From assembly GCF_900128425.1 (NCBI RefSeq), contig NZ_LT635782.1:471358-535357 (forward strand): a stretch of 64,000 nucleotides of DNA. Reading direction: 5' to 3'. The stretch comes from Anaerococcus urinomassiliensis. Its GTDB lineage: Bacteria; Bacillota; Clostridia; Tissierellales; Peptoniphilaceae. Shown piece after piece: positions 1 to 64,000 of the stretch. Within the stretch, counting starts at the first letter, position 1. Each line of letters opens with the position of its first letter. The notes below the pieces were generated by a model. That model ran no database searches. It was not told where the DNA came from and saw only the letters and a program-made list of their open reading frames with translations. A program made the translations under genes and the position numbers.

Positions 1-1
1 T

Positions 2-1744
2 TTAAGAAAATTGATGAATGATAGAAAAATTGAAGCTTACATTATCCCAACTTCTGATCCTCACCAATCAGAATACTTGGGTGATTCATATAAGGATAGG
101 GAATTCATATCTGGATTTACTGGATCTGCTGGAACTGCTGTAGTTACAACAGATGGGGCAAAACTTTGGACTGATTCAAGGTATTTTTTGCAAGCTGATA
201 AAGAATTAGCTAATAGTGAATTTGAACTTATGAAAATTGCTGATGACAATTACCCAACTTTAGAAGAATACTTAGACGAAGTAGTTAGTGAATTTGGCAA
301 GATAGCCTTTAATGGCAATGTATTTTCTGTCAAAGAATACAAAAAACTAAGCGAATCAATGGGATCTAGGACCTTGGTTTCTGATGTGGACTACATATCA
401 AAACTTTGGAATGATAGGCCAGCTTTGCCAGAGGATAAAGTTTGGCTATTAGATGAAAAGTACGCTGGTGATAGCGCAGAGACAAAAATATCTAGAGTTC
501 GTGATGTCATGGATGCAAATGGTTATGATTACTATTTTATTGGTGCAGTTGAAGATATTTGTTGGCTGCTAAATATTAGGGGAAATGATATAGACTACAA
601 TCCTGTTGTTTTATCATATTGTTTGATTAGCAAAGACAGAGTTTACCTATGCATAGATGAAAACAAGCTTGATGATGAAGTTAAGGCTTATCTTGATGAA
701 AATAATATAAAAATCCACTCATACGATTATATTTTCACATTACTTAAAAATATCCCAGGGAAAAATAGGATTTTCCTAGATCCAGAAAGATGTAATGTTG
801 CTATTTACGACTCAATTAATTCCAATGTAAAGATCTCCACTGGCACAAATATTACAGAAAATATGAAAGCTATTAAATCTGAAACAGAGATAAAAAATAC
901 AAAGGAAGCTTACATTATCGATGGAGTTACTCTGGTTAAATTCTTTAACTGGTTAGAGGTTGGAGCAAGCACAGGAACACTAAACGAATATGTGGCTAGC
1001 AAGAAACTTCATGAACTTAGAAGTGAAAATGAAACTTTCATTGAAGATTCTTTTGAATCTATTGTTGGATATAAGGATAATGCAGCAATTGTTCACTATG
1101 CACCATCAGACATTGGCTCAAAAACAATTAGCAAAGAAGGAATGATTTTGATAGACTCTGGAGCTCATTACCTAGAAGGAACTACAGATATTACAAGAAC
1201 TATAGCCCTAGGTAATCTCAAAGAAGACGAAAAAATTGACTATACACTAGTTTTAAAATCACATATTGCATTATTTTTGAGCAAATTCAAAAACAAGACT
1301 ACAGGACAAAGACTTGATGCTATCGCAAAAAATCCACTATGGAAAGCAGGGAAGGATTTCTTCCACGGAACGGGACACGGGGTAGGATACCTACTAACAG
1401 TACATGAGGGACCACAAAGAATTGCCCAAGGCTCTGACATTGAGTTTAAAGAAAATATGTTTACTTCTGTAGAACCAGGCCTATACATTGCAAACAGCCA
1501 TGGAATTAGAATCGAAAACCAAGCTGTAGTTAAGAAAGCATTTGAAAATGAATTTGGCAAATTCTTAGAATTTGAAAACCTAACCTATGTACCTATAGAT
1601 ACCAGACCAATCAAAACAGAAATGTTAACAAATGAAGAAATTGATTGGATCAATGACTACAACAAGAAATGCCAAGAAGTTTTAAGTCCACACCTAGAAG
1701 GATCTGACCTAGAATACTTGAAAGAAAGTTGCAAAGAAATTTGA
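2..1744 (+). CDS. Xaa-Pro aminopeptidase, M24B family (5' end cut by window)
   Basis: Metallopeptidase that removes an N-terminal residue preceding proline. The reading frame is open from base 2, and the codons before the first possible start (TTG at 11, ATG at 14) read Leu-Arg-Lys, matching the usual leader in front of the family's AYIIPTSDPHQSEY motif. The true start is therefore probably upstream of the window and a few residues are missing. Two creatinase-like N-terminal domains (about residues 1-300) precede a pita-bread catalytic domain. Metal ligands are recognisable in DSGAHY and TTDITRT, HGTGHGVG, the glutamate in VEPGLY, and ENQAV. The 577 residues seen are close to the usual 590-600 of the long cytosolic form. 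The end overlaps uvrC by 16 bp. Family assignment is firm; substrate range is inferred. Confidence 0.93.
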   Translation, partial: LRKLMNDRKIEAYIIPTSDPHQSEYLGDSYKDREFISGFTGSAGTAVVTTDGAKLWTDSRYFLQADKELANSEFELMKIADDNYPTLEEYLDEVVSEFGKIAFNGNVFSVKEYKKLSESMGSRTLVSDVDYISKLWNDRPALPEDKVWLLDEKYAGDSAETKISRVRDVMDANGYDYYFIGAVEDICWLLNIRGNDIDYNPVVLSYCLISKDRVYLCIDENKLDDEVKAYLDENNIKIHSYDYIFTLLKNIPGKNRIFLDPERCNVAIYDSINSNVKISTGTNITENMKAIKSETEIKNTKEAYIIDGVTLVKFFNWLEVGASTGTLNEYVASKKLHELRSENETFIEDSFESIVGYKDNAAIVHYAPSDIGSKTISKEGMILIDSGAHYLEGTTDITRTIALGNLKEDEKIDYTLVLKSHIALFLSKFKNKTTGQRLDAIAKNPLWKAGKDFFHGTGHGVGYLLTVHEGPQRIAQGSDIEFKENMFTSVEPGLYIANSHGIRIENQAVVKKAFENEFGKFLEFENLTYVPIDTRPIKTEMLTNEEIDWINDYNKKCQEVLSPHLEGSDLEYLKESCKEI

Positions 1745-3591
1745 CAAACAAACAAGTTAAGGACAAGTTAAAAGAACTTCCAGACCTACCTGGCGTCTAT
1801 ATAATGAGGGATAAGGATGATGAAATCATCTATGTCGGTAAAGCCATATCGCTTAAAAAAAGAGTTCGCCAATACTTTGATAATAATAAAAACAAGGGGG
1901 CCAAGGTCCTTGCCATGGTCTCCCATATTGACCATTTTGAATATATCATAGTAGAAAATGAAGTGGAGGCTCTGGTTTTAGAGTCAAACTTAATAAAGAA
2001 AAATAGGCCAAAATATAACATTGTCCTTAGGGATGATAAGCAATATCCATATATCAAAATTACCAATGAGAAATTTCCGAGGATACAAAAGGTAAGGCAG
2101 ATATACAATGACAAGGCCCTATACTTTGGCCCATATCCAGACGCCTATGCAGTAAATGATGCCATAGACTTATTCTATTTGTATTACCCCTTTAGGACAT
2201 GTAATCTAGACTTTGATAAGGGTCAGACCTTGCCAAGACCATGCTTAAATTACTTTATCAAAAAGTGTAATGCCCCTTGTATCAAAAATGAAGATGAAAC
2301 TAGATACATGGATGCAATTACAGATGTTAGATTGTTTTTGGAAAATAAATCATCTAAGATTGCTGACTGGGTTTTAGCTAGGATGAATGAAGAAAGTTCT
2401 AAGCTAAATTTTGAAATGGCAAGTATGTACAGGGACTATTACAGGGCCTTATCTGTAATATCTGAAAGGCAAAATGTAACGGACCAGTCAGCTGAAGATA
2501 TGGATATTATTGCCATGAGCAAGGGTTCTGCTGCCATAGTAATGCAGGTGTTCTTGATGAGAAATGGAAAAATTGTCGATAGGCAACACTTTATAATCAA
2601 AAATGATTACAAGGAAAATGATGATGAAATTTATTCATCATTTTTGAAACAGTTTTACCTTGATATAATGTATGTACCAAAAGAAATCTTGATAGAAGTA
2701 GAACCAAATGATTTGCCAACTATCAATGAGTTTTTGAACCAAAAAAAGGGAAGAAAAGTATATATACACAAGCCAAAACTTGGTAAGAAAAAAGATTTGC
2801 TAAATATGGCTATGAACAATGCCAATGATATGCGCATCAAATATGAAAAGCGCATAGAAAAAAAAGAAAGAAAGAAGTCTGCAGGTTTAAGTCAGCTTAA
2901 AGAAATCCTTGCTATAGATGATATCTATAGGATAGAAGCTTATGATATATCAAATACTTCTGGTGTCCAATCTGTAGGATCTATGGTTGTTTTTGAAGAT
3001 GGCCTTGCCAATCCGAAAGAATACAGGAAGTTTAAGATAAAAACTATAGAAGGTCCAGATGACTATGGTTCACTAAAGGAAGTTATAGATAGACGCCTCA
3101 AAAACGGCCTAAAAGAAATTGAAAATGACAACACTAAAACAGGTTTTGGAAAGATGCCAGATCTGATTTTGATGGATGGGGGCAAGGGTCAAGTTTCTGC
3201 TGCAAAGGAAATATTAAAAAAGTATGGACTTAATATTAACATTGCAGGTCTTGTCAAAGACGACAAGCATACAACTCGTGCTATAATCTATGAGGGTAAG
3301 GAGATTTATATAAATAGGCGTGATCCTGTTTATAAGTTGATTTATGAAATCCAAGAAGAAGCTCACCGTTTTGCTATAAACTACCATAGGAAACTTATGC
3401 AAAACACCATGAAAAAAAGTGAGCTTGATAATATAAAAGGCGTTGGTGAGAAGACTCGTGCTAATTTATATAAGCACTTCAAATCCATATCCAATATCAA
3501 AAAAGCTAGTGTAGAAGAACTTATGGAAGTTCCCTTAGTTGGCAGAACTCAAGCCTTGGAAATATACAAGTATTTTAGGCTAAAAGGTTAG
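1729..3591 (+). CDS. uvrC: Excinuclease ABC subunit C (UvrC)
   Basis: Nuclease of nucleotide-excision repair that cuts on both sides of the lesion after UvrA/UvrB loading. The N-terminal GIY-YIG domain is visible (LPGVYIM, then IIYVGKA, about residues 18-40), followed by the Cys cluster around residues 160-185, a UVR helix pair near 200-235, the RNase H-like 3' domain (AYDISNTSG, LILMDGGKGQV) and C-terminal helix-hairpin-helix motifs. At 620 residues it has normal length. The start is uncertain: TTG at 1729 overlaps the preceding gene by 16 bp, whereas TTG at 1741 would overlap only its stop; neither has a strong ribosome-binding site. Confidence 0.95.
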   Translation: MQRNLTNKQVKDKLKELPDLPGVYIMRDKDDEIIYVGKAISLKKRVRQYFDNNKNKGAKVLAMVSHIDHFEYIIVENEVEALVLESNLIKKNRPKYNIVLRDDKQYPYIKITNEKFPRIQKVRQIYNDKALYFGPYPDAYAVNDAIDLFYLYYPFRTCNLDFDKGQTLPRPCLNYFIKKCNAPCIKNEDETRYMDAITDVRLFLENKSSKIADWVLARMNEESSKLNFEMASMYRDYYRALSVISERQNVTDQSAEDMDIIAMSKGSAAIVMQVFLMRNGKIVDRQHFIIKNDYKENDDEIYSSFLKQFYLDIMYVPKEILIEVEPNDLPTINEFLNQKKGRKVYIHKPKLGKKKDLLNMAMNNANDMRIKYEKRIEKKERKKSAGLSQLKEILAIDDIYRIEAYDISNTSGVQSVGSMVVFEDGLANPKEYRKFKIKTIEGPDDYGSLKEVIDRRLKNGLKEIENDNTKTGFGKMPDLILMDGGKGQVSAAKEILKKYGLNINIAGLVKDDKHTTRAIIYEGKEIYINRRDPVYKLIYEIQEEAHRFAINYHRKLMQNTMKKSELDNIKGVGEKTRANLYKHFKSISNIKKASVEELMEVPLVGRTQALEIYKYFRLKG

Positions 3592-3605
3592 TAATAGGAG
3601 ATGTT

Positions 3606-4652
3606 TTGACAGAAAATAATATAAATGAATATACCAACAGTAGTTTTGATAAAGTAGCTGAAGAGGTCGATGAGAGCAAAGTCATAGTCAAAGAACTTAT
3701 AAATGCCAACGAAGAGCGAAGTGTCAAACTTCACAGCATTGTAGAAAGCTTAGGTCTTGAGATTGTACACCAGTCTTCTGATTACTATGATATATCCCTA
3801 TCAAGTGCTGATGTAAATAGACCTGGTCTGCAATTAACAGGATATCTTGTAGAGTTTCCATATAAGAGGCTTCAAATAATTGGTTCTGTAGAATACACCT
3901 ACCTTACCAGTCTTGATAGCAAGCTCCAGTATGAGAGATTTAGGGGCATATTATCTTATAAAATACCAGCTTGCATATTCTCATATGATGCTGATATAAA
4001 TCAAGATATCCTGGATTTGGCTGATTATTATGATAAGACAGTCCTAAGATCTCCTGCTAAAACTACAAAATTGATTTCTGATTTGTCAGATGAGCTAGAA
4101 TACCAATTATCTCCAAGAAGCAATGTCCATGGAGAGCTTCTTGAAGTATTTGGTATTGGCGTACTTATAATGGGTAAATCCTCAGTGGGTAAGTCAGAAA
4201 CTGCCCTTGATTTGATAAATAGAGGCCACAGGCTGGTTGCTGATGATATGGTAGATATAGTTGCAACTGATAATAAACTTATGGGCTCAGCACCTGATAA
4301 TATTCGACATTACATGGAGATTCGTGGACTTGGAATTGTAAATGTTAGACGATTGTATGGTACAGGCTCTGTTAAAAAAGTTACTCAAATTGAACTAGTC
4401 ATCGAACTAGAACAATGGAAAGAAGACTATGAGTACGATAGGTTGGGCCTTGACGAAAATTATATAAAAATGTTGGATGTCAAAATTCCACACTTAGTTG
4501 TGCCTGTTAGGGCAGGTAGGAACCTTGCTATGATAGTAGAGGTTGCTTGTATGAACCAAAGAGAGAAAAATTTTGGCTACAATGCAGCAAGGGCTATGAC
4601 AAACAATATATTTCACAAAGAATTAGTAGATGAAAGCGACGATTTGGTTTAA
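3606..4652 (+). CDS. hprK: HPr kinase/phosphorylase
   Basis: Bifunctional enzyme that phosphorylates and dephosphorylates HPr on Ser46, controlling catabolite repression in Firmicutes. The P-loop GKSSVGKS lies near residue 190, the catalytic His in the NVHGELLE stretch just before it, followed by acidic LVADDMVDI and the signature EIRGLGIVNV. The start is TTG at 3606, chosen because AGGAG at 3597-3601 sits just upstream and the ATG at 3601 is out of frame and stops at once. At 348 residues it has an extra N-terminal extension of about 30 residues compared with the usual 310-320. ptsH is not in the window. A terminator overlaps its 3' end. Confidence 0.95.
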   Translation: MTENNINEYTNSSFDKVAEEVDESKVIVKELINANEERSVKLHSIVESLGLEIVHQSSDYYDISLSSADVNRPGLQLTGYLVEFPYKRLQIIGSVEYTYLTSLDSKLQYERFRGILSYKIPACIFSYDADINQDILDLADYYDKTVLRSPAKTTKLISDLSDELEYQLSPRSNVHGELLEVFGIGVLIMGKSSVGKSETALDLINRGHRLVADDMVDIVATDNKLMGSAPDNIRHYMEIRGLGIVNVRRLYGTGSVKKVTQIELVIELEQWKEDYEYDRLGLDENYIKMLDVKIPHLVVPVRAGRNLAMIVEVACMNQREKNFGYNAARAMTNNIFHKELVDESDDLV

Positions 4653-4667
4653 ATTGTCGCTTTTTTG
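4633..4667 (+). terminator. Rho-independent terminator overlapping hprK stop
   Basis: An inverted repeat with arms AAGCGAC..ATT and AAT..GTCGCTT is followed by a run of six T. The hprK TAA stop (4650-4652) lies in the loop, so the last codons of hprK form the left arm. It closes the uvrC-hprK unit. Confidence 0.8.
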
Positions 4668-4710
4668 GAGATTATTTAAAAAAATATAAAACCTTGTTTT
4701 TGATAAACTG

Positions 4711-4739
4711 TTGACATTTGATATAAATATCATTATACT
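4711..4739 (+). promoter_or_regulatory. Strong sigma-A-type promoter of the PFOR gene
   Basis: A perfect -35 TTGACA (4711-4716) is separated by exactly 17 bp from a -10 TATACT (4734-4739), five of six bases matching TATAAT. AGGAGG lies just before the ATG at 4788, so both transcription and translation signals look strong, in keeping with the optimised codon use of the gene. Confidence 0.85.
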
Positions 4740-4787
4740 TAAAGTAGTGTTAACGATAATAGCTTATATTATTTTTAGGAGGTCTTA

Positions 4788-7700
4788 ATGACAATTAATA
4801 GAGCGATGAAGACTATGGATGGTAACACCGCTGCAGCTCACGTATCATATGCATTTACTGATGTTGCAACAATTTACCCAATCACTCCATCTTCACCAAT
4901 GCCAGAAGCAGTAGACGTATGGTCTGCTAATGGACGTAAGAATGTTTTCGATAGAGAAGTAATGGTAAAAGAGATGCAATCTGAAGCAGGCGCTGCTGCA
5001 GCAGTTCACGGTTCACTTGCAGCTGGAGCACTAACTACTACATATACAGCCAGCCAAGGATTATTACTAATGATCCCAAATATGTACAAAATAGCTGGAG
5101 AAAGATTACCAGGTGTATTCCACGTTGCAGCTAGAACTGTAGCAACACAAGCTCTTTCTATATATGGCGACCATTCTGACGTTATGGCAGCTAGACAAAC
5201 AGGTTGTGCAATGCTTTGCTCAAACTCTGTACAAGAAGTTATGGACTTATCTCCAGTAGCTCACGCCGCTGCTATCAAAGGTAGATTACCATTTGTTAAC
5301 TTCTTCGATGGATTTAGAACAAGCCACGAAGTATCAAAAATTGAAGTTTGGGACTACGATACATTAAAAGAATTTGTAGACTTTGATGCTGTTGATGCAT
5401 TCAAAAATAATTCACTTAACCCAGAAAGACCAAAACACATGGGTACAGCAGAAAAGAACACATTCTTCCAAAGAACAGTTGCTTCAAACCACGCATATGA
5501 AGAAATTATTGGCATTGTAGAAGGTTACATGAATCAAGTAAACGACTTACTTGGAACAAACTATGGACTATTTAACTACTATGGTGCTGATGATGCTGAA
5601 GAAGTTATCATTGCAATGGGTTCAATCAACCAAGCAGCTAGAGAAACAATCGATGTATTACTAGAAGACGGATATAAAGTAGGTTTAGTAGAAGTTCACC
5701 TATACAGACCATTCTCTAAAGAACATTTACTAAAAGCTATTCCAAATACAGTTAAAAAAATCGCTGTTCTTGACAGAACAAAAGAAAAAGGCGCTGAAGG
5801 CCAACCACTATACCTAGACGTTAAATCAGTATTCTACGGTATAGAAGATGCTCCAGAAATTTATGGTGGAGTTTATGGTCTTGCTGGTAAAGATACAATT
5901 CCTGCTGATATTAAAGCAGTATTTGATAACCTAAGAAGTGAAAATACAAAAGATCAATTCACAATGGCTATCACAGATGATGTTACAAACACATCTCTAG
6001 AAAGAGATGATTTCAAAGTACGTCAAGAAGGAACAACAAGATGTAAATTCTGGGGATTCGGTTCAGACGGTACTGTTGGTGCTAACAAACAAGCTATCAA
6101 AATCATCGGTGATAACACATCTATGTATGCACAAGGATACTTTGACTACGACTCTAAAAAATCAGGTGGTCTAACAGTATCTCACTTAAGATTTGGTAAA
6201 GATCCAATCAGATCAACATACTTACTTGATGAAGCAGACTTCATTTCTTGTTCAAAACAAGCATATGTTCACCAATATGATCTTTTAGCAGGACTTAAAG
6301 ATGGTGGTACATTCCTACTTAACTGCGTATGGAGCGAAGAGGAACTTGACCAACACTTGCCAGCATCAATCAAAAGATATATAGTAGAACACAACATTGA
6401 TTTCTACATCATTGACGCAAGCCACATTGCTCAGGAAATTGGACTTGGTTCAAGAACAAACATGATTATGCAATCAGCATTCTTCAACCTATCAAAAGTA
6501 CTTCCAATTGAAGAAGCAGTTGGATACTTAAAAGACTCTATAGTTAAATCTTATGGTCATAAGGGTGATGACATAGTTAACATGAACTATGCAGCAGTTG
6601 ATGCAGGACTAGAAGCAGCTCACAAAGTAGAAGTTCCAGAAATCTGGGCAAATGCAGAAGATCCTGAAAAAGAAGAAGTAGAAATGTCTGAATTTGTTAA
6701 AAACATCTTAAGACCAATGATCGAACAAAAAGAAGATCAAATACCAGTTTCTGCATTTACAAACTTAGACCTTGAAAATGGTGAATTCCCATCAGGTACA
6801 ACAGCATACGAAAAACGTGGTATAGCTCTAAACGTACCAGAATGGCAAATAGACAATTGTATCCAATGTAACCAATGTTCATTTGTTTGTCCACACGCTG
6901 TAATCAGACCATTCTTAGTAACAGCTGACGAAAAAGCAAATGCACCAGAAGGCTTTGAAACAAAGAAAGCTATTGGTAAGGGTATGGATGAATATGAATT
7001 TAGAATTCAAGTATCTCCACTAGATTGTACAGGTTGTGGTAACTGTGCTGATATCTGTCCAGCTCCACAAAAAGCTCTTCTAATGAAACCATTCGAAGAA
7101 CAAGTAGAAAACCAAAAAGACAACTGGACATACGCTCACGAAGAAGTTGGATATAAAGAAGATGTAATGGATGATATGACACTTAAAGGTAGTCAATTCA
7201 AACAACCATTACTACAATTCTCTGGCGCTTGTGCAGGTTGTGGTGAAACACCATATGCTAAACTAGTTACTCAACTATTTGGTGACAGAATGTACATTGC
7301 AAATGCTACAGGATGTTCATCAATCTGGGGAGCAAGTGCACCAGCTATGTCTTACACCAAAAACCTTGAAACAGGTAAGGGTCCAGCTTGGGGTAACTCA
7401 CTATTTGAAGATGCAGCTGAATACGGTTATGGTATGAAATTAGCAGCAGAATCAAATGCTCACCTACTAGAAAGCTACATGAACAAATTCCTAGACCTAG
7501 GTATTGAATCTCCATTTAACGAAGCATTCAAAATGTGGGTTGAAGGAAAAGATGATGTTGCAAAATCTAAAGAAGCAACAGCTAAAATATTAACACTTCA
7601 AGATGAAAAAGTTGAAGGTGAAGAAGCATCTGACCTAGTTAAGAAAATTCTAAACCTAAAAGACTACATGATCAAAAAATCTATGTGGATCTTTGGTGGT

Positions 7701-8324
7701 GACGGATGGAGCTACGACATCGGATTTGGTGGAGTAGACCACGTATTAGCAAGTGGTGAAAACATCAATATCCTAGTATTTGATACAGAAGTATACTCAA
7801 ATACAGGTGGACAATCATCTAAAGCAACACCACTATCAGCAGTAGCACAATTTGCCGCTTCTGGTAAGAAAGTACGTAAAAAAGACCTTGGTCTAATGAT
7901 GACAACTTATGGTTATATCTATGTAGCTCAAGTTGCTATGGGTGCTAACCAAAACCAAACAATCAAAGCTATCAAAGAAGCTGAAAGCTATGATGGACCA
8001 TCTCTAATCATTTGCTATGCTCCATGTATCAACCACGGTATCAGAATGGGTATGGGCAAATCACAATACAGAGAAAAACAAGCTGTTGAAGCTGGTTACT
8101 GGCACTTATGGAGATTTGACCCACGTCTAGCTGACGAAGGAAAGAATCCATTCCAACTAGATTCTAGAGAACCATCTGAGTCCTTCCAAGAATTTATCCA
8201 AGGTGAAGTAAGATACTCATCACTTAAGAGATCATTCCCAGAAAGTGCTGATGAATTGTATGCTGAAGCAGAAAAAGCTGCTAAAGAAAGATACGAGACA
8301 TACAAAAGACTTGCTGGAAAATAA
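4788..8324 (+). CDS. nifJ: Pyruvate:ferredoxin (flavodoxin) oxidoreductase
   Basis: Single-chain 1178-residue PFOR that converts pyruvate and CoA to acetyl-CoA, CO2 and reduced ferredoxin, the central step of pyruvate oxidation in anaerobes. Domain order is standard: N-terminal pyruvate-binding domain (TIYPITPSSPM near residue 30), the gamma/domain II region, a two-cluster ferredoxin domain around residues 690-765 (CIQCNQCSFVCP and CTGCGNCADICP), a proximal cluster cysteine pair in SGACAGCGE, and a C-terminal TPP domain (GGDGWSYDIGFGG, then DTEVYSNTGGQ). It is monocistronic, between its own promoter and terminator, and its strongly biased codons (AGA, CCA, GCA) indicate high expression. Confidence 0.98.
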   Translation: MTINRAMKTMDGNTAAAHVSYAFTDVATIYPITPSSPMPEAVDVWSANGRKNVFDREVMVKEMQSEAGAAAAVHGSLAAGALTTTYTASQGLLLMIPNMYKIAGERLPGVFHVAARTVATQALSIYGDHSDVMAARQTGCAMLCSNSVQEVMDLSPVAHAAAIKGRLPFVNFFDGFRTSHEVSKIEVWDYDTLKEFVDFDAVDAFKNNSLNPERPKHMGTAEKNTFFQRTVASNHAYEEIIGIVEGYMNQVNDLLGTNYGLFNYYGADDAEEVIIAMGSINQAARETIDVLLEDGYKVGLVEVHLYRPFSKEHLLKAIPNTVKKIAVLDRTKEKGAEGQPLYLDVKSVFYGIEDAPEIYGGVYGLAGKDTIPADIKAVFDNLRSENTKDQFTMAITDDVTNTSLERDDFKVRQEGTTRCKFWGFGSDGTVGANKQAIKIIGDNTSMYAQGYFDYDSKKSGGLTVSHLRFGKDPIRSTYLLDEADFISCSKQAYVHQYDLLAGLKDGGTFLLNCVWSEEELDQHLPASIKRYIVEHNIDFYIIDASHIAQEIGLGSRTNMIMQSAFFNLSKVLPIEEAVGYLKDSIVKSYGHKGDDIVNMNYAAVDAGLEAAHKVEVPEIWANAEDPEKEEVEMSEFVKNILRPMIEQKEDQIPVSAFTNLDLENGEFPSGTTAYEKRGIALNVPEWQIDNCIQCNQCSFVCPHAVIRPFLVTADEKANAPEGFETKKAIGKGMDEYEFRIQVSPLDCTGCGNCADICPAPQKALLMKPFEEQVENQKDNWTYAHEEVGYKEDVMDDMTLKGSQFKQPLLQFSGACAGCGETPYAKLVTQLFGDRMYIANATGCSSIWGASAPAMSYTKNLETGKGPAWGNSLFEDAAEYGYGMKLAAESNAHLLESYMNKFLDLGIESPFNEAFKMWVEGKDDVAKSKEATAKILTLQDEKVEGEEASDLVKKILNLKDYMIKKSMWIFGGDGWSYDIGFGGVDHVLASGENINILVFDTEVYSNTGGQSSKATPLSAVAQFAASGKKVRKKDLGLMMTTYGYIYVAQVAMGANQNQTIKAIKEAESYDGPSLIICYAPCINHGIRMGMGKSQYREKQAVEAGYWHLWRFDPRLADEGKNPFQLDSREPSESFQEFIQGEVRYSSLKRSFPESADELYAEAEKAAKERYETYKRLAGK

Positions 8325-8340
8325 GAATAAATATTAAGAA

Positions 8341-8370
8341 AAAGTCGCCATTCATTTGGCGATTTTTTTT
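8341..8370 (+). terminator. Rho-independent terminator of the PFOR gene
   Basis: TCGCCA and TGGCGA form a short GC-rich stem with a small loop followed by eight T. The group IIC intron begins two bases after the T run, so this hairpin is also the likely insertion target recognised by the intron. Confidence 0.88.
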
Positions 8371-8371
8371 G

Positions 8372-8952
8372 GTATGACGGGCATGTTCTAATGCTGAGGT
8401 GAAAATCCCTACAGAGCGTAGTTACCGACGAATCTAATAGCGACTTGCAAGTTTTAGGTGGTGACATCTAGGAGAGAGGAAGCAATAGCGAAATCGTGGC
8501 TTGACGAACAGGAACAGAATACAAGGCGTAACAGGTGGGCAAGCTAGCCAAAGATAGCGAAGACCCAAAAGGTAACCGTAAACCCAAAGCGTAAATTCTG
8601 CAAGTAAACGATGAAAGTATTAGGACTTATCCCGTGAGATCTCATAGACGACACAGTAGTAACAACGAACTATGAGAAGTTAGCAGAATCCATAGTAGCG
8701 AAGAAGTTTCTGTAATGGAAATGGAGCGAAGGGAGGAACAATATTTATTGTAATATTTGAAAAGGATGAACTATGACTTGATGGAACACAAGAAATGACG
8801 TATTCATTTCTCAAGGTTTGGATAGAAAAAGAATAAAGTTAAATAGTTGCATCAGAAATAAATAATATAATACAAGAAAATATTGAACCGCCGTATGCCG
8901 AACGGCACGTACGGGTGGTGTGAAAGGGGCTAGATCTTAGCCCCTATTCGAT
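8372..8952 (+). mobile_element. ORF-less group IIC intron
   Basis: A 581-bp non-coding element with the hallmarks of a bacterial class C group II intron. The 5' end GTATGACGGGCATG resembles the GUGUG..CGGCAUG start of IIC introns, and GGTGAAAATCCC follows as in domain I. Domain V lies at about 8885-8922 (AACCGCCGTATGCCGAACGG then ACGTACGG..GGTGTG) with the CGC catalytic triad typical of this class and a GAAC loop. A domain VI hairpin (GGGGCTA/TAGCCCC, 8926-8944) precedes the 3' end CTATTCGAT. No intron-encoded reverse transcriptase is present; domain IV is only a short AT-rich stretch. It sits directly after a terminator, the known target of class C introns. Exact ends are inferred by analogy to IIC consensus. 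Confidence 0.85.
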
Positions 8953-8986
8953 TTCATATTAGCTTTAAAATTTATAAATAAAATTA

Positions 8987-8995
8987 TGGTATAAT
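8987..8995 (+). promoter_or_regulatory. Extended -10 promoter for the Asp23/fakA/recG operon
   Basis: TGGTATAAT is a perfect extended -10 element located 35 bp after the intron 3' end and 37 bp before the ATG at 9032; no good -35 is seen, as is usual for extended -10 promoters. AAGGAGG precedes the start codon. Confidence 0.65.
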
Positions 8996-9031
8996 ATTAA
9001 ATAAATGTATAAGTTCAAATAAGGAGGTAGC

Positions 9032-9385
9032 ATGGCTATCAAATATGTCAATAATTATGGTAAGGTTACAATAGATGATTCTGTGCTTGCAAATATTGTT
9101 GCAGCAACAGTTATGGAATCTTATGGAGTAGTTGGCCTTGCACGCCGTTCAGCTAAAGATGATATCTATGAACTTTTGAGATTAGATAATATGAGCAAGG
9201 GTGTTCAAATACAAAAAAATGATGATGGAACTATAAATATTTATGTATCCATATTTATCTTATATGGAGTAAGAATAGCAGTAGTTAGCCAAAACATAAT
9301 TGACAATGTAAAATACAAGGTAGAAAAATCACTTAATGTTAGAGTTAAGGAAGTGAATATATTAGTTCAAGGAATTGGTGAGTAG
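9032..9385 (+). CDS. Asp23/Gls24 family envelope stress protein
   Basis: A 117-residue member of the Asp23/Gls24 (YloU-like) family, small cytoplasmic or membrane-associated proteins linked to envelope stress. Typical features are the start GKVTIDDSVLANIVAATVMESYGVVGLA, here seen in shorter pieces, and the C-terminal helix with VKEVNILVQGI. In Firmicutes a YloU-like gene commonly precedes the YloV/FakA-type kinase gene, exactly the arrangement here (5 bp gap to the next ATG). Molecular function is not established. Confidence 0.9.
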   Translation: MAIKYVNNYGKVTIDDSVLANIVAATVMESYGVVGLARRSAKDDIYELLRLDNMSKGVQIQKNDDGTINIYVSIFILYGVRIAVVSQNIIDNVKYKVEKSLNVRVKEVNILVQGIGE

Positions 9386-9390
9386 TAAAT

Positions 9391-10962
9391 ATGAGAGAAA
9401 TTGATGCAAGTAAACTCCAACAGATGATAATTGGAGCTTATGAACTGTTAGATGAGAATAAACAATTAGTAAATGAACTGAATGTATTCCCAGTGCCAGA
9501 TGGGGATACAGGAACAAATATGACTATGACGATGAGATCTGGTGTTGATAGGGTAAACGGCCTATCAAATGCAAGTGTAGGAGATATTACAAAGGCTCTA
9601 TCTCAAGGAACTCTTATGGGAGCTCGTGGTAACTCAGGAGTTATTTTATCCCAATTAGTTCGTGGTCTTTCAAAGGCATGTAAGGGTAAGGATAAAATTT
9701 CCACAGCAGATATCAAGGAAATTTTTGATACCGCTAACCAAACTGCATACAAGGCAGTAATGAAGCCTACTGAAGGTACTATATTGACAGTTAGCCAAAA
9801 AATGACAGATAAGGCAGCTGAAATTTATAGCGATGATATAACCTTTGACCAATACCTATATGAGATTATAGCAGAAGGTCAAAAGGCCCTTGATAATACA
9901 CCAAATCAACTACCAGTACTAAAAGAAGCTGGAGTAGTGGACTCTGGTGGTCAAGGTCTTATAATACTACTTAAAGGTGCTTTTTCTGCCTTAAATAGTG
10001 ATATTGATATTAATGATATTAAGGATAAAGAAGCTAGCAAAGAAGATTTACAATACCAATTAAATATAGAAGTAGCAATAGACGAAGATTCTTATAAACA
10101 TGCCATGGAATCTGTAGAATCTTTGGCAAATGTTAGTGATTCTTCTTATGAAGATGATATATTAAAAATAAATCTTACAACTGATAATTTTTTTGGCTTA
10201 CTTCAAATGCTTACCGTTGATGGTGTAGTGATAAAAGCAGAGCTTTATAACCTTAAAGCTGACCAAGAAAGAAAAGAAAAATTAAAATCAGCTCCTCAAA
10301 AGAAATATGGTTTCATAGCAGTAAGCCGTGGTGAGGGATACGATGCTATTTTAGAGAGTATGGGCGTAGATGAAATCATTTCTGGTGGTCAAACTATGAA
10401 CCCTTCTACAGAGGATATATATAATTCTTTGGATAGGATTAATGCTGAAAATATTATTATATTTCCAAATAACAAGAACATAATCATGAGCGCTAAGCAA
10501 GCTTGCGACATCACAGATAAAAACGCAAGAGTTATAGAAACTAGATCAATACCTGAGACTTTTACTGCTATGCTTGAATTTGACGAAGGTAGTAGCATAG
10601 AAGAAAATGCTCTAAGTATGCAAGAAGCTATTGAAGATGTTCATGTTGCAGAATTTTCTATATCAATTAGAGACACTTCTGTTTCAGGAGTTGAGATCAA
10701 AAAGGATGACTATCTAGGGATATTAGATGGCAAAATTTTGGTAAGTGAAAAAGATTTGGAAAAATCAGTAGAAAATACCCTAAAGATAGCCTTAGAAGAT
10801 TATCAAGACTCATCACTTGTAACAATATATTATGGTGAAGAAATAGAAAAAAGAAAAGCAAAAGATTTGTGCAAGAAACTAGGCAAAAAGTTTAAAGATA
10901 TAGATATAGAATTAGTTTACGGTGGACAACCAGTTTATTATTACACAATTACTATTGAATAA
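9391..10962 (+). CDS. fakA: Fatty acid kinase subunit FakA / DAK2-domain protein (YloV)
   Basis: ATP-binding kinase subunit that phosphorylates fatty acids presented by a FakB protein, feeding exogenous fatty acids into phospholipid synthesis. The N-terminal DhaL-like domain shows PVPDGDTGTNM (about residues 30-40), GARGNSGVILSQ (about 77-88) and EAGVVDSGGQGL (about 180-190), the Mg-ATP and phosphate motifs. The C-terminal half carries SGGQTMNPSTEDI, characteristic of YloV/FakA. Length 523 is slightly under the usual 550. No fakB is seen in the window. It ends in TAATG, overlapping recG by one base. Confidence 0.92.
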   Translation: MREIDASKLQQMIIGAYELLDENKQLVNELNVFPVPDGDTGTNMTMTMRSGVDRVNGLSNASVGDITKALSQGTLMGARGNSGVILSQLVRGLSKACKGKDKISTADIKEIFDTANQTAYKAVMKPTEGTILTVSQKMTDKAAEIYSDDITFDQYLYEIIAEGQKALDNTPNQLPVLKEAGVVDSGGQGLIILLKGAFSALNSDIDINDIKDKEASKEDLQYQLNIEVAIDEDSYKHAMESVESLANVSDSSYEDDILKINLTTDNFFGLLQMLTVDGVVIKAELYNLKADQERKEKLKSAPQKKYGFIAVSRGEGYDAILESMGVDEIISGGQTMNPSTEDIYNSLDRINAENIIIFPNNKNIIMSAKQACDITDKNARVIETRSIPETFTAMLEFDEGSSIEENALSMQEAIEDVHVAEFSISIRDTSVSGVEIKKDDYLGILDGKILVSEKDLEKSVENTLKIALEDYQDSSLVTIYYGEEIEKRKAKDLCKKLGKKFKDIDIELVYGGQPVYYYTITIE

Positions 10963-12950
10963 TGGAACTTACTGATCTAAAGGGAATTGGTCCAAAGAAA
11001 AAAGATTTATTAGCCAAAATTGATATCCATAGTGTCAGTGATTTATATAACTATTATCCAACTTCTTTTGAAGATAGGAGAAAAAGAGGCGTTATTCCCA
11101 ATGTGAAGGAAGACGTTAAGTATTATTTCATCTGGCAAATAGCTAGCAGATTATACCAAAACAGGACAAAAAATGGATTCATATCATATATTTATGCCAT
11201 TGAACCAGATTCAGGCCAAAAGATAAAAATCATATATTTTAATGATAGATTTACACCTACTAAATTTAAAAATGGAGAGACTTATAAATTTTTCACCAAA
11301 GTAAAATTTGAAAATGGAACTTTTGAAGCTATCAATCCTATGACTTGTGGTCTCTACGATGATAATATTGGATCAATTATACCAATTTATCCTCTTACAA
11401 AAGGTTTAAGTCAAAAAAATATATCTAATTTTATAGGCGAAGCCTTAAAAAATTATGACGAAGATGAAGAAATTTTCGGAAAAACAATACTGAATAATTT
11501 TAAATTCTCATATAAATATGATAATTTATTAGAAATCCATAATCCTAGTGGCATTGATAAGCTTATGAAAGCGAAATCAGAGTTAAAGGTCTTGGATTTT
11601 GCTAAAGACCTAGTCTATATAGACTATATTGGCAAAAGATATGAGGAAAATCAAGATTTAGGACTAAAATATAATTTGGATGATATCTTAGGTCATATAG
11701 GATTTGACTTAACTAGGTCCCAATTTATAGCTCTAAAAGAAATTCTATCCGATTGTTCAAGCAATTTGGTTATGAATAGGCTTTTGATTGGCGATGTTGG
11801 ATCAGGCAAAACTATAATTGCCATTATTGCCATGATAGTATTTGGTCTAAATGGCTACCAATCAGCAATGATGGTTCCAACAGAAGTCTTAGCCAACCAA
11901 CAATTTGAAAAAAACTTAGACTTGATTGAAAGTTTCGGACTAAAAGCCCAAGTTTTGACTGGTTCTAGCAAAGATAAAAATAAGATAAAAAATGATTTGG
12001 CAGAAGGAAGGATTGATATAATTATTGGCACCCATGCCCTTATCCAAGATGATGTTATTTTTAAGAATCTAAAGCTTGTTATAAATGATGAACAGCACAG
12101 ATTTGGAGTTAATCAAAGACAAGAGCTGGGCCTAAAAGCAGATGGTGTCAATTACCTTTCCATGACAGCGACACCGATACCAAGGACTATAAGCCTAAGA
12201 CTTGCTAAAATCTTAGATTTATCAATGATTACTGAACTTCCCAAGGGAAGAAAACCAATAACAACCAAAGTTATAGCAGAGTCTTTGGAAAAGATATTGT
12301 TTGAAGAGATAGAGGCTAACCTATCCCAAGGTAAACAAATCTATGTAGTATCAAACAATATTGATTCTGATGATAAAAATAGTGTCGAAAACCTATTTAA
12401 GAGATACAAAAAATTTTTTAGAACTAAAATTATCAAGAAACTTCATGGGGATATGAAGGCAAGTGATAAGGATAAGACCTTAAAAGACTTTGCAGATGGA
12501 AAAATTGATATACTAATATCTACAACTGTTATAGAAGTAGGGATAGATGTAGCAAATGCCAACACTATGGTAATTTATAATGCAAATAATTTTGGTCTAT
12601 CATCCCTCCACCAGCTTAGGGGTAGGGTAGGGCGTGGACCATATGATTCCTATTGTTATCTAATAAATAAGAATGTAGACAATAATTCTAAGCTCAATAT
12701 CCTAGTAGGCAATGAAAATGGTTTTGATATAGCAAAAAAAGACTATGATTTACGTGGCGGTGGCAAAATTTTATCTGCAATCCAACACGGTAGAAATCTC
12801 AACCAGATCGAATATCTATCTATGAGCCAAGATGAAGTTGATAAGAGTTTTGAAATTCTAGATTATATAAAAGCTAATGACTATAAAGATGTAAATTTTT
12901 CTTACATAGAAAAGTTTTTTAAAGAAGATAAAAGGATAATATTAAATTAA
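10962..12950 (+). CDS. recG: ATP-dependent DNA helicase RecG
   Basis: Branch-migrating helicase that remodels stalled forks and Holliday junctions. A wedge/OB-type N-terminal domain (about 1-220) is followed by motif I GDVGSGKT (about 278-285), motif II in the DEQH form (NDEQHRFG), motif III SMTATPIPRT, and C-terminal motifs STTVIEVGIDV and QLRGRVGRG. At 662 residues it is close to the usual 670-690. Start ATG overlaps the fakA stop; rsmD follows with another one-base overlap, so translation is likely coupled. Confidence 0.97.
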   Translation: MELTDLKGIGPKKKDLLAKIDIHSVSDLYNYYPTSFEDRRKRGVIPNVKEDVKYYFIWQIASRLYQNRTKNGFISYIYAIEPDSGQKIKIIYFNDRFTPTKFKNGETYKFFTKVKFENGTFEAINPMTCGLYDDNIGSIIPIYPLTKGLSQKNISNFIGEALKNYDEDEEIFGKTILNNFKFSYKYDNLLEIHNPSGIDKLMKAKSELKVLDFAKDLVYIDYIGKRYEENQDLGLKYNLDDILGHIGFDLTRSQFIALKEILSDCSSNLVMNRLLIGDVGSGKTIIAIIAMIVFGLNGYQSAMMVPTEVLANQQFEKNLDLIESFGLKAQVLTGSSKDKNKIKNDLAEGRIDIIIGTHALIQDDVIFKNLKLVINDEQHRFGVNQRQELGLKADGVNYLSMTATPIPRTISLRLAKILDLSMITELPKGRKPITTKVIAESLEKILFEEIEANLSQGKQIYVVSNNIDSDDKNSVENLFKRYKKFFRTKIIKKLHGDMKASDKDKTLKDFADGKIDILISTTVIEVGIDVANANTMVIYNANNFGLSSLHQLRGRVGRGPYDSYCYLINKNVDNNSKLNILVGNENGFDIAKKDYDLRGGGKILSAIQHGRNLNQIEYLSMSQDEVDKSFEILDYIKANDYKDVNFSYIEKFFKEDKRIILN

Positions 12951-13492
12951 TGAGAGTTGTTTCAGGTATATATAAGGGTTTTAACCTAAAGGCACCAAAA
13001 TCAAATACTACAAGACCAACGGACAATAAGGTCAAAGAAGCTATTTTTGATATGCTTTTTCCTATCAAGACATTTGGTATTGCCCTAGATTTGTTTGCGG
13101 GCAGTGGACAAATGGGTATAGAATTCATATCAAGGGGCCTAAGCAAGGTTTATTTTAATGATAAAGATCGAAATTCTTATAAAATAATAGAAGATAACCT
13201 TGAGAAACTTAAGACAGATAAATTTGAACTTACAAAACTAGATTTTAAGAAAGCCTTAGAATCATACAAAAACAAAGGCTTATCCTTTGACTATATATAC
13301 TTGGACCCTCCTTATTGTACTGAATTTTATGATGAGGCCATAAATCTTATCATAAGTTATGAATTGTTAAGCGAGGATGGTATAATAATAACAGAATCAG
13401 ATAAAGAATTAAAGTTAGATGACAAATATGATATTAACCTTTTAAAAGAAAAAAAATACGGAAGGAAGATAGTAAACTTTTACACAAAATGA
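12950..13492 (+). CDS. rsmD: 16S rRNA (guanine(966)-N(2))-methyltransferase RsmD
   Basis: SAM-dependent methyltransferase that modifies G966 of 16S rRNA in the small subunit. It begins with the characteristic MRVVSGIYKG, then RPTDNKVKEAIF, the SAM-binding motif LDLFAGSGQMGIE (about residues 44-56) and the catalytic DPPY (YLDPPYC, about 118-124). Normal length of 180 residues. It overlaps coaD by 4 bp (ATGA), the classic rsmD-coaD pair of Firmicutes. Confidence 0.96.
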   Translation: MRVVSGIYKGFNLKAPKSNTTRPTDNKVKEAIFDMLFPIKTFGIALDLFAGSGQMGIEFISRGLSKVYFNDKDRNSYKIIEDNLEKLKTDKFELTKLDFKKALESYKNKGLSFDYIYLDPPYCTEFYDEAINLIISYELLSEDGIIITESDKELKLDDKYDINLLKEKKYGRKIVNFYTK

Positions 13493-13971
13493 AAGTAATA
13501 TACCCAGGAAGCTTCGATCCACTTACACTTGGACACATAGATGTCATAAAAAGGCTAGACAATATGTTTGATGAAGTGATTGTAGCTATTCTAATAAATG
13601 AAGATAAAAAATCACTTTTTACTCTTAGCGAAAGAGAAGAAATGATTAAAGAAGAATTACAAGCCTATAATATTACAAATGTGACTATCAAATCCTTTGA
13701 GGGACTTTTGGTTAACTTTGCAAAGGAAGAAAATTGCAAAATTATTGCTAGGGGTCTAAGACTTGTTGCTGACTATGAATATGAGAAAAATATAGCTAGA
13801 ATAAACTCATCCTTATATGAGGGGTTAGAAACTATATTTTTACTTGCTAATACCAATTATTCATTCATTAGCTCAAGCGGAGTCAAGGAAGTGGCAAGTT
13901 TTAAGGGAAATATATCACCATTTGTAACAAAAAATGTAGAAAAAAGATTAAAAGAAAAATATAATTATTAA
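13489..13971 (+). CDS. coaD: Phosphopantetheine adenylyltransferase
   Basis: Penultimate enzyme of CoA biosynthesis, transferring AMP from ATP to 4'-phosphopantetheine. The nucleotidyltransferase motif is plain at the start (YPGSFDPLTLGHIDVI, with the T/HxGH core), and ARGLRLVADYEYE plus the late SSSGVKEVASF motif complete the signature. 160 residues, the usual size. Confidence 0.97.
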   Translation: MKVIYPGSFDPLTLGHIDVIKRLDNMFDEVIVAILINEDKKSLFTLSEREEMIKEELQAYNITNVTIKSFEGLLVNFAKEENCKIIARGLRLVADYEYEKNIARINSSLYEGLETIFLLANTNYSFISSSGVKEVASFKGNISPFVTKNVEKRLKEKYNY

Positions 13972-13983
13972 GAGGGGGGCAAA

Positions 13984-14469
13984 ATGGCTAGTACTTTAAC
14001 ACAATTGATTAACGAGATGGAAGATGTAATGGATGAGGCATCTGCTGTACCTTTTTCTAGGAAAGTATCAGTAGATCCAGATGAAATTTACGAAATCCTT
14101 GCTGAGATGAAAGATTCCTTGCCACAAGAAATCAAGCAAGCTGAGTGGACCTATCAAGAAAAAGATAGAATAATCGGTGAAGCCGAAGCAGAAGCAAAAA
14201 GAAGACTTGAACAAACTGACAAAGAGATTTCTCAATTCAAAGATCAAGCTAAAAACCAATATCAAAAGATGATTTCTGATCATGAGATTACTCAACAAGC
14301 AAGAGCCGAAGCTGATAGAATCTTACAGGAAGCGGCAACCGAAGCAAACAAACTTCGCCAACAATCATATGAGTATATCGATAAACTATTCTCTTCATCA
14401 GCTGAAAACTTCAGCACTCTAGCTCAACAACTAGAGAAAAACAGAAGAAGTATATTAGAATCTAGATAA
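13984..14469 (+). CDS. Coiled-coil protein of unknown function downstream of coaD
   Basis: A 161-residue acidic, helix-rich protein with no membrane segment. Residues about 45-140 form a long charged coiled coil rich in alternating Ala/Glu/Lys/Gln (EAEAEAKRRLEQ and similar heptads), resembling ATP synthase b-subunit or DivIVA-like stalks. A strong AGAGGGGGGC leader precedes the ATG. Similar small helical proteins are found behind coaD in other Clostridia. It ends just before a terminator, so it closes the fakA-coaD operon. Function not known. Confidence 0.8.
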   Translation: MASTLTQLINEMEDVMDEASAVPFSRKVSVDPDEIYEILAEMKDSLPQEIKQAEWTYQEKDRIIGEAEAEAKRRLEQTDKEISQFKDQAKNQYQKMISDHEITQQARAEADRILQEAATEANKLRQQSYEYIDKLFSSSAENFSTLAQQLEKNRRSILESR

Positions 14470-14475
14470 AAATAA

Positions 14476-14503
14476 AGGGACGCATTATAGCGTCCCTATT
14501 TTT
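14476..14503 (+). terminator. Rho-independent terminator
   Basis: AGGGACGC and GCGTCCCT pair perfectly (8 bp) around a six-base loop, followed by ATTTTT. It closes the operon that begins near 9032. Confidence 0.93.
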
Positions 14504-14552
14504 AGAATAACTTCCTCTAAAATATTAAATTTTGGCAAAAATTCTAATCTTA

Positions 14553-14912
14553 CTACTTATATTCGATACTGAATATATCATAATTTAGGAATAATGCATA
14601 TATTATTATAAAGGCTAATATTGCTATTAATTTTATAGCTAGATTAAAGCTTAAAAAATATCTTTCTATAGTGAGGTCAAGGGATATAGCAAGTACAAGT
14701 AATAGTAAAAATGCTATTATTTTTTTCTTATTTGTACTCATCTTCCTTATATCTAATAATAAAATAGCAATTCCTAAACATATATTAAATATTAGAAGTA
14801 AAAGTTCAATCCATTTTAGATTAATATCATTTACAAATATAAACATAATATAATATGCTAAGATAAGTATTGCAAATAGAACAATCCTTATATTTCTATA
14901 TGTCTTCTTCAT
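14553..14912 (-). CDS. Small four-helix membrane protein, unknown function
   Basis: About 119 residues, with four hydrophobic stretches separated by short charged loops (a basic KMSTNKKK loop in the middle). No family was recognised. The ATG at 14912 is preferred because GGTGA lies about 8 bases upstream; a GTG at 14924 in frame would add four residues. It is on the minus strand, converging on the terminator at 14476-14503. The overlapping + strand frame in this region is a shadow. Confidence 0.65.
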   Translation of the reverse strand: MKKTYRNIRIVLFAILILAYYIMFIFVNDINLKWIELLLLIFNICLGIAILLLDIRKMSTNKKKIIAFLLLLVLAISLDLTIERYFLSFNLAIKLIAILAFIIIYALFLNYDIFSIEYK

Positions 14913-15050
14913 TGTATAATTCACCAGCCTTATAAATTATTAAATGCTACTCTGAATAGGGTTTGATGATCTTTATAAGTTACAGCTCCGCTTTCTCTAG
15001 TTTTAATAAATGGACTTCATTTAAAAAGCTTTTTTATGATTGGAATTTTA

Positions 15051-16208
15051 TTAATATTTAGAAATCTTTTTACTAAAGTCTTGAACAATTTTAGCTTTTG
15101 TTGATAGCTTATATAAGTTTGATGCATCAATCATTTGTGATAAGATCAATTGGTCTGTAAAGGAAAGATTGTCAAAATCTTTTTTTCTTATTACAGGTTT
15201 ACTTCTTGTATTTTTAAAGATAAGTTCAGACTTATTGTTAAAGGCTAGGACCTTGTAAAAGTTGATATCATATCCATTAAACGAAGATCTGTTCTCCAAT
15301 ACATAATTTATCATCAATCTTTTAATCCTAGATGAGGTGTATCTTTAATTTGTAGCTTCATCGATAAAGCTAGAAAAATTATGGTTATTCTGACAAACTT
15401 TAGTCAAATAGTTTTCTAATCCCTCTTCATATGCCAAGATCCCCGCCATAGGGCGTCTTTCTAATAATAACAAAAACCTAAATATGTCGTAAATAATATC
15501 CATATTAGGAATACCAAATTTATTTTTACTTTCTTCTATTAATTCATAGGAATAGGCTGGTACATGGTCTTTGTAATTAGCAAGTATGTTATTACGAATA
15601 GCTGTTGATGAAGAAATTTTGCTATCAAGTAAACTTGTATCAGCATTAGTTGATGAGATTCGCTTGATAGGAGTAGGGGTCATGGTAGAACCAATCTTTC
15701 TTATAGCTCTTATATATTCCAAGGCAAGAATATTATTAGACGTTATAAATCCATCGTTTCCTAGAACTTCAACTGTTGCATCATATCTTGCCTTTGTGAA
15801 GGAAGAATTTTCTAAATGTTTCCTTGTAAGCTCTTCTAAAAGATCTTCTTTTTCTAATAATATATGAGATTTTTCTAGGAAATCTTCAGACTCCATATTT
15901 TCTATTCCAAAGCATAGATAGTCTACATTTAATTTATCGAGGATATTAACAGATCCAAGAGCAAAATATTCTGCCGACTGTAAAGATATGTGGGTGGGCA
16001 TTTCAACTATCATATCAAAGCCAGCCTTCATAGCCATATCAGCCCTAGAGAATTTATCGACAATAGCAGGCTCTCCTCTTTGGACGAAATCTCCACTCAT
16101 CAGGCTAATCGCTAAGTCTGCTTTTGTTAGCTCTTTTGATTTTTTTAATAGATATTCGTGTCCATTATGAAATGGATTAAATTCTGAAATAATTGCTAGT
16201 GTTTTCAT
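15051..16208 (-). pseudogene. tmcAL: tmcAL: tRNA(Met) cytidine acetate ligase, interrupted by an in-frame TAA
   Basis: TmcAL (YlbM) activates acetate with ATP to make N4-acetylcytidine at the wobble base of elongator tRNA(Met). The start is ATG at 16208 (MKTLAIISEFNPFHNGH, with the HxGH nucleotidyltransferase motif) although the frame is open further upstream. At codon 288 (bases 15345-15347) there is a TAA, and the same frame then continues RYTSSRIKRLMINYV through the typical C-terminal region (VLAFNNKS, PVIRKKD, DASNLYKL) to 15051. Without the stop the protein would be 385 residues, close to the family's roughly 400. A single AAA-to-TAA change explains it. It could be a pseudogene, a sequencing error, or two separately translated pieces. 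Neighbourhood with rsmD-coaD is the conserved one. Confidence 0.85.
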
Positions 16209-16302
16209 ACTTGATATATACCCTAATAATGTATATATTTTCAATGTTTTATATAAAATTGGGTAAATTAAGTCAACAAAGTTTTCAAAGCTATAGGTCA
16301 TA

Positions 16303-16311
16303 TGGTATAAT
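16303..16311 (+). promoter_or_regulatory. Extended -10 promoter of efp
   Basis: TGGTATAAT ends 26 bp before the efp ATG; TTTCAA at 16283-16288 could serve as a weak -35 with 17 bp spacing. AGGAGG follows. It faces away from tmcAL, which starts divergently at 16208. Confidence 0.65.
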
Positions 16312-16337
16312 AATGTAAGAAAATATTAGGAGGATTT

Positions 16338-16895
16338 ATGATTTCTGCAAATGATTTAAGAAAAGGTGTAACCTTTGTTTATGATAATGATGTTTACCAA
16401 GTGGTTGATTTCCAACACGTAAAACCAGGCAAGGGAGCAGCTTTTGTTCGTGCAAAGATTAGATCAGTAATGAACGGCGGCGCTAAGGATGTAACATTTA
16501 ACCCAAATGAAAAATTTGAAAATGCCGTTATTACAACAAAAGAAATGCAATATTTATACAATGATGGCCAATTATATTATTTCATGGACCCAGAAAGCTT
16601 TGAACAAATTGGATTAGACTACGAAACAGTTGAAGAAGCTATTAAATACGTTCGTGAAAATGATACAGTTACTATGAGAATTTACCAAGGCAAACCATTT
16701 GATGTTGTTGCACCAAACTTTGTTGAACTAGAAGTAATTGAAACTGAACCAGGTATCAAAGGAGATACTGCAACAAACGTAACAAAACCAGCAACAGTTG
16801 AAACAGGAGCAGTTGTTAACGTGCCAGTATTTGTAAATGAAGGCGATACAATCAAAATCGACACAAGAACTGGGGATTATTTATCCAGAGTTTAA
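16338..16895 (+). CDS. efp: Elongation factor P
   Basis: Translation factor that rescues ribosomes stalled on polyproline. The 185-residue protein has the KOW-like N-terminal domain with the exposed loop [12 protein letters not shown] (about residues 29-40, modified Lys region) followed by two OB domains; the C-terminal signature [17 protein letters not shown] is present. It starts a long housekeeping run; the next gene begins 10 bp downstream. Confidence 0.98.
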
Positions 16896-16905
16896 GGAGA
16901 AAATA

Positions 16906-17232
16906 ATGGCTAATACATTTAGACATGGACAAGTAAAAATTGCCAATGAAATTTTAGACCAATTGGCTATTAGAGCTTGTAAAGAAATCAACGGAGTACA
17001 TAACAGCGATGACTCTAACAATAAGATTAACCTTCAAAACCAAGATCCTAAGGCAAGCATAGGATTTATTGAAGATAAGCTTAACATTGACCTTACAGTT
17101 TTTCTTGATAAGAATGTAAATGTGAGAAAAACAGTAAAAGATATCCAAGAAAATGTGATTAGAATTATTGAAACTATGACTGGACTATCTGTTGGTCGTG
17201 TCAATGTTAATATTGCGAAACTAGAAATCTAA
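16906..17232 (+). CDS. Asp23/Gls24 family protein (YqhY-like)
   Basis: Second Asp23/Gls24 member of the window, 108 residues. The start at ATG 16906 (MANTFRHGQVKIANEIL) is chosen over the longer frame opening inside efp because AAGGAG lies just upstream. C-terminal VGRVNVNIAKLEI is typical of the family. Its position directly before nusB matches yqhY-nusB of Bacillus. YqhY has been linked to control of fatty acid synthesis in Bacillus; whether that holds here is unknown. It overlaps nusB by one base. Confidence 0.88.
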   Translation: MANTFRHGQVKIANEILDQLAIRACKEINGVHNSDDSNNKINLQNQDPKASIGFIEDKLNIDLTVFLDKNVNVRKTVKDIQENVIRIIETMTGLSVGRVNVNIAKLEI

Positions 17233-17612
17233 TGAATAGGACAGAGCAAAGAGATTGGGTTTTTAAGCTGATTTTTGAAGATAGCATTAACAAAATAGAA
17301 GATGTTGAAAGGTCCCTAGTCAACCACGACTTGGATGGGGAGGAATTCATCATCAATTCTTTAAAATCTTATAATAAAAATTATGAAAAAATTGAAGAAA
17401 TTGTAAGAAATGCTAGTAAGAAAAGATACAATCGTTTATCCAAGGTGGAAAAAGCTATATTATTTTTATCCATAAATGAAATTTATTTTATGGATATTCC
17501 CCATCAAGTTTCTATAAATGAGGCTGTAGAGTTAGCAAAGACTTATAGCAACCAGATGGATTATCAAATGATTAATTCTATTTTAGGAAAGATTGTAAGA
17601 ACTGATGCTTAA
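17232..17612 (+). CDS. nusB: Transcription antitermination factor NusB
   Basis: All-helical RNA-binding protein acting with NusE/S10 in rRNA antitermination. The 126-residue sequence shows the NusB fold signatures: LSKVEKAILFLSINEIYF and VSINEAVELAKTYS, then the last helix NSILGKIVR. Usual length is about 130-140. It overlaps xseA by 8 bp. Confidence 0.95.
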   Translation: MNRTEQRDWVFKLIFEDSINKIEDVERSLVNHDLDGEEFIINSLKSYNKNYEKIEEIVRNASKKRYNRLSKVEKAILFLSINEIYFMDIPHQVSINEAVELAKTYSNQMDYQMINSILGKIVRTDA

Positions 17613-18792
17613 AGCCCTTACAGTTAAACAATTTAATGAGTATTTTAAAACAAGTATAAAGCACGATCCGATTTTCACCAAAGTCTATATCACAGGGACC
17701 CTATCAAATATAAAAAATAACGGTAATCACATATATTTCTCCTTAAAGGAAGGTTATGATGTTATTGATTGCGTCATATTTTATTATGAAGATAAGGACA
17801 TAGATTTTACTTTCACTGATGGTATAGACGTTTTGGTTAAGGGTAATCTTAACTTAAATAACTATTCATCTAGGATTAATATTGCTGTTAGTTCAATTAC
17901 AGAAAAAGGCCTTTCTGAAGAGTATCTAAAATTTTTAAAAATGAAAGAGGACTTCAAGAAAAGGGGTTTTTTTGATTTGGATAAAAAGAAAGAGATAGCA
18001 AAGTATCCCAAAAATGTTGGTTTAATTACTTCGGCTGATGGGGCTGCAGTTGTGGATTTCCTATCGGTAATAAACCAAAAGCCAAATGATATTAATATCA
18101 AACTTAATCCTGTAAAAGTCCAAGGACAAAGCTCATTTCAAGCCATAGTAAATGCTATTGAAAGACTTGATAAGATGAATTTGGACGTGATTGTAATCAC
18201 TCGTGGTGGTGGATCTTCTTTGGATTTATCAGTTTTTAACGACAAGGATATAATAGAAGAAGTTTTCAGAGCCAAGACTCCAATTATATCGGCCATAGGA
18301 CATAAGATTGATAGCACAATTTTGGATTTGGTCGCAGACCTATCATTGCAAACACCGACAGAAGCAGGTTCATATATTATTGCAAACTATGCCAATATAG
18401 GCAAGGATAGTAAAAGTATTTTGACTCAGATGAAAGACATGGTAGGTAGGATAGTAGAGATAAATTCTCTAAAGTTGATGACTTTAGAAAGTAAACTTAA
18501 ATCTTTCAATCCACAAAATGATATTAGGCTTAAGGAAAAAGATATTAATAATATTAAAAAATCTCTAGATAGAGCTATTATAAATAAGATAAATTACCAA
18601 GAGCAAAGGCTTGACATAATTGAAAATAGGCTAAAATCAGCTGATAAAATCATACAGCTTAGGAAGAAAAATATCAGCATTTTAGATGATGAAAATGTAC
18701 CTATTTATTCAAAATATTCATTAAATGAAGGTGATAAGATTGATATAAGATTTTCTGATGGATCTATAAAGGCGGTAGTGATAGATGGATAA
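17605..18792 (+). CDS. xseA: Exodeoxyribonuclease VII large subunit
   Basis: Large catalytic subunit of ExoVII, a single-strand-specific DNA exonuclease. An N-terminal OB-fold (about residues 1-100, VTGTL-like YITGTLSNIKNNGNH) precedes the catalytic domain with PKNVGLITSADGAAVVDF, VITRGGGSSLDLSVFND and AIGHKIDSTILDLVADL, then a long coiled coil. At 395 residues it is typical of Firmicutes. Its end overlaps xseB by 8 bp. Confidence 0.96.
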   Translation: MLKALTVKQFNEYFKTSIKHDPIFTKVYITGTLSNIKNNGNHIYFSLKEGYDVIDCVIFYYEDKDIDFTFTDGIDVLVKGNLNLNNYSSRINIAVSSITEKGLSEEYLKFLKMKEDFKKRGFFDLDKKKEIAKYPKNVGLITSADGAAVVDFLSVINQKPNDINIKLNPVKVQGQSSFQAIVNAIERLDKMNLDVIVITRGGGSSLDLSVFNDKDIIEEVFRAKTPIISAIGHKIDSTILDLVADLSLQTPTEAGSYIIANYANIGKDSKSILTQMKDMVGRIVEINSLKLMTLESKLKSFNPQNDIRLKEKDINNIKKSLDRAIINKINYQEQRLDIIENRLKSADKIIQLRKKNISILDDENVPIYSKYSLNEGDKIDIRFSDGSIKAVVIDG

Positions 18793-18970
18793 ATCTTTAG
18801 ATAAAAATTTCAAAAAATTGGAAGAATACCTAACTAGTCTTGAAGAAAACAAGGATAATCTGGACGAGTCTATCAAAATTTATGAAAAGGCCAACAGCTT
18901 GTACAAGGAAATGCAAGAACAACTTAAGGACTACAAGGCAAAAATAGAGGTTATAGCTAGTGATGAATAA
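18785..18970 (+). CDS. xseB: Exodeoxyribonuclease VII small subunit
   Basis: A 61-residue helical hairpin protein that coats the XseA coiled coil. LDKNFKKLEEYLTSLEE and LDESIKIYEKANSLYK fit the family's LExxVxxLExG..LEESL..YExG pattern. Translationally coupled to xseA on one side and to the prenyltransferase on the other. Confidence 0.92.
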   Translation: MDKSLDKNFKKLEEYLTSLEENKDNLDESIKIYEKANSLYKEMQEQLKDYKAKIEVIASDE

Positions 18971-19805
18971 GAAAGATTTTGAAAGTATACTTTTATCCAA
19001 CAAAAAAATCATAGATGAAAGGTTTAATGACTTTTTTGATATTTCATATAATCTATACGAACCTTTAACCTACGCCGTTAGATCTGGAAAGAGGATTAGA
19101 CCAAACCTTTTCTTTGAAACACTTAAGATGCTAGGCAAAGATATTAACGATAATGACATAAGATTTGCCCTAAGTCTAGAGATGATCCATGCATATTCCC
19201 TAGTTCACGATGATTTACCAGCTATGGATAATGATGATTATAGAAGGGGAGAATACTCTTGCCATAAAAAGTTTGGTGAAGACATAGCTATATTAACTGG
19301 AGATGCCCTTATTACAGAAGCTAGCCACACTCTATTTGAAATTTGCAAGGAAGATTTTACATACATATATCCTGCATCCTTATTGATGCAAATGGCTGGC
19401 TACAAAGATATGATTTATGGGCAAGTGTTGGATATAAGAAATAATGATAATATCGATTTAGATTATATTCTAACTGTTTATGAGAAGAAAACAGCTGATT
19501 TATTCAGGGCAGCAATAGTAGGTGCAGCTTTGCTAGTTGATAATAAGTTTGATAAAAATAGGGAAAAAGACTTCTATAATCTAGATCAATACGCAAGCAA
19601 TTTAGGTTTAGCCTTTCAAATTCAAGATGATTTACTAGAAGAAAATTACCAAGATGAATTAAATATTTTAAATCTTATTAGTAGAAATGAAGCTTTTGAT
19701 TTGCTTTATGATATTAATAAAAAGGCCAAGGAGAATATTAGTCACTTTAATGATAATGAATTTCTCTTATACCTTGTTGATTACCTTACAAATCGTAACA
19801 ATTAA
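18963..19805 (+). CDS. ispA: Polyprenyl (farnesyl/geranyl) diphosphate synthase
   Basis: Short-chain prenyltransferase condensing IPP with allylic diphosphates for undecaprenyl and quinone precursors. The first aspartate-rich motif is DDLPAMDND with substrate residues RSGKRIRP before it; the second motif reads DDLLE rather than the usual DDILD, a conservative change in the last position. 280 residues from ATG 18963 (a GTG at 18960 is alternative), slightly short of the usual 290-300. Its position after xseB is the classic xseA-xseB-ispA order; dxs and tlyA, often next, are absent. Confidence 0.92.
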   Translation: MNKKDFESILLSNKKIIDERFNDFFDISYNLYEPLTYAVRSGKRIRPNLFFETLKMLGKDINDNDIRFALSLEMIHAYSLVHDDLPAMDNDDYRRGEYSCHKKFGEDIAILTGDALITEASHTLFEICKEDFTYIYPASLLMQMAGYKDMIYGQVLDIRNNDNIDLDYILTVYEKKTADLFRAAIVGAALLVDNKFDKNREKDFYNLDQYASNLGLAFQIQDDLLEENYQDELNILNLISRNEAFDLLYDINKKAKENISHFNDNEFLLYLVDYLTNRNN

Positions 19806-19814
19806 GGATTACAT

Positions 19815-20267
19815 ATGAAAAAATACACTAGACAAAGACTTATTCTTGATATTATACAAAATAATGAGGTCAAAACACAATCACAATTATCAGATATGCT
19901 AAAAGACCATGGAGTTGATGCTACACAGGCGACAATTTCAAGAGATATAAAGGAACTTAGGATATCCAAAGTTCAAACTGACGATTATGAGTACAAATAT
20001 ACAGTTGTAGACACTGTATACGATACCTTAAATGAGAGAATGGAAAAAATTTTCAAGGAATCAGTACTTTCTGTTGAAAAATCAGCTCAATTATGTGTCA
20101 TAAAAACTATATCATATTGTGCTACAGTATGTGGCCAGTATATTACAAATTCTAAGCTTGAAAATGTAGCTGGTATGGTAACAGGGATTGATACTATATT
20201 TATAACGCCAAAAGATTTTGATCGCTTGGATGAATTAATAGAAGATGTGAGGGACATGGTTAGATAA
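19815..20267 (+). CDS. argR: ArgR-family transcriptional regulator
   Basis: 150-residue regulator with an N-terminal winged helix (about residues 1-70: TRQRLILDIIQNN, then DATQATISRDIKELR, the recognition helix signature of ArgR/AhrC) and a C-terminal oligomerisation domain. The effector motif, usually GDDT, reads GIDTIFITP here, so one of the two arginine-contacting aspartates is replaced by isoleucine. Arginine genes are not nearby; the ispA-argR-recN order is the standard Firmicutes one. DNA-binding role is secure, arginine response is doubtful. Confidence 0.9.
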   Translation: MKKYTRQRLILDIIQNNEVKTQSQLSDMLKDHGVDATQATISRDIKELRISKVQTDDYEYKYTVVDTVYDTLNERMEKIFKESVLSVEKSAQLCVIKTISYCATVCGQYITNSKLENVAGMVTGIDTIFITPKDFDRLDELIEDVRDMVR

Positions 20268-21967
20268 TGTTAGCTGAGCTTTTTATAGATAATTTTGTAA
20301 TTATAAAAAGAAATCACATATTTTTTGAAGATGGCTTTAATGTACTAACTGGAGAGACCGGTTCTGGTAAATCCCTTATACTTGAAGCCATCAATTTGTT
20401 ATTGGGAAAAAAGGCTAACAAGGATATTGTTGGTCGTTTTGCCGACTCAACAACTATTGAAGGTATATTTATAGTTGATTACGAAACTAAGAAAATACTC
20501 GAAAATAATACTGTTTTATTTGATGAAAATGACAACAAACTAATCGTAAACAGAACCATTACTCAAAAATCATCTACCCTTAGGATTAATGGTAGAGTAG
20601 CAAATTTGACCATTCTAAGAGAAATTTCACCAATATTAATCGATATATATAACCAGGGTGATTCAAATGCTTTTATGAACAAGGCAAATTATGTATATCT
20701 TATAGATAACTACTCTAATGACAAAAAAACTGTCGATTTAAGAAATATGATAAAGGCTTTAAATAATCAAAAACATGATTACTTAGTAAAATTTGCAAAT
20801 CTATATCTAACTGATGAAGAAATCCAAAGAGAGCGAGATTTGATTAAGTATCAAATTGAAGAAATTGAAGCCATTAACCTTTCTTCTATAAATGAAGAGG
20901 AAATCGATGAAGAATATAAGAAACTAAATAACATAAATGACTTAAGAAATGCCGTTGGATTAGCGAAATCTATACTTGATTCCACTGACTATGATCAACA
21001 ATCGCTTACGAGTATGCTAGGAGCTTCTCTTTCCGAGCTATCAAATTTCACCCAAATTGATAAGAAAATTAGTGACTTTTATGATAGACTTTCTGCTATA
21101 AATGATGAAATCAACGAATTATATTCTGATATGGACCTATATGAGGAAAGTCTAATAGGTGATCCAGAAAGAGAAGAAGAACTTGAAGAATTGATGCAAA
21201 TATTGTTTAATCTAAAACGTAAATACGGACAGAGTATAGAAGATATATTAAACTATTATGAAGAGATTTCAAATAGACTAAAAGAACTTGATGAGATAGA
21301 AAATCTACGTTTGAGCAAAGATCAAAAAATAAAAGAAATAGACCAAAAGCTTGACACACATGCAACAATACTACATGAAATTAGACTTGAAAAAAGCAAG
21401 ACCTTAGAAAAAGCAATTAATACTTCTATTAGAGAGCTAAATATCAAAAATGGAATTTTTAAGATAGATTTTTCAAAAAAAGACCATATTGATATGACAG
21501 GTTATGATGATATAGATTTCCTAATCAGAACAAACAAGGGAGAAAAGCTAAAATCACTTTCTGCCACAGCTTCTGGTGGGGAAATATCCAGGATTATGCT
21601 TGCTTTTAAGGAAATATTTGCAGACTTCGATAATGTTGATACAATGATATTTGATGAGATAGATACCGGGATTTCTGGTAGGACAGCCCAAGTGGTAGGA
21701 GAGAAAATCCTAGATCTATCAAAGAAAAGACAGGTGATATCTATCAGCCACCTGCCTCAAATAGCTGCTTTGGCACAAAATCATATACTTATTACAAAAA
21801 GTGATGAGGGAGATTTTACAATATCAAAGACAGAAAAAATTGAAGACGAAAAGAGAGTAGAAGAAATCTCAAGGCTAATAGGTGGAGTAAATATCACAGA
21901 TATTACCTTACATTCGGCAAGAGAAATGCTAACAATGGCAGAGGAGTTAAGAAATGACCGAAGATAA
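20267..21967 (+). CDS. recN: DNA repair protein RecN
   Basis: SMC-like ATPase of recombinational double-strand-break repair. N-terminal Walker A GETGSGKS (about residue 35), then long coiled-coil arms (about 150-390), ABC signature in SATASGGEISRIMLA, and Walker B TMIFDEIDTGISGRTA, followed by QVISISHLPQIAALA with the H-loop. Normal length of 566 residues. Starts at TAATG with a one-base overlap with argR and overlaps the Nudix gene by 14 bp. Confidence 0.97.
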   Translation: MLAELFIDNFVIIKRNHIFFEDGFNVLTGETGSGKSLILEAINLLLGKKANKDIVGRFADSTTIEGIFIVDYETKKILENNTVLFDENDNKLIVNRTITQKSSTLRINGRVANLTILREISPILIDIYNQGDSNAFMNKANYVYLIDNYSNDKKTVDLRNMIKALNNQKHDYLVKFANLYLTDEEIQRERDLIKYQIEEIEAINLSSINEEEIDEEYKKLNNINDLRNAVGLAKSILDSTDYDQQSLTSMLGASLSELSNFTQIDKKISDFYDRLSAINDEINELYSDMDLYEESLIGDPEREEELEELMQILFNLKRKYGQSIEDILNYYEEISNRLKELDEIENLRLSKDQKIKEIDQKLDTHATILHEIRLEKSKTLEKAINTSIRELNIKNGIFKIDFSKKDHIDMTGYDDIDFLIRTNKGEKLKSLSATASGGEISRIMLAFKEIFADFDNVDTMIFDEIDTGISGRTAQVVGEKILDLSKKRQVISISHLPQIAALAQNHILITKSDEGDFTISKTEKIEDEKRVEEISRLIGGVNITDITLHSAREMLTMAEELRNDRR

Positions 21968-22499
21968 ATTTTATGAAAAATCAATCAAATCAGATACCAT
22001 ATATGATGGTAAAATATTAAAGCTTAGAGTTGATACTGTAGAACTTCAAAACAAAAAATATTCCAAAAGAGAAATAGTTGACCACCAAAAAGGTGTTGGA
22101 ATCATAGCTTATGATGGAGATGATAGACTTTGGATGGTTAGTCAATATAGGATAGCTGTGGATAAGGTAATGCTTGAAATACCTGCAGGTCTTGTAGAAA
22201 GCAACGAAGCGCCGATAGAGACAGCAAAAAGGGAACTTCAAGAAGAGATAGGTTATTACCCAGAAAAGATTGACTTCTTATTTACCATGTATGCATCTCC
22301 GGGATTTACTAATGACAAACTATCATTTTTTGAAGCTCATGAACTCGTAGAGTCAAAATTGGACTTGGATGAGGATGAATTTTTGCATGCTGAATCTTTC
22401 CCAATAGATGAGTTATATGAGATGGTTTTAAATGGTGAAATCACCGATGCAAAGACGATTATTGCAATACTTCATGCAGTAAATAACAGAAACAAATGA
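21954..22499 (+). CDS. nudF: ADP-ribose pyrophosphatase, Nudix family
   Basis: Hydrolyses ADP-ribose to AMP and ribose 5-phosphate. The Nudix box is complete: G at LEIPAGLVES, with REL and EEIGYY following (pattern GX5EX7REUXEEXGU) around residues 80-103. 181 residues, as expected for the NudF/YqkG group, and the DNA-repair-linked position after recN is common in Firmicutes. ADP-ribose as main substrate is inferred from the family. Confidence 0.92.
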   Translation: MTEDKFYEKSIKSDTIYDGKILKLRVDTVELQNKKYSKREIVDHQKGVGIIAYDGDDRLWMVSQYRIAVDKVMLEIPAGLVESNEAPIETAKRELQEEIGYYPEKIDFLFTMYASPGFTNDKLSFFEAHELVESKLDLDEDEFLHAESFPIDELYEMVLNGEITDAKTIIAILHAVNNRNK

Positions 22500-23188
22500 A
22501 TTTAAATGTTGAATTTGAGGGCTTTGAAGGCCCTTTTGATTTGCTATTAAAATTAATAGAAAAAGAAAAGATAGATATATATGATATCAACTTAGGTGAT
22601 ATCACTAATAAATACCTTATCGAAATCGAAAAACTTGATAGGGAAATTGATGACATAAGTTCATTTATTTACATTGCTTCAGTACTTCTTAGTATAAAGT
22701 CAAACAAACTCTTGCCAAAAGATGACGAAGAAGATCTGGAAGAAGATTTTATATCTTATTTAATAGAATACAAAAAGATAAAATCTGTTCAGAACGACTT
22801 AAAATACTTGGAAGAAGAAGCTTCCAAAATTCACTCCAAATACCAGGAAGACTTATCTCAGTTTGAAACTTCTGATCAAATAATAGCAAAGGATGTAAGG
22901 ATACTTGCCAAACAATTTGAAAAGTTGTTAAATAAGCTAAATGAAGAGCCTAAGACCAATAAGAAAGTTGAAATAGTTAGCTTGCCAGATATCAATGATT
23001 ATATAGGCAACTATAGGAAGGCTTTGGAAATACGAGGAGACTTAAGACTTGATTTGATAATAAATAATATTCACTCTAAGGCAGAGTGCATAGCAAGTTT
23101 TTTGGCTCTATTAGAACTTTTTAAGTTAAAAGAAATATTTTTATTTCAAAAAGATGGAAACAAATTTCACATTAAAAAGAGAATGTAG
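22496..23188 (+). CDS. scpA: Segregation and condensation protein A
   Basis: Kleisin subunit that bridges SMC heads in the bacterial condensin. The start matches the family (FEGFEGPFDLLLKLIEKEKIDIYDI in pieces), with a C-terminal winged-helix region (ASFLALLELFKLKEI). 230 residues. Overlaps the Nudix gene by 4 bp and is followed by scpB after 5 bp, the usual pair. Confidence 0.95.
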   Translation: MNLNVEFEGFEGPFDLLLKLIEKEKIDIYDINLGDITNKYLIEIEKLDREIDDISSFIYIASVLLSIKSNKLLPKDDEEDLEEDFISYLIEYKKIKSVQNDLKYLEEEASKIHSKYQEDLSQFETSDQIIAKDVRILAKQFEKLLNKLNEEPKTNKKVEIVSLPDINDYIGNYRKALEIRGDLRLDLIINNIHSKAECIASFLALLELFKLKEIFLFQKDGNKFHIKKRM

Positions 23189-23193
23189 GACAT

Positions 23194-23727
23194 ATGGAAA
23201 ATGATTATCTAAAAGGCTTAATAGAAGAAATTTTATATGTGTGGGGCCAGCCCATTGATATTGATGATTTAAGCAAGATTATTAAAGATAGTGATAAAAA
23301 TCAAATAAAAATAGCCTTAGAAGAAATGATTGATCAGAGGAATTCTAAGGATAGTGGACTTATAATCAAAGAATTTGACACCTCTTACCAATTTGTAACA
23401 AGGGCCAAGCATGACAAGTATTTTGAATCTTTAGTAAAGCAAAGCCCCAAGAAACTCACTTCATCAGCCCTAGAAACCCTATCAATTGTTGCCTACAAAC
23501 AGCCAATCACAAGGACAGAGGTAGATAAGATTAGGGGGGTAAGTTCACAAACAACCATAGACAATCTTCTTGATAGGGGACTGATTAGAGAAAATGGTAG
23601 GCTTGATAAAATTGGCAAACCAATAATATATGTAACTACCAATTTATTTTTACAATATTTTGATATAAAAGATTTGTCAGAGCTTCCAGAAATTAAAGAA
23701 ATCGAAGAGGATAAGTATGAGGATTAA
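23194..23727 (+). CDS. scpB: Segregation and condensation protein B
   Basis: Tandem winged-helix protein that dimerises on ScpA in the SMC complex. Signature LSIVAYKQPITRTEVDKIRGV is clear (about residues 95-117), followed by RGLIRENGRLDKIGKP. Length of 177 residues is typical. Overlaps rluB by 11 bp. Confidence 0.95.
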   Translation: MENDYLKGLIEEILYVWGQPIDIDDLSKIIKDSDKNQIKIALEEMIDQRNSKDSGLIIKEFDTSYQFVTRAKHDKYFESLVKQSPKKLTSSALETLSIVAYKQPITRTEVDKIRGVSSQTTIDNLLDRGLIRENGRLDKIGKPIIYVTTNLFLQYFDIKDLSELPEIKEIEEDKYED

Positions 23728-24412
23728 TAAGTTTATAGCCCAAGCTGGATACTCATCTAGGAGAAAAGCTGATGACTTGATAAAATCTGGCAAGGTTAAA
23801 GTAAATGGAAGAGTTCTAGAGCAAATGGGCTATGATGTAAGTGAAGATGACATAGTTTCTATTGGCGGAGATATATTAAAATTGGAAGAATATTTCTATT
23901 ATAAGCTAAATAAACCAGTAGGATACATTACCAGCAACTTCGATCCCCACAATGACAAGGATTTAAATGACCTTATTGAAATTGACGAGAGATTTTTTGC
24001 AGCAGGTAGGCTTGATAAAGATAGTCATGGACTATTAATAATTACAAACGATGGTGATTTTACAAACTCTCTGGTCCATCCATCATCTGGTATAAGCAAG
24101 GAATATATAGTAAAAGTTGATAGATTATTGAATGATGATCAAATCAATAGCTTTAAGACAGGTCTTGATATTGGAAATAATCAGATCACATCTAAGGCTG
24201 TTATTAAATTTTTGGGAGAAAATACCTATAGGGTTGTCATTAGACAAGGATACAACCGCCAAATAAGACGAATGTTTGATGTCCTAGGTTCAAATGTATT
24301 GGATCTTAAAAGAGAAAGAATAGGGGCAATTTACCTTGATGATTTAAAAGAAGGTAAATACAGAAAGTTTAATAAAAAAGAAATGGAATTTGTATCATTA
24401 ATAAAGGAATAG
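23717..24412 (+). CDS. rluB: 23S rRNA pseudouridine synthase, RluB/RsuA family
   Basis: Isomerises uridine to pseudouridine in 23S rRNA. N-terminal S4 domain (INKFIAQAGYSSRRKADDLI) followed by the catalytic domain with AAGRLDKDSHGLLIITNDGDF, containing the catalytic Asp of the GRLDxxSxGL motif, and a late QGYNRQIRRMFDVLG motif. 231 residues. RluB rather than RsuA is inferred from the scpB-rluB context. Confidence 0.92.
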   Translation: MRINKFIAQAGYSSRRKADDLIKSGKVKVNGRVLEQMGYDVSEDDIVSIGGDILKLEEYFYYKLNKPVGYITSNFDPHNDKDLNDLIEIDERFFAAGRLDKDSHGLLIITNDGDFTNSLVHPSSGISKEYIVKVDRLLNDDQINSFKTGLDIGNNQITSKAVIKFLGENTYRVVIRQGYNRQIRRMFDVLGSNVLDLKRERIGAIYLDDLKEGKYRKFNKKEMEFVSLIKE

Positions 24413-24431
24413 TTATCTATTTCTTTTTTTT
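24403..24431 (+). terminator. AU-rich hairpin terminator overlapping rluB stop
   Basis: GGAATAG and CTATTTC pair around a TTAT loop and are followed by an uninterrupted T run; flanking A and T lengthen the stem. The rluB TAG stop is part of the left arm. Weak stem, so possibly partial. Confidence 0.6.
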
Positions 24432-24432
24432 A

Positions 24433-24441
24433 TGGTAAAAT
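24433..24441 (+). promoter_or_regulatory. Possible extended -10 promoter immediately before the flavoprotein gene
   Basis: TGGTAAAAT fits an extended -10 with one mismatch. Transcription would start near 24447-24449, only about 4-6 bases before the ATG at 24453, and no ribosome-binding site is visible in between. Confidence 0.4.
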
Positions 24442-24452
24442 TTTTATAGTAT

Positions 24453-25667
24453 ATGAAAAAAATCGGAATTATAGGAGCTGGAGCAAGTGGACTCTACGCT
24501 GCCGTAAACTTAAAAAATGAGAATAATCACGTTACCATATTAGAGAAAAATTCTGAAATAGGCAAGAAGATTCTTATGACAGGCAATGGTAGGTGCAATA
24601 TTACTAATGGCAAATACTATGATGGCTTTTTAGACAATATTGTTACTAACAAAAAGTTTATATACTCTGCCTTTAATCTTTGCGATAATTATGCTAGTAT
24701 TGAATTTTTTGAAAATAATGGCCTAGAACTAGTGAAAGAAGATGATGATAGGATTTTCCCTAAGTCACAAAGAGCAGAAGATGTACTTAGTTTCTTTGAA
24801 AAATTAATAATAGAAAAAAATATTAAACTTGTGACAGATGCTGAAGTCTTAGATGTCAAAAAAACTGATAAATTTCTTGTAAAAACCTTAAAAAAAGAGT
24901 ATCAATTTGACTATCTTATAATAGCAACTGGAGGACTATCCTATCCAAACACTGGTTCTAGTGGAGATGGATATAATTTTGCTAGAGACTTTGGTCATAG
25001 CATCACAAAGTTAAGACCATCTTTAGTACCTATATTTTTTAAGGATAATGATTTGTTAGCCATAAAGGCATTATCTTTCGAGAAAATAGGTATGAAACTT
25101 ATATGCGATAATGGATCTATATCAGAGCTTGGACCGGCACTAATAACAAAAAATTTTATAACAGGTCCTAGTGTTTTGAAAATATCATCTGTGGCTATCA
25201 ATGAAAATATCAAAGAGATATTACTTGACTTTGTATGCAAGAATTTTGATCAGCTTGATAGTGAAATTATAGAATTATTAAATGAAAATCCAAAGAAAGA
25301 TGTGGTAAATATTCTTAAAGAATATATAGCTGAAGCACTTTGTCCTATTATTTTACGTAGATCAAGGGTAGATTTGTCTAAGAAAGCATCCCAGCTTACA
25401 AGAAAAGAACGCCATAGTATAATAGAAAATATTACAAACTTTAAATTGATCTTTGATAGATTTGGTGGATTTAATACTGCTGTTATCACAAAGGGTGGAG
25501 TAGATGTAGATGAGATTAATCCAAAAACTATGGAATCAAAAAAGGTTTCTGGTCTTTATTTTATAGGTGAAATTCTTGATATAGATGGATTAACAGGTGG
25601 ATACAACCTACAGCTAGCCTTTACCAGTGCATATGCAGCGGCAAGGGCTATAAAGGAGAAATTATGA
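24453..25667 (+). CDS. NAD(P)/FAD-dependent oxidoreductase, HI0933/YhiN (BaiN-like) family
   Basis: Flavoprotein of the aminoacetone oxidase/BaiN-like group. N-terminal dinucleotide-binding motif GIIGAGASGLYAA (about residues 4-16), KKILMTGNGRCNITN typical of the family, LIIATGGLSYPNTGSSGDG, and a C-terminal FAD-binding signature GLYFIGEILDIDGLTGGYNLQ. Length of 404 matches. The physiological substrate is not known. No Shine-Dalgarno precedes the start; it overlaps cmk by 4 bp, so it may drive the cmk-plsC-ispH unit. Confidence 0.9.
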   Translation: MKKIGIIGAGASGLYAAVNLKNENNHVTILEKNSEIGKKILMTGNGRCNITNGKYYDGFLDNIVTNKKFIYSAFNLCDNYASIEFFENNGLELVKEDDDRIFPKSQRAEDVLSFFEKLIIEKNIKLVTDAEVLDVKKTDKFLVKTLKKEYQFDYLIIATGGLSYPNTGSSGDGYNFARDFGHSITKLRPSLVPIFFKDNDLLAIKALSFEKIGMKLICDNGSISELGPALITKNFITGPSVLKISSVAINENIKEILLDFVCKNFDQLDSEIIELLNENPKKDVVNILKEYIAEALCPIILRRSRVDLSKKASQLTRKERHSIIENITNFKLIFDRFGGFNTAVITKGGVDVDEINPKTMESKKVSGLYFIGEILDIDGLTGGYNLQLAFTSAYAAARAIKEKL

Positions 25668-26317
25668 CATATATTATTGCAATAGATGGACCAAGTGGTT
25701 CCGGCAAATCAACAATATCAAATGAATTAGCTGAGATTTTAAAAATACAATATTTAAATACAGGGGCAATGTATAGAGCCGTTACTCATTTTTTCTTAGA
25801 AAATCATATAAATGAAGATGCAAGTGATGAGCAAATACTTTCAATGCTTGATAAAATAAGTATAAATTTTATAGACAACGATATTTATTTAAATGCTAAA
25901 AATATTGAAAAAGAAATAAGAACTGATCAAGTTACCAAAAATGTATCTTGGGTTTCAGCAAATGCCCTTGTAAGAGAAAAGCTAGTATCAATGCAAAGAA
26001 ACATAGCCAAAGAAAAATCTTTTGTACTTGACGGTAGGGACATAGGCACAGTTGTATTTCCTGATGCAAAATATAAATTTTATCTGACAGCCTCAAGCAA
26101 AGAAAGAGCTAGGAGAAGATTCTTACAAAATGAGTCAGATTTAACAATCGAAGAAATTGAGAAATCAATAATAGATAGGGATTTATATGATTCATCTAGG
26201 GACATTTCGCCTCTTAGAAAGGCAGACGATGCAATAGAAATTGATAGTTCTATGCAGAGTATAGATCAAACTATAGATACTATCTTAAGTCATATGGATA
26301 AAGAAGATGTTATATAA
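25664..26317 (+). CDS. cmk: Cytidylate kinase
   Basis: Phosphorylates CMP/dCMP with ATP. P-loop GPSGSGKST (about residues 9-17), NTGAMYRA for the NMP-binding domain and DGRDIGTVVFP are all present. 217 residues, the usual size. ATGA overlap with the preceding flavoprotein gene. In Firmicutes cmk, plsC, ispH and rpsA homologues are commonly linked, as here. Confidence 0.96.
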   Translation: MTYIIAIDGPSGSGKSTISNELAEILKIQYLNTGAMYRAVTHFFLENHINEDASDEQILSMLDKISINFIDNDIYLNAKNIEKEIRTDQVTKNVSWVSANALVREKLVSMQRNIAKEKSFVLDGRDIGTVVFPDAKYKFYLTASSKERARRRFLQNESDLTIEEIEKSIIDRDLYDSSRDISPLRKADDAIEIDSSMQSIDQTIDTILSHMDKEDVI

Positions 26318-26918
26318 AGTTTTAAGGGCTATCTTGATAATTTTTATCAAGCCTATTATGAGAGTTCATGTAAATGGTCTTGAAAATTTGCCGGAAAATA
26401 ATGACTATATCTTATGCGCCAACCACAAGTCCAATTGGGATCCAATATTTTTGGCCATATCTATTCCAAATCAAATATATTTTGTGGCCAAAAAAGAAAT
26501 CACTACTTGGCCAATTGTAGGTTGGATTACAAAAAAACTTGGTGTAATCCCAGTTGAAAGAGATGGTAGAGACTTGGCAAGCCTCAAACATAGTATCAAG
26601 TTGCTTAAAGAAGATAAAACTGTAGGGATAATGCCAGAAGGAACGAGGACTAAGAATATTGATAGGGCAAATATGAAAGATGGTGTCAGTTTTATGGCTT
26701 TAAAAGCAAAAGCTGATATCATTCCTGTTGAAATTATTTCAACATTTAAGCCCTTTAGAAAAACTTTAGTAAATATCCATCAGCCAGTAAAAGTTGATAA
26801 GTATTTGGATATGAAAACAAAGTTTGCTATGAAAGAGATGACCGATGAAGTGTTTACAAAAATTTATACTAGTAAACTTGAGGAAATAGAAGGTAAAAAT
26901 GCAGATAATTATAGCTGA
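26307..26918 (+). CDS. plsC: 1-acyl-sn-glycerol-3-phosphate acyltransferase
   Basis: Membrane-bound acyltransferase that makes phosphatidic acid from lysophosphatidic acid. An N-terminal hydrophobic segment (about residues 4-16) anchors it; the catalytic NHKSNWDP (NHX4D) and the MPEGTRT (EGTR) motifs are intact at about 37-44 and 110-116. 203 residues. Overlaps cmk by 11 bp and the ispH fusion by 20 bp. Confidence 0.94.
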   Translation: MLYKVLRAILIIFIKPIMRVHVNGLENLPENNDYILCANHKSNWDPIFLAISIPNQIYFVAKKEITTWPIVGWITKKLGVIPVERDGRDLASLKHSIKLLKEDKTVGIMPEGTRTKNIDRANMKDGVSFMALKAKADIIPVEIISTFKPFRKTLVNIHQPVKVDKYLDMKTKFAMKEMTDEVFTKIYTSKLEEIEGKNADNYS

Positions 26919-29112
26919 AAATTCAGGATTTTGCTTTGGCGTAAAAAGATCAGTAGATTTGGCAAGCCAGGCACTTGATAGCAAAAAAGACAAGTATACA
27001 GTAGGACCCTTAATTCATAATCCACAGCTTGTAGGAAAATTAGAAGAAGAGGGGCTAAAGGTAATTACAAAAGAACAAGCTCTAGAAATAAAGGATTCCT
27101 TGATCCTCATTAGGGCTCATGGAGAAAGCGCAGATTTCAAAAAAGCTTTAGTGGAAAATGGCAATGAAATCTTGGATGCTACTTGCCCTGTTCTTAGAAA
27201 TATATATAAAAAAATAATGGAAAAAGAAGATGAAGGATACCAGGTAATTATCATCGGAGATAGGAATCATCCAGAGATAAAAGCTATGGACTCTTATTTA
27301 AAAGATGGTATAATAATTATGAATGAGACTGAAGCAAAAAATATTAGATGTAAGAAGCCCATCTATGTAGTAAGTCAAACTACAAATAGAAGGGATTTTT
27401 ACTACAATGTTGCGAACATCTTAAAAGATAATAATGATAGTGTAGTAATAGATAACACAATATGTAATGCTACAAAACTAAGGCAAGATTCGGCAAAAGA
27501 CCTTGCCAAGGATGTAGATTGTATGATTGTAGTTGGTGGTTTTAATAGTTCTAATACAAATAAGCTTTTTGACGTGGCAAGTTTGTATAATAATAATGTT
27601 TTTAGGATTGAAACTGTTAAAGATCTACCTTTGCAAAAGCTCTCAGAATTTAAAAAAATTGGAATAATCGCAGGTGCGTCCACACCTGATGAGATTATTG
27701 AGGAGGTAGTAAGTAAAATGGATGAATTTACAAAAGAAGATTTTATGAATAGTCTTGAAGATAGTATGAAAAAAATCTATCCAAAAGATATTGTAACAGG
27801 AACAGTTATCGATGTTAAAGAAGATGAGGTTTTTGTTGACATTCAATACCGTGCAGATGGTATCATAAAACTTGATGAAATGACAGAAGAAGAAAGAAAA
27901 AATCCTAAAGAACATTTTGAAGTAGGATCAGAACTTGATGTTTATGTTATTAAACTTGATGATGGTGAAGGAAACGTATCACTATCAACTAGAAGAGTTC
28001 TAGGAATGAAGAGCTGGAAAGAACTATTAGAAAAATATGAAAACGACGAAATAGTTGAAGGTCATATAACAGGATTTAACAAAGGTGGTCTAACTGCTGA
28101 AGTTAACGGAATCCAAGGATTCATTCCTGCAAGCCAAGTTGCAACATATTTTGTTAAAAACTTCAAAAAATTCGTTGGTGAAACATGGGATTTAAAGATT
28201 GTTTCTATTGACGAAAGAAAAAATAGATTAGTTTTATCTCGTAAAGACGTTCTTGAAGGAGAACTAGAAGAAAGATGGGGAGAACTTGAAGAAGGTCAAG
28301 TAATAGAAGGTGAAGTAGCTAGACTTACAGACTTCGGTGCATTTGTTGAAGTAAATGGACTTGACGGATTACTTCACGTTTCTGACATTGCTTGGAGCAG
28401 AGTTGAAGTTCCATCTGATGTACTTAATGTAGGAGATAAAATCGAAGTTAAAATATTAAAATTAAACCAAGAAAAGAACAGAATTTCTCTTGGACGTAAA
28501 CAATTACTTGACAAACCATTCGATTCATTTGTAAACAGCCACGAAGTTGGAGATGTAGTAAAAGGTAAAGTAGTTAATCTACTAGACTTTGGTGCATTTG
28601 TTGAAGTAGCTGACGGAGTTGAAGGTTTAGTTCACGTTTCTGAAATTTCTTGGGATCACGTTGAAAAACCATCTGATGAACTTAATGTTGGTGATGAAAT
28701 CGAAGTTAAGATTATATCAATTGACAAAGAAGAAGAAAAAGTTGGTTTATCAATTAAACAACTAGAAGAAGCTCCAGAAAGACCAGAAAGAAAACCTAGA
28801 AGAGAAAATAGATCTAACAATAACCAAAATAGACCAAGAAGAAAAGCAGAAAGAAGTCAAAACCAAAACTTCTCTTCAGATGCGGACCTAAATAACAACC
28901 TAGGTAATCTTCTAGAACAAGCTCTACTTGGTGCTGGTGAAACAAATCTTATCGGCGAAGAAAATGAAGTTGATGGAGTTATAGATGATATTGAAGTTAA
29001 CGAAAATGTTGAAGAACAAGAAGAAGTTAGCGAAACAGAAATCAACACAGAAGAAGCTGCTGAATCTTTAGTTGAAGAAGAAGCAAGCGAAGCTGACGAA
29101 GAATTAGAATAA
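26899..29112 (+). CDS. ispH: IspH fused to ribosomal protein S1-like domains
   Basis: Bifunctional 737-residue protein. Residues 1 to about 285 are 4-hydroxy-3-methylbut-2-enyl diphosphate reductase, the last MEP-pathway enzyme, with the three [4Fe-4S] cysteines in GFCFGV (Cys12), DATCPV and TICNATK, and the GASTPDEII motif. From about residue 295 follow four S1 RNA-binding domains (starts near IVTGTV, IVEGHI, VIEGEV, VVKGKV), then a basic Arg/Asn-rich stretch and a long acidic tail. Codon choice becomes markedly more biased in the S1 part, fitting a highly expressed ribosome-associated protein. Such fusions are known in Clostridia and relatives; whether the parts are cleaved is unknown. Confidence 0.95.
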   Translation: MQIIIAENSGFCFGVKRSVDLASQALDSKKDKYTVGPLIHNPQLVGKLEEEGLKVITKEQALEIKDSLILIRAHGESADFKKALVENGNEILDATCPVLRNIYKKIMEKEDEGYQVIIIGDRNHPEIKAMDSYLKDGIIIMNETEAKNIRCKKPIYVVSQTTNRRDFYYNVANILKDNNDSVVIDNTICNATKLRQDSAKDLAKDVDCMIVVGGFNSSNTNKLFDVASLYNNNVFRIETVKDLPLQKLSEFKKIGIIAGASTPDEIIEEVVSKMDEFTKEDFMNSLEDSMKKIYPKDIVTGTVIDVKEDEVFVDIQYRADGIIKLDEMTEEERKNPKEHFEVGSELDVYVIKLDDGEGNVSLSTRRVLGMKSWKELLEKYENDEIVEGHITGFNKGGLTAEVNGIQGFIPASQVATYFVKNFKKFVGETWDLKIVSIDERKNRLVLSRKDVLEGELEERWGELEEGQVIEGEVARLTDFGAFVEVNGLDGLLHVSDIAWSRVEVPSDVLNVGDKIEVKILKLNQEKNRISLGRKQLLDKPFDSFVNSHEVGDVVKGKVVNLLDFGAFVEVADGVEGLVHVSEISWDHVEKPSDELNVGDEIEVKIISIDKEEEKVGLSIKQLEEAPERPERKPRRENRSNNNQNRPRRKAERSQNQNFSSDADLNNNLGNLLEQALLGAGETNLIGEENEVDGVIDDIEVNENVEEQEEVSETEINTEEAAESLVEEEASEADEELE

Positions 29113-29134
29113 GAAAATCTATAAAAATAACAAT

Positions 29135-29167
29135 AAAAGAAGATGATAAAAGTCATCTTCTTTTTTC
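29135..29167 (+). terminator. Rho-independent terminator
   Basis: GAAGATGA and TCATCTTC pair perfectly around a six-base loop and are followed by six T. It closes the unit ending in the ispH-S1 fusion. Confidence 0.9.
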
Positions 29168-29179
29168 AATGAGGAGTAA

Positions 29180-30529
29180 ATGGAAATTAAAGAAAAATAT
29201 AAAGATTATTTTAAAGGTAAAAAATACAATATAACAACGTTTGGTTGCCAAATGAACGAACATGATTCTGAAAGGATTTCCTATATCCTAGAAGATTTGG
29301 GCTATACTTATACAGAAATTAGAGAAGAAGCTGATTTTATCTTATTTAATACATGCTTAGTACGTGAAAATGCAGAATTAAAATTATATGGTCAGGTATC
29401 TTCACTAAAGAAACTCAAGAAAGCCCATCCAGAAAAGATCATAGCAGTATCTGGTTGTATGATGCAAACATCTACAGCAAGAGAGGTCATAGTATCAAAA
29501 CATAGAGAAGTTGATATAGTATTTGGTACAAAAAATATCAATTCACTTGCTGATTTAATATATAGGTATCTTGAAACAGGGGAAAGAGTTGTTGACGTAT
29601 CGACAGATGATGTCAAAGATGACTTTGAAAAATACAACTCTACCAATAACTTCCAAGCCTATGTAAATATAATGCGTGGTTGTGATAATTTCTGTTCATA
29701 TTGCATAGTTCCAGAATCAAGAGGTAGAGAAGAATCCAGAAGGCCCTATTCAATTATAGAAGAAGTTGAATATTTAGCTAGTCAAGGTTTTAAGGAATTC
29801 ACATTATTAGGACAGAATGTAAACTCATACGGCAATAAGTCTAACGATGGATTTACTTTCCCAGAACTATTAAATAGGGTTGCAAAAATTCCTGGTGTAG
29901 AAAGACTAAGGTTTACATCAAGTCATCCAAAAGATTTGTCTGATGAGTTAATATATGTCATGCGCGATAATGACAACATATGCAATTATTTCCATCTTCC
30001 TATGCAATCAGGATCAAATGAAGTACTAAAAAAAATGAACCGTCACTACACAATAGAAAAATATATTGAAAGAGCAAATAAATTAAAGTCAGAAATACCA
30101 GGTATAGCACTTTCTACTGATATTATAGTAGGTTTTCCTACAGAAACAGAAGAAGATTTCCAGGCAACAATAAATGCTTGCAAAGAAATTGAATTTGATT
30201 CAGCCTTTACTTTTAAATATAGCCCTAGACCAAAGACAGTGGCAGCTAAAATGCCTACAATAGATGAAGCGATAGTCCAAGATAGGTTCCAAAGGCTCTT
30301 AGATGAGCTATATCCAATATTTAATCAAAAGAACAAGGAATATATTGGACGAACTGTAGAAGTTCTCATAGAAGGAGAGTCAAAAAATAACACTGATATC
30401 CTAACAGGTAGAACTGATACTTTTAAGCTAGTTCATGTTAAGGCTCCAAAAGACTTAATAGGACAAATTGTAAAGGTCAAAATTACAGATAATACTTCAT
30501 TTACCATAAGTGGTGAATTGGTTAACTAA
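29180..30529 (+). CDS. miaB: tRNA-2-methylthio-N(6)-dimethylallyladenosine synthase
   Basis: Radical SAM methylthiotransferase that adds a methylthio group to i6A37 of tRNAs. N-terminal MTTase domain (TFGCQMNEHDSE with the first auxiliary-cluster Cys; NTCLVREN; VSGCMMQ), the radical SAM triad in RGCDNFCSYCIVP (about residues 165-177), and a C-terminal TRAM domain. 449 residues. No miaA is in the window. Confidence 0.96.
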   Translation: MEIKEKYKDYFKGKKYNITTFGCQMNEHDSERISYILEDLGYTYTEIREEADFILFNTCLVRENAELKLYGQVSSLKKLKKAHPEKIIAVSGCMMQTSTAREVIVSKHREVDIVFGTKNINSLADLIYRYLETGERVVDVSTDDVKDDFEKYNSTNNFQAYVNIMRGCDNFCSYCIVPESRGREESRRPYSIIEEVEYLASQGFKEFTLLGQNVNSYGNKSNDGFTFPELLNRVAKIPGVERLRFTSSHPKDLSDELIYVMRDNDNICNYFHLPMQSGSNEVLKKMNRHYTIEKYIERANKLKSEIPGIALSTDIIVGFPTETEEDFQATINACKEIEFDSAFTFKYSPRPKTVAAKMPTIDEAIVQDRFQRLLDELYPIFNQKNKEYIGRTVEVLIEGESKNNTDILTGRTDTFKLVHVKAPKDLIGQIVKVKITDNTSFTISGELVN

Positions 30530-30543
30530 TAATCAATTAAATT

Positions 30544-30603
30544 ATAAATGATATAAAATATTTATTATGCTTTTATAACTATTATAAAAGTGATATCATT
30601 TAT
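30544..30603 (+). repeat. Nested inverted repeats upstream of the V-ATPase operon
   Basis: Outer arms ATAAATGATAT (30544-30554) and ATATCATTTAT (30593-30603) are exact reverse complements; inside them CTTTTATAA (30570-30578) and TTATAAAAG (30582-30590) pair around a three-base loop. The right side also contains the palindrome TGATATCA. The structure lies between miaB and the first ATPase gene, directly before its AGGAG site. It could be a miaB terminator, an operator, or a leader RNA hairpin; no T run follows. Confidence 0.6.
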
Positions 30604-30624
30604 ATGTTAAAGGAGATGACTTAA

Positions 30625-31599
30625 ATGAGAGATGTAGTTGTTAAAGCAAAAGCTAAAATGGGAAAAATTCCCGATAATGATCTTTACTTAAATCTTGCAA
30701 GCTATGGTGACTTTGATAAAAAAGTTGATATACTTTCAAAAGCTTATCCCGACATTGATTACAGTAGGGAGAAAGTAAATCTTGAATCTAATAACTTTAA
30801 GAGGATTTTTGCAGAGATTAAAAGTATAGATTATTTTCTAACAGGTCTTGAAAGTGACTTCTTTAACCTATATTTTTCTAAATATGAGATTTTGTTTTTA
30901 CAAGAGATTATTGAGTCTCTTGTGAATGACAATTTTGCTGGGAACTATCTGACTTTCAAATCAAATCCTCTATCTGATAATTTTGTTATAGATAGCAAGA
31001 TGGATTTGGAATCTTTTATAAAGTCTAATCAAAATAGCAGATATTATAGGACCCTGCTACCATTTTTAAATAAAAATATGCAGGCTGAAAACTTGATATT
31101 TCTAACAAGTAATGCTCTTATGAAATTTTATTACAGATCTTTGTTAAAATTATCTAAGAAATTAAAAGAGCATAAACTTGTTAGGAATTTTTTGGGTGAA
31201 GAGATAAATCTACTAAATTTTGAAATGCTTTATAGGCTCAAGAACTACTATGACCTTAACGATGGTGATATTTTCAATTATCTAATCGAAGGTGGCAATA
31301 GTTTTAATGGAGAGAGATTAAAAGAACTTTCTCTTTTATCAAAAGATGAGTTTTTAGAAAAGATGAGATCGGGCAAATATAGGAAAGTCTTTGCAAGTAC
31401 TGATAATATTCATAAAGAAATTAGAAAATATGAGCTGAAACTTTACAAAAGTGAAATAACTAAAGAAGAATCAGACATATTATATGTAATTTCTGCGATG
31501 AATATTATTTTTATTAGTGAAGAAAATATAGAAGCCCTCATGGAATTAGATGATAGTTTCAATAAAGATGAACGTTTAGAATATTTAATAGTGAGGTAA
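30625..31599 (+). CDS. V/A-type ATPase subunit C (d/AC39-like)
   Basis: 324-residue, mostly helical subunit that caps the membrane rotor and couples it to the central stalk. The sequence is divergent but has the family's repeated three-helix pattern with phrases such as SIDYFLTGLESDFFNLY and IESLVNDNFAGNYL, the length fits (330-350), and it is the first gene of an otherwise complete V-ATPase operon that has no other candidate for this subunit. Its strong AGGAG site is at 30611-30615. It is followed after two bases by the first half of subunit I. Confidence 0.8.
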   Translation: MRDVVVKAKAKMGKIPDNDLYLNLASYGDFDKKVDILSKAYPDIDYSREKVNLESNNFKRIFAEIKSIDYFLTGLESDFFNLYFSKYEILFLQEIIESLVNDNFAGNYLTFKSNPLSDNFVIDSKMDLESFIKSNQNSRYYRTLLPFLNKNMQAENLIFLTSNALMKFYYRSLLKLSKKLKEHKLVRNFLGEEINLLNFEMLYRLKNYYDLNDGDIFNYLIEGGNSFNGERLKELSLLSKDEFLEKMRSGKYRKVFASTDNIHKEIRKYELKLYKSEITKEESDILYVISAMNIIFISEENIEALMELDDSFNKDERLEYLIVR

Positions 31600-31601
31600 C
31601 A

Positions 31602-32486
31602 ATGGCAGTTGAAAAAATGTATCTGGTAAATATGATATCTAACTTGGATAATTTGGATAACTTCCTAGAAGATGTTATTAAAATTGGTGAAATAGAACCA
31701 GTTGATGCCTTTAACCAAGTAACAAATAGGACATTTAACATACGTGCAAGCGCTGAGAATGTAGATATTACAGAAGATATCAATAAGCTATCAGGCTTTC
31801 AAAAAGACGATGATGGCTACAATGAGAAATTAGTTGAACTTAAAAATTCACTAAATCTAGCCGATAAAAAGGATGGTAATCTTGTAGATCCTCAAAGAGT
31901 TAACGAATTCTATGATAGGTTAAAGTCATTAATAAAAGAAAAAGAAGAGTTAGAAGAAAAATCTAGGCAACTAAACATTTACAAAGAAAATGTAGACAAA
32001 TTAAGAGAATATAATATTGATATAGAGAAAATCCAAAATCTAAAATTTTTTGATTATAGATATGGTTCTGTATCTGAAGATGGCCGTTTCATATTAAAAA
32101 ACAACTATGAAAATATTCCATCACTGATTATCCACTTAGATAATGATGTTGATAGGGCTAGTTTAAATGCTATAGAAGAAATCTATGCCCTAGATGAGAC
32201 TACTAATAATCTAAATGATCAGACAGAAAAAGTTCTTGCAAATGAGAGATTAAATACAAGAAATGTATCTCTTTCTCTTGACCAAGAATACAACAAGAAG
32301 ACAAAAGAAGAGTCAGAAAAAATCTATAATAAAATAATGGAAGATGCTAATAATAAAATCAATAGTATAAACGCTGACTACCAATCCAAAATAAACTTTA
32401 TGGACAACATCTATAAAGAACACAAGGGTGAGGTTATTGATAAAATTGTCGATTCTCTAATTGAAGATAAAGATTTTGAGATGTAA
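31602..32486 (+). CDS. V-type ATPase subunit I, N-terminal part, with C-terminal helical extension
   Basis: 294 residues. The start (MAVEKMYLVNMISN, then LDNFLEDVIKIGEIEP) and the later FFDYRYGSVSED/IPSLIIHLDND region match the N-terminal cytoplasmic lobe of subunit I (stator subunit a), with a coiled coil at about residues 105-145. Instead of continuing into the distal lobe and membrane domain, it ends in about 90 helical, charged residues (DQEYNKKTKEESEKI, INFMDNIYKEHKGEVIDKI) reminiscent of the peripheral-stalk subunit G/H. No separate G/H gene exists in this operon. The remainder of subunit I is the next gene, in a different frame, so this is not a simple nonsense mutation. The G/H resemblance is inference. 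Confidence 0.7.
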   Translation: MAVEKMYLVNMISNLDNLDNFLEDVIKIGEIEPVDAFNQVTNRTFNIRASAENVDITEDINKLSGFQKDDDGYNEKLVELKNSLNLADKKDGNLVDPQRVNEFYDRLKSLIKEKEELEEKSRQLNIYKENVDKLREYNIDIEKIQNLKFFDYRYGSVSEDGRFILKNNYENIPSLIIHLDNDVDRASLNAIEEIYALDETTNNLNDQTEKVLANERLNTRNVSLSLDQEYNKKTKEESEKIYNKIMEDANNKINSINADYQSKINFMDNIYKEHKGEVIDKIVDSLIEDKDFEM

Positions 32487-32491
32487 AGTTT

Positions 32492-34318
32492 ATGGCAAAT
32501 AGATTTAATAAGCCTAGAATTAATGGTCAGGTATATGATGAGGAGAGTTATCTATTAGTCTATCCAAAGAAAGTTCAAGAGGATATATCAAGAACAATTA
32601 ATTCATTGGGTTTTGTAGATAAGGAAATTTCATCAAAACAAGATGACTATGATATAGAAAATGAATTATGTGTTACGAAAAGGGACCTAGAAAATATAGA
32701 TCACAAAATTGATGATTTAATAAACGCTTATAAAGATATAGTTAATAACATATCTTATAACATCAATTATCAAAACAAGGCCAAGAATTTTGAAGAGTCT
32801 ATGGCCTATGGTGAAAAATATTTCTACTTCTCAGCCCAGGTTCCTGAAAAAAAGTTAAAGGAATTAGAAGATATGGCAGACAAATATCCTGATACTAGGA
32901 TAAGTAATGATGATAATTCTGATTTTAAAGTAAATTCTGACAAAGATAATAAAAAACTTTCAGATGAAGAAGATTACTTATTAATTTATCCTAAAAAGGT
33001 AAGAAAGGATGTATCAAGGTCTGTAAATACTTTGGGTTTTGTTAATAAAGACCTGCCTAAAGATTTGCTGATCAAAGATATTGATGAAAAACAAAGTCAA
33101 ACTAATAAAAGACTTGATGAAATAAATAGTCAGATAGAAGAAGTCAATAGAGATTATCAAGATATTTTGGGTAATATTTCCTATTCTATTGAGTATGAGA
33201 AAAAATCTGACGAATTGAAAAACAATATGGCTCATGGTGATTCGTATTTCTACTTATCCGGATGGGTACCAGAAAGCGAACTAAATAAGCTTGAAAGCTT
33301 AGAAGATAAGTATGATGATACCATTATCACAACAAAGGATGTGGATAGTGTAGACGAACAACCGCCTACTAAACTTAAAAACAATAAGTTTGTAAGACCT
33401 TTTGAATATATGGTCAATATGTACGGCGCTCCAAACTATGATGAGATTGACCCGACTCCATTTTTTGCAATAACATATATGTTATTATATGGGCTAATGT
33501 TTGGTGACCTTGGTCAAGGTTTAGTTTTCCTAGCACTTGGCTTTTGGTTATCAAAGAAAAATGAGACATTTGGAGCAATACTCAAAAGAATTGGTATATC
33601 AGCATCCATTTTTGGACTTATGTATGGATCGTTTTTTGGTAGAGAGGATTTGATTCCTGCCCTGCTTATAAAACCCTTTGATAACATCATGACAGTTCTA
33701 ATAGCATCAGTTGTCTTTGGTGTAACTTTAATGGTGATTTCATATATAATTGGTATTTATAACAAAGTACATCTTCAAAATAATATTGAAGAAGGAATCT
33801 TTGGTAAAGAAGGTCTTGCAGGACTTATGATGATGTCATCATTTATCATAATAGTTCTTGCGATTGTAAATGTAGGTCCAGTTCCAAAAAATCTTGGTAT
33901 AGTCTTACTTATACTTTCAATAGTTATGATGATATTTAAGCAACCTATAGCAAGAAAGATAGAAGGAAACAAGAGGCTATATGACCAAGCAAAGGGAGAT
34001 TACTATCTTGAAGGTTCATTTTCTGTGATAGAAGCTTTGCTTTCAGTATTTTCAAATCTTGTATCATTTACAAGAGTTGGAGCCTTTGCAATAAATCACG
34101 TAGGTTTATATATGGCTTTTGAAGTTATGGCAAAACTTGCTGGTGGTGGCATCAAGGGATTTATAATATTAGTCGTAGGAAATATATTTATAATCGGCCT
34201 AGAAGGCATGATCGTTGGTATCCAAGGATTAAGACTAGAATTTTACGAAATGTTTAGCAAGTATTATGAAGGAAATGGTCATTTATTTAGGCCAATCAGT
34301 CAAAGAAAAATTAACTAG
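32492..34318 (+). CDS. V-type ATPase subunit I, duplicated lobe plus membrane domain
   Basis: 608 residues. It lacks the normal N-terminal strand of subunit I and opens directly with the distal-lobe motif SYLLVYPKKVQEDISR. This lobe/coiled-coil unit occurs twice, at about residues 16-141 and 158-285 (DYLLIYPKKVRKDVSR), each ending in YFYFSAQVPE or YFYLSGWVPE. From about residue 315 a polytopic membrane domain with 7-8 helices follows; it contains MFGDLGQGL and, near the end, SFTRVGAFAINHVGL, which holds the essential stator arginine facing the c-ring. The Shine-Dalgarno is weak, so translation is probably coupled to the preceding gene 5 bp upstream. Confidence 0.88.
   Translation: MANRFNKPRINGQVYDEESYLLVYPKKVQEDISRTINSLGFVDKEISSKQDDYDIENELCVTKRDLENIDHKIDDLINAYKDIVNNISYNINYQNKAKNFEESMAYGEKYFYFSAQVPEKKLKELEDMADKYPDTRISNDDNSDFKVNSDKDNKKLSDEEDYLLIYPKKVRKDVSRSVNTLGFVNKDLPKDLLIKDIDEKQSQTNKRLDEINSQIEEVNRDYQDILGNISYSIEYEKKSDELKNNMAHGDSYFYLSGWVPESELNKLESLEDKYDDTIITTKDVDSVDEQPPTKLKNNKFVRPFEYMVNMYGAPNYDEIDPTPFFAITYMLLYGLMFGDLGQGLVFLALGFWLSKKNETFGAILKRIGISASIFGLMYGSFFGREDLIPALLIKPFDNIMTVLIASVVFGVTLMVISYIIGIYNKVHLQNNIEEGIFGKEGLAGLMMMSSFIIIVLAIVNVGPVPKNLGIVLLILSIVMMIFKQPIARKIEGNKRLYDQAKGDYYLEGSFSVIEALLSVFSNLVSFTRVGAFAINHVGLYMAFEVMAKLAGGGIKGFIILVVGNIFIIGLEGMIVGIQGLRLEFYEMFSKYYEGNGHLFRPISQRKIN
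32537..33346 (+). repeat. Tandem in-gene duplication of the subunit I distal lobe
   Basis: Two copies of an approximately 125-residue unit lie at about 32537-32914 and 32963-33346 in the same frame. Shared landmarks in the same order are YLL(V/I)YPKKV, the DISR/DVSR then LGFV box, a coiled coil ending in NISY, then a block with MA(Y/H)G..YFY and VPE, then the L..LED/LE.LEDKY..T helix. A 16-residue Asn/Asp/Lys-rich linker separates them. Divergence shows the duplication is not recent. Confidence 0.85.
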
Positions 34319-34344
34319 TAGAAAAGGAAAGATAAGGAAAAATT

Positions 34345-34779
34345 ATGATAAAAAATATTGGATTTTTAGCACTAGCTGTAGTAGTAATTACAATTTACTC
34401 AGGTTTATATTTATTAAAAAATAATGAAGATGCCTCAAAAGATAAAATTAGAAAAGCACTTAAAATTAATTTGTTCACTTTTGTTCCAGTAATGGCAATG
34501 ATAGTAGTATTACTATTGCCAGCAAACTCATCAGCGGCAGCTGACGCAGCAGGTACTGCAGCAAGTAGTGCTGATGGACTAAAATACATTGGTGCTGCAC
34601 TATCAACAGGTCTAGCTACTATTGGTACAGGATTTGCAGTAGGTAATGTAGGTTCTGCAGCACTTGGAGCAATTTCTGAAGACCAATCTATCCTAGGTCG
34701 TACAATTATCTTCGTAGGTCTAGCAGAAGGTATCGCTATTTTTGGTGTTATCATCTCAATCATGATTCTTAACGCTTAA
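34345..34779 (+). CDS. V-type ATPase subunit K (c-ring proteolipid)
   Basis: 144-residue rotor proteolipid with four membrane helices (about 5-24, 41-60, 78-108, 115-143). Only the last hairpin is c-like: GTGFAVGNVGSAALGAI and FVGLAEGIAIFG with the ion-carrying Glu128. An alanine-rich linker joins the two halves. This layout, with one carboxylate per four helices, is the clostridial K form. Coupling ion (Na+ or H+) cannot be decided by eye. Codon use is optimised, as expected for a multi-copy ring subunit. Confidence 0.93.
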   Translation: MIKNIGFLALAVVVITIYSGLYLLKNNEDASKDKIRKALKINLFTFVPVMAMIVVLLLPANSSAAADAAGTAASSADGLKYIGAALSTGLATIGTGFAVGNVGSAALGAISEDQSILGRTIIFVGLAEGIAIFGVIISIMILNA

Positions 34780-34780
34780 A

Positions 34781-35020
34781 ATGAAAGCAAGAATATTATC
34801 TAACGACCCAAGTCTTATTGTAATGTTTAGGCTTGGGTCTATTGAAGGGATACAAACTTCTACTTATGAACAAGCCAAAGAAAAGTTTTATGATTCAATA
34901 AAAGAAGATGACCTTGCAGTCTTGATTCTTACAAAAACTGTTGAAAGCTGGCTTATAAAAGAAGTAAAAGAGCACAAAGAAAGTGAAAGTATTCCTTTGA
35001 TTGTTGTAATAGATGGTTAA
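34781..35020 (+). CDS. V-type ATPase subunit F (short form)
   Basis: 79-residue Rossmann-like central-stalk subunit. FRLGSIEGIQTSTYEQA and LAVLILTKTVESWL fit the family, as does the final strand PLIVVIDG. Usual bacterial F subunits have about 100-105 residues and carry a further C-terminal helix after that strand; here the stop comes directly behind it and no continuation is seen in other frames. Starts one base after the K stop. Confidence 0.85.
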   Translation: MKARILSNDPSLIVMFRLGSIEGIQTSTYEQAKEKFYDSIKEDDLAVLILTKTVESWLIKEVKEHKESESIPLIVVIDG

Positions 35021-35031
35021 TTGGAGGTAAT

Positions 35032-35637
35032 ATGCTCGATTTAAATGCCAAACTCTCAACCTTTAGAAAAATGGTTTGGGATGAGGAAAAAGCAAAAAGT
35101 GAAAAAGAATTATATAATTCTACTCATATAAATAGTTCACAAATTGATGAAAAGAAAGATAATCTAGAAAAAGATTTGAAAAAGACCTTAGAATCTAGAA
35201 AATCTTTTGCACAAATTCGTGGCAATGAAAAAATTTCAAAATTAGAAGAAGAGCAAAAAACTAATTTTTATTCTCATAAGGAGTATCTATTAAATGATAT
35301 GGTTAGTGAGATTAAGAATAAGCTTAAAGAATATACAAAAACAGAAGATTACAAAAAAATCCTAAAAGAAAATATTGAAAAAGCACTAAAAGACCTAGAT
35401 GAAGATTCTAGTGACTTTACAATACTTGTAAAGGAAGCTGACAAAGATATATTGTCTTATCCTAATCTTGGAACAATGGATGATAAATATATCGGAGGCT
35501 TTATCCTCAAGGCTAATGATGGTTCTTACCAATATAATAGGACATATTTGGCAAGAATAGAAGATAATAAGTATGGAATAGGAAGAACTTTGTACAAGCT
35601 GTTTGAAAGAGAGAGTTTTAATGAATCCAAAAATTAA
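35032..35637 (+). CDS. V-type ATPase subunit E (peripheral stalk)
   Basis: 201 residues: a long charged N-terminal coiled coil (about 1-105) followed by a globular C-terminal domain with GGFILKANDGSYQYNRTYLARI, matching the GG(F/V)IL..DG..E(V/Y)..T..R pattern of subunit E. A GGAGG site precedes the ATG. Normally it pairs with subunit G/H, for which no separate gene is seen here. Overlaps subunit A by 17 bp. Confidence 0.9.
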   Translation: MLDLNAKLSTFRKMVWDEEKAKSEKELYNSTHINSSQIDEKKDNLEKDLKKTLESRKSFAQIRGNEKISKLEEEQKTNFYSHKEYLLNDMVSEIKNKLKEYTKTEDYKKILKENIEKALKDLDEDSSDFTILVKEADKDILSYPNLGTMDDKYIGGFILKANDGSYQYNRTYLARIEDNKYGIGRTLYKLFERESFNESKN

Positions 35638-37375
35638 AACAATAAATGGACCAGTAGTAGTAGCTAAAGATGCCAGCAGCCTTAAAATTCGTGAGATGGT
35701 ATCTGTAGGAAGTTTAAAACTTATTGGTGAAGTAATTTCAGTTGAAGGTGATTTTGCAACAATAGAAGTATACGAAGATACTTCTGGTCTTAAAGCAGGA
35801 GAAGAAGTAATTTCAACAGGTAGACCCCTATCTGTAAGACTTGGTCCTGGTCTTTTGAAAAATATGTTTGATGGTATAGAAAGACCTCTTGAAAAAATTC
35901 AAGATAAAAATGGAGCTTTTATACCTTCAGGTATTGGTTTTGAAAACCTAGACGAAGATAAAGATTGGGAAGTTGAAATTAAAGTAGCTGTGGGTGATAA
36001 GCTTCATGTTGGAGATATCTATGCTACTATAATGGAAACAAAAACAATAGAACATAGGCTTATGAGTACTTTCGATGGTACAGTCAAAGAAGTAAAACCA
36101 TCAGGAACATATAAGATTGAAGATACTGTAGTAATATTGGATACAAATGATGGCGAGAAGGAATTAAAACTATACCAGTACTGGCCAGTAAGAAATCCTA
36201 GACCAGTTAAAAAAGTTCGTCCATTAGAATTACTTTTAAATACTGGACAAAGAGTACTTGATGTATTCTTCCCAGTTGCCAAGGGTGGTACTGTAGCTAT
36301 TCCTGGAGGATTTGGTACAGGAAAAACCATGCTCCAACACCAATTTGCCCAATATGCAGATGCTGATATTATTATCTACATTGGCTGCGGTGAACGTGGA
36401 AATGAGATGACCCAGGTACTTGAAGAATTCCCTGAGCTAATAGACCCAAATACAGGCTATGGTCTAATGGAACGTACAATTCTTATTGCAAACACTTCAA
36501 ATATGCCAGTAGCAGCCCGTGAAGCTTCTATATATACAGGTATCACTATTGCAGAATACTTTAGGGATATGGGCTACCACGTTGCCCTTATGGCCGATTC
36601 CACATCTAGGTGGGCTGAGGCCCTTCGTGAAATATCTGGACGTCTAGAAGAAATTCCAGCAGAAGAAGGCTATCCGGCATATCTAGGAAGTCGTCTTTCA
36701 CAATTTTATGAAAGAGCGGGTTACTTTACAAATCTAAATGGATCCGAAGGTTCAGTTACTTTAATAGGTGCAGTTTCTCCATCTGGTGGTGACTTCTCAG
36801 AACCAGTAACAGAAAATACTCGTAGGTCAGTAAACGTGTTTTTAGGTCTTGATAGAAAACTTGCCTATTCACGTCACTACCCAGCTATCAACTGGATGAC
36901 ATCTTACTCAAACTACCTAGATACAATGAGAGCCTACTATCAAGAGAACACAGGAATAGATATTATCTCTATAAGAAATGAGCTAATGAATGTTCTTTTG
37001 CAAGAAGATGAAGTAAGATCAATTCTTATGCTTGTAGGTCAAGATGCCCTATCTGATAGTCAAAAAAATACCCTTGATGTGGCAGAACTTATTAGAGTAG
37101 GATTCTTGCAACAAAATGCCTACAATGATACAGATAAGTACGTACCATTAGAAAAACAAATAAAAATGCTTGAAGTGATCAAGAATTATTACAATTACTC
37201 AAAAGATGCCATCAAAAAAGGTATCCAATACAAGAACTTGTACAATCCAGATTTGATCAATGATATCACACAGATGAAATATACAATCAAAAATGATGAT
37301 TTAGACAAATTTGTAGACTTAAATAACAAAATTGAATCTCATTTTGTGAATTTAAAAGGAGGAATTAATGCGTAA
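35621..37375 (+). CDS. atpA: V-type ATPase subunit A (catalytic)
   Basis: Catalytic nucleotide-binding subunit of the V1 head, about 584 residues from ATG 35621; a TTG at 35603 in frame is less likely because AAAGAGAGAG sits just before 35621. Begins [12 protein letters not shown] (beta-barrel), has the non-homologous insertion (about 110-190), P-loop GGFGTGKT where GPFGSGKT is more usual, GCGERGNEM, and [16 protein letters not shown]. Overlaps subunit B by 8 bp. Confidence 0.97.
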
Positions 37376-38732
37376 GGAATATACCAAAGTAAAAAGAATT
37401 GAATCCTCCATCATAGAAATAGAAAAAGTTGCTGATATTGCCTATAACGCTGTTGTGTCAGTTCATGCTTTAGGTATGGACTTTGTAGGTCAAGTTGTAA
37501 AAATAGATGATGATACTATTTCAATAGAAGTTTTTGGCAATACCCAAGATTTCTCCCTAGATGATATAGTAATCAAGTTTGAAGAGAAACCATTAGCAAT
37601 ACCACTTAATGAAAATATCTTGGGAAGAACCTTCAATGGACTAGCACGTCCTATAGACAATGGTGGGGAAGTATACGCAGAAAAAACCTGCCCAGTAGAA
37701 GGTGAACCACTAAACCCAGTTGCTCGTGAGTATCCAAGAGATTTTATCCAAACAGGTATATCAGCAATCGATACCCTAACAACTCTAATCCGTGGACAAA
37801 AACTACCGATATTTTCAGGCTATGGTCTTTCACATAACCAAATAGCAGCGCAAATTGTAAGACAAGCAAAGCTAAAAACTGACGAAGACTTTGCCTTTGT
37901 ATTTGCAGCAATGGGAATCAAAAAAGACGAAGCTATGTTTTTTGAAGATGCATTTAACAAGGCTGGTGTCCGTGATAAGGTGGTAATGTATCAAAACCTT
38001 GCAGATAGCCCAATAATGGAACGTCTTATAGCTCCAAAATGCGCCCTAACTGCCGCAGAATATTTAGCCTACGAAAAGGGCTACCATGTTTTGGTAATAA
38101 TTACAGATATGACTTCATATTCTGAAGCATTGCGTGAGGTTTCATCAATTAGACAAGAAGTTCCTTCTCGTAAGGGTTACCCAGGCTACCTTTATTCAGA
38201 CCTTGCAACCCTATACGAAAGAGCTGGTATGATTCGTGGAACAAAGGGATCTGTTACCCTTATTCCAATATTAACTATGCCAAATGACGATATAACTCAC
38301 CCAGTACCTGACCTTACAGGATATATAACAGAGGGACAAATAGTAATTGATAGAGGACTATTTAATAAGGGGATCTATCCACCAATCAATGTTCTTCCAT
38401 CCTTATCCCGTCTTATGAAAGATGGTATTGGAGAAGGATATACCAGGGCGGACCACGAAGACTTAATGAACCAAATTTATGAGTCATATTCTCACGTTGG
38501 AGAAGTAAGAAATATAGCTCAAATAGTTGGCGAAGATGACCTATCAGATATTGATAAGAAGTATTTGGAATTCGGGGATGAGTTTGAAAGAAGATTCCTA
38601 TCCCAAGATCCGACCGAGAATAGAGAGCTTGATCAAAGCTTAGATTTAGGTTGGGAAATCCTAAATATATTGCCAAGAACTGAACTACACAGGGTGAGTC
38701 CTGAAAATTTGGATAAGTTTATAGGTAAGTAG
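37368..38732 (+). CDS. atpB: V-type ATPase subunit B (regulatory)
   Basis: Non-catalytic nucleotide-binding subunit of the V1 head, 454 residues. [26 protein letters not shown], in which the P-loop is degenerate as normal for [15 protein letters not shown], and [16 protein letters not shown] with ARGGMRG-like [18 protein letters not shown] identify it. Pairs with subunit A; start ATG lies within the subunit A end. Confidence 0.97.
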
Positions 38733-38733
38733 T

Positions 38734-39369
38734 ATGGAAATAAAATCAACAGCCCCTACCAAGGCCAATTTGATTGCAGCCAAAGACCAATTAAACTTAT
38801 TAAACACAGGACTTGATATCCTAGATAAGTCTAGAAAAGCTCTAATAGGAGCCCATGACTCTAAGATTAAGCAAAGAGATGAGCTAAACACAGAAGTAAA
38901 TGAAACAATAGAAAGAGTTAGCAAAAACTTTAAAAAAGCTATGGTTACTATGGGAGAGGCAAAGCTAAATGATATAGCAAGCCTACTTCCAGTTGATAAT
39001 AGCATCAAGCTTAAGGAAAGTGAGTTTATGCAGACAAAGGTCTATGACATAGATTTTACGCCTCAAAAGCTAAGCTTATCATATTCATTTTATGAAACAA
39101 ACGAGACATTTGACCAAGCTGTACTATCGTTTAATGAGCTTAAAAGCAAAATTTTAAAATTAGCAGAACTTGATACGACTATAAATAACCTTGATAGGCA
39201 AATCAAAAAAACAAGTAAAAAAGTAAATTCCCTAGAAAAAGTTCAAATACCAAAACTAGAGGATAGAATAAAAGAAATATCTTCTTTAATCGAAGAAAAA
39301 GAAAGAGAAGAGTTCTCAAAAACGAAGATGGTTAAAGATAGGAAATTAAAAGAAAACACCGAAGTTTAA
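38734..39369 (+). CDS. atpD: V-type ATPase subunit D (central stalk)
   Basis: 211-residue rotor axle with the typical antiparallel coiled coil: APTKANLIAAKDQL at the start, the long helix to about residue 80, and the returning helix from about 145 onward (TSKKVNSLEKVQIPKLEDRI). Last gene of the V-ATPase operon; its stop lies in the shared terminator hairpin with rodA. Confidence 0.94.
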   Translation: MEIKSTAPTKANLIAAKDQLNLLNTGLDILDKSRKALIGAHDSKIKQRDELNTEVNETIERVSKNFKKAMVTMGEAKLNDIASLLPVDNSIKLKESEFMQTKVYDIDFTPQKLSLSYSFYETNETFDQAVLSFNELKSKILKLAELDTTINNLDRQIKKTSKKVNSLEKVQIPKLEDRIKEISSLIEEKEREEFSKTKMVKDRKLKENTEV

Positions 39370-39385
39370 AAACTTACGGTGTTTT
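39353..39385. terminator. Bidirectional terminator between V-ATPase and rodA
   Basis: AAAACACCG pairs with CGGTGTTTT, and the inner AAGTT pairs with AACTT. The A-rich left flank and T-rich right flank let it work in both directions. The stops of subunit D (39367-39369) and of the convergent rodA (39374-39376) both lie inside the hairpin. Confidence 0.88.
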
Positions 39386-40555
39386 AATTTGTCTTTTTTT
39401 AGAAATTGCAATTTTTGCTGGGTCAATTATCGAAATAACTTCTTCATCTAGGGCATCTGGGTCTCTCATAGTTTTTTGCATTGATGCTGATAAGGCAAGG
39501 CCGATTTCTGCCAAACATATCAATTGGAAGGTACCACCTGATGATAAGAAAGGTAGTGGAATACCAGTTACAGGCATAAGTCCAATAGTCATTCCAATAT
39601 TTTCAAAAATGTGAATAAATAGCATGGCAGCTATTCCTGTTACTAGAATACTTATAAAAGTATTTTGAGAATTCTTTGCTATAGCCACTAATCTTAAGAT
39701 AACAATAGCAAATAGAACAATAAGTATGATTGCACCTAGGAAGCCCATTTCTTCAGCAAGAACTGAAAAGATAAAGTCTGTTTCTTTTTCTGGTATATAA
39801 CCGTATTGGGATTGGGTTCCTTTCATATATCCTCTTCCATTAAACATTCCAGATCCTATAGCTATCATTCCTTGCTGTTGTTGCCAGTTTGATCCTGATG
39901 TATCTCTAGTAGGGTTTAGGAAGTTTTCAATCCTATCAGCCCTATATCCAGAAAGATTTGTCAAGACTATAAAACCTGTTGTAAGACCAATAGCTGCAAA
40001 AATCAATATCCATTTCCAAGAAATACCAGCTACAAAAAGCATAGCAGCTATGAAAAAAATATATACCATTGCTGTACCAAAGTCAGGTTGTAGGAGTATC
40101 AAAGCAATAGGTAATCCTACAAAAGCTAAGGTTATCACTAATCTTTTTACTTCGTTGATAGATAGTTTATATTTATCAAGATAGGCTGCAAAGGAAAATA
40201 TTAATAGTATTTTAACTATTTCAGATGGTTGGATAGAAAATGATCCAATATACACCCATGATTTAGCACCCCATTCATCAAGTCCTCTACCAAAAATCAA
40301 GGTAATAATTAGTAAAAAGATTGAAAGCCCATAGACTATCCATATAGATTTTTTAATAACATCTAAATCCATGGTACATATTAAGGCTATGGTCAAAAAA
40401 CCAATTATAGTCGATACTAGTTGTGTCCTTATTGGTGCAAAATCTCCACCATAAGCAGAATACAATACAACCAAGCCATAGACACAAAGACCAATGGTTG
40501 CCAATAGTAATAGTATATCCAAATCTTTTAAATTCTTCTTTTTTAAATTAAACAT
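39374..40555 (-). CDS. rodA: Peptidoglycan glycosyltransferase RodA (SEDS family)
   Basis: 393-residue polytopic membrane protein with about ten hydrophobic helices. LQPDFGTAMVY (with the SEDS Gln/Pro/Asp motif), IAIGSGMFNGRGYMKGTQSQYGYIPE split over the large extracellular loop, FIFSVLAEEMGFLG, and GLMPVTGIPLPFLSSGGT identify the FtsW/RodA/SpoVE family, glycan-polymerising enzymes of cell-wall elongation. RodA is chosen over FtsW from QQQGMIAIGSG and the isolated position; it is less certain. GGAG precedes the ATG at 40555. Confidence 0.9.
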   Translation of the reverse strand: MFNLKKKNLKDLDILLLLATIGLCVYGLVVLYSAYGGDFAPIRTQLVSTIIGFLTIALICTMDLDVIKKSIWIVYGLSIFLLIITLIFGRGLDEWGAKSWVYIGSFSIQPSEIVKILLIFSFAAYLDKYKLSINEVKRLVITLAFVGLPIALILLQPDFGTAMVYIFFIAAMLFVAGISWKWILIFAAIGLTTGFIVLTNLSGYRADRIENFLNPTRDTSGSNWQQQQGMIAIGSGMFNGRGYMKGTQSQYGYIPEKETDFIFSVLAEEMGFLGAIILIVLFAIVILRLVAIAKNSQNTFISILVTGIAAMLFIHIFENIGMTIGLMPVTGIPLPFLSSGGTFQLICLAEIGLALSASMQKTMRDPDALDEEVISIIDPAKIAISKKRQIKTP

Positions 40556-40580
40556 TAAATCACTCCATATCTAAGTAAAC

Positions 40581-40589
40581 ATTATACCA
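40581..40589 (-). promoter_or_regulatory. Extended -10 promoter of rodA
   Basis: Read on the minus strand the bases are TGGTATAAT, a perfect extended -10, ending 25 bp before the rodA ATG. Confidence 0.7.
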
Positions 40590-40632
40590 CGCTTATAAGT
40601 TTTTAGAAATATGCCATAAGATTAAAGAAAAG

Positions 40633-40638
40633 TATAAT
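40633..40638 (+). promoter_or_regulatory. -10 element upstream of nth
   Basis: A perfect TATAAT lies 25-28 bp before the inferred nth start, with AAGGTGA (40652-40658) between them; the -35 region is not recognisable. It faces away from the rodA promoter. Confidence 0.5.
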
Positions 40639-40662
40639 TATTATAAAGGTTAAGGTGATATT

Positions 40663-41304
40663 ATTTTAGAGCAGCAAGAAATTAAAGAAGTTTTAGATAT
40701 CCTAGATGAGCTTTATCCAGATACTTCTAATCAATTTTTAAATTTTACAACACCTTTTGAAGCTCTTATTGCTACAATGCTTTCAGCGCAAACTACCGAT
40801 ATTAGAGTTAATGCTGTAACAAGTGAGCTTTTTAAAGTTGCAAATAAGCCAGAAGATTTTTGTAAAATGGACATTAGAGAAATTGAAAATTGGATAAAAA
40901 CAGTTGGGATATATAAAAATAAAGCAAAAAATATAAAGAAAACATGTGAAATACTAGTCAAAGAATACAATAGCAAAGTTCCAAATAAAAAAAGTGAACT
41001 TATAAAATTACCAGGTGTAGGAAACAAGACTGCCAATGTAGTTTTGGCCAATGCCTTTGATATACCAGCTTTTCCTGTAGATACTCATGTTTTTAGACTT
41101 TCAAATAGGATAGGAATGGCTGATGCCAACAATGTAGAGAAAACAGAGAAAGATCTAGAAAAAAATGTTCCAAGAGAAAAATGGAATATAACACACAAAA
41201 AGCTAATATTACATGGAAGAAAAGTATGCAAGGCTAGAAAACCTCTTTGTGAATCTTGTGATCTTAACAAACTTTGCTTGTATTATAGGAGTTTAAATGA
41301 TTAA
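40663..41304 (+). CDS. nth: Endonuclease III (DNA glycosylase/AP lyase) with non-standard start codon
   Basis: Removes oxidised pyrimidines and nicks abasic sites. The family signature is complete: TTPFEALIATMLSAQTTD, helix-hairpin-helix LPGVGNKTANVVL with the catalytic Lys, VDTHV with the catalytic Asp, and a C-X6-C-X2-C-X5-C iron-sulphur motif near the end. The first in-frame ATG (40777) would delete the N-terminal helix that all homologues have. Upstream the frame is open only from 40654 and contains no ATG, GTG or TTG: codons are GGT GAT ATT ATT TTA GAG CAG. With AAGGTGA at 40652-40658, initiation at ATT 40663 or TTA 40666 gives about 212 residues, the normal length. Overlaps the HAD gene by 8 bp. 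Confidence 0.88.
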   Translation: MLEQQEIKEVLDILDELYPDTSNQFLNFTTPFEALIATMLSAQTTDIRVNAVTSELFKVANKPEDFCKMDIREIENWIKTVGIYKNKAKNIKKTCEILVKEYNSKVPNKKSELIKLPGVGNKTANVVLANAFDIPAFPVDTHVFRLSNRIGMADANNVEKTEKDLEKNVPREKWNITHKKLILHGRKVCKARKPLCESCDLNKLCLYYRSLND

Positions 41305-42148
41305 GTTATTTGCGATAGATATGGATGGCACCCTCTTAAATAGCCAGGGTAAACTTAGCCCAGATACAAAAGATGCCCTACAAAAGCTAAATGAGAGCGG
41401 AGTAAAGTCAGTGCTTTGTTCAGGAAGGGTGGCAACATCAATTGAGTATTTTAATGGGCTACTTCAGCTTGATAACCCAGTTATAGCCAACAATGGAGCT
41501 ATAGTAAAGATAAATAAAGAAAAAGTATTATTTGCACATCCGCTAGAAGACCAACATTTAAAGGAGCTGATTGATTTTTGTACTGAGCATAAGTGCATAT
41601 ATCATTTCTACGATGAGGATACATTTTATTCAAACAGCTTAAACCAAAAAGGCATTAATCATCTTTTGATAGAAAATGATTATGGCATAAATGTCCAGTG
41701 CTATTTAAATATTTCTGATGATCCCTACCAAAGATTAAAAGAAAGAAACAAAGAAGCCTATAAAATCCTTGTAGGAAATCTCAAAGATCATCCTTATGGA
41801 GAAGAAAAAATTGTAGAGATTTTCAATGATAGATTTGGCAGAGATCTTTATATTACATCATCGGGTATGAGTAGTATCGAGATTATGGAAATTGGTGTAA
41901 ATAAATGGACTGGAATCTTAGAGCTGGCAGACTTTTTGGGTATAAGTAAGGAAGAAATTGCTGCAATAGGCGATTCTCATAATGATATCCCAATGATAGA
42001 AGGAGCAGAACTTTCATTTGCTATGGGAAATGCTAACCAAGAATTGAAAGATTTTGCAAAATATACTGTATCTGACAACAATAATGCTGGGATTGCTGAT
42101 GCAGTAGATAAGATACTTAAATATAATAAGGAAAACCCAAGTGTTTAA
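41297..42148 (+). CDS. HAD-superfamily phosphatase, Cof type
   Basis: 283-residue class IIB HAD hydrolase. Motif I FAIDMDGTLL (residues 4-13) carries the nucleophilic Asp, motif II is SVLCSGR, motif III the Lys in NKWTGI, and motif IV AIGDSHNDIPMIEGA. Such enzymes dephosphorylate sugar phosphates, FMN or nucleotides; the substrate cannot be told. Overlaps trmL by 8 bp. Confidence 0.93.
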   Translation: MIKLFAIDMDGTLLNSQGKLSPDTKDALQKLNESGVKSVLCSGRVATSIEYFNGLLQLDNPVIANNGAIVKINKEKVLFAHPLEDQHLKELIDFCTEHKCIYHFYDEDTFYSNSLNQKGINHLLIENDYGINVQCYLNISDDPYQRLKERNKEAYKILVGNLKDHPYGEEKIVEIFNDRFGRDLYITSSGMSSIEIMEIGVNKWTGILELADFLGISKEEIAAIGDSHNDIPMIEGAELSFAMGNANQELKDFAKYTVSDNNNAGIADAVDKILKYNKENPSV

Positions 42149-42599
42149 TATAGTACTTTTAGCCCCGGAATATCCTGGCAATGTCGGAAATATTGGTAGA
42201 ACTTGTGTCCTTACTAAATCGAAATTACACTTGGTAAGACCATTCAAATTTGACCTGTCTGATAAGTCCCTTAAAAAAGCAGGAATTGACTATTGGGATA
42301 GACTAGATTTGACCATACATGATTCTATAGAAGAATTTTTGGAATTTATTAAGGATAATAACTTCTACCTAGTGGAAACAGGAACAGATAAAGTTTATTC
42401 TGATGTAGACTTTAAAGACGGAAATTATCTAATATTTGGCAGAGAAAGAGAAGGTATTGATAAAGATTTATTAGACAAATATTATGAGAGAATAATTACT
42501 ATACCTATGACAAAAGAGATTGATAGGTCTCTTAATCTAGCAAATTCGGTATCAATTGTCCTATATGAGGCACTTAGACAAAATAAATTTAATTTTTAG
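42141..42599 (+). CDS. trmL: tRNA (cytidine(34)-2'-O)-methyltransferase TrmL (SPOUT)
   Basis: Methylates the 2'-O of the wobble nucleotide in certain leucine tRNAs. LLAPEYPGNVGNIGRTC at the start, the knot motif LIFGREREGIDKDLL and SLNLANSVSIVLYEALRQ are diagnostic of the short TrmL/YibK group. 152 residues, normal size. Confidence 0.94.
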   Translation: MFNIVLLAPEYPGNVGNIGRTCVLTKSKLHLVRPFKFDLSDKSLKKAGIDYWDRLDLTIHDSIEEFLEFIKDNNFYLVETGTDKVYSDVDFKDGNYLIFGREREGIDKDLLDKYYERIITIPMTKEIDRSLNLANSVSIVLYEALRQNKFNF

Positions 42600-42610
42600 G
42601 AGATGATAGT

Positions 42611-43540
42611 ATGTACGATGTAATAATATTGGGAGCAGGTCCAGCAGGACTTACAGCAGGACTATACGCTGGTAGATCAAAGCTTAAAACTTTAATAATA
42701 GAAAGGGCGATTCCAGGTGGTCAAATTGCAACAACTGCCTTTGTAGAAAATTACCCAGGTTCCATAGAAGAAGCTTCCGGAATGGGTCTTTCTGATAGGA
42801 TGTATGAACAAGCAAAGGAATTTTGTGAATTTAAAACGGCAAATGTCACAAAGGTAGAACTTGAAGGTAAGGTTAAGAAAGTTTACACAGAAGATGGTGA
42901 GTCAATAGAAGCAAAGGTTATTATAATTTCTACAGGTGCAAGCCATAGGAAACTTGAAGTCAAGGGAGAAGACGAATTTGCTAATAGGGGAGTATCCTAT
43001 TGTGCAACTTGTGATGGACCATTTTTTACAGGACTTGATATATTTGTAGTAGGTGGAGGAGATAGCGCCCTCGAAGAAGCCCTATACTTAACAAAATTTG
43101 CCAAATCTGTAAGTATTATCCATAGACGTGACGAATTTAGGGCAAGCCAAGTGGTTGTAGATAAAGTTAAAGAAAACGAAAAAATAAAACTTGTACTAGA
43201 TTCTGTTGTAAGGGAAATCAAGGGTGAAAAGGATGCCACATCGATAATTGTTGAAAATGTAAAAACTAATGAAATTTCTGAACTAAAAAGTGAGGATAAT
43301 GGTCCAATTGGGGTATTTATATTTGTAGGGTATATTCCACAAACAGATATATTCCAGGGTATTATCGACATGGATCATGGCTATATAAAAACCGATGACG
43401 ATATGAAAACAGAAATCGAAGGTGTTTTTGCAGTCGGTGATACTAGAGTTAAGAGTGTAAGGCAGATGGTTACAGCAGCTGGTGATGGATGTATAGCAGC
43501 AGTAGTAGCAAATAGGTATTTGGAAGGTCAAGCTTGGTAA
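42611..43540 (+). CDS. trxB: Thioredoxin reductase
   Basis: NADPH- and FAD-dependent reductase of thioredoxin, 309 residues. FAD motif IILGAGPAGLTAGLYA (about 5-20), redox-active CATC in SYCATCDGPFF, the NADPH motif [14 protein letters not shown], and C-terminal AVGDTRVKSVRQMVTAAGDG. TAGGAG precedes the ATG. Its stop is contained in a perfect inverted repeat. Confidence 0.96.
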   Translation: MYDVIILGAGPAGLTAGLYAGRSKLKTLIIERAIPGGQIATTAFVENYPGSIEEASGMGLSDRMYEQAKEFCEFKTANVTKVELEGKVKKVYTEDGESIEAKVIIISTGASHRKLEVKGEDEFANRGVSYCATCDGPFFTGLDIFVVGGGDSALEEALYLTKFAKSVSIIHRRDEFRASQVVVDKVKENEKIKLVLDSVVREIKGEKDATSIIVENVKTNEISELKSEDNGPIGVFIFVGYIPQTDIFQGIIDMDHGYIKTDDDMKTEIEGVFAVGDTRVKSVRQMVTAAGDGCIAAVVANRYLEGQAW

Positions 43541-43565
43541 TAGTTTATTTAGGAAAACTATTACC
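43536..43565 (+). repeat. Perfect inverted repeat spanning the trxB stop
   Basis: GGTAATAGTTT and AAACTATTACC (11 bp each, 8-base loop) form a strong hairpin directly before the gap promoter. No T run follows, so it is not a classical terminator; it may stabilise the trxB mRNA end or be an operator. Confidence 0.6.
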
Positions 43566-43578
43566 TAGTTATATGACC

Positions 43579-43611
43579 TTGACAAAATCATAACACATAG
43601 TTAAGTATTAT
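43579..43611 (+). promoter_or_regulatory. Promoter of the glycolytic operon
   Basis: A perfect -35 TTGACA (43579-43584) is followed after 17 bp by TAAGTA (weak -10) and after 21 bp by TATTAT; which serves as -10 is unclear. AGGAGG precedes the gap ATG at 43642. Confidence 0.6.
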
Positions 43612-43641
43612 TATAGATACAGAAAACTTATAGGAGGAATA

Positions 43642-44646
43642 ATGACAACTAAAGTAGCAATTAATGGATTTGGTAGAATCGGACGTTTAACACTAAGAAG
43701 AATAGCAAAAGTAGAAGATGATATCGAAGTAGTAGCTATCAACGACCTTATTGACAAACACGGCCTTGCTTATGCTTTTAAATATGATACAGCACAAGGA
43801 AGATTTGACGGTGATTTTGAAGAAACAGAAGATGGTTTCAAAGTAAATGGTAAAGACATCAAAATCTTTGCTGAAAGAAACCCAGAAGACCTACCATGGG
43901 AAGAACTAGGAGTAGATGTTGTACTTGAATGTACAGGATTCTTCACAGAAAAGGAAAAAGCAGAAGCACACATTAAAGCAGGTGCTAAAAAAGTTCTAAT
44001 TTCTGCTCCTGGTAAAGGTGACATGAAAACTATCGTTTACGGTGTAAACCATGAAATCCTTGATGGTTCAGAAACAGTAGTATCAGCAGCAAGCTGTACA
44101 ACAAACTGCCTTGCACCAATGGTAAATGTACTAGCAAAAGAATTTGGATTTGTTACAGGACAAATGTCAACAATCCACGCATACACAGCAACACAAGCTA
44201 TCCAAGATACACCAGCAACTAAAAAAGACCTTAGAGGTGGACGTGCAGCTGCACAAAACACAATCCCAGCTTCAACAGGTGCTGCTAAAGCAGTAGGTAA
44301 AGTACTACCAGAAGTTGAAGGTAAAATTGATGGTACAGCTCTAAGAGTTCCTACAATTACAGGATCTGTTACAGAACTTTACTCAATTCTTGAGAAAAAA
44401 GTTACTGTAGAAGAAGTTAATGAAGCAATGAAAAAATACTCATCTGATGCATTTGCTTATGAAACTGAAGATGTTGTATCTAGCGATATAATCGGCTACC
44501 CAGCAGGATCTGTTTTTGATTCACAACTTACAAAAGTTGTTGAAAATGGCGACACACAAATCGTTAAAACAGTAGCTTGGTATGATAACGAAGCAGGTTA
44601 CGTATCTAACCTAGTAAGAACACTTGATTATTTAGCTAAACTTTAA
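43642..44646 (+). CDS. gap: Glyceraldehyde-3-phosphate dehydrogenase
   Basis: NAD-dependent glycolytic dehydrogenase, 334 residues. NAD-binding [10 protein letters not shown], catalytic cysteine in [12 protein letters not shown] (about residue 151), and [11 protein letters not shown] near the end. Very biased codon use and a strong ribosome-binding site indicate high expression. First gene of gap-pgk-tpiA-eno; separated from pgk by a hairpin with a T-rich tail. Confidence 0.98.
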
Positions 44647-44656
44647 GAGATAGTCT

Positions 44657-44693
44657 AGGGGCGGAGATATTTATCTCTTGCCCCTTTAATTTT
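44657..44693 (+). terminator. Partial terminator/attenuator between gap and pgk
   Basis: AGGGGC..GAGATA pairs with TATCTC..GCCCCT, followed by TTTAATTTT. There is no obvious promoter before pgk (ATG 44704), so read-through is probably needed and the hairpin may set a higher gap than pgk mRNA level, or be a processing site. Confidence 0.65.
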
Positions 44694-44703
44694 GAGGTGA
44701 ATT

Positions 44704-45900
44704 ATGAACAAAAAAACTGTAAAAGATTTAGATGTTAAGGGAAAGAAGGTTCTAGTCAGAGTTGATTTCAATGTCCCTCTTTCAAAAGAGAACAGGGGCG
44801 AAATTGCTGATGATACAAGAATTAAGGCAGCTCTTCCTACAATCGATTACTTATTAGAAAATGATGCTAAAGTTATCTTGATGAGTCACTTGGGTAGACC
44901 AAAGGGAGAAGCAAATCCAGATTTTGCCCTAAAACCAGTTGCAGAGTGGTTAGAAAATCACTATGGTGCCAAATTCCACTTTTTACCAAGTCCTGAAGTA
45001 GTAGATGATAAGGTAAAAGAAGAAGTAGAAAACCTTAAAGAAGGTGAACTTGCTTTACTAGAAAATACAAGATATGTTGGTGGCGAAACTAAAAATGATG
45101 AAGAATTTTCAAAGAAATTAGCTTCACTTGCTGACCTTTATGTAAATGATGCCTTTGGTACAAGCCACAGAGCACACTCTTCAAACGTTGGTGTTGCAAG
45201 TATTCTTCCTTCAGCAGTAGGTTTCTTGATTGAAAAAGAAATAGATGTAATGGGCAAGGCTTTAGAAGACCCAGAAAAACCATTTGTATCAATCCTTGGT
45301 GGTGCAAAGGTATCTGATAAGATTGGTGTTATTGAAAATCTACTTACAAAAGTTGATACTATCCTAATCGGTGGTGGTATGGCTTATACTTTCCTAAAAG
45401 CACAAGGCAAGGAAATCGGCAAATCTCTTCTAGAAGAAGACAAAATGGATCTTTCTCTTAATCTACTAGAAAGAGCTAAAGAAAACGGAGTAGAAATCTT
45501 ACTTCCAGTTGACGTAGTAATTGCAGATGAGATTGCTCCTGGAGTAGAAACTCAAATAGTTGACATAGATAGGATTCCTGCTGACAAAGAAGCTCTAGAC
45601 ATCGGACCAAAAACTGCAGAATTATTTGCTGAAAAAATCAAAGCAGCAAAAACAGTTGTTTGGAATGGACCAATGGGAGTATTTGAAATCAAAGAATTCT
45701 CAAATGGAACCAATGAAGTTGCAAAAGCTTTATCTGAAGCTGATGCTACAACAATAGTTGGTGGTGGAGACTCTGCTCTTGCTATTGAAATGGCTGGACT
45801 AAAAGATAAGATCACCCATGTTTCTACAGGTGGTGGAGCAAGCTTAGAGTTCCTAGAAGGAAAAGACCTTCCAGGTATTTCTGCAATCGAAGATAAGTAA
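44704..45900 (+). CDS. pgk: Phosphoglycerate kinase
   Basis: Transfers phosphate from 1,3-bisphosphoglycerate to [11 protein letters not shown] near residue 22, SHLGRPKG, the substrate-binding [13 protein letters not shown], and ATP-binding [21 protein letters not shown]. 398 residues, normal. Followed by tpiA after 9 bp. Confidence 0.98.
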
Positions 45901-45909
45901 GGAGATATT

Positions 45910-46662
45910 ATGCGTAAACCAGTAATCGTTGGAAATTGGAAGATGAACAAAACTGTAACAGAAGCAAAAGAGCTACTAGAGGCAATAAAAAATGCTGACC
46001 TTGATAGCGAAGTAGAAGCAGGAGTTTGTGTACCAGCAATAGACTTATGTGCTGCATCTAAAATTCTAGATGGAACTGATATAAAATTTGGTGGCCAAAA
46101 TATGTACTTTGAAGAATCAGGTGCATTTACAGGAGAAATATCTCCACTGATGCTAAAAGATATCAATGCTGATTACGTAATTTTAGGTCACTCTGAGCGC
46201 CGCGATATATTTGGAGAATGCGATGACCTTATAAATGAGAAAGTTCTATCTGCTTTTGACCACCAGCTAACACCAATTCTTTGCTGTGGCGAATCTCTAG
46301 AAGAAAGAGAAGCTAACAAACAAGAAGAAAAGGTAAAATCACAAATTGGAGCAAATCTTAAAGATGTAAGCGAAGATGATGTTAAGAAATTAATCATCGC
46401 TTATGAACCAATTTGGGCAATAGGTACAGGAAAAACAGCATCAGCTGATGATGCAGAAGCAATGTGTGCATTTATTAGAAATCTAATTGCAGAACTTTAT
46501 TCTAAAGAAACAGCAGAGGCAGTTCGCATTCAATATGGTGGATCTGTAAAACCAGCAAATGTTAAAGAACTAATGGCAAAAGAAAATATTGACGGTGCCC
46601 TAGTAGGTGGAGCAAGCCTAAAAGCAGAAGATTTTGCTGCCCTAGTAAATCACAGAAAATAA
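45910..46662 (+). CDS. tpiA: Triosephosphate isomerase
   Basis: Interconverts dihydroxyacetone phosphate and glyceraldehyde 3-phosphate. GNWKMNKT at the start (active-site Lys), ILGHSERR (catalytic His), AYEPIWAIGTGKTA (catalytic Glu and loop 6), and IQYGGSVKP. 250 residues. The order gap-pgk-tpiA-eno lacks the phosphoglycerate mutase gene usually found before eno. Confidence 0.98.
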   Translation: MRKPVIVGNWKMNKTVTEAKELLEAIKNADLDSEVEAGVCVPAIDLCAASKILDGTDIKFGGQNMYFEESGAFTGEISPLMLKDINADYVILGHSERRDIFGECDDLINEKVLSAFDHQLTPILCCGESLEEREANKQEEKVKSQIGANLKDVSEDDVKKLIIAYEPIWAIGTGKTASADDAEAMCAFIRNLIAELYSKETAEAVRIQYGGSVKPANVKELMAKENIDGALVGGASLKAEDFAALVNHRK

Positions 46663-46689
46663 TTAATTAATAAAAGGAGAATATTTTAA

Positions 46690-47997
<1,308 letters not shown>

Positions 47998-48010
47998 TAA
48001 AAATTAGAGA

Positions 48011-48033
48011 AGCGGGGGTGACCCCGTTTTTTC
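48011..48033 (+). terminator. Rho-independent terminator after eno
   Basis: CGGGG and CCCCG pair around a GTGA tetraloop, followed by six T. Confidence 0.92.
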
Positions 48034-48083
48034 TTTATAAGAAAATATTTCGGGTATTATATTAATAACTTAGTCCATATAAA

Positions 48084-48112
48084 TTGCGTAAGATGCCTAA
48101 TAGTGGTATACT
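48084..48112 (+). promoter_or_regulatory. Promoter of secG
   Basis: TTGCGT (-35) is separated by 17 bp from TATACT, which is extended by an upstream TGG. CGGAGG follows before the ATG at 48141. Confidence 0.7.
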
Positions 48113-48140
48113 ATGAAAAGATGAAATCGGAGGTGTCTTA

Positions 48141-48368
48141 ATGGAAAACTTTTTAGCAGTTGTTTTGATGATTGCATCGCTAATAGTTATAGTAGCTGTA
48201 ACAATGCAAGATCCAAAAACTGATGGTTTGGGAACACTAGCTGGCCAAGAAACTAACGTATTTGGTAGAAGTGCTCACAAAACAAAAAACGAAATGTTAG
48301 ATAAAGTAGTTGTTGCTGGTGGAGTTTTACTTTTCCTAGCAAGTATAATATTTCTAATAGTAATGTAG
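48141..48368 (+). CDS. secG: Preprotein translocase subunit SecG
   Basis: 75-residue translocon subunit with two membrane helices (about 3-20 and 52-74) joined by a loop with the family motif LGTLAGQETNVFGRSAHKTK in part. It assists SecYE in protein export. The secG-rnr-smpB order is conserved in Firmicutes. Confidence 0.93.
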   Translation: MENFLAVVLMIASLIVIVAVTMQDPKTDGLGTLAGQETNVFGRSAHKTKNEMLDKVVVAGGVLLFLASIIFLIVM

Positions 48369-48405
48369 GGGCTAAGGATAGGAAAGCTATCTAGCCTCTT
48401 TTTTT
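48368..48405 (+). terminator. Terminator-like hairpin between secG and rnr
   Basis: GGGGCTA pairs with TAGCCTC (one G-T pair), with an inner GATAG/CTATC stem, followed by eight T. It probably reduces read-through from secG to rnr; no clear separate rnr promoter was found in the 27 bp that follow. Confidence 0.8.
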
Positions 48406-48432
48406 ATAGTTATAAAAAGAAACGAGTTAATA

Positions 48433-50556
48433 ATGAATTTAAGAGACCTTATTTTAAATATAGTTTATGATGAAGATTACAATCCAATTACAATACAAGA
48501 ATTGGCCGCCTATATGAAGGCAGACAAGTACACCAAAGGTGTTGTTTATGATGAAGTAAAAAAACTTGAAAAAGATAATAAAATTCATATCAGCCATAAA
48601 AAGAGAATTCTGCCTATAAGTGATGAAGAACTATCATTAATAGGAACAATTTCTCTTGCTCAAGGAGGCTATGGATTTTTCATATCCGAAAATAAAGATA
48701 TGAATGATGTGTTTATATCAAAAGACAATCTAGGGGATGCCTTTGATGGTGATAAAGTCAAAATTGAAATAACAAAAGAAGCCTCCAAGGGCAAAAATGC
48801 CGAAGGCCGAGTTATTGATATAATCGAACGAGGAAAAACTAAGATTGTAGGTACATTTCAGGAATCCAAAGGCTTTGGCTTTGTAGTAGCTGATAACAAG
48901 TCTATAGGCAAAGATATCTATATAGAAAAGAAATATACTAAAAATGCTAAAAATAAAGATAAGGTTATAGCTGAAATTATAAATTTCCCTAAAAAAGGTA
49001 ATCCCGAGGGTAGAATAGTTGAAATCATAGGTCATAAAAATGACAAAAATGTCGACATTTATTCTATAGTAGCTCAACATGGGATCCCATATCAATTTTC
49101 AAAAGATGCAAAGAAAGAAGTTTTATACGTAGATACTGAAGTTAAAGAAGAAGATACTAGAGCTAGAGAAGACTTTAGAGATCTTTTTACAGTTACCATT
49201 GACGGCAGAGATTCCAAAGACTTTGATGATGCGATTTCCATAGAAAAAAACGGTGATAAGTACGACCTATATGTTCATATAGCTGATGTTGCTCACTATG
49301 TAAAAAGAGGAACTGCTATAGATAGAGATGCCTATGATAGGGGAAACTCTACTTACCTATATAATGTCGTAATACCAATGCTTCCAGTTGAACTATCAAA
49401 TGGTATATGTTCTCTAAATCCAAATGTAGATAGGCTAAGCATAAGTCTTAAGATGACCATAGATGGTAAAGGCAATGTAATTGCAAATGACTTTTACGAA
49501 TCTGTAATAAATTCTGATTATAGATTAGTTTATGATGACGTCAATGCATTTTTGGATGATGGCGATGATGAAATATACGATGATGATTATCTTAAGGAGA
49601 AGTTATCACTATTTGATGAACTTCACAAAATTTTAAGACAAAAAAGAGAAGATAGGGGAGCAATAGATTTTAACTTTAGAGAAAGTCAGATTGATACAAC
49701 GGATGATGGTAAAGTTTTAAATATCTCTGTCCATGAGCGTGGCACAGGTAACAAAATGATAGAAGAGTTTATGCTAGTTGCCAATGAAACAGTTGCAACT
49801 CTATTTGGCTACATGGATTTTCCATTTATTTATAGAGTTCACGAAAAACCTTCAGAGGAAAAATTGGACAATTTCAAGCGTGCTCTAAATACAATGGGCT
49901 ACAATATCAGAGGAAGTGAACTTCACCCAAAAGATTTTCAAAAAATACTAGAAGATGTTAAGGGTGAAGATGAAGAGAGTATCATAAATCTTTTAATGCT
50001 TAGGACTATGCAAAAGGCTAAATATAGCAAGAAAAGAGATATACACTTTGGCCTTTCCACTGAGTTTTATACACACTTCACAAGCCCAATCCGTAGATAT
50101 CCAGATTTGATTGTCCATAGACTATTAAAAAATTATATAAAAAACAAATTAAACAAATTTAACCAAGCAAGCTTAGAAAATAGCCTAGATAATTCCAGCG
50201 AGCACTTATCAATGACCGAACGTAGAAGCGAAGATGCTGAACGCGAGGTAGAAGATTTGATGAAGTGCAAGTATATGAGAAGATTTATAGGCGATGAATT
50301 TGAAGGAAACATCAGTTCTATCACAGATTTTGGGATTTTCGTAGAGCTTGATAATACGGTAGAGGGCTTGTTTATGTATAAGTTCTCGGATGACCACTTT
50401 GAATACATTGAAGATAGTTTAAAAGCATTTAATACAGGAAATAAGAAATTCTATTCCATAGGGGATAGGGTCAAGATAGAAGTAAGAAATGTAGATATTT
50501 ATCAAAAAAATATCGACTTTGATTTATTGGAGGAAGATGAAACAGTTAGCAAATAA
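48433..50556 (+). CDS. rnr: Ribonuclease R
   Basis: Processive 3'-5' exoribonuclease that degrades structured RNA and takes part in tmRNA-linked quality control. N-terminal winged helix, two cold-shock domains (GYGFFI and GFGFVV motifs), the catalytic RNB domain with DGRDSKDFDDAISIE (Asp cluster, about residues 256-270), and a C-terminal S1 domain (FEGNISSITDFGIFVEL). 707 residues. Overlaps smpB by 20 bp. Confidence 0.97.
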   Translation: MNLRDLILNIVYDEDYNPITIQELAAYMKADKYTKGVVYDEVKKLEKDNKIHISHKKRILPISDEELSLIGTISLAQGGYGFFISENKDMNDVFISKDNLGDAFDGDKVKIEITKEASKGKNAEGRVIDIIERGKTKIVGTFQESKGFGFVVADNKSIGKDIYIEKKYTKNAKNKDKVIAEIINFPKKGNPEGRIVEIIGHKNDKNVDIYSIVAQHGIPYQFSKDAKKEVLYVDTEVKEEDTRAREDFRDLFTVTIDGRDSKDFDDAISIEKNGDKYDLYVHIADVAHYVKRGTAIDRDAYDRGNSTYLYNVVIPMLPVELSNGICSLNPNVDRLSISLKMTIDGKGNVIANDFYESVINSDYRLVYDDVNAFLDDGDDEIYDDDYLKEKLSLFDELHKILRQKREDRGAIDFNFRESQIDTTDDGKVLNISVHERGTGNKMIEEFMLVANETVATLFGYMDFPFIYRVHEKPSEEKLDNFKRALNTMGYNIRGSELHPKDFQKILEDVKGEDEESIINLLMLRTMQKAKYSKKRDIHFGLSTEFYTHFTSPIRRYPDLIVHRLLKNYIKNKLNKFNQASLENSLDNSSEHLSMTERRSEDAEREVEDLMKCKYMRRFIGDEFEGNISSITDFGIFVELDNTVEGLFMYKFSDDHFEYIEDSLKAFNTGNKKFYSIGDRVKIEVRNVDIYQKNIDFDLLEEDETVSK

Positions 50557-50980
50557 TAAAAAGGCCTTTCATGATTATTTTATAGAAAAAAAATATGAAG
50601 CAGGTATTGAACTTAAGGGTGATGAAGTAAAAAGCATTAAACAAGGCAAGGTGAGTATCAAGGAAAGCTTTATTGGAGATAAAAATGGAGAGATTTATAT
50701 ATACGGCATGCATGTAACACCATTTAGCGAAGCCTATGATAAAAAAATCGATCCTACTAGGACTAGGAAGCTATTGCTCCACAAAAAAGAAATAAGTACT
50801 CTAATTGGCAAGAAAAGTCAGGCTGGTTTTACAATAGTGCCTCTTTCTATTTATGAGAAAAATGGCCTAGTAAAAATAGAAATTGCCCTAGCTAAGGGTA
50901 AAAAACTATACGATAAACGTGAAAGTTTAAAGAAAAAAGACGACAAAAGAAGGATAGAGAGAGCCTTAAAAAACTATTAA
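50537..50980 (+). CDS. smpB: SsrA-binding protein SmpB
   Basis: Binds tmRNA and delivers it to stalled ribosomes. Start ATG at 50537 (MKQLANNKKAFHDYF) is chosen over an earlier in-frame codon because GGAGG at 50529-50533 is properly placed. GIELKGDEVKSIKQGKVSIKES fits the family, as does the basic C-terminal tail. 147 residues. No ssrA gene is visible downstream in the window. Confidence 0.97.
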   Translation: MKQLANNKKAFHDYFIEKKYEAGIELKGDEVKSIKQGKVSIKESFIGDKNGEIYIYGMHVTPFSEAYDKKIDPTRTRKLLLHKKEISTLIGKKSQAGFTIVPLSIYEKNGLVKIEIALAKGKKLYDKRESLKKKDDKRRIERALKNY

Positions 50981-51009
50981 AGACTAATTTATTTTATATA
51001 ATAATTTTG

Positions 51010-51039
51010 TTTACATTATCTAACATTTAGTTGTAAAAT
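51010..51039 (+). promoter_or_regulatory. Probable promoter of the nucleobase permease
   Basis: TTTACA (-35) and TAAAAT (-10) are separated by 18 bp, 43 bp before the ATG at 51082; AAAGGAAGG follows. No purine riboswitch-like structure was recognised. Confidence 0.5.
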
Positions 51040-51081
51040 ATATTAGATACGGAAATATTACATTTATGAAAGGAAGGTTGA

Positions 51082-52455
51082 ATGAATAATACGTATAACA
51101 ATTTATTTAAATTTGAAGCTGATGTTCCTAATAAAGAATCCTTGCCCCTAGCCTTACAGCACGTTATAGCAATGATTGCAGGCTGTATAGCACCACCAAT
51201 AATATTTGCTGGTGTTATAGGTTTATCTCCAGAGGATTCAACTATTTTAGTTCAAATGTCACTAATAGGATCAGCTCTTACTACACTATTGATGTTATAT
51301 CCAATTGGGAAAATTGGATCAAGGTTGCCTATGATATATGGTGTTAGTTTCTCATACATACCTACAATGCTTGCTCTGGGAAGCCAATATCAAGATTTGG
51401 GTCCCCGAAATATAGTAGCTATTATCTTGGGTGCTCAACTAATAGCTGCCCTAGTCTCAATTTTATTTGGTTATGGACTAAAATACATACTTCCATATTT
51501 TCCACCTTTAGTATCAGGAACTGTAGTTTTGTGTATAGGTTTATCCTTGTATCCTGTAGCTATCCAAAACATGGGCGGAGGTGGAGACCTAACCATGGCC
51601 GGATGGGGTGCTTGGCAATATTGGTTAGTTGCTATAATAACACTAGTAGCAAATATAGGATTTACACATTTTGGTAAAGGATTTTCAAAACTAGCCTCAG
51701 TATTACTTGCAATGATAGTAGGTTACATAGTGTCATTTTTCTTTAATATGGTTGACTTATCTTCTGTGGGTACTGCACCAATGTTTTCACTTACCAAACC
51801 ATTTCATTTTGGTATCAGATTTAACGGATCTGCTATTGTTTCTTTTGTAATTATTTTTATAGTAACAGCTATAGAAGGTATTGGTGATATGAGTTCAACA
51901 ACAATTGGTGGCATGGATAGGGTTCCTACAGATCAAGAGCTTCGTGGTGGAATAATTGGTTTTGGAGTTGCCAATGTAATTGGTACGATTATTGGAACAT
52001 TACCTACTGCAACTTTCTCACAAAATGCAGGGATTGTTTCAATCAACAAAGTAATAAACAAAAAAGTTTTTACCCAAGCTGCAATAATAATTCTTGTAGC
52101 AGGACTTTTTCCAAAACTTTCAGCATTTTTAACATCTATTCCAGCCCCTGTAATAGGAGGAGCAACTCTATCAATATTTGCTGCGATTACTATGAATGGT
52201 ATACGTATGATTGCAAATCAACCCCTAACACTTAGAAACACTTCTATAGTTGGTGTATCTGTAGCCATAGGTTTTGGATTTACAACAGTAGTTACAGCGG
52301 CAAATGCGGCTGGTGTTTCATTTATGCCAAATAGCCTAGAAGTTGCTATAGGTGCATCTCCAGTAGTATTATCCGCTATTTCTGCAGTATTAATGAATAT
52401 CATAATTCCAGAAAAAGAAGAGGATAAAAAAACAAGTGATAGTTTAATTGGATAA
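51082..52455 (+). CDS. Uracil/xanthine permease, NCS2 family
   Basis: 457-residue transporter with about 12-14 hydrophobic helices. LALQHVIAMIAGCIAPP near the start, the NCS2 motif region around EGIGDMSSTTIGGMDR (the substrate-binding Glu), and NVIGTIIGTLPTATFSQNAGIVSI are characteristic of nucleobase:cation symporters. Closest in look to the purine/xanthine group, but substrate is not certain. Confidence 0.93.
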   Translation: MNNTYNNLFKFEADVPNKESLPLALQHVIAMIAGCIAPPIIFAGVIGLSPEDSTILVQMSLIGSALTTLLMLYPIGKIGSRLPMIYGVSFSYIPTMLALGSQYQDLGPRNIVAIILGAQLIAALVSILFGYGLKYILPYFPPLVSGTVVLCIGLSLYPVAIQNMGGGGDLTMAGWGAWQYWLVAIITLVANIGFTHFGKGFSKLASVLLAMIVGYIVSFFFNMVDLSSVGTAPMFSLTKPFHFGIRFNGSAIVSFVIIFIVTAIEGIGDMSSTTIGGMDRVPTDQELRGGIIGFGVANVIGTIIGTLPTATFSQNAGIVSINKVINKKVFTQAAIIILVAGLFPKLSAFLTSIPAPVIGGATLSIFAAITMNGIRMIANQPLTLRNTSIVGVSVAIGFGFTTVVTAANAAGVSFMPNSLEVAIGASPVVLSAISAVLMNIIIPEKEEDKKTSDSLIG

Positions 52456-52532
52456 GATATACCATAATTCTATATTAGTATCTTATAAATAATATTAGAA
52501 CAACTAAATAAAATAATTTTAAGATAAATCAA

Positions 52533-52588
52533 ATGGAGCTTTATATACTAGATATATACCTATACTAGTATTAAGCTCTATTTTTTTA
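52533..52588 (+). terminator. Rho-independent terminator after the permease
   Basis: A long stem pairs GGAGCTT..TATACTAG with CTAGTA..AAGCTC around an AT-rich loop, followed by seven T. It separates the housekeeping part from the nuclease-cas operon. Confidence 0.85.
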
Positions 52589-52615
52589 ATTTATAATATA
52601 AATATTTTAATACTT

Positions 52616-52624
52616 TGATATAAT
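52616..52624 (+). promoter_or_regulatory. Extended -10 promoter of the nuclease-cas operon
   Basis: TGATATAAT is an extended -10 element 26 bp before the thermonuclease ATG; the -35 region is AT-rich without a clear match. AAAGGAG precedes the start. No other promoter was noticed between here and the end of cas2, so the whole operon may depend on it. Confidence 0.55.
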
Positions 52625-52650
52625 AAATAGAAAGAATAAAGGAGTGAGAA

Positions 52651-53175
52651 ATGAAAAAATATATAAATAAATTTTTGTTAATTATAATGCTATTCATACT
52701 TTCAGCCTGTTTAATAGAAGATAAAAATGAAGACTCATATTATCAAAAGGGCGAAGTAGAATGGATAGTTGATGGGGACACAGCTCATATTATAATCGAT
52801 GGAGAAAAACAAAAGGTACGTTTTACAGGAATAAACACTCCTGAATATAACCCCAAAAAGGGAATCAGTGAACACTATGGAAAAGAAGCCTTTCACTATA
52901 CAAAAGATATGATTAAAAACAAAACTGTTTACCTAGAAAAAGACATATCAAACACCGATAAGTACGGCAGACTTCTAAGATATATATGGTTAGAAAAACC
53001 AGAAGATCCAACAAATCCAACAAAAGAAGAACTTGGAAATATAAATCTAAATGGGAAATTAGTAAAAGAAGGCTACGCCTTTGCTGGAAACTACAAACCA
53101 GATGTTAAATATAAAGATGTATTTGATGAGTTTGAAACTTATGCCAAGGAAAATAATAAGGGAATGTGGAAATGA
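52651..53175 (+). CDS. Thermonuclease-family (SNase) lipoprotein
   Basis: 174-residue secreted nuclease. A lipoprotein signal peptide (basic MKKYINK, hydrophobic core, lipobox LSAC with Cys20) anchors it outside the membrane. The mature part is a staphylococcal-nuclease OB domain with VDGDTAHI (metal Asp), VRFTGINTPE (catalytic Arg and Glu) and YGRLLRYIW (second catalytic Arg). It would cut DNA or RNA at the cell surface. The stop TGA overlaps the ATG of cas3 (ATGA), so it is translationally coupled to the CRISPR operon. A link in function is inference only. Confidence 0.9.
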   Translation: MKKYINKFLLIIMLFILSACLIEDKNEDSYYQKGEVEWIVDGDTAHIIIDGEKQKVRFTGINTPEYNPKKGISEHYGKEAFHYTKDMIKNKTVYLEKDISNTDKYGRLLRYIWLEKPEDPTNPTKEELGNINLNGKLVKEGYAFAGNYKPDVKYKDVFDEFETYAKENNKGMWK

Positions 53176-55931
53176 CAATAAACAAGAACTTTTGGGCTAA
53201 AAAACAGGATAATAATGGCTCATTTGAGTGGTTGCCCCTATATATTCATCTAATAGATACAAAAAATGTAGTTGCCTTCTTATATGATCATTGGCTAAGC
53301 GAATCGCAAAGAAGACTTATAAATAAATCTATAAGCAATGATGATGAAGATATGGGGAAAAAACTAGCTATGTTTGTTGCAGCCTGCCATGATTTAGGAA
53401 AAGCGACCCCTGCTTTTCAACTAAAAAAGGGCTATGCAAACTCAAGTGATTTGGATAGTGTGCTTATAGAAAAATTAGCAAATGATGGATTTGATGGCAT
53501 ATTTGACAGCAAACTAGCTTCGGCTAATAAAAGCCATCATAGCCTTGCTAGTCAGTATCTATTAGAAAAATATGGGGTAAATAGAGATATCGCAACAATT
53601 GTTGGTGCTCATCATGGAAGCCCCGTGGAAGTATCTAGTCAAGTTGATAATCAATTTGCCTATCCATCAAATTATTATCAAAATGAAAATAAGAATAATC
53701 AAACACATAAGTTGTGGGAGGATAATCAGAGAGAAATATTGCTATGGGCTTTAGAAACTACTGGCTTGAAAGATATAAAATCCCTCCCTTATATAAACCA
53801 AGTGGGCCAAGTAATCTTAACCGGATTGTTAATAATGGCAGACTGGATTGCTAGTAATACAAAGTATTTTCCCTTAGTGTCTGTATACGAAGATAAAGAA
53901 TTTGATACAACTAATAGAGCTTATAATGGATTAAATGCTTGGATAAAAACAGAAACATGGCAAAGTTCATATAAAATAGATTACATAGAAGAATTTAAAG
54001 AAAGATTTATGACTGGCAATGATTCATTTTACCCAAATCACTACCAAGATAAATTCATTCAAACCATTATAAATACAGACGATCCGGGGATTTTGGTATT
54101 TGAAGCACCTATGGGTATAGGAAAAACTGAAGCGGCGCTTTTTGGCCTTGAAGTCTTAGCTCAAAAAAAGGCTGCGAGTGGTATGTATTTTGCCCTACCA
54201 ACCCAGGCTACATCAAATGGTATTTTTCCAAGAGTCGAAAAATGGCTTGAATCTGTAGCTAATGAATTTGACGATAAATTGTCAATAAGGTTGATCCACG
54301 GCAAAGCATATTTAAACGAAACATTCAACGACCTTGCTAAAAATATTAACCAAGATGACCCTACAGAAAATTCTAATGTAATAGTCAATGAATGGTTTTC
54401 AGGTAGGAAATCCTCAATATTAGATGATTTTATAGTAGGAACTATAGATCAGTTTTTACTTATGGCATTAAAACAAAAACATCTATTTCTTAGACATTTG
54501 GGCTTTAGTAAGAAGGTTGTAGTTATAGATGAAGTTCATGCCTATGATGCATATGTGAACCAATATCTCTACCAAGCATTGAAGTGGCTAGGAGCTTATG
54601 ATGTGCCAGTAATAATATTATCTGCAACTCTTCCTGCCGGTAAAAGAGAAGAATTAGTCAAGCAATACTTATTAGGTAAGGGAATAGCAAAGAAAAAGCA
54701 AATTCACGAAAGAAATGTAGCTAGAGATAGTTACCCACTTATAACTTATAACGATGGTTCCACAATAAAATACGAAGATAAATTTACAAAGTCAAAAGCA
54801 AAAGAGATAAAAGTTATAAAAGAAGATGAAGAAAATTTATTAAATCTTCTAGAAAATCTCTATAATCAAGGTGGTAATATTGGAGTCATAGTAAATACTG
54901 TAAAAAAAGCTCAAAACTTAGCTAAAGAAGTAGAAGAAGTCCTAGGAATAGATTCATTTGAGCTTATACATTCTAGATTTATTGACAGTCAAAGGATAGA
55001 AAAAGAAAATCAACTATTAAAGATGATTGGCAAAAAAGCTAATAGACCTCAGCAAAAGATATATATAGGTACTCAGGTTATAGAGCAGTCTTTAGACATA
55101 GATTTTGATGTGATGATAACAGAACTCGCACCAATAGATTTGATTTTACAAAGAGTTGGTAGATTACAAAGACATGATATTAAAAGACCAAAATATTACA
55201 AAGAACCAATTCTTTATATTGTTGGGACATCAGATAGTTTTGACTTTGATAAAGGTTCTGCAAGTGTTTATAGCCCATATTTATTAGCACGAAGCCAATA
55301 CTTTTTGCAAGATCCAATCATTATTCCTGATGACTTATCAACGCTTGTTCAGAAAGTTTATTCAGAGGATGAGATTCATTTATCAGATGATCTAAAAGAA
55401 AAGTACCATAACTTCAAAAAAGAGCACGAGATTATAATTGATGAGAAAGAAAATAGAGCCAAGGTATTTAGGATAGCTAACCCAGACCGTGACTTCCTGG
55501 ATGATGAAGGAGAGACTATAATGGGTTGGCTTAATAATAGCAATGAAGTCATAACAGAAGAAGAAACCTTTGCCCAGGTGAGAGATAGTAAGGAAACAAT
55601 TGAAGTAATAGCCTTACAAAAAAATGAAAAAGGAATAGGGTTGTTTGGGACAGATTATGATATAATGGATAAAATTGAAGATTACAATTTTTCAAAAAAA
55701 GTTGTCTCTAACACTCTTAAATTACCACAAGTTTTAAGTGAAAAATATAATATAAGTCAAACAATAGAGTTTTTAGAAAAATACAATATAAATTACTTAT
55801 TTGGATTTCAAAACAACGTGTGGCTTAGAAGTTCTATGGGTATAATTTTTAATGAAAACGATATTTTTGAAATTGGAGACTATATTTTGAAATATTCTAA
55901 TAAATATGGCCTATCTTATGAAAGGAAGTGA
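53172..55931 (+). CDS. cas3: CRISPR-associated helicase/nuclease Cas3 (type I-E)
   Basis: Effector nuclease-helicase recruited by Cascade to unwind and shred target DNA, 919 residues. N-terminal HD domain: PLYIHLIDT, CHDLGKATPAFQ (about residue 72) and VGAHHGSP. Then the SF2 helicase: Walker A PMGIGKTEAAL (about 313-323), VVIDEVHAYD (about 450), ILSATLP and a C-terminal IGTQVIEQSLDIDFD/QRVGRLQRH motif. ATG 53172 is preferred over GTG 53166 since AAGGGA lies about 8 bases upstream. All active-site motifs are intact. Confidence 0.97.
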   Translation: MTINKNFWAKKQDNNGSFEWLPLYIHLIDTKNVVAFLYDHWLSESQRRLINKSISNDDEDMGKKLAMFVAACHDLGKATPAFQLKKGYANSSDLDSVLIEKLANDGFDGIFDSKLASANKSHHSLASQYLLEKYGVNRDIATIVGAHHGSPVEVSSQVDNQFAYPSNYYQNENKNNQTHKLWEDNQREILLWALETTGLKDIKSLPYINQVGQVILTGLLIMADWIASNTKYFPLVSVYEDKEFDTTNRAYNGLNAWIKTETWQSSYKIDYIEEFKERFMTGNDSFYPNHYQDKFIQTIINTDDPGILVFEAPMGIGKTEAALFGLEVLAQKKAASGMYFALPTQATSNGIFPRVEKWLESVANEFDDKLSIRLIHGKAYLNETFNDLAKNINQDDPTENSNVIVNEWFSGRKSSILDDFIVGTIDQFLLMALKQKHLFLRHLGFSKKVVVIDEVHAYDAYVNQYLYQALKWLGAYDVPVIILSATLPAGKREELVKQYLLGKGIAKKKQIHERNVARDSYPLITYNDGSTIKYEDKFTKSKAKEIKVIKEDEENLLNLLENLYNQGGNIGVIVNTVKKAQNLAKEVEEVLGIDSFELIHSRFIDSQRIEKENQLLKMIGKKANRPQQKIYIGTQVIEQSLDIDFDVMITELAPIDLILQRVGRLQRHDIKRPKYYKEPILYIVGTSDSFDFDKGSASVYSPYLLARSQYFLQDPIIIPDDLSTLVQKVYSEDEIHLSDDLKEKYHNFKKEHEIIIDEKENRAKVFRIANPDRDFLDDEGETIMGWLNNSNEVITEEETFAQVRDSKETIEVIALQKNEKGIGLFGTDYDIMDKIEDYNFSKKVVSNTLKLPQVLSEKYNISQTIEFLEKYNINYLFGFQNNVWLRSSMGIIFNENDIFEIGDYILKYSNKYGLSYERK

Positions 55932-55935
55932 GGTA

Positions 55936-57609
55936 TTGGGAAAATTTAATTTAATTGATGAAAACTGGATTTTAGTTTTAGATAAAACTGGGGATACAAA
56001 AGAAATCTCTCTATCAGAAGTATTTGCCAATGCACAAAACTATAAGTGCCTTGCGGGAGAGATGAAGACACAAGATTTTGCCATCCTTCGTATATTGCTT
56101 GCTGTTTTACAAACAGTATTTTCAAGATTTGATGCCGATGGAAACCCTTATGATTATGTAAAGCTAGATGAGATATTCAAACAAATAGAAGATGTAGACG
56201 AGGATGAGCTTTCTGCCTATAAAAAAGATCTTAAGAGAACTTGGAAAAACTTATGGAAAGCTGGCGAATTTCCTGAAATCGTAAATGAGTATTTAGAAAA
56301 ATGGCATGATAGGTTTTATTTACTTGATGATAAGTATCCTTTTATGCAAGTTGGTGATGAGATAATTAGAAAAAATACCAAGAACAAAAAAGGTACAGCC
56401 ATTAGTATAAAAAATATCAATAGAACTATTACAGAAAGTAACAATAAAACTTCTTTATTTGCTAGCAAAGATAATGCAAACAAAAATTTAACTACTGAAG
56501 AAGAAATTGCAAGATGGCTAATTACTTACCATGGTTATACTGGAACAGGAGATAAGACAAAATTTACTAATATTGGAGATAAGTTTTCTCCGTCAAAGGG
56601 CTGGCTATATGATCTTGGAGGTATATATTTTACAGGAAATAACTTGTTTGAAACATTGATGCTAAATTTAGTATTAGTTCATCCACGAGAATTTAATGAA
56701 TTTAGACAAAGACCAGCTTGGGAATTTTCAGTATCGGAAAATGTAGACCAAGCATTAACTGTTTCCTTGATAAATAATTTGGCTGAGCTTTACACTAGAT
56801 ATTCTAGAGCCATATATATAGACCCTGATGTAGATTTAAGCAAAGACTTTTCCTTTGAAGTTGTTAAGTTATTAGATGTAGAACATCAAAATCAAAACTT
56901 AGAATTAATGACCACCTGGAGAAAAAATGAAAGTGGAGCCAATAAGGGAACATTTACACCAAAAAAGCATAGACGAGATATTAGTTTATGGAGATCATTT
57001 GGCTTACTTGCCCTAAATCCTAATACAAATGATACATGGAAAGTAGGACTTATGGATCATTTGGAATCTATAAAAAATACACTCGGTGATTACAACTTTA
57101 CCATAAACTCTGTAAGCATGGAAGATGACGGTAATGCAACAAGTTGGGTTCCAGTTAATGAAATATACGATTATTTAAACATTAACGACTTTGTAGCCAG
57201 TGACATATCTGAAAATGGTTGGGTTATAAGAATTGATGACACTATCAATGAAACTAAGGATATTGTAGATGTAACTTATAAAAGATTTTTAAGAGAAATA
57301 AAATTGATTAGAAACCAGCAATCAGATAATTTTATAGAGCAAAAGGTAGAAAATGTATATTTTCTCTTAAATGACCCATTCAAAAATTGGCTTATTTCAA
57401 TAACTGTTGATGATGATAAAGACCAAAAAATAGAAGAATGGAGAAAGACTCTAGAAAAAATTGTAAGGTCTGAGGCTGATAAGCTCCTAGAAAATGCCAA
57501 TCCAAGAGATTATACAGGGATAACAATAGATGATAAGAACCATAATATAGTAACCGCTTATAATTCATTTGATTACTTTTTAAATAAAAAACTTAGAAAG
57601 GAGGACTAG
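55936..57609 (+). CDS. cse1: Cascade large subunit Cse1/Cas8e (CasA)
   Basis: Large subunit of the I-E Cascade complex that reads the PAM and recruits Cas3. KFNLIDENWILVLDK at the N terminus is the usual Cse1 opening, FMQVGDE and ISLWRSFGLLAL match later motifs. About 557 residues from TTG 55936, which is preferred because AAGGA (55922-55926) is well spaced; in-frame ATG codons at 55906 and 55918 inside cas3 lack a site. A DNA-binding L1-type loop cannot be fixed by eye. Confidence 0.93.
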   Translation: MGKFNLIDENWILVLDKTGDTKEISLSEVFANAQNYKCLAGEMKTQDFAILRILLAVLQTVFSRFDADGNPYDYVKLDEIFKQIEDVDEDELSAYKKDLKRTWKNLWKAGEFPEIVNEYLEKWHDRFYLLDDKYPFMQVGDEIIRKNTKNKKGTAISIKNINRTITESNNKTSLFASKDNANKNLTTEEEIARWLITYHGYTGTGDKTKFTNIGDKFSPSKGWLYDLGGIYFTGNNLFETLMLNLVLVHPREFNEFRQRPAWEFSVSENVDQALTVSLINNLAELYTRYSRAIYIDPDVDLSKDFSFEVVKLLDVEHQNQNLELMTTWRKNESGANKGTFTPKKHRRDISLWRSFGLLALNPNTNDTWKVGLMDHLESIKNTLGDYNFTINSVSMEDDGNATSWVPVNEIYDYLNINDFVASDISENGWVIRIDDTINETKDIVDVTYKRFLREIKLIRNQQSDNFIEQKVENVYFLLNDPFKNWLISITVDDDKDQKIEEWRKTLEKIVRSEADKLLENANPRDYTGITIDDKNHNIVTAYNSFDYFLNKKLRKED

Positions 57610-58227
57610 ATGATTGATAACAAAGATGTAAAAAAAGTTTCGGTTTATGGTGTAAGTGCCAATATTTTGGAACAAATTGCTAGAGATTTGGACTCATCAG
57701 CTACTAAGGCAACATTATCAAATCTAAGAAATTCAATATCAAAACCATATTCTCAGACTATTGATGTTTTTGCAACTCTTTATAGATATCTGCCAGATTC
57801 GTTTATTAGTGAATATGGAGATTTGTCATATGAGGAAAAAGCAATTATTACAGCCCTACAAATATTTGCCATCCATCAGCAAGGAAATAGCAAAAGTGTT
57901 CTATTAGAAAATATTGATGAAGAAAAATATAAAAATATGGGATATGCACTAAAAGTACTTAGAATAGATGATAATGTTAAGTCAACTGATAGAAGGTTTA
58001 ATACAATGATAACAGCTGATACTTTTGAAGAATTTGTATTTCACTTAAGACAGTTGGTCAATTTACTTAAGTCTAGATCAGATCAAAAAGTAAACTACGC
58101 TAAACTTGCCCAAGATTTATACTATTTTCAAATCTCTAGTACTCGTGAAAGTATAAAACTAAGCTGGGCCAAAGAATACTACAGATATACAAATAAAGAA
58201 GAAAAAGGAGAAGAAAATGAGCAATAA
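57610..58227 (+). CDS. cse2: Cascade small subunit Cse2 (CasB)
   Basis: 205-residue helical small subunit, present as a dimer on the belly of Cascade where it stabilises the displaced DNA strand. The start phrase TKATLSNLRNSISKPYSQ and later SFISEYGDL/TALQIFAIHQQG and RFNTMITAD/LRQLVNLL fit CasB. It follows cse1 without a gap and overlaps cas7e by 11 bp. Confidence 0.92.
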   Translation: MIDNKDVKKVSVYGVSANILEQIARDLDSSATKATLSNLRNSISKPYSQTIDVFATLYRYLPDSFISEYGDLSYEEKAIITALQIFAIHQQGNSKSVLLENIDEEKYKNMGYALKVLRIDDNVKSTDRRFNTMITADTFEEFVFHLRQLVNLLKSRSDQKVNYAKLAQDLYYFQISSTRESIKLSWAKEYYRYTNKEEKGEENEQ

Positions 58228-59290
58228 TAGACTGTTTCTTGATATTCACGCAATTCAAACCTTGCCACCATCAAATATTAATAGAGATGACACAGGTAGT
58301 CCAAAGACTTGCCAATACGGTGGAGTAAAAAGATCAAGAGTAAGCTCTCAATCTTGGAAAAGAGCTATGAGAACCTATTTTTATGAGCAGAGCGAACAAG
58401 AAAATGTAGGCGTTAGAACAAAAGATATTGTTCAATTTGTTGCAGACAAAATTATTGAGATTGACTATTCAAAAACTGATGAAGCATTCGACCTCGCAGA
58501 AAAGATCATAAATGCTGCTGGTGTTAAGACAAAAGATGGTAAAGCCAAGGCCTTATTTTTCTTAGGAGATAGTCAGGCTAGAAAATTAGCTAGAGCTGCT
58601 ATTGACAAAAATAATGACAAAAAATATTTAAAAGAAATATTAAAAGATAATCCTGCAATTGATATAGCTTTGTTTGGCAGAATGGTAGCTGATGATCCAT
58701 CATTAAACGAGGATGCCTCAAGCCAAGTAGCACACGCCATTTCTACTCACTCAGTTGACACAGAATTTGATTTCTTTACTGCAGTAGATGACCTTGCACC
58801 AGAAGAAAATGCGGGTGCTGGTATGCTTGGAACTGTTGAATTTAATTCATCTACTTTATATAGGTATGCTAATGTTGCTATTCATGAACTATATAAGCAA
58901 TTAGAAAATGAAGAAGCTGTACTAAATACAGCTAAGCTATTTGTAAAATCATTTGCTAATAGTTTACCTACTGGAAAAGCAAATACCTTTGCCAATCAAA
59001 CTCTTCCACAATTTTTAATGGTATCTATTAGAGATGATAGGCCTGTAAACCTTGTATCTGCTTTTGAAGATCCAATAAAATCTAAAGATGGTTATGTGGA
59101 AAAATCTACTAGAGCTTTGGTTAATGAATATGAAAAAGTTCAAAAAATAGTAAATAAACCTCTAAAAACTTTTGTTTTAGATATAAATGAACTAAACATA
59201 AAGACAAATGATATTGAAAATGAAAATTCTTTAAATGCTTTGATAGAAAATCTAGCTAGCTTCTTGGATACTGAGATTACAAAATGGTAG
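58217..59290 (+). CDS. cas7e: Cascade backbone subunit Cas7e (Cse4/CasC)
   Basis: 357-residue RAMP protein forming the six-copy crRNA backbone. LDIHAIQTLPPSNINRDDTG and GGVKRSRVSSQSWKRAMR at the N terminus are highly characteristic; SSQVAHAISTHSVDTEFDFFTAVDD follows in the middle, in pieces. GGAGAAG precedes the ATG. Confidence 0.97.
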   Translation: MSNNRLFLDIHAIQTLPPSNINRDDTGSPKTCQYGGVKRSRVSSQSWKRAMRTYFYEQSEQENVGVRTKDIVQFVADKIIEIDYSKTDEAFDLAEKIINAAGVKTKDGKAKALFFLGDSQARKLARAAIDKNNDKKYLKEILKDNPAIDIALFGRMVADDPSLNEDASSQVAHAISTHSVDTEFDFFTAVDDLAPEENAGAGMLGTVEFNSSTLYRYANVAIHELYKQLENEEAVLNTAKLFVKSFANSLPTGKANTFANQTLPQFLMVSIRDDRPVNLVSAFEDPIKSKDGYVEKSTRALVNEYEKVQKIVNKPLKTFVLDINELNIKTNDIENENSLNALIENLASFLDTEITKW

Positions 59291-59299
59291 GGTGATTTT

Positions 59300-60019
59300 T
59301 TGAAAACTATATTACTTAAATTTGCAGGACCTCTCCAATCACGGGGAACAAGCTCTCATTTTGAAACTAGGCAAACTGATCTGTATCCATCAAAAAGTGC
59401 AGTAATCGGATTTATAGCTGCAAGCTTTGGATATAGAAGATGTGAAGATGAAAAAATCAAAAAATTAAATGAACTAAAATTCGCAGTAAGAATTGATCAA
59501 CAGGGAAATTTGCTAAGAGACTATCATACAGCACAAAAATATAATAATAACGGAACATTTGAAAGAACCTATGTAACTAATCGTTATTATCTAGAAGATG
59601 CAATTTTTCTAGTAGCTTTAAGTCATACAGACAATCAATTTGTAGAAGATATATACGACAATCTACAAACTCCATATTTTCAAACATTTATGGGCAGAAG
59701 ATCATGTCCACCAAGTGCAGATTTTTTAGTTGGAATATATGAACAAGATATTTTACAAAGTTTAAAATCCTACCCATGGCAAGCAAAAGCTTGGTATAGA
59801 AAAACACATACAAAACAGCTTTCTTGTTTTATAGATTCAGACCTAGATTTAAATTTAAACACTTATCCTAGAAGAGATGACATTTTATCTTTTTCTCAAA
59901 AAGATAGAAAACATAAGTATAGAAATGAGTCTCATTTTTTAATAGATGTACGTGATTGCGATAGTATCAAAAATGATAATATTATCAATAACGACCACGA
60001 TGCTTTTTTAAATATTTAG
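59300..60019 (+). CDS. cas5e: Cas5e (CasD)
   Basis: 239-residue RAMP protein that binds the 5' handle of the crRNA. FAGPLQSRGTSSHFETRQT and PSKSAVIGFIAASFGYRR in the N terminus and the middle FMGRRSCPPSADFLVG match. Start codon is TTG at 59300 with AGGGTGA just upstream; no ATG option exists nearby. Confidence 0.95.
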   Translation: MKTILLKFAGPLQSRGTSSHFETRQTDLYPSKSAVIGFIAASFGYRRCEDEKIKKLNELKFAVRIDQQGNLLRDYHTAQKYNNNGTFERTYVTNRYYLEDAIFLVALSHTDNQFVEDIYDNLQTPYFQTFMGRRSCPPSADFLVGIYEQDILQSLKSYPWQAKAWYRKTHTKQLSCFIDSDLDLNLNTYPRRDDILSFSQKDRKHKYRNESHFLIDVRDCDSIKNDNIINNDHDAFLNI

Positions 60020-60028
60020 GAGCCTTAT

Positions 60029-61609
<1,581 letters not shown>

Positions 61610-61610
<1 letters not shown>

Positions 61611-62497
61611 TGCCATTAACTGTAATAACACTTAAAAAAACACCAGCTTTTCTTAGGGGTGATCTAACTAAGTGGATGCAAGAAATATCTACTGGAGTTT
61701 ACGTAGGAAACTTCAACAGCAAAGTTAGAGAAGAGCTTTGGAAAAGGGTAATAGAAAATGTCAAAGAAGGAGAAGCCACAATTTGCTACGCCTATCGCAA
61801 CGAAATTGGATATGAATTTAGGACAAATAGTAAAGAAATATCCATAGCTGACTTTGACGGCATACCCCTAGTAATGGTAGAGCATAAAGAAAACATAAGA
61901 GAATCTAATAAAGGGAAACTTGGATATAGCAAAGCATCAAAACTTAGAAAAGCCCATCAATATCAAAAATACTCTGCAAAAAAACCTTCATATGTAGTAA
62001 TAGACATAGAAACAGATGGCCTAGATTTTCTAAAAAATTCAATCATAGAAATAGCTTGTATAAAAGCAATAGATGGAAAATTAGAAGAGTTTGAAAAAGC
62101 TATAAAACTGGACTCAAAACTACCAGAAAACATAAAAAAATTAACAGGACTAAATGATGAATATCTAGAAAAAAATGGAGTAGACGAAAAACAAGCTTTG
62201 ACAGAATTTTTAGAATTCATAGGAGAATTGCCAGTAATAAGCTACGGTAATAACTTTGATATCAATTTTATAAACCATGCACTTAATAAAAATGGATTAC
62301 AAACAATAAAAAATCAAACAATAGATTTAATGAGATGTGTAAAAAAAGAAAAAAGGTTTATAGAAAATTACAAACTACAAACTATATTAAAAGCTTACGG
62401 TATAGATAAAAACATACCACATAGAGCATTAGAAGATGCGAAATTAACCTATGAGCTTTCTACAAAAGTGAATATTTTAAAAGAAAAATTAAAATAG
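61610..62497 (+). CDS. cas2e: Cas2e fused to a DnaQ-like DEDDh 3'-5' exonuclease
   Basis: 295-residue fusion. Residues 1 to about 95 are Cas2e (MPLTVITLKKTPAFLRGDLT, WMQEISTGVYVGN, and ADFDGIPLVMVEH). After a basic linker (about 96-125) comes a complete DEDDh exonuclease: Asp132 and Glu134 in VIDIETDG, Asp217 in NNFDINF, His271 and Asp276 in HRALEDAKLT. Such fusions are known in some type I-E systems (for example streptococcal), where the exonuclease trims prespacer ends before integration by Cas1-Cas2. The array begins 28 bp after its stop. Confidence 0.96.
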
Positions 62498-62525
62498 AAT
62501 GGCTAAAAATACGGATCAAATAACT

Positions 62526-63814
62526 GTCTATCCCGCACACGCGGGGGTGATCCTTTGGGCTGGCTGTATGATTGCATATAAGGTTGGTCTATCCCGCACA
62601 CGCGGGGGTGATCCTTTGGGCTGGCTGTATGATTGCATATAAGGTTGGTCTATCCCGCACACGCGGGGGTGATCCTAACCTTTGCTAATTTCTTATTAGT
62701 ATCATTAAGTCTATCCCGCACACGCGGGGGTGATCCCCAACTTTAATGAAAAAACCAATAGGTATAAAAGTCTATCCCGCACACGCGGGGGTGATCCTAA
62801 ATATATAACTTTTGCTGGAAATATTACTAAGTCTATCCCGCACACGCGGGGGTGATCCTATCTGTAATTGGTGTAAAATCCAATGAAACAGGTCTATCCC
62901 GCACACGCGGGGGTGATCCTATCCAGTCTATGTCTTCAAAAATTTCTTCACTGTCTATCCCGCACACGCGGGGGTGATCCTAAATGCTTTTGCTATATCC
63001 ATACTAGAACGTAGTCTATCCCGCACACGCGGGGGTGATCCTAGCAGCTAACACATCGACTACGATTGCATTACGTCTATCCCGCACACGCGGGGGTGAT
63101 CCTCCTACGTGGCGGTAGAGTTGAGTGGGATTTGCGTCTATCCCGCACACGCGGGGGTGATCCTATATCATCTGTGGTAATGCGACTCAGGCTGCGGTCT
63201 ATCCCGCACACGCGGGGGTGATCCTGCTCAGACTGTTAAGCAATTGCTTGATGCTGGGTCTATCCCGCACACGCGGGGGTGATCCTAGTCTATAAATCTT
63301 GGTAGATAGGTGAGGATTGTCTATCCCGCACACGCGGGGGTGATCCTTACCGACACTACCGGGAAAGTAGGAGGAGAAAGTCTATCCCGCACACGCGGGG
63401 GTGATCCCTTATTAATTTGGAGTTGGAGAGAAGATATAAAGTCTATCCCGCACACGCGGGGGTGATCCTATACAAGGGTGATGGTTATAAAGAAACAAAA
63501 AGTCTATCCCGCACACGCGGGGGTGATCCTAGTTACTCTTACATCATAATCAAGGTAATTAAGTCTATCCCGCACACGCGGGGGTGATCCTATCCAAGAA
63601 TCCAATAAAAAAATATTTGGTCGGTCTATCCCGCACACGCGGGGGTGATCCTATTTTTCTAACACAACCCAACAATATATTTGAGTCTATCCCGCACACG
63701 CGGGGGTGATCCCTTAATGATGAAACGGGTCATTATTTCGCTGGCGTCTATCCCGCACACGCGGGGGTGATCCTCTTAAAGATGAAACCTACAAGGCTAG
63801 AGAAGCGTCTATCC
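62526..63814 (+). CRISPR. Type I-E CRISPR array, 21 full repeats plus one truncated
   Basis: Twenty-one identical 28-nt repeats (start GTCTATCCCGC, hairpin arms CCCGC/GCGGG around ACAC, end GGTGATCC) recur with an exact 61-bp period from 62526 to 63746, giving 33-nt spacers. Repeats are followed by T (18 times) or C (spacers 4, 15, 20), so a 29-nt repeat with a pyrimidine end is an equal description. A 22nd repeat begins at 63807 but only its first eight bases remain. Spacers 1 and 2 are identical. Repeat orientation, similar to E. coli I-E, puts the leader on the cas2 side, where only 28 bp separate the gene and the first repeat. Confidence 0.98.
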
Positions 63815-64000
63815 TGTAAATGTCAATATAAAAATGTACATTTTTGGCTAAATATGAATGTACAATTTACTCCTTGTTAACAATATCCTTTAGCCTATAG
63901 GAATCACCTACAATCTGAATAACAGTGCAATGATGAAGAATTCTATCAAGTATAGCGTTAGCTATTCTTGTATCATAAAATATACTTTCCCAATCTGAAA
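63815..64000. mobile_element. IS21-family insertion sequence, one end (runs off window)
   Basis: The sequence starts with TG directly where the 22nd repeat breaks off, as expected for IS21-family ends. Within the first 55 bases are repeated ATGTAC elements, including a 16-bp palindrome (63830-63845), resembling the multiple transposase-binding repeats of this family. The istB reading frame lies inside on the minus strand. The other end and the target duplication are outside the window. Confidence 0.82.
63867..64000 (-). CDS. istB: IS21-family helper ATPase IstB (C-terminal part only)
   Basis: Partial: the gene runs in from beyond the window end and stops at TAA (63867-63869). The visible 43 residues read SDWESIFYDTRIANAILDR then LHHCTVIQIVGDSYRLKD, the typical C-terminal segment of IstB ATPases (..W..IF.D..IA.AILDRLLHH....I.G.SYR.K). 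IstB assists the IstA transposase in target selection. Confidence 0.88.
   Translation of the reverse strand, partial: SDWESIFYDTRIANAILDRILHHCTVIQIVGDSYRLKDIVNKE

What the first reader, a model, noticed from the sequence alone, without database searches (positions are those of the whole stretch)
31602..34318. V-ATPase subunit I is encoded as two separate proteins
The N-terminal lobe of subunit I (start MAVEKMYLVNMISN, later FFDYRYGS) is in one gene and the distal lobe plus membrane domain in the next, 5 bp downstream and in another frame. The break falls at a domain border, between the first lobe and the segment that normally continues into it. Both halves look intact and lie in a complete operon, so this seems a real split of the stator arm rather than decay. 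A two-piece stator would change how V1 and Vo are held together.
Basis: partly seen in the sequence, partly recalled or inferred. Interest (0 to 1): 0.72.

Follow-up and report, generated by a model that had tools for sequence, protein, structure and literature searches.

The report
Split V-ATPase stator with built-in stalk
In the bacterium Anaerococcus the protein that anchors a rotary ion pump to the membrane is cut in two inside one of its lobes, a stalk protein is fused onto the first piece, and in this species the second piece carries two copies of the half that the first must pair with, which suggests an unusual, perhaps two-armed, anchor.

Summary
(1) The break is inside the distal lobe, not at a lobe border, at a turn of 6-9 residues in 51 of 53 whole-I relatives. 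(2) The first protein is a fusion: its last ~105 residues match the stalk gene (G/H) that relatives keep upstream of C (98.8%, E 1e-16; subunits E and D at most 0.7%); no free copy of this type was found. (3) Here the second protein carries two tandem copies of the half-arm that the first must pair with; the inner copy is constrained and the duplication arose at least twice. Best reading: the proteins rebuild one arm with a stalk covalently rooted in it. Boldest: two copies of protein 1 dock on the two half-arms, a two-armed stator. Stoichiometry is untested; structure prediction was off.

The parts
30625..31599 (+). V-ATPase subunit C (AC39)
   Evidence: PF01992 E 1.4e-24
31602..32486 (+). 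Protein 1 (P1), 294 aa: N-terminal half of subunit I fused to stalk subunit G/H
31602..32141 (+). P1 residues 1-180 (In): first half of proximal lobe, first coil helix, first half of distal lobe, ending NIPSLIIHLD
   Evidence: profile match to subunit I N-terminus 99.8%; motif position; lobe names inferred from the mapping to Thermus I and PMC7367684 passages
32142..32483 (+). P1 residues 181-294: fused stalk subunit G/H (match core about residues 190-288)
   Evidence: hhalign 98.8%, E 1.4e-16 to free G of relatives; the only match of this G type in the genome (place G000:C10:503526-503822)
32487..32491 (+). 5-bp gap between P1 stop and P2 start (frame change)
   Evidence: sequence
32492..34318 (+). 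Protein 2 (P2), 608 aa: two tandem half-arm units and the membrane domain of subunit I
32546..32935 (+). Inner half-arm copy R1 (P2 residues 19-148): second half of distal lobe, coil helix, second half of proximal lobe; Trp of GWVPE lost (SAQVPE)
   Evidence: unit HMM E 1.6e-36; motif census; dN/dS
32903..32971 (+). Charged 23-residue linker between R1 and R2 (P2 residues 138-160; overlaps the tail of the R1 HMM match)
   Evidence: linker 23-34 residues in 124 of 129 scored; its limits here read from the sequence
32972..33358 (+). Half-arm copy R2 next to the membrane domain (P2 residues 161-289), GWVPE kept
   Evidence: unit HMM E 9.3e-44
33359..34315 (+). Membrane domain of subunit I (P2 residues 290-608), with Arg528 and Arg581 at the positions of E. 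hirae R573 and R629
   Evidence: alignment; invariant columns; role of R573/R629 from PMC10382590 passages
34345..34779 (+). V-ATPase subunit K (c ring)
   Evidence: PF00137 E 3e-15
34781..35020 (+). V-ATPase subunit F
   Evidence: PF01990 E 1.2e-8
35032..35637 (+). V-ATPase subunit E, partner of G in the peripheral stalk
   Evidence: PF01991 E 1e-5, 25.5 bits, just over the cut-off of 24.2
35621..37375 (+). V-ATPase subunit A (start taken at the ATG at 35621; one search lists a TTG start at 35603, and one search was given the piece from 35627)
   Evidence: PF00006 E 2.8e-77
37368..38732 (+). V-ATPase subunit B
   Evidence: PF00006 E 7.4e-77
38734..39369 (+). V-ATPase subunit D
   Evidence: PF01813 E 2.5e-39

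Best explanation
In the common ancestor of Anaerococcus and its nearest split relatives, the stalk subunit gene (G/H) left its place upstream of C and became inserted into the I gene, at the short turn between the two halves of the distal lobe; translation now stops after G and restarts for the rest of I. The resulting proteins, P1 (I N-half plus G) and P2 (I C-half plus membrane domain), reassemble without a covalent link into one stator arm, whose distal lobe is built from both chains. One peripheral stalk is thus covalently rooted in that lobe by its G chain. A break after G is needed because G is a long rod whose far end sits up on V1, too far away to return to the lobe. Shown here: the split, the fusion, no free G of this type found, one origin on the trees, purifying selection in the two-copy group. 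Inferred: reassembly into one arm, pairing of the fused G with subunit E, the geometric reason for the break.
For: P1 C-terminus (profile of 24 of 31 P1; seven lacked the motif used to cut them) matches free G (98.8%, E 1.4e-16, 100 columns) against 0.1-0.7% for subunits E and D; repeated with 46 free G (98.9%). Of 31 genus genomes the free-G profile matches once in 30: in 29 inside P1, in one in a broken P1. In the named loci a free G stands before I in 52 of 54 unsplit loci, 53 with a larger profile. Among 130 genomes of the family the full P1 is in the 31 of the genus and 2 of a second genus; 50 others show the I N-half in a frame of 643-671 aa. One branch holds the split lineages on an A+B tree of 46 chosen rows (27 rows, 100/100; one of the 27, L136, is cut before P1), and the 25 fused G on a short G tree (97/91). 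dN/dS of the I N-half 0.01-0.22 and of G 0.04-0.18 over six pairs. The turn that received G is 6-9 residues in 51 of 53 whole I. In Thermus the N-terminal tips of the EG stalks bind the arm (PMC5758568, passages), its two subdomains bind the proximal and distal stalks (PMC7367684, passages), and the EG coiled coil is 140 A long (PMC6131620 section 11). The translocation arginines are kept.
Against: The 'G' identity rests on homology to the free gene of the same operon type; that gene scores below cut-off or not at all against Pfam and NCBIfam stalk families, and weakly against the G of the second V-ATPase (17.8% for the fused domain, 39.5% for free G). The known enzyme has two G per one I (A3B3E2G2a1, PMC5758568), so a 1:1 fusion leaves one G unaccounted for. 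G193 has P1 but its G domain missed the threshold. In the A+B tree the second genus does not form one branch (L126 joins L131).
Confidence: 0.8

Rival explanations
1. Two-armed stator: each complex holds two P1, because two stalks need two G; their I N-halves dock on R1 and R2 of a single P2, making two complete arms, each with its own stalk, on one membrane domain. Applies to species with two half-arm copies.
For: Two half-arm units in 9 of 31 genus genomes. R1 is under purifying selection (dN/dS 0.11-0.36 in six pairs). The linker is 23-34 residues in 124 of 129 scored (the other five 82-94), enough by inference to run back from proximal to distal lobe. Both copies of L128 lie outside the branch that holds both copies of the other seven two-copy proteins (14 rows, 100/99), so that duplication is separate; L128 R1 is a long branch. 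The Trp of GWVPE is lost in 9 of 9 inner copies but kept in 9 of 9 last and 21 of 21 single units, as if R1 were an arm not joined directly to the membrane domain. Soehngenia independently has a membrane-less second arm, in one lineage with its own G.
Against: Single-copy species (19 intact genus genomes) manage with one half-arm. R1 evolves faster than R2 in all six pairs. R1 keeps its distal piece better than its coil (67% against 33%), but so does R2 (78% against 49%), so that pattern is not special to R1. Ribosome-binding strengths do not support a general 2:1 output of P1 over P2. No structural evidence.
Confidence: 0.36
2. One-stalk enzyme: P1 and P2 are 1:1 and this V-ATPase has a single EG stalk.
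For: One fused G per I half and no other G of this type found in the genome. Explains single-copy species simply.
Against: The A and B subunits look standard and the solved prokaryotic V/A-ATPases in the papers read have two stalks (PMC5758568, PMC6131620). Gives no reason for repeated, constrained duplication of the half-arm.
Confidence: 0.2
3. The second stalk takes its G from the other V-ATPase operon of the same genome, which has a free G.
For: A second, ordinary operon G-I-K-E-C-F-A-B-D with a free 107-aa G lies at L005 (order read from the frames, its I and weakly its G by Pfam); this G type is in 31 of 31 genomes.
Against: The two G types are only weakly alike (17.8-39.5% profile probability) and each operon has its own E.
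Confidence: 0.1
4. R1 is a decaying leftover of tandem duplication without a role.
For: Relaxed relative to R2 in all six pairs; a further 75-residue remnant scores E 0.03 in G167; P0154/P0155 carry three full and one partial copy, so copy number drifts.
Against: dN/dS stays below 0.37, the reading frame is intact in 9 of 9 genomes, and the linker length is steady.
Confidence: 0.25
5. The C-terminus of P1 is an unrelated coiled coil, not the stalk subunit.
For: No curated family matches it above cut-off.
Against: 98.8% profile match over nearly the full G length with E and D as negative controls; 25 fused G form one branch in the G tree; the free gene is not found where the fusion exists.
Confidence: 0.06

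Closest known systems
Canonical bacterial V/A-ATPase stator (Thermus thermophilus, Enterococcus hirae)
   Same: Same subunits by profile (C, I, K, F, E, A, B, D); both translocation arginines of I kept; stalk anchored on the cytoplasmic arm of I (PMC7367684, PMC5758568 passages).
   Different: There I is one chain and G a separate chain (A3B3E2G2a1). Here I is two chains, G is fused to the first, and the second half-arm is duplicated.
Mycobacterial F-type ATP synthase fused b-delta subunit (PMC8617483, abstract and passages)
   Same: Two stator subunits fused into one chain, with a duplicated domain in the same fused stator.
   Different: F-type enzyme. There a canonical b and a canonical delta are joined through an extra helical bundle and the passages name no split subunit; here one subunit is split by the fusion and the duplicated piece is in the other chain.
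N-ATPase b-delta fusion (PMC11738941, passages)
   Same: Natural fusion of peripheral stalk subunits.
   Different: No split of the membrane-anchored stator subunit in the passages read.
Soehngenia second arm: 344-aa membrane-less I arm, and 468-aa arm with a G-like end (L149, L154, L194-L197)
   Same: Independent gain of an extra I arm, in two records joined to an extra G-like domain.
   Different: The full I and the free G are kept; the arm is not split and is a separate protein.
Eukaryotic V-ATPase subunit a
   Same: HMMER alignments of three plant-type and other eukaryotic chains (7uw9, 36qx, 36qu) place a long insertion at the same turn of the distal lobe, so the site seems to tolerate inserts.
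   Different: One chain; the yeast enzyme has three EG stalks (PMC5758568 passages).

Membership tests
V_ATPase_I (PF01496), subunit I/a | Membrane domain with the conserved translocation arginines | tested here: met
   P2 PF01496 7.4e-28; Arg528 and Arg581 align with E. hirae R573 and R629, invariant in 16 sequences
V_ATPase_I (PF01496), subunit I/a | N-terminal half of the cytoplasmic arm | tested here: met
   P1 1-186, profile-profile 99.8%; no PF01496 match on its own
V_ATPase_I (PF01496), subunit I/a | One continuous chain of arm and membrane domain | tested here: not met
   Separate frames in the window and the 30 genus loci fetched
Peripheral stalk subunit G/H (NtpF, AhaH type) | Homology to the free small stalk gene of the same operon type | tested here: met
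   98.8%, E 1.4e-16; 98.9% with 46 free G
Peripheral stalk subunit G/H (NtpF, AhaH type) | Match to curated G/H families above cut-off | tested here: not met
   P1: none. Free G: V-ATPase_G_2 in 1 of 9 at E 0.026, NCBIfam subunit H in 4 of 9 at best E 0.038
Peripheral stalk subunit G/H (NtpF, AhaH type) | Heterodimer with subunit E | not testable with these tools
Complete V/A-ATPase operon | All nine subunits encoded, none missing | tested here: met
   C, I (two chains), K, F, E, A, B, D by Pfam; G as the fused domain

The most novel reading that the evidence does not exclude
A two-armed V-ATPase stator: fusing the stalk subunit into half of subunit I forces two copies of that half into each complex, and the duplicated half-arm in P2 gives the second copy a partner, so that each of the two stalks stands on its own arm of one membrane domain. 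Soehngenia would have reached a similar design by another route.
Probability: 0.34. Interest if true: 0.87.

Novelty: new variant of a known kind. Interest (0 to 1): 0.72.

Why it matters
The solved bacterial V/A-ATPases in the papers read share one stator plan: one I chain and two separate EG stalks. Here a genus has rewired it, with the arm cut inside a folded lobe, the stalk covalently rooted at the cut, and in some species the half-arm copied. This makes an open question testable: how much of the stator must be one chain for torque to be held, and does each stalk need its own anchoring site? The 2:1 ratio of G to I in known enzymes against a fusion that ties G to half of I gives a clear prediction for mass spectrometry.

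Tried and rejected
Sequencing error or decay: rejected, P1 is in 31 of 31 genus genomes and the parts are under purifying selection (six of 28 possible pairs among eight two-copy sequences; dS up to 2.1, so some values are rough). Break at a domain border: rejected. A free G elsewhere in the window: none clear; of 262 ORFs of 40 aa or more P1 scores best by far with the first free-G profile (3.7e-14, next 0.023) and with the larger one (1.4e-17, next 0.0015). Internal translation start giving a free G: no in-frame ATG, GTG or TTG in residues 161-215 of the window's P1; of 24 relatives three have a TTG there with a four-base ribosome-site word, none shared widely. Ribosome-site strength as a clue to stoichiometry: inconclusive; P1 is stronger in the window (-7.8 against -2.8), the reverse holds on median in single-copy species (-7.8 against -10.05). 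Kept distal piece of R1 as evidence for R1: dropped, R2 shows the same contrast. Complex prediction: not available. First linker count was faulty and was redone. Literature: searches listed no paper that, by title or start of abstract, describes a split subunit I or an I-G fusion; listings were capped (for example 20 of 236, 12 of 242) and the library lacks most subscription papers, so absence from print is not shown.
Full report
OBSERVATION. The operon reads C-P1-P2-K-F-E-A-B-D, and Pfam names C, K, F, E, A, B, D and P2. P1 alone has no curated family above cut-off, but its first 186 residues match the N-terminal half of subunit I in a profile comparison (99.8%).

NOT AN ERROR. P1 is matched in 31 of 31 genomes of the window's genus; NCBI names of near-identical proteins give the genus as Anaerococcus. 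The 30 further genus loci fetched have P1 and P2 as separate frames; in three (G179, G199, G205) P2, and in G199 also P1, is interrupted further. In a family search of 130 genomes 92 had a match: the full P1 (profile positions 1 to about 290) in those 31 and in 2 genomes of a second genus (g255; no-match genomes are not all listed, so its total is not known); 50 of other genera had the I half inside a frame of 643-671 aa; one was cut by a contig end, one was broken, and seven matched only at the G part or weakly. In a sample of 398 genomes of the phylum 13 matched and only the window's own genome had the full P1. A tree of A+B proteins (46 rows chosen from the named loci and the window) puts the split lineages on one branch (27 rows, 100/100; L136 among them is cut before P1).

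P1 IS A FUSION. Relatives order the operon G-C-I-K-F-E-A-B-D: a free gene of about 105 aa stands before I in 52 of 54 unsplit named loci, 53 with a larger profile; one search shows the order in fetched relatives, with some small frames found only. In the genus that gene was not found. The last ~110 residues of P1 (profile of 24 of 31 P1) match it (98.8%, E 1.4e-16, 100 columns), while subunits E and D give 0.1-0.7%; with 46 free copies the match is 98.9%. The free-G profile hits 30 of 31 genus genomes, once each: 29 inside P1 and one in the broken P1 of G199; G193 is missed. The 25 fused G form one branch in a G tree (97/91; few columns). Caveat: the free gene itself is called G/H mainly from its place, its size and the lack of another candidate. 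Curated models see it only weakly, and it resembles the G of the second V-ATPase weakly (39.5%; the fused domain 17.8%).

WHERE THE BREAK IS. P1's I part ends at NIPSLIIHL and the next piece starts at YLLxYPKK. In 53 whole-I relatives the gap between the two profile matches is 6 residues in 39 and 6-9 in 51. The point maps to about residue 173 of Thermus I, between residues 144 and 196-201 that PMC7367684 names in the contacts of the distal subdomain (passages). So the distal lobe must be rebuilt from two chains. That the joined strands form a beta hairpin is inferred from the sequence pattern.

P2 CARRIES TWO HALF-ARMS. An HMM of the downstream half-arm finds two copies in the window's P2 (residues 19-148, E 1.6e-36; 161-289, E 9.3e-44). 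Of 31 genus genomes, 9 have two copies, 19 have one, and 3 have one in an interrupted frame. Two records (P0154, P0155; the latter named Anaerococcus sp. ENR1011) have three full and one partial copy. In a tree of units both copies of the L128 lineage lie outside the branch (14 rows, 100/99) that holds both copies of the seven other two-copy proteins, so it duplicated separately, though L128 R1 is a long branch; the inner copy of strain P3625 also falls outside the main inner-copy branch. Inner copies evolve under constraint (dN/dS 0.11-0.36 over six pairs) but faster than the membrane-side copies (0.05-0.22) in each pair. Their distal-lobe piece is kept better than the coil (67% against 33%), as it is in the membrane-side copies (78% against 49%). 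The Trp of GWVPE is lost in 9 of 9 inner copies and kept in 9 of 9 last and 21 of 21 single units; among P0121-P0240, 120 of 121 inner units lack it and 117 of 119 last units keep it, the rest not scored. Linkers between copies are 23-34 residues in 124 of 129 scored.

PARALLEL CASES. In L149 the end of the arm scores as G (2e-5); in L154 it scores only with the larger profile, and both ends group with the local free G in the G tree. The Trp of GWVPE is lost in L149, L154 and L194 but present in L195 (sequences). The 344-aa form had only 6 relatives in the search of 5.8 billion proteins. In a class-wide sample of 291 genomes three genomes (G004, G036, G048) showed a clear short arm beside a whole I; two further short frames (366 and 402 aa) were not followed up, and short frames in G040 and G106 lie at contig ends.

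MECHANISM. In Thermus two EG stalks stand with their N-terminal tips on the arm (PMC5758568 passages), on its two globular subdomains (PMC7367684 passages), and the EG coiled coil is 140 A long (PMC6131620 section 11). A G fused by its N-terminus to the distal lobe therefore starts where a stalk normally stands, and its far end lies up on V1, so the rest of I has to start as a new chain. Known enzymes have two G per I. With G found only as a fusion (no internal start in the window), a second stalk needs a second P1, whose I half has no partner in single-copy species. In two-copy species R1 could be that partner. This is the boldest reading; rivals are one stalk, a borrowed G from the second operon (free G in 31 of 31 genomes), or R1 as a leftover. 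Ribosome-site strength did not help, the kept distal piece of R1 is not special to R1 (for this I lowered the two-arm odds slightly on checking), and structure prediction was never available.

FUNCTION. Both arginines that face the c ring in E. hirae (R573, R629; PMC10382590 passages) are kept at P2 Arg528 and Arg581. P1, both half-arms and the membrane domain are under purifying selection in the two-copy group. I conclude that the split enzyme probably works; its ion and direction were not examined.

NOVELTY. Fusions of stalk subunits are known in F-type enzymes: mycobacterial b-delta with a duplicated domain (PMC8617483, abstract and passages) and N-ATPases (PMC11738941, passages). Nine searches of open papers listed nothing on a split I or an I-G fusion in V/A-ATPases, judged by title and start of abstract in capped listings. 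NCBI already labels P1 as a 'subunit I domain-containing protein' in some strains and as hypothetical in others, so the I half is partly annotated; the names shown there do not mention G. I rate it a new variant of a known kind.

Noticed in passing
L005 (G000:C10:1793000-1808000): The same genome has a second, ordinary-looking V-ATPase operon G-I-K-E-C-F-A-B-D with a free G and a whole 644-aa I.
   Followed up: partly
L149:2960-4366, L154:2960-4366, L194:4703-5737, L195:4464-5498: Soehngenia operons encode an extra membrane-less subunit I arm, in L149/L154 ending in an extra G-like domain.
   Followed up: partly
L094:3979-5393, L097:3939-5353, L137: In A. senegalensis and one further genome P2 is interrupted between cytoplasmic part and membrane domain, inside a long A run that several relatives share. 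Intact relatives exist; slippage, sequencing error or a true second split cannot be told apart.
   Followed up: no
L101 / L133 (A. hydrogenalis): Both P1 and P2 frames are interrupted in this genome.
   Followed up: no
L115, L116, L119-L126, L128, L129, L132, L134, L135, L138: P2 lies in the same frame as P1 with one stop between them in 16 of 23 evaluable loci, and in at least seven (L119-L125) the stop and the first possible start abut exactly; occasional read-through or a once continuous frame are possible.
   Followed up: no
L081 and L076 (A. octavius, A. nagyae), membrane part of P2: The membrane domains are 97% identical (dS 0.28) while P1 and the half-arms of the same pair are 57-77% identical (dS 1.2-1.6), which looks like recent exchange of that part.
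   Followed up: no
P0154, P0155: P2 of 856 aa with three full and one partial half-arm copy: copy number is still changing.
   Followed up: no
window 26899-29112: One 737-aa frame looks like an IspH-ribosomal protein S1 fusion (name recalled from the sequence, not searched).
   Followed up: no
L161 (Peptoniphilus timonensis): Subunit I appears as 125-aa and 480-aa frames; the other named Peptoniphilus loci listed there have it whole, so probably a broken or misread frame.
   Followed up: no
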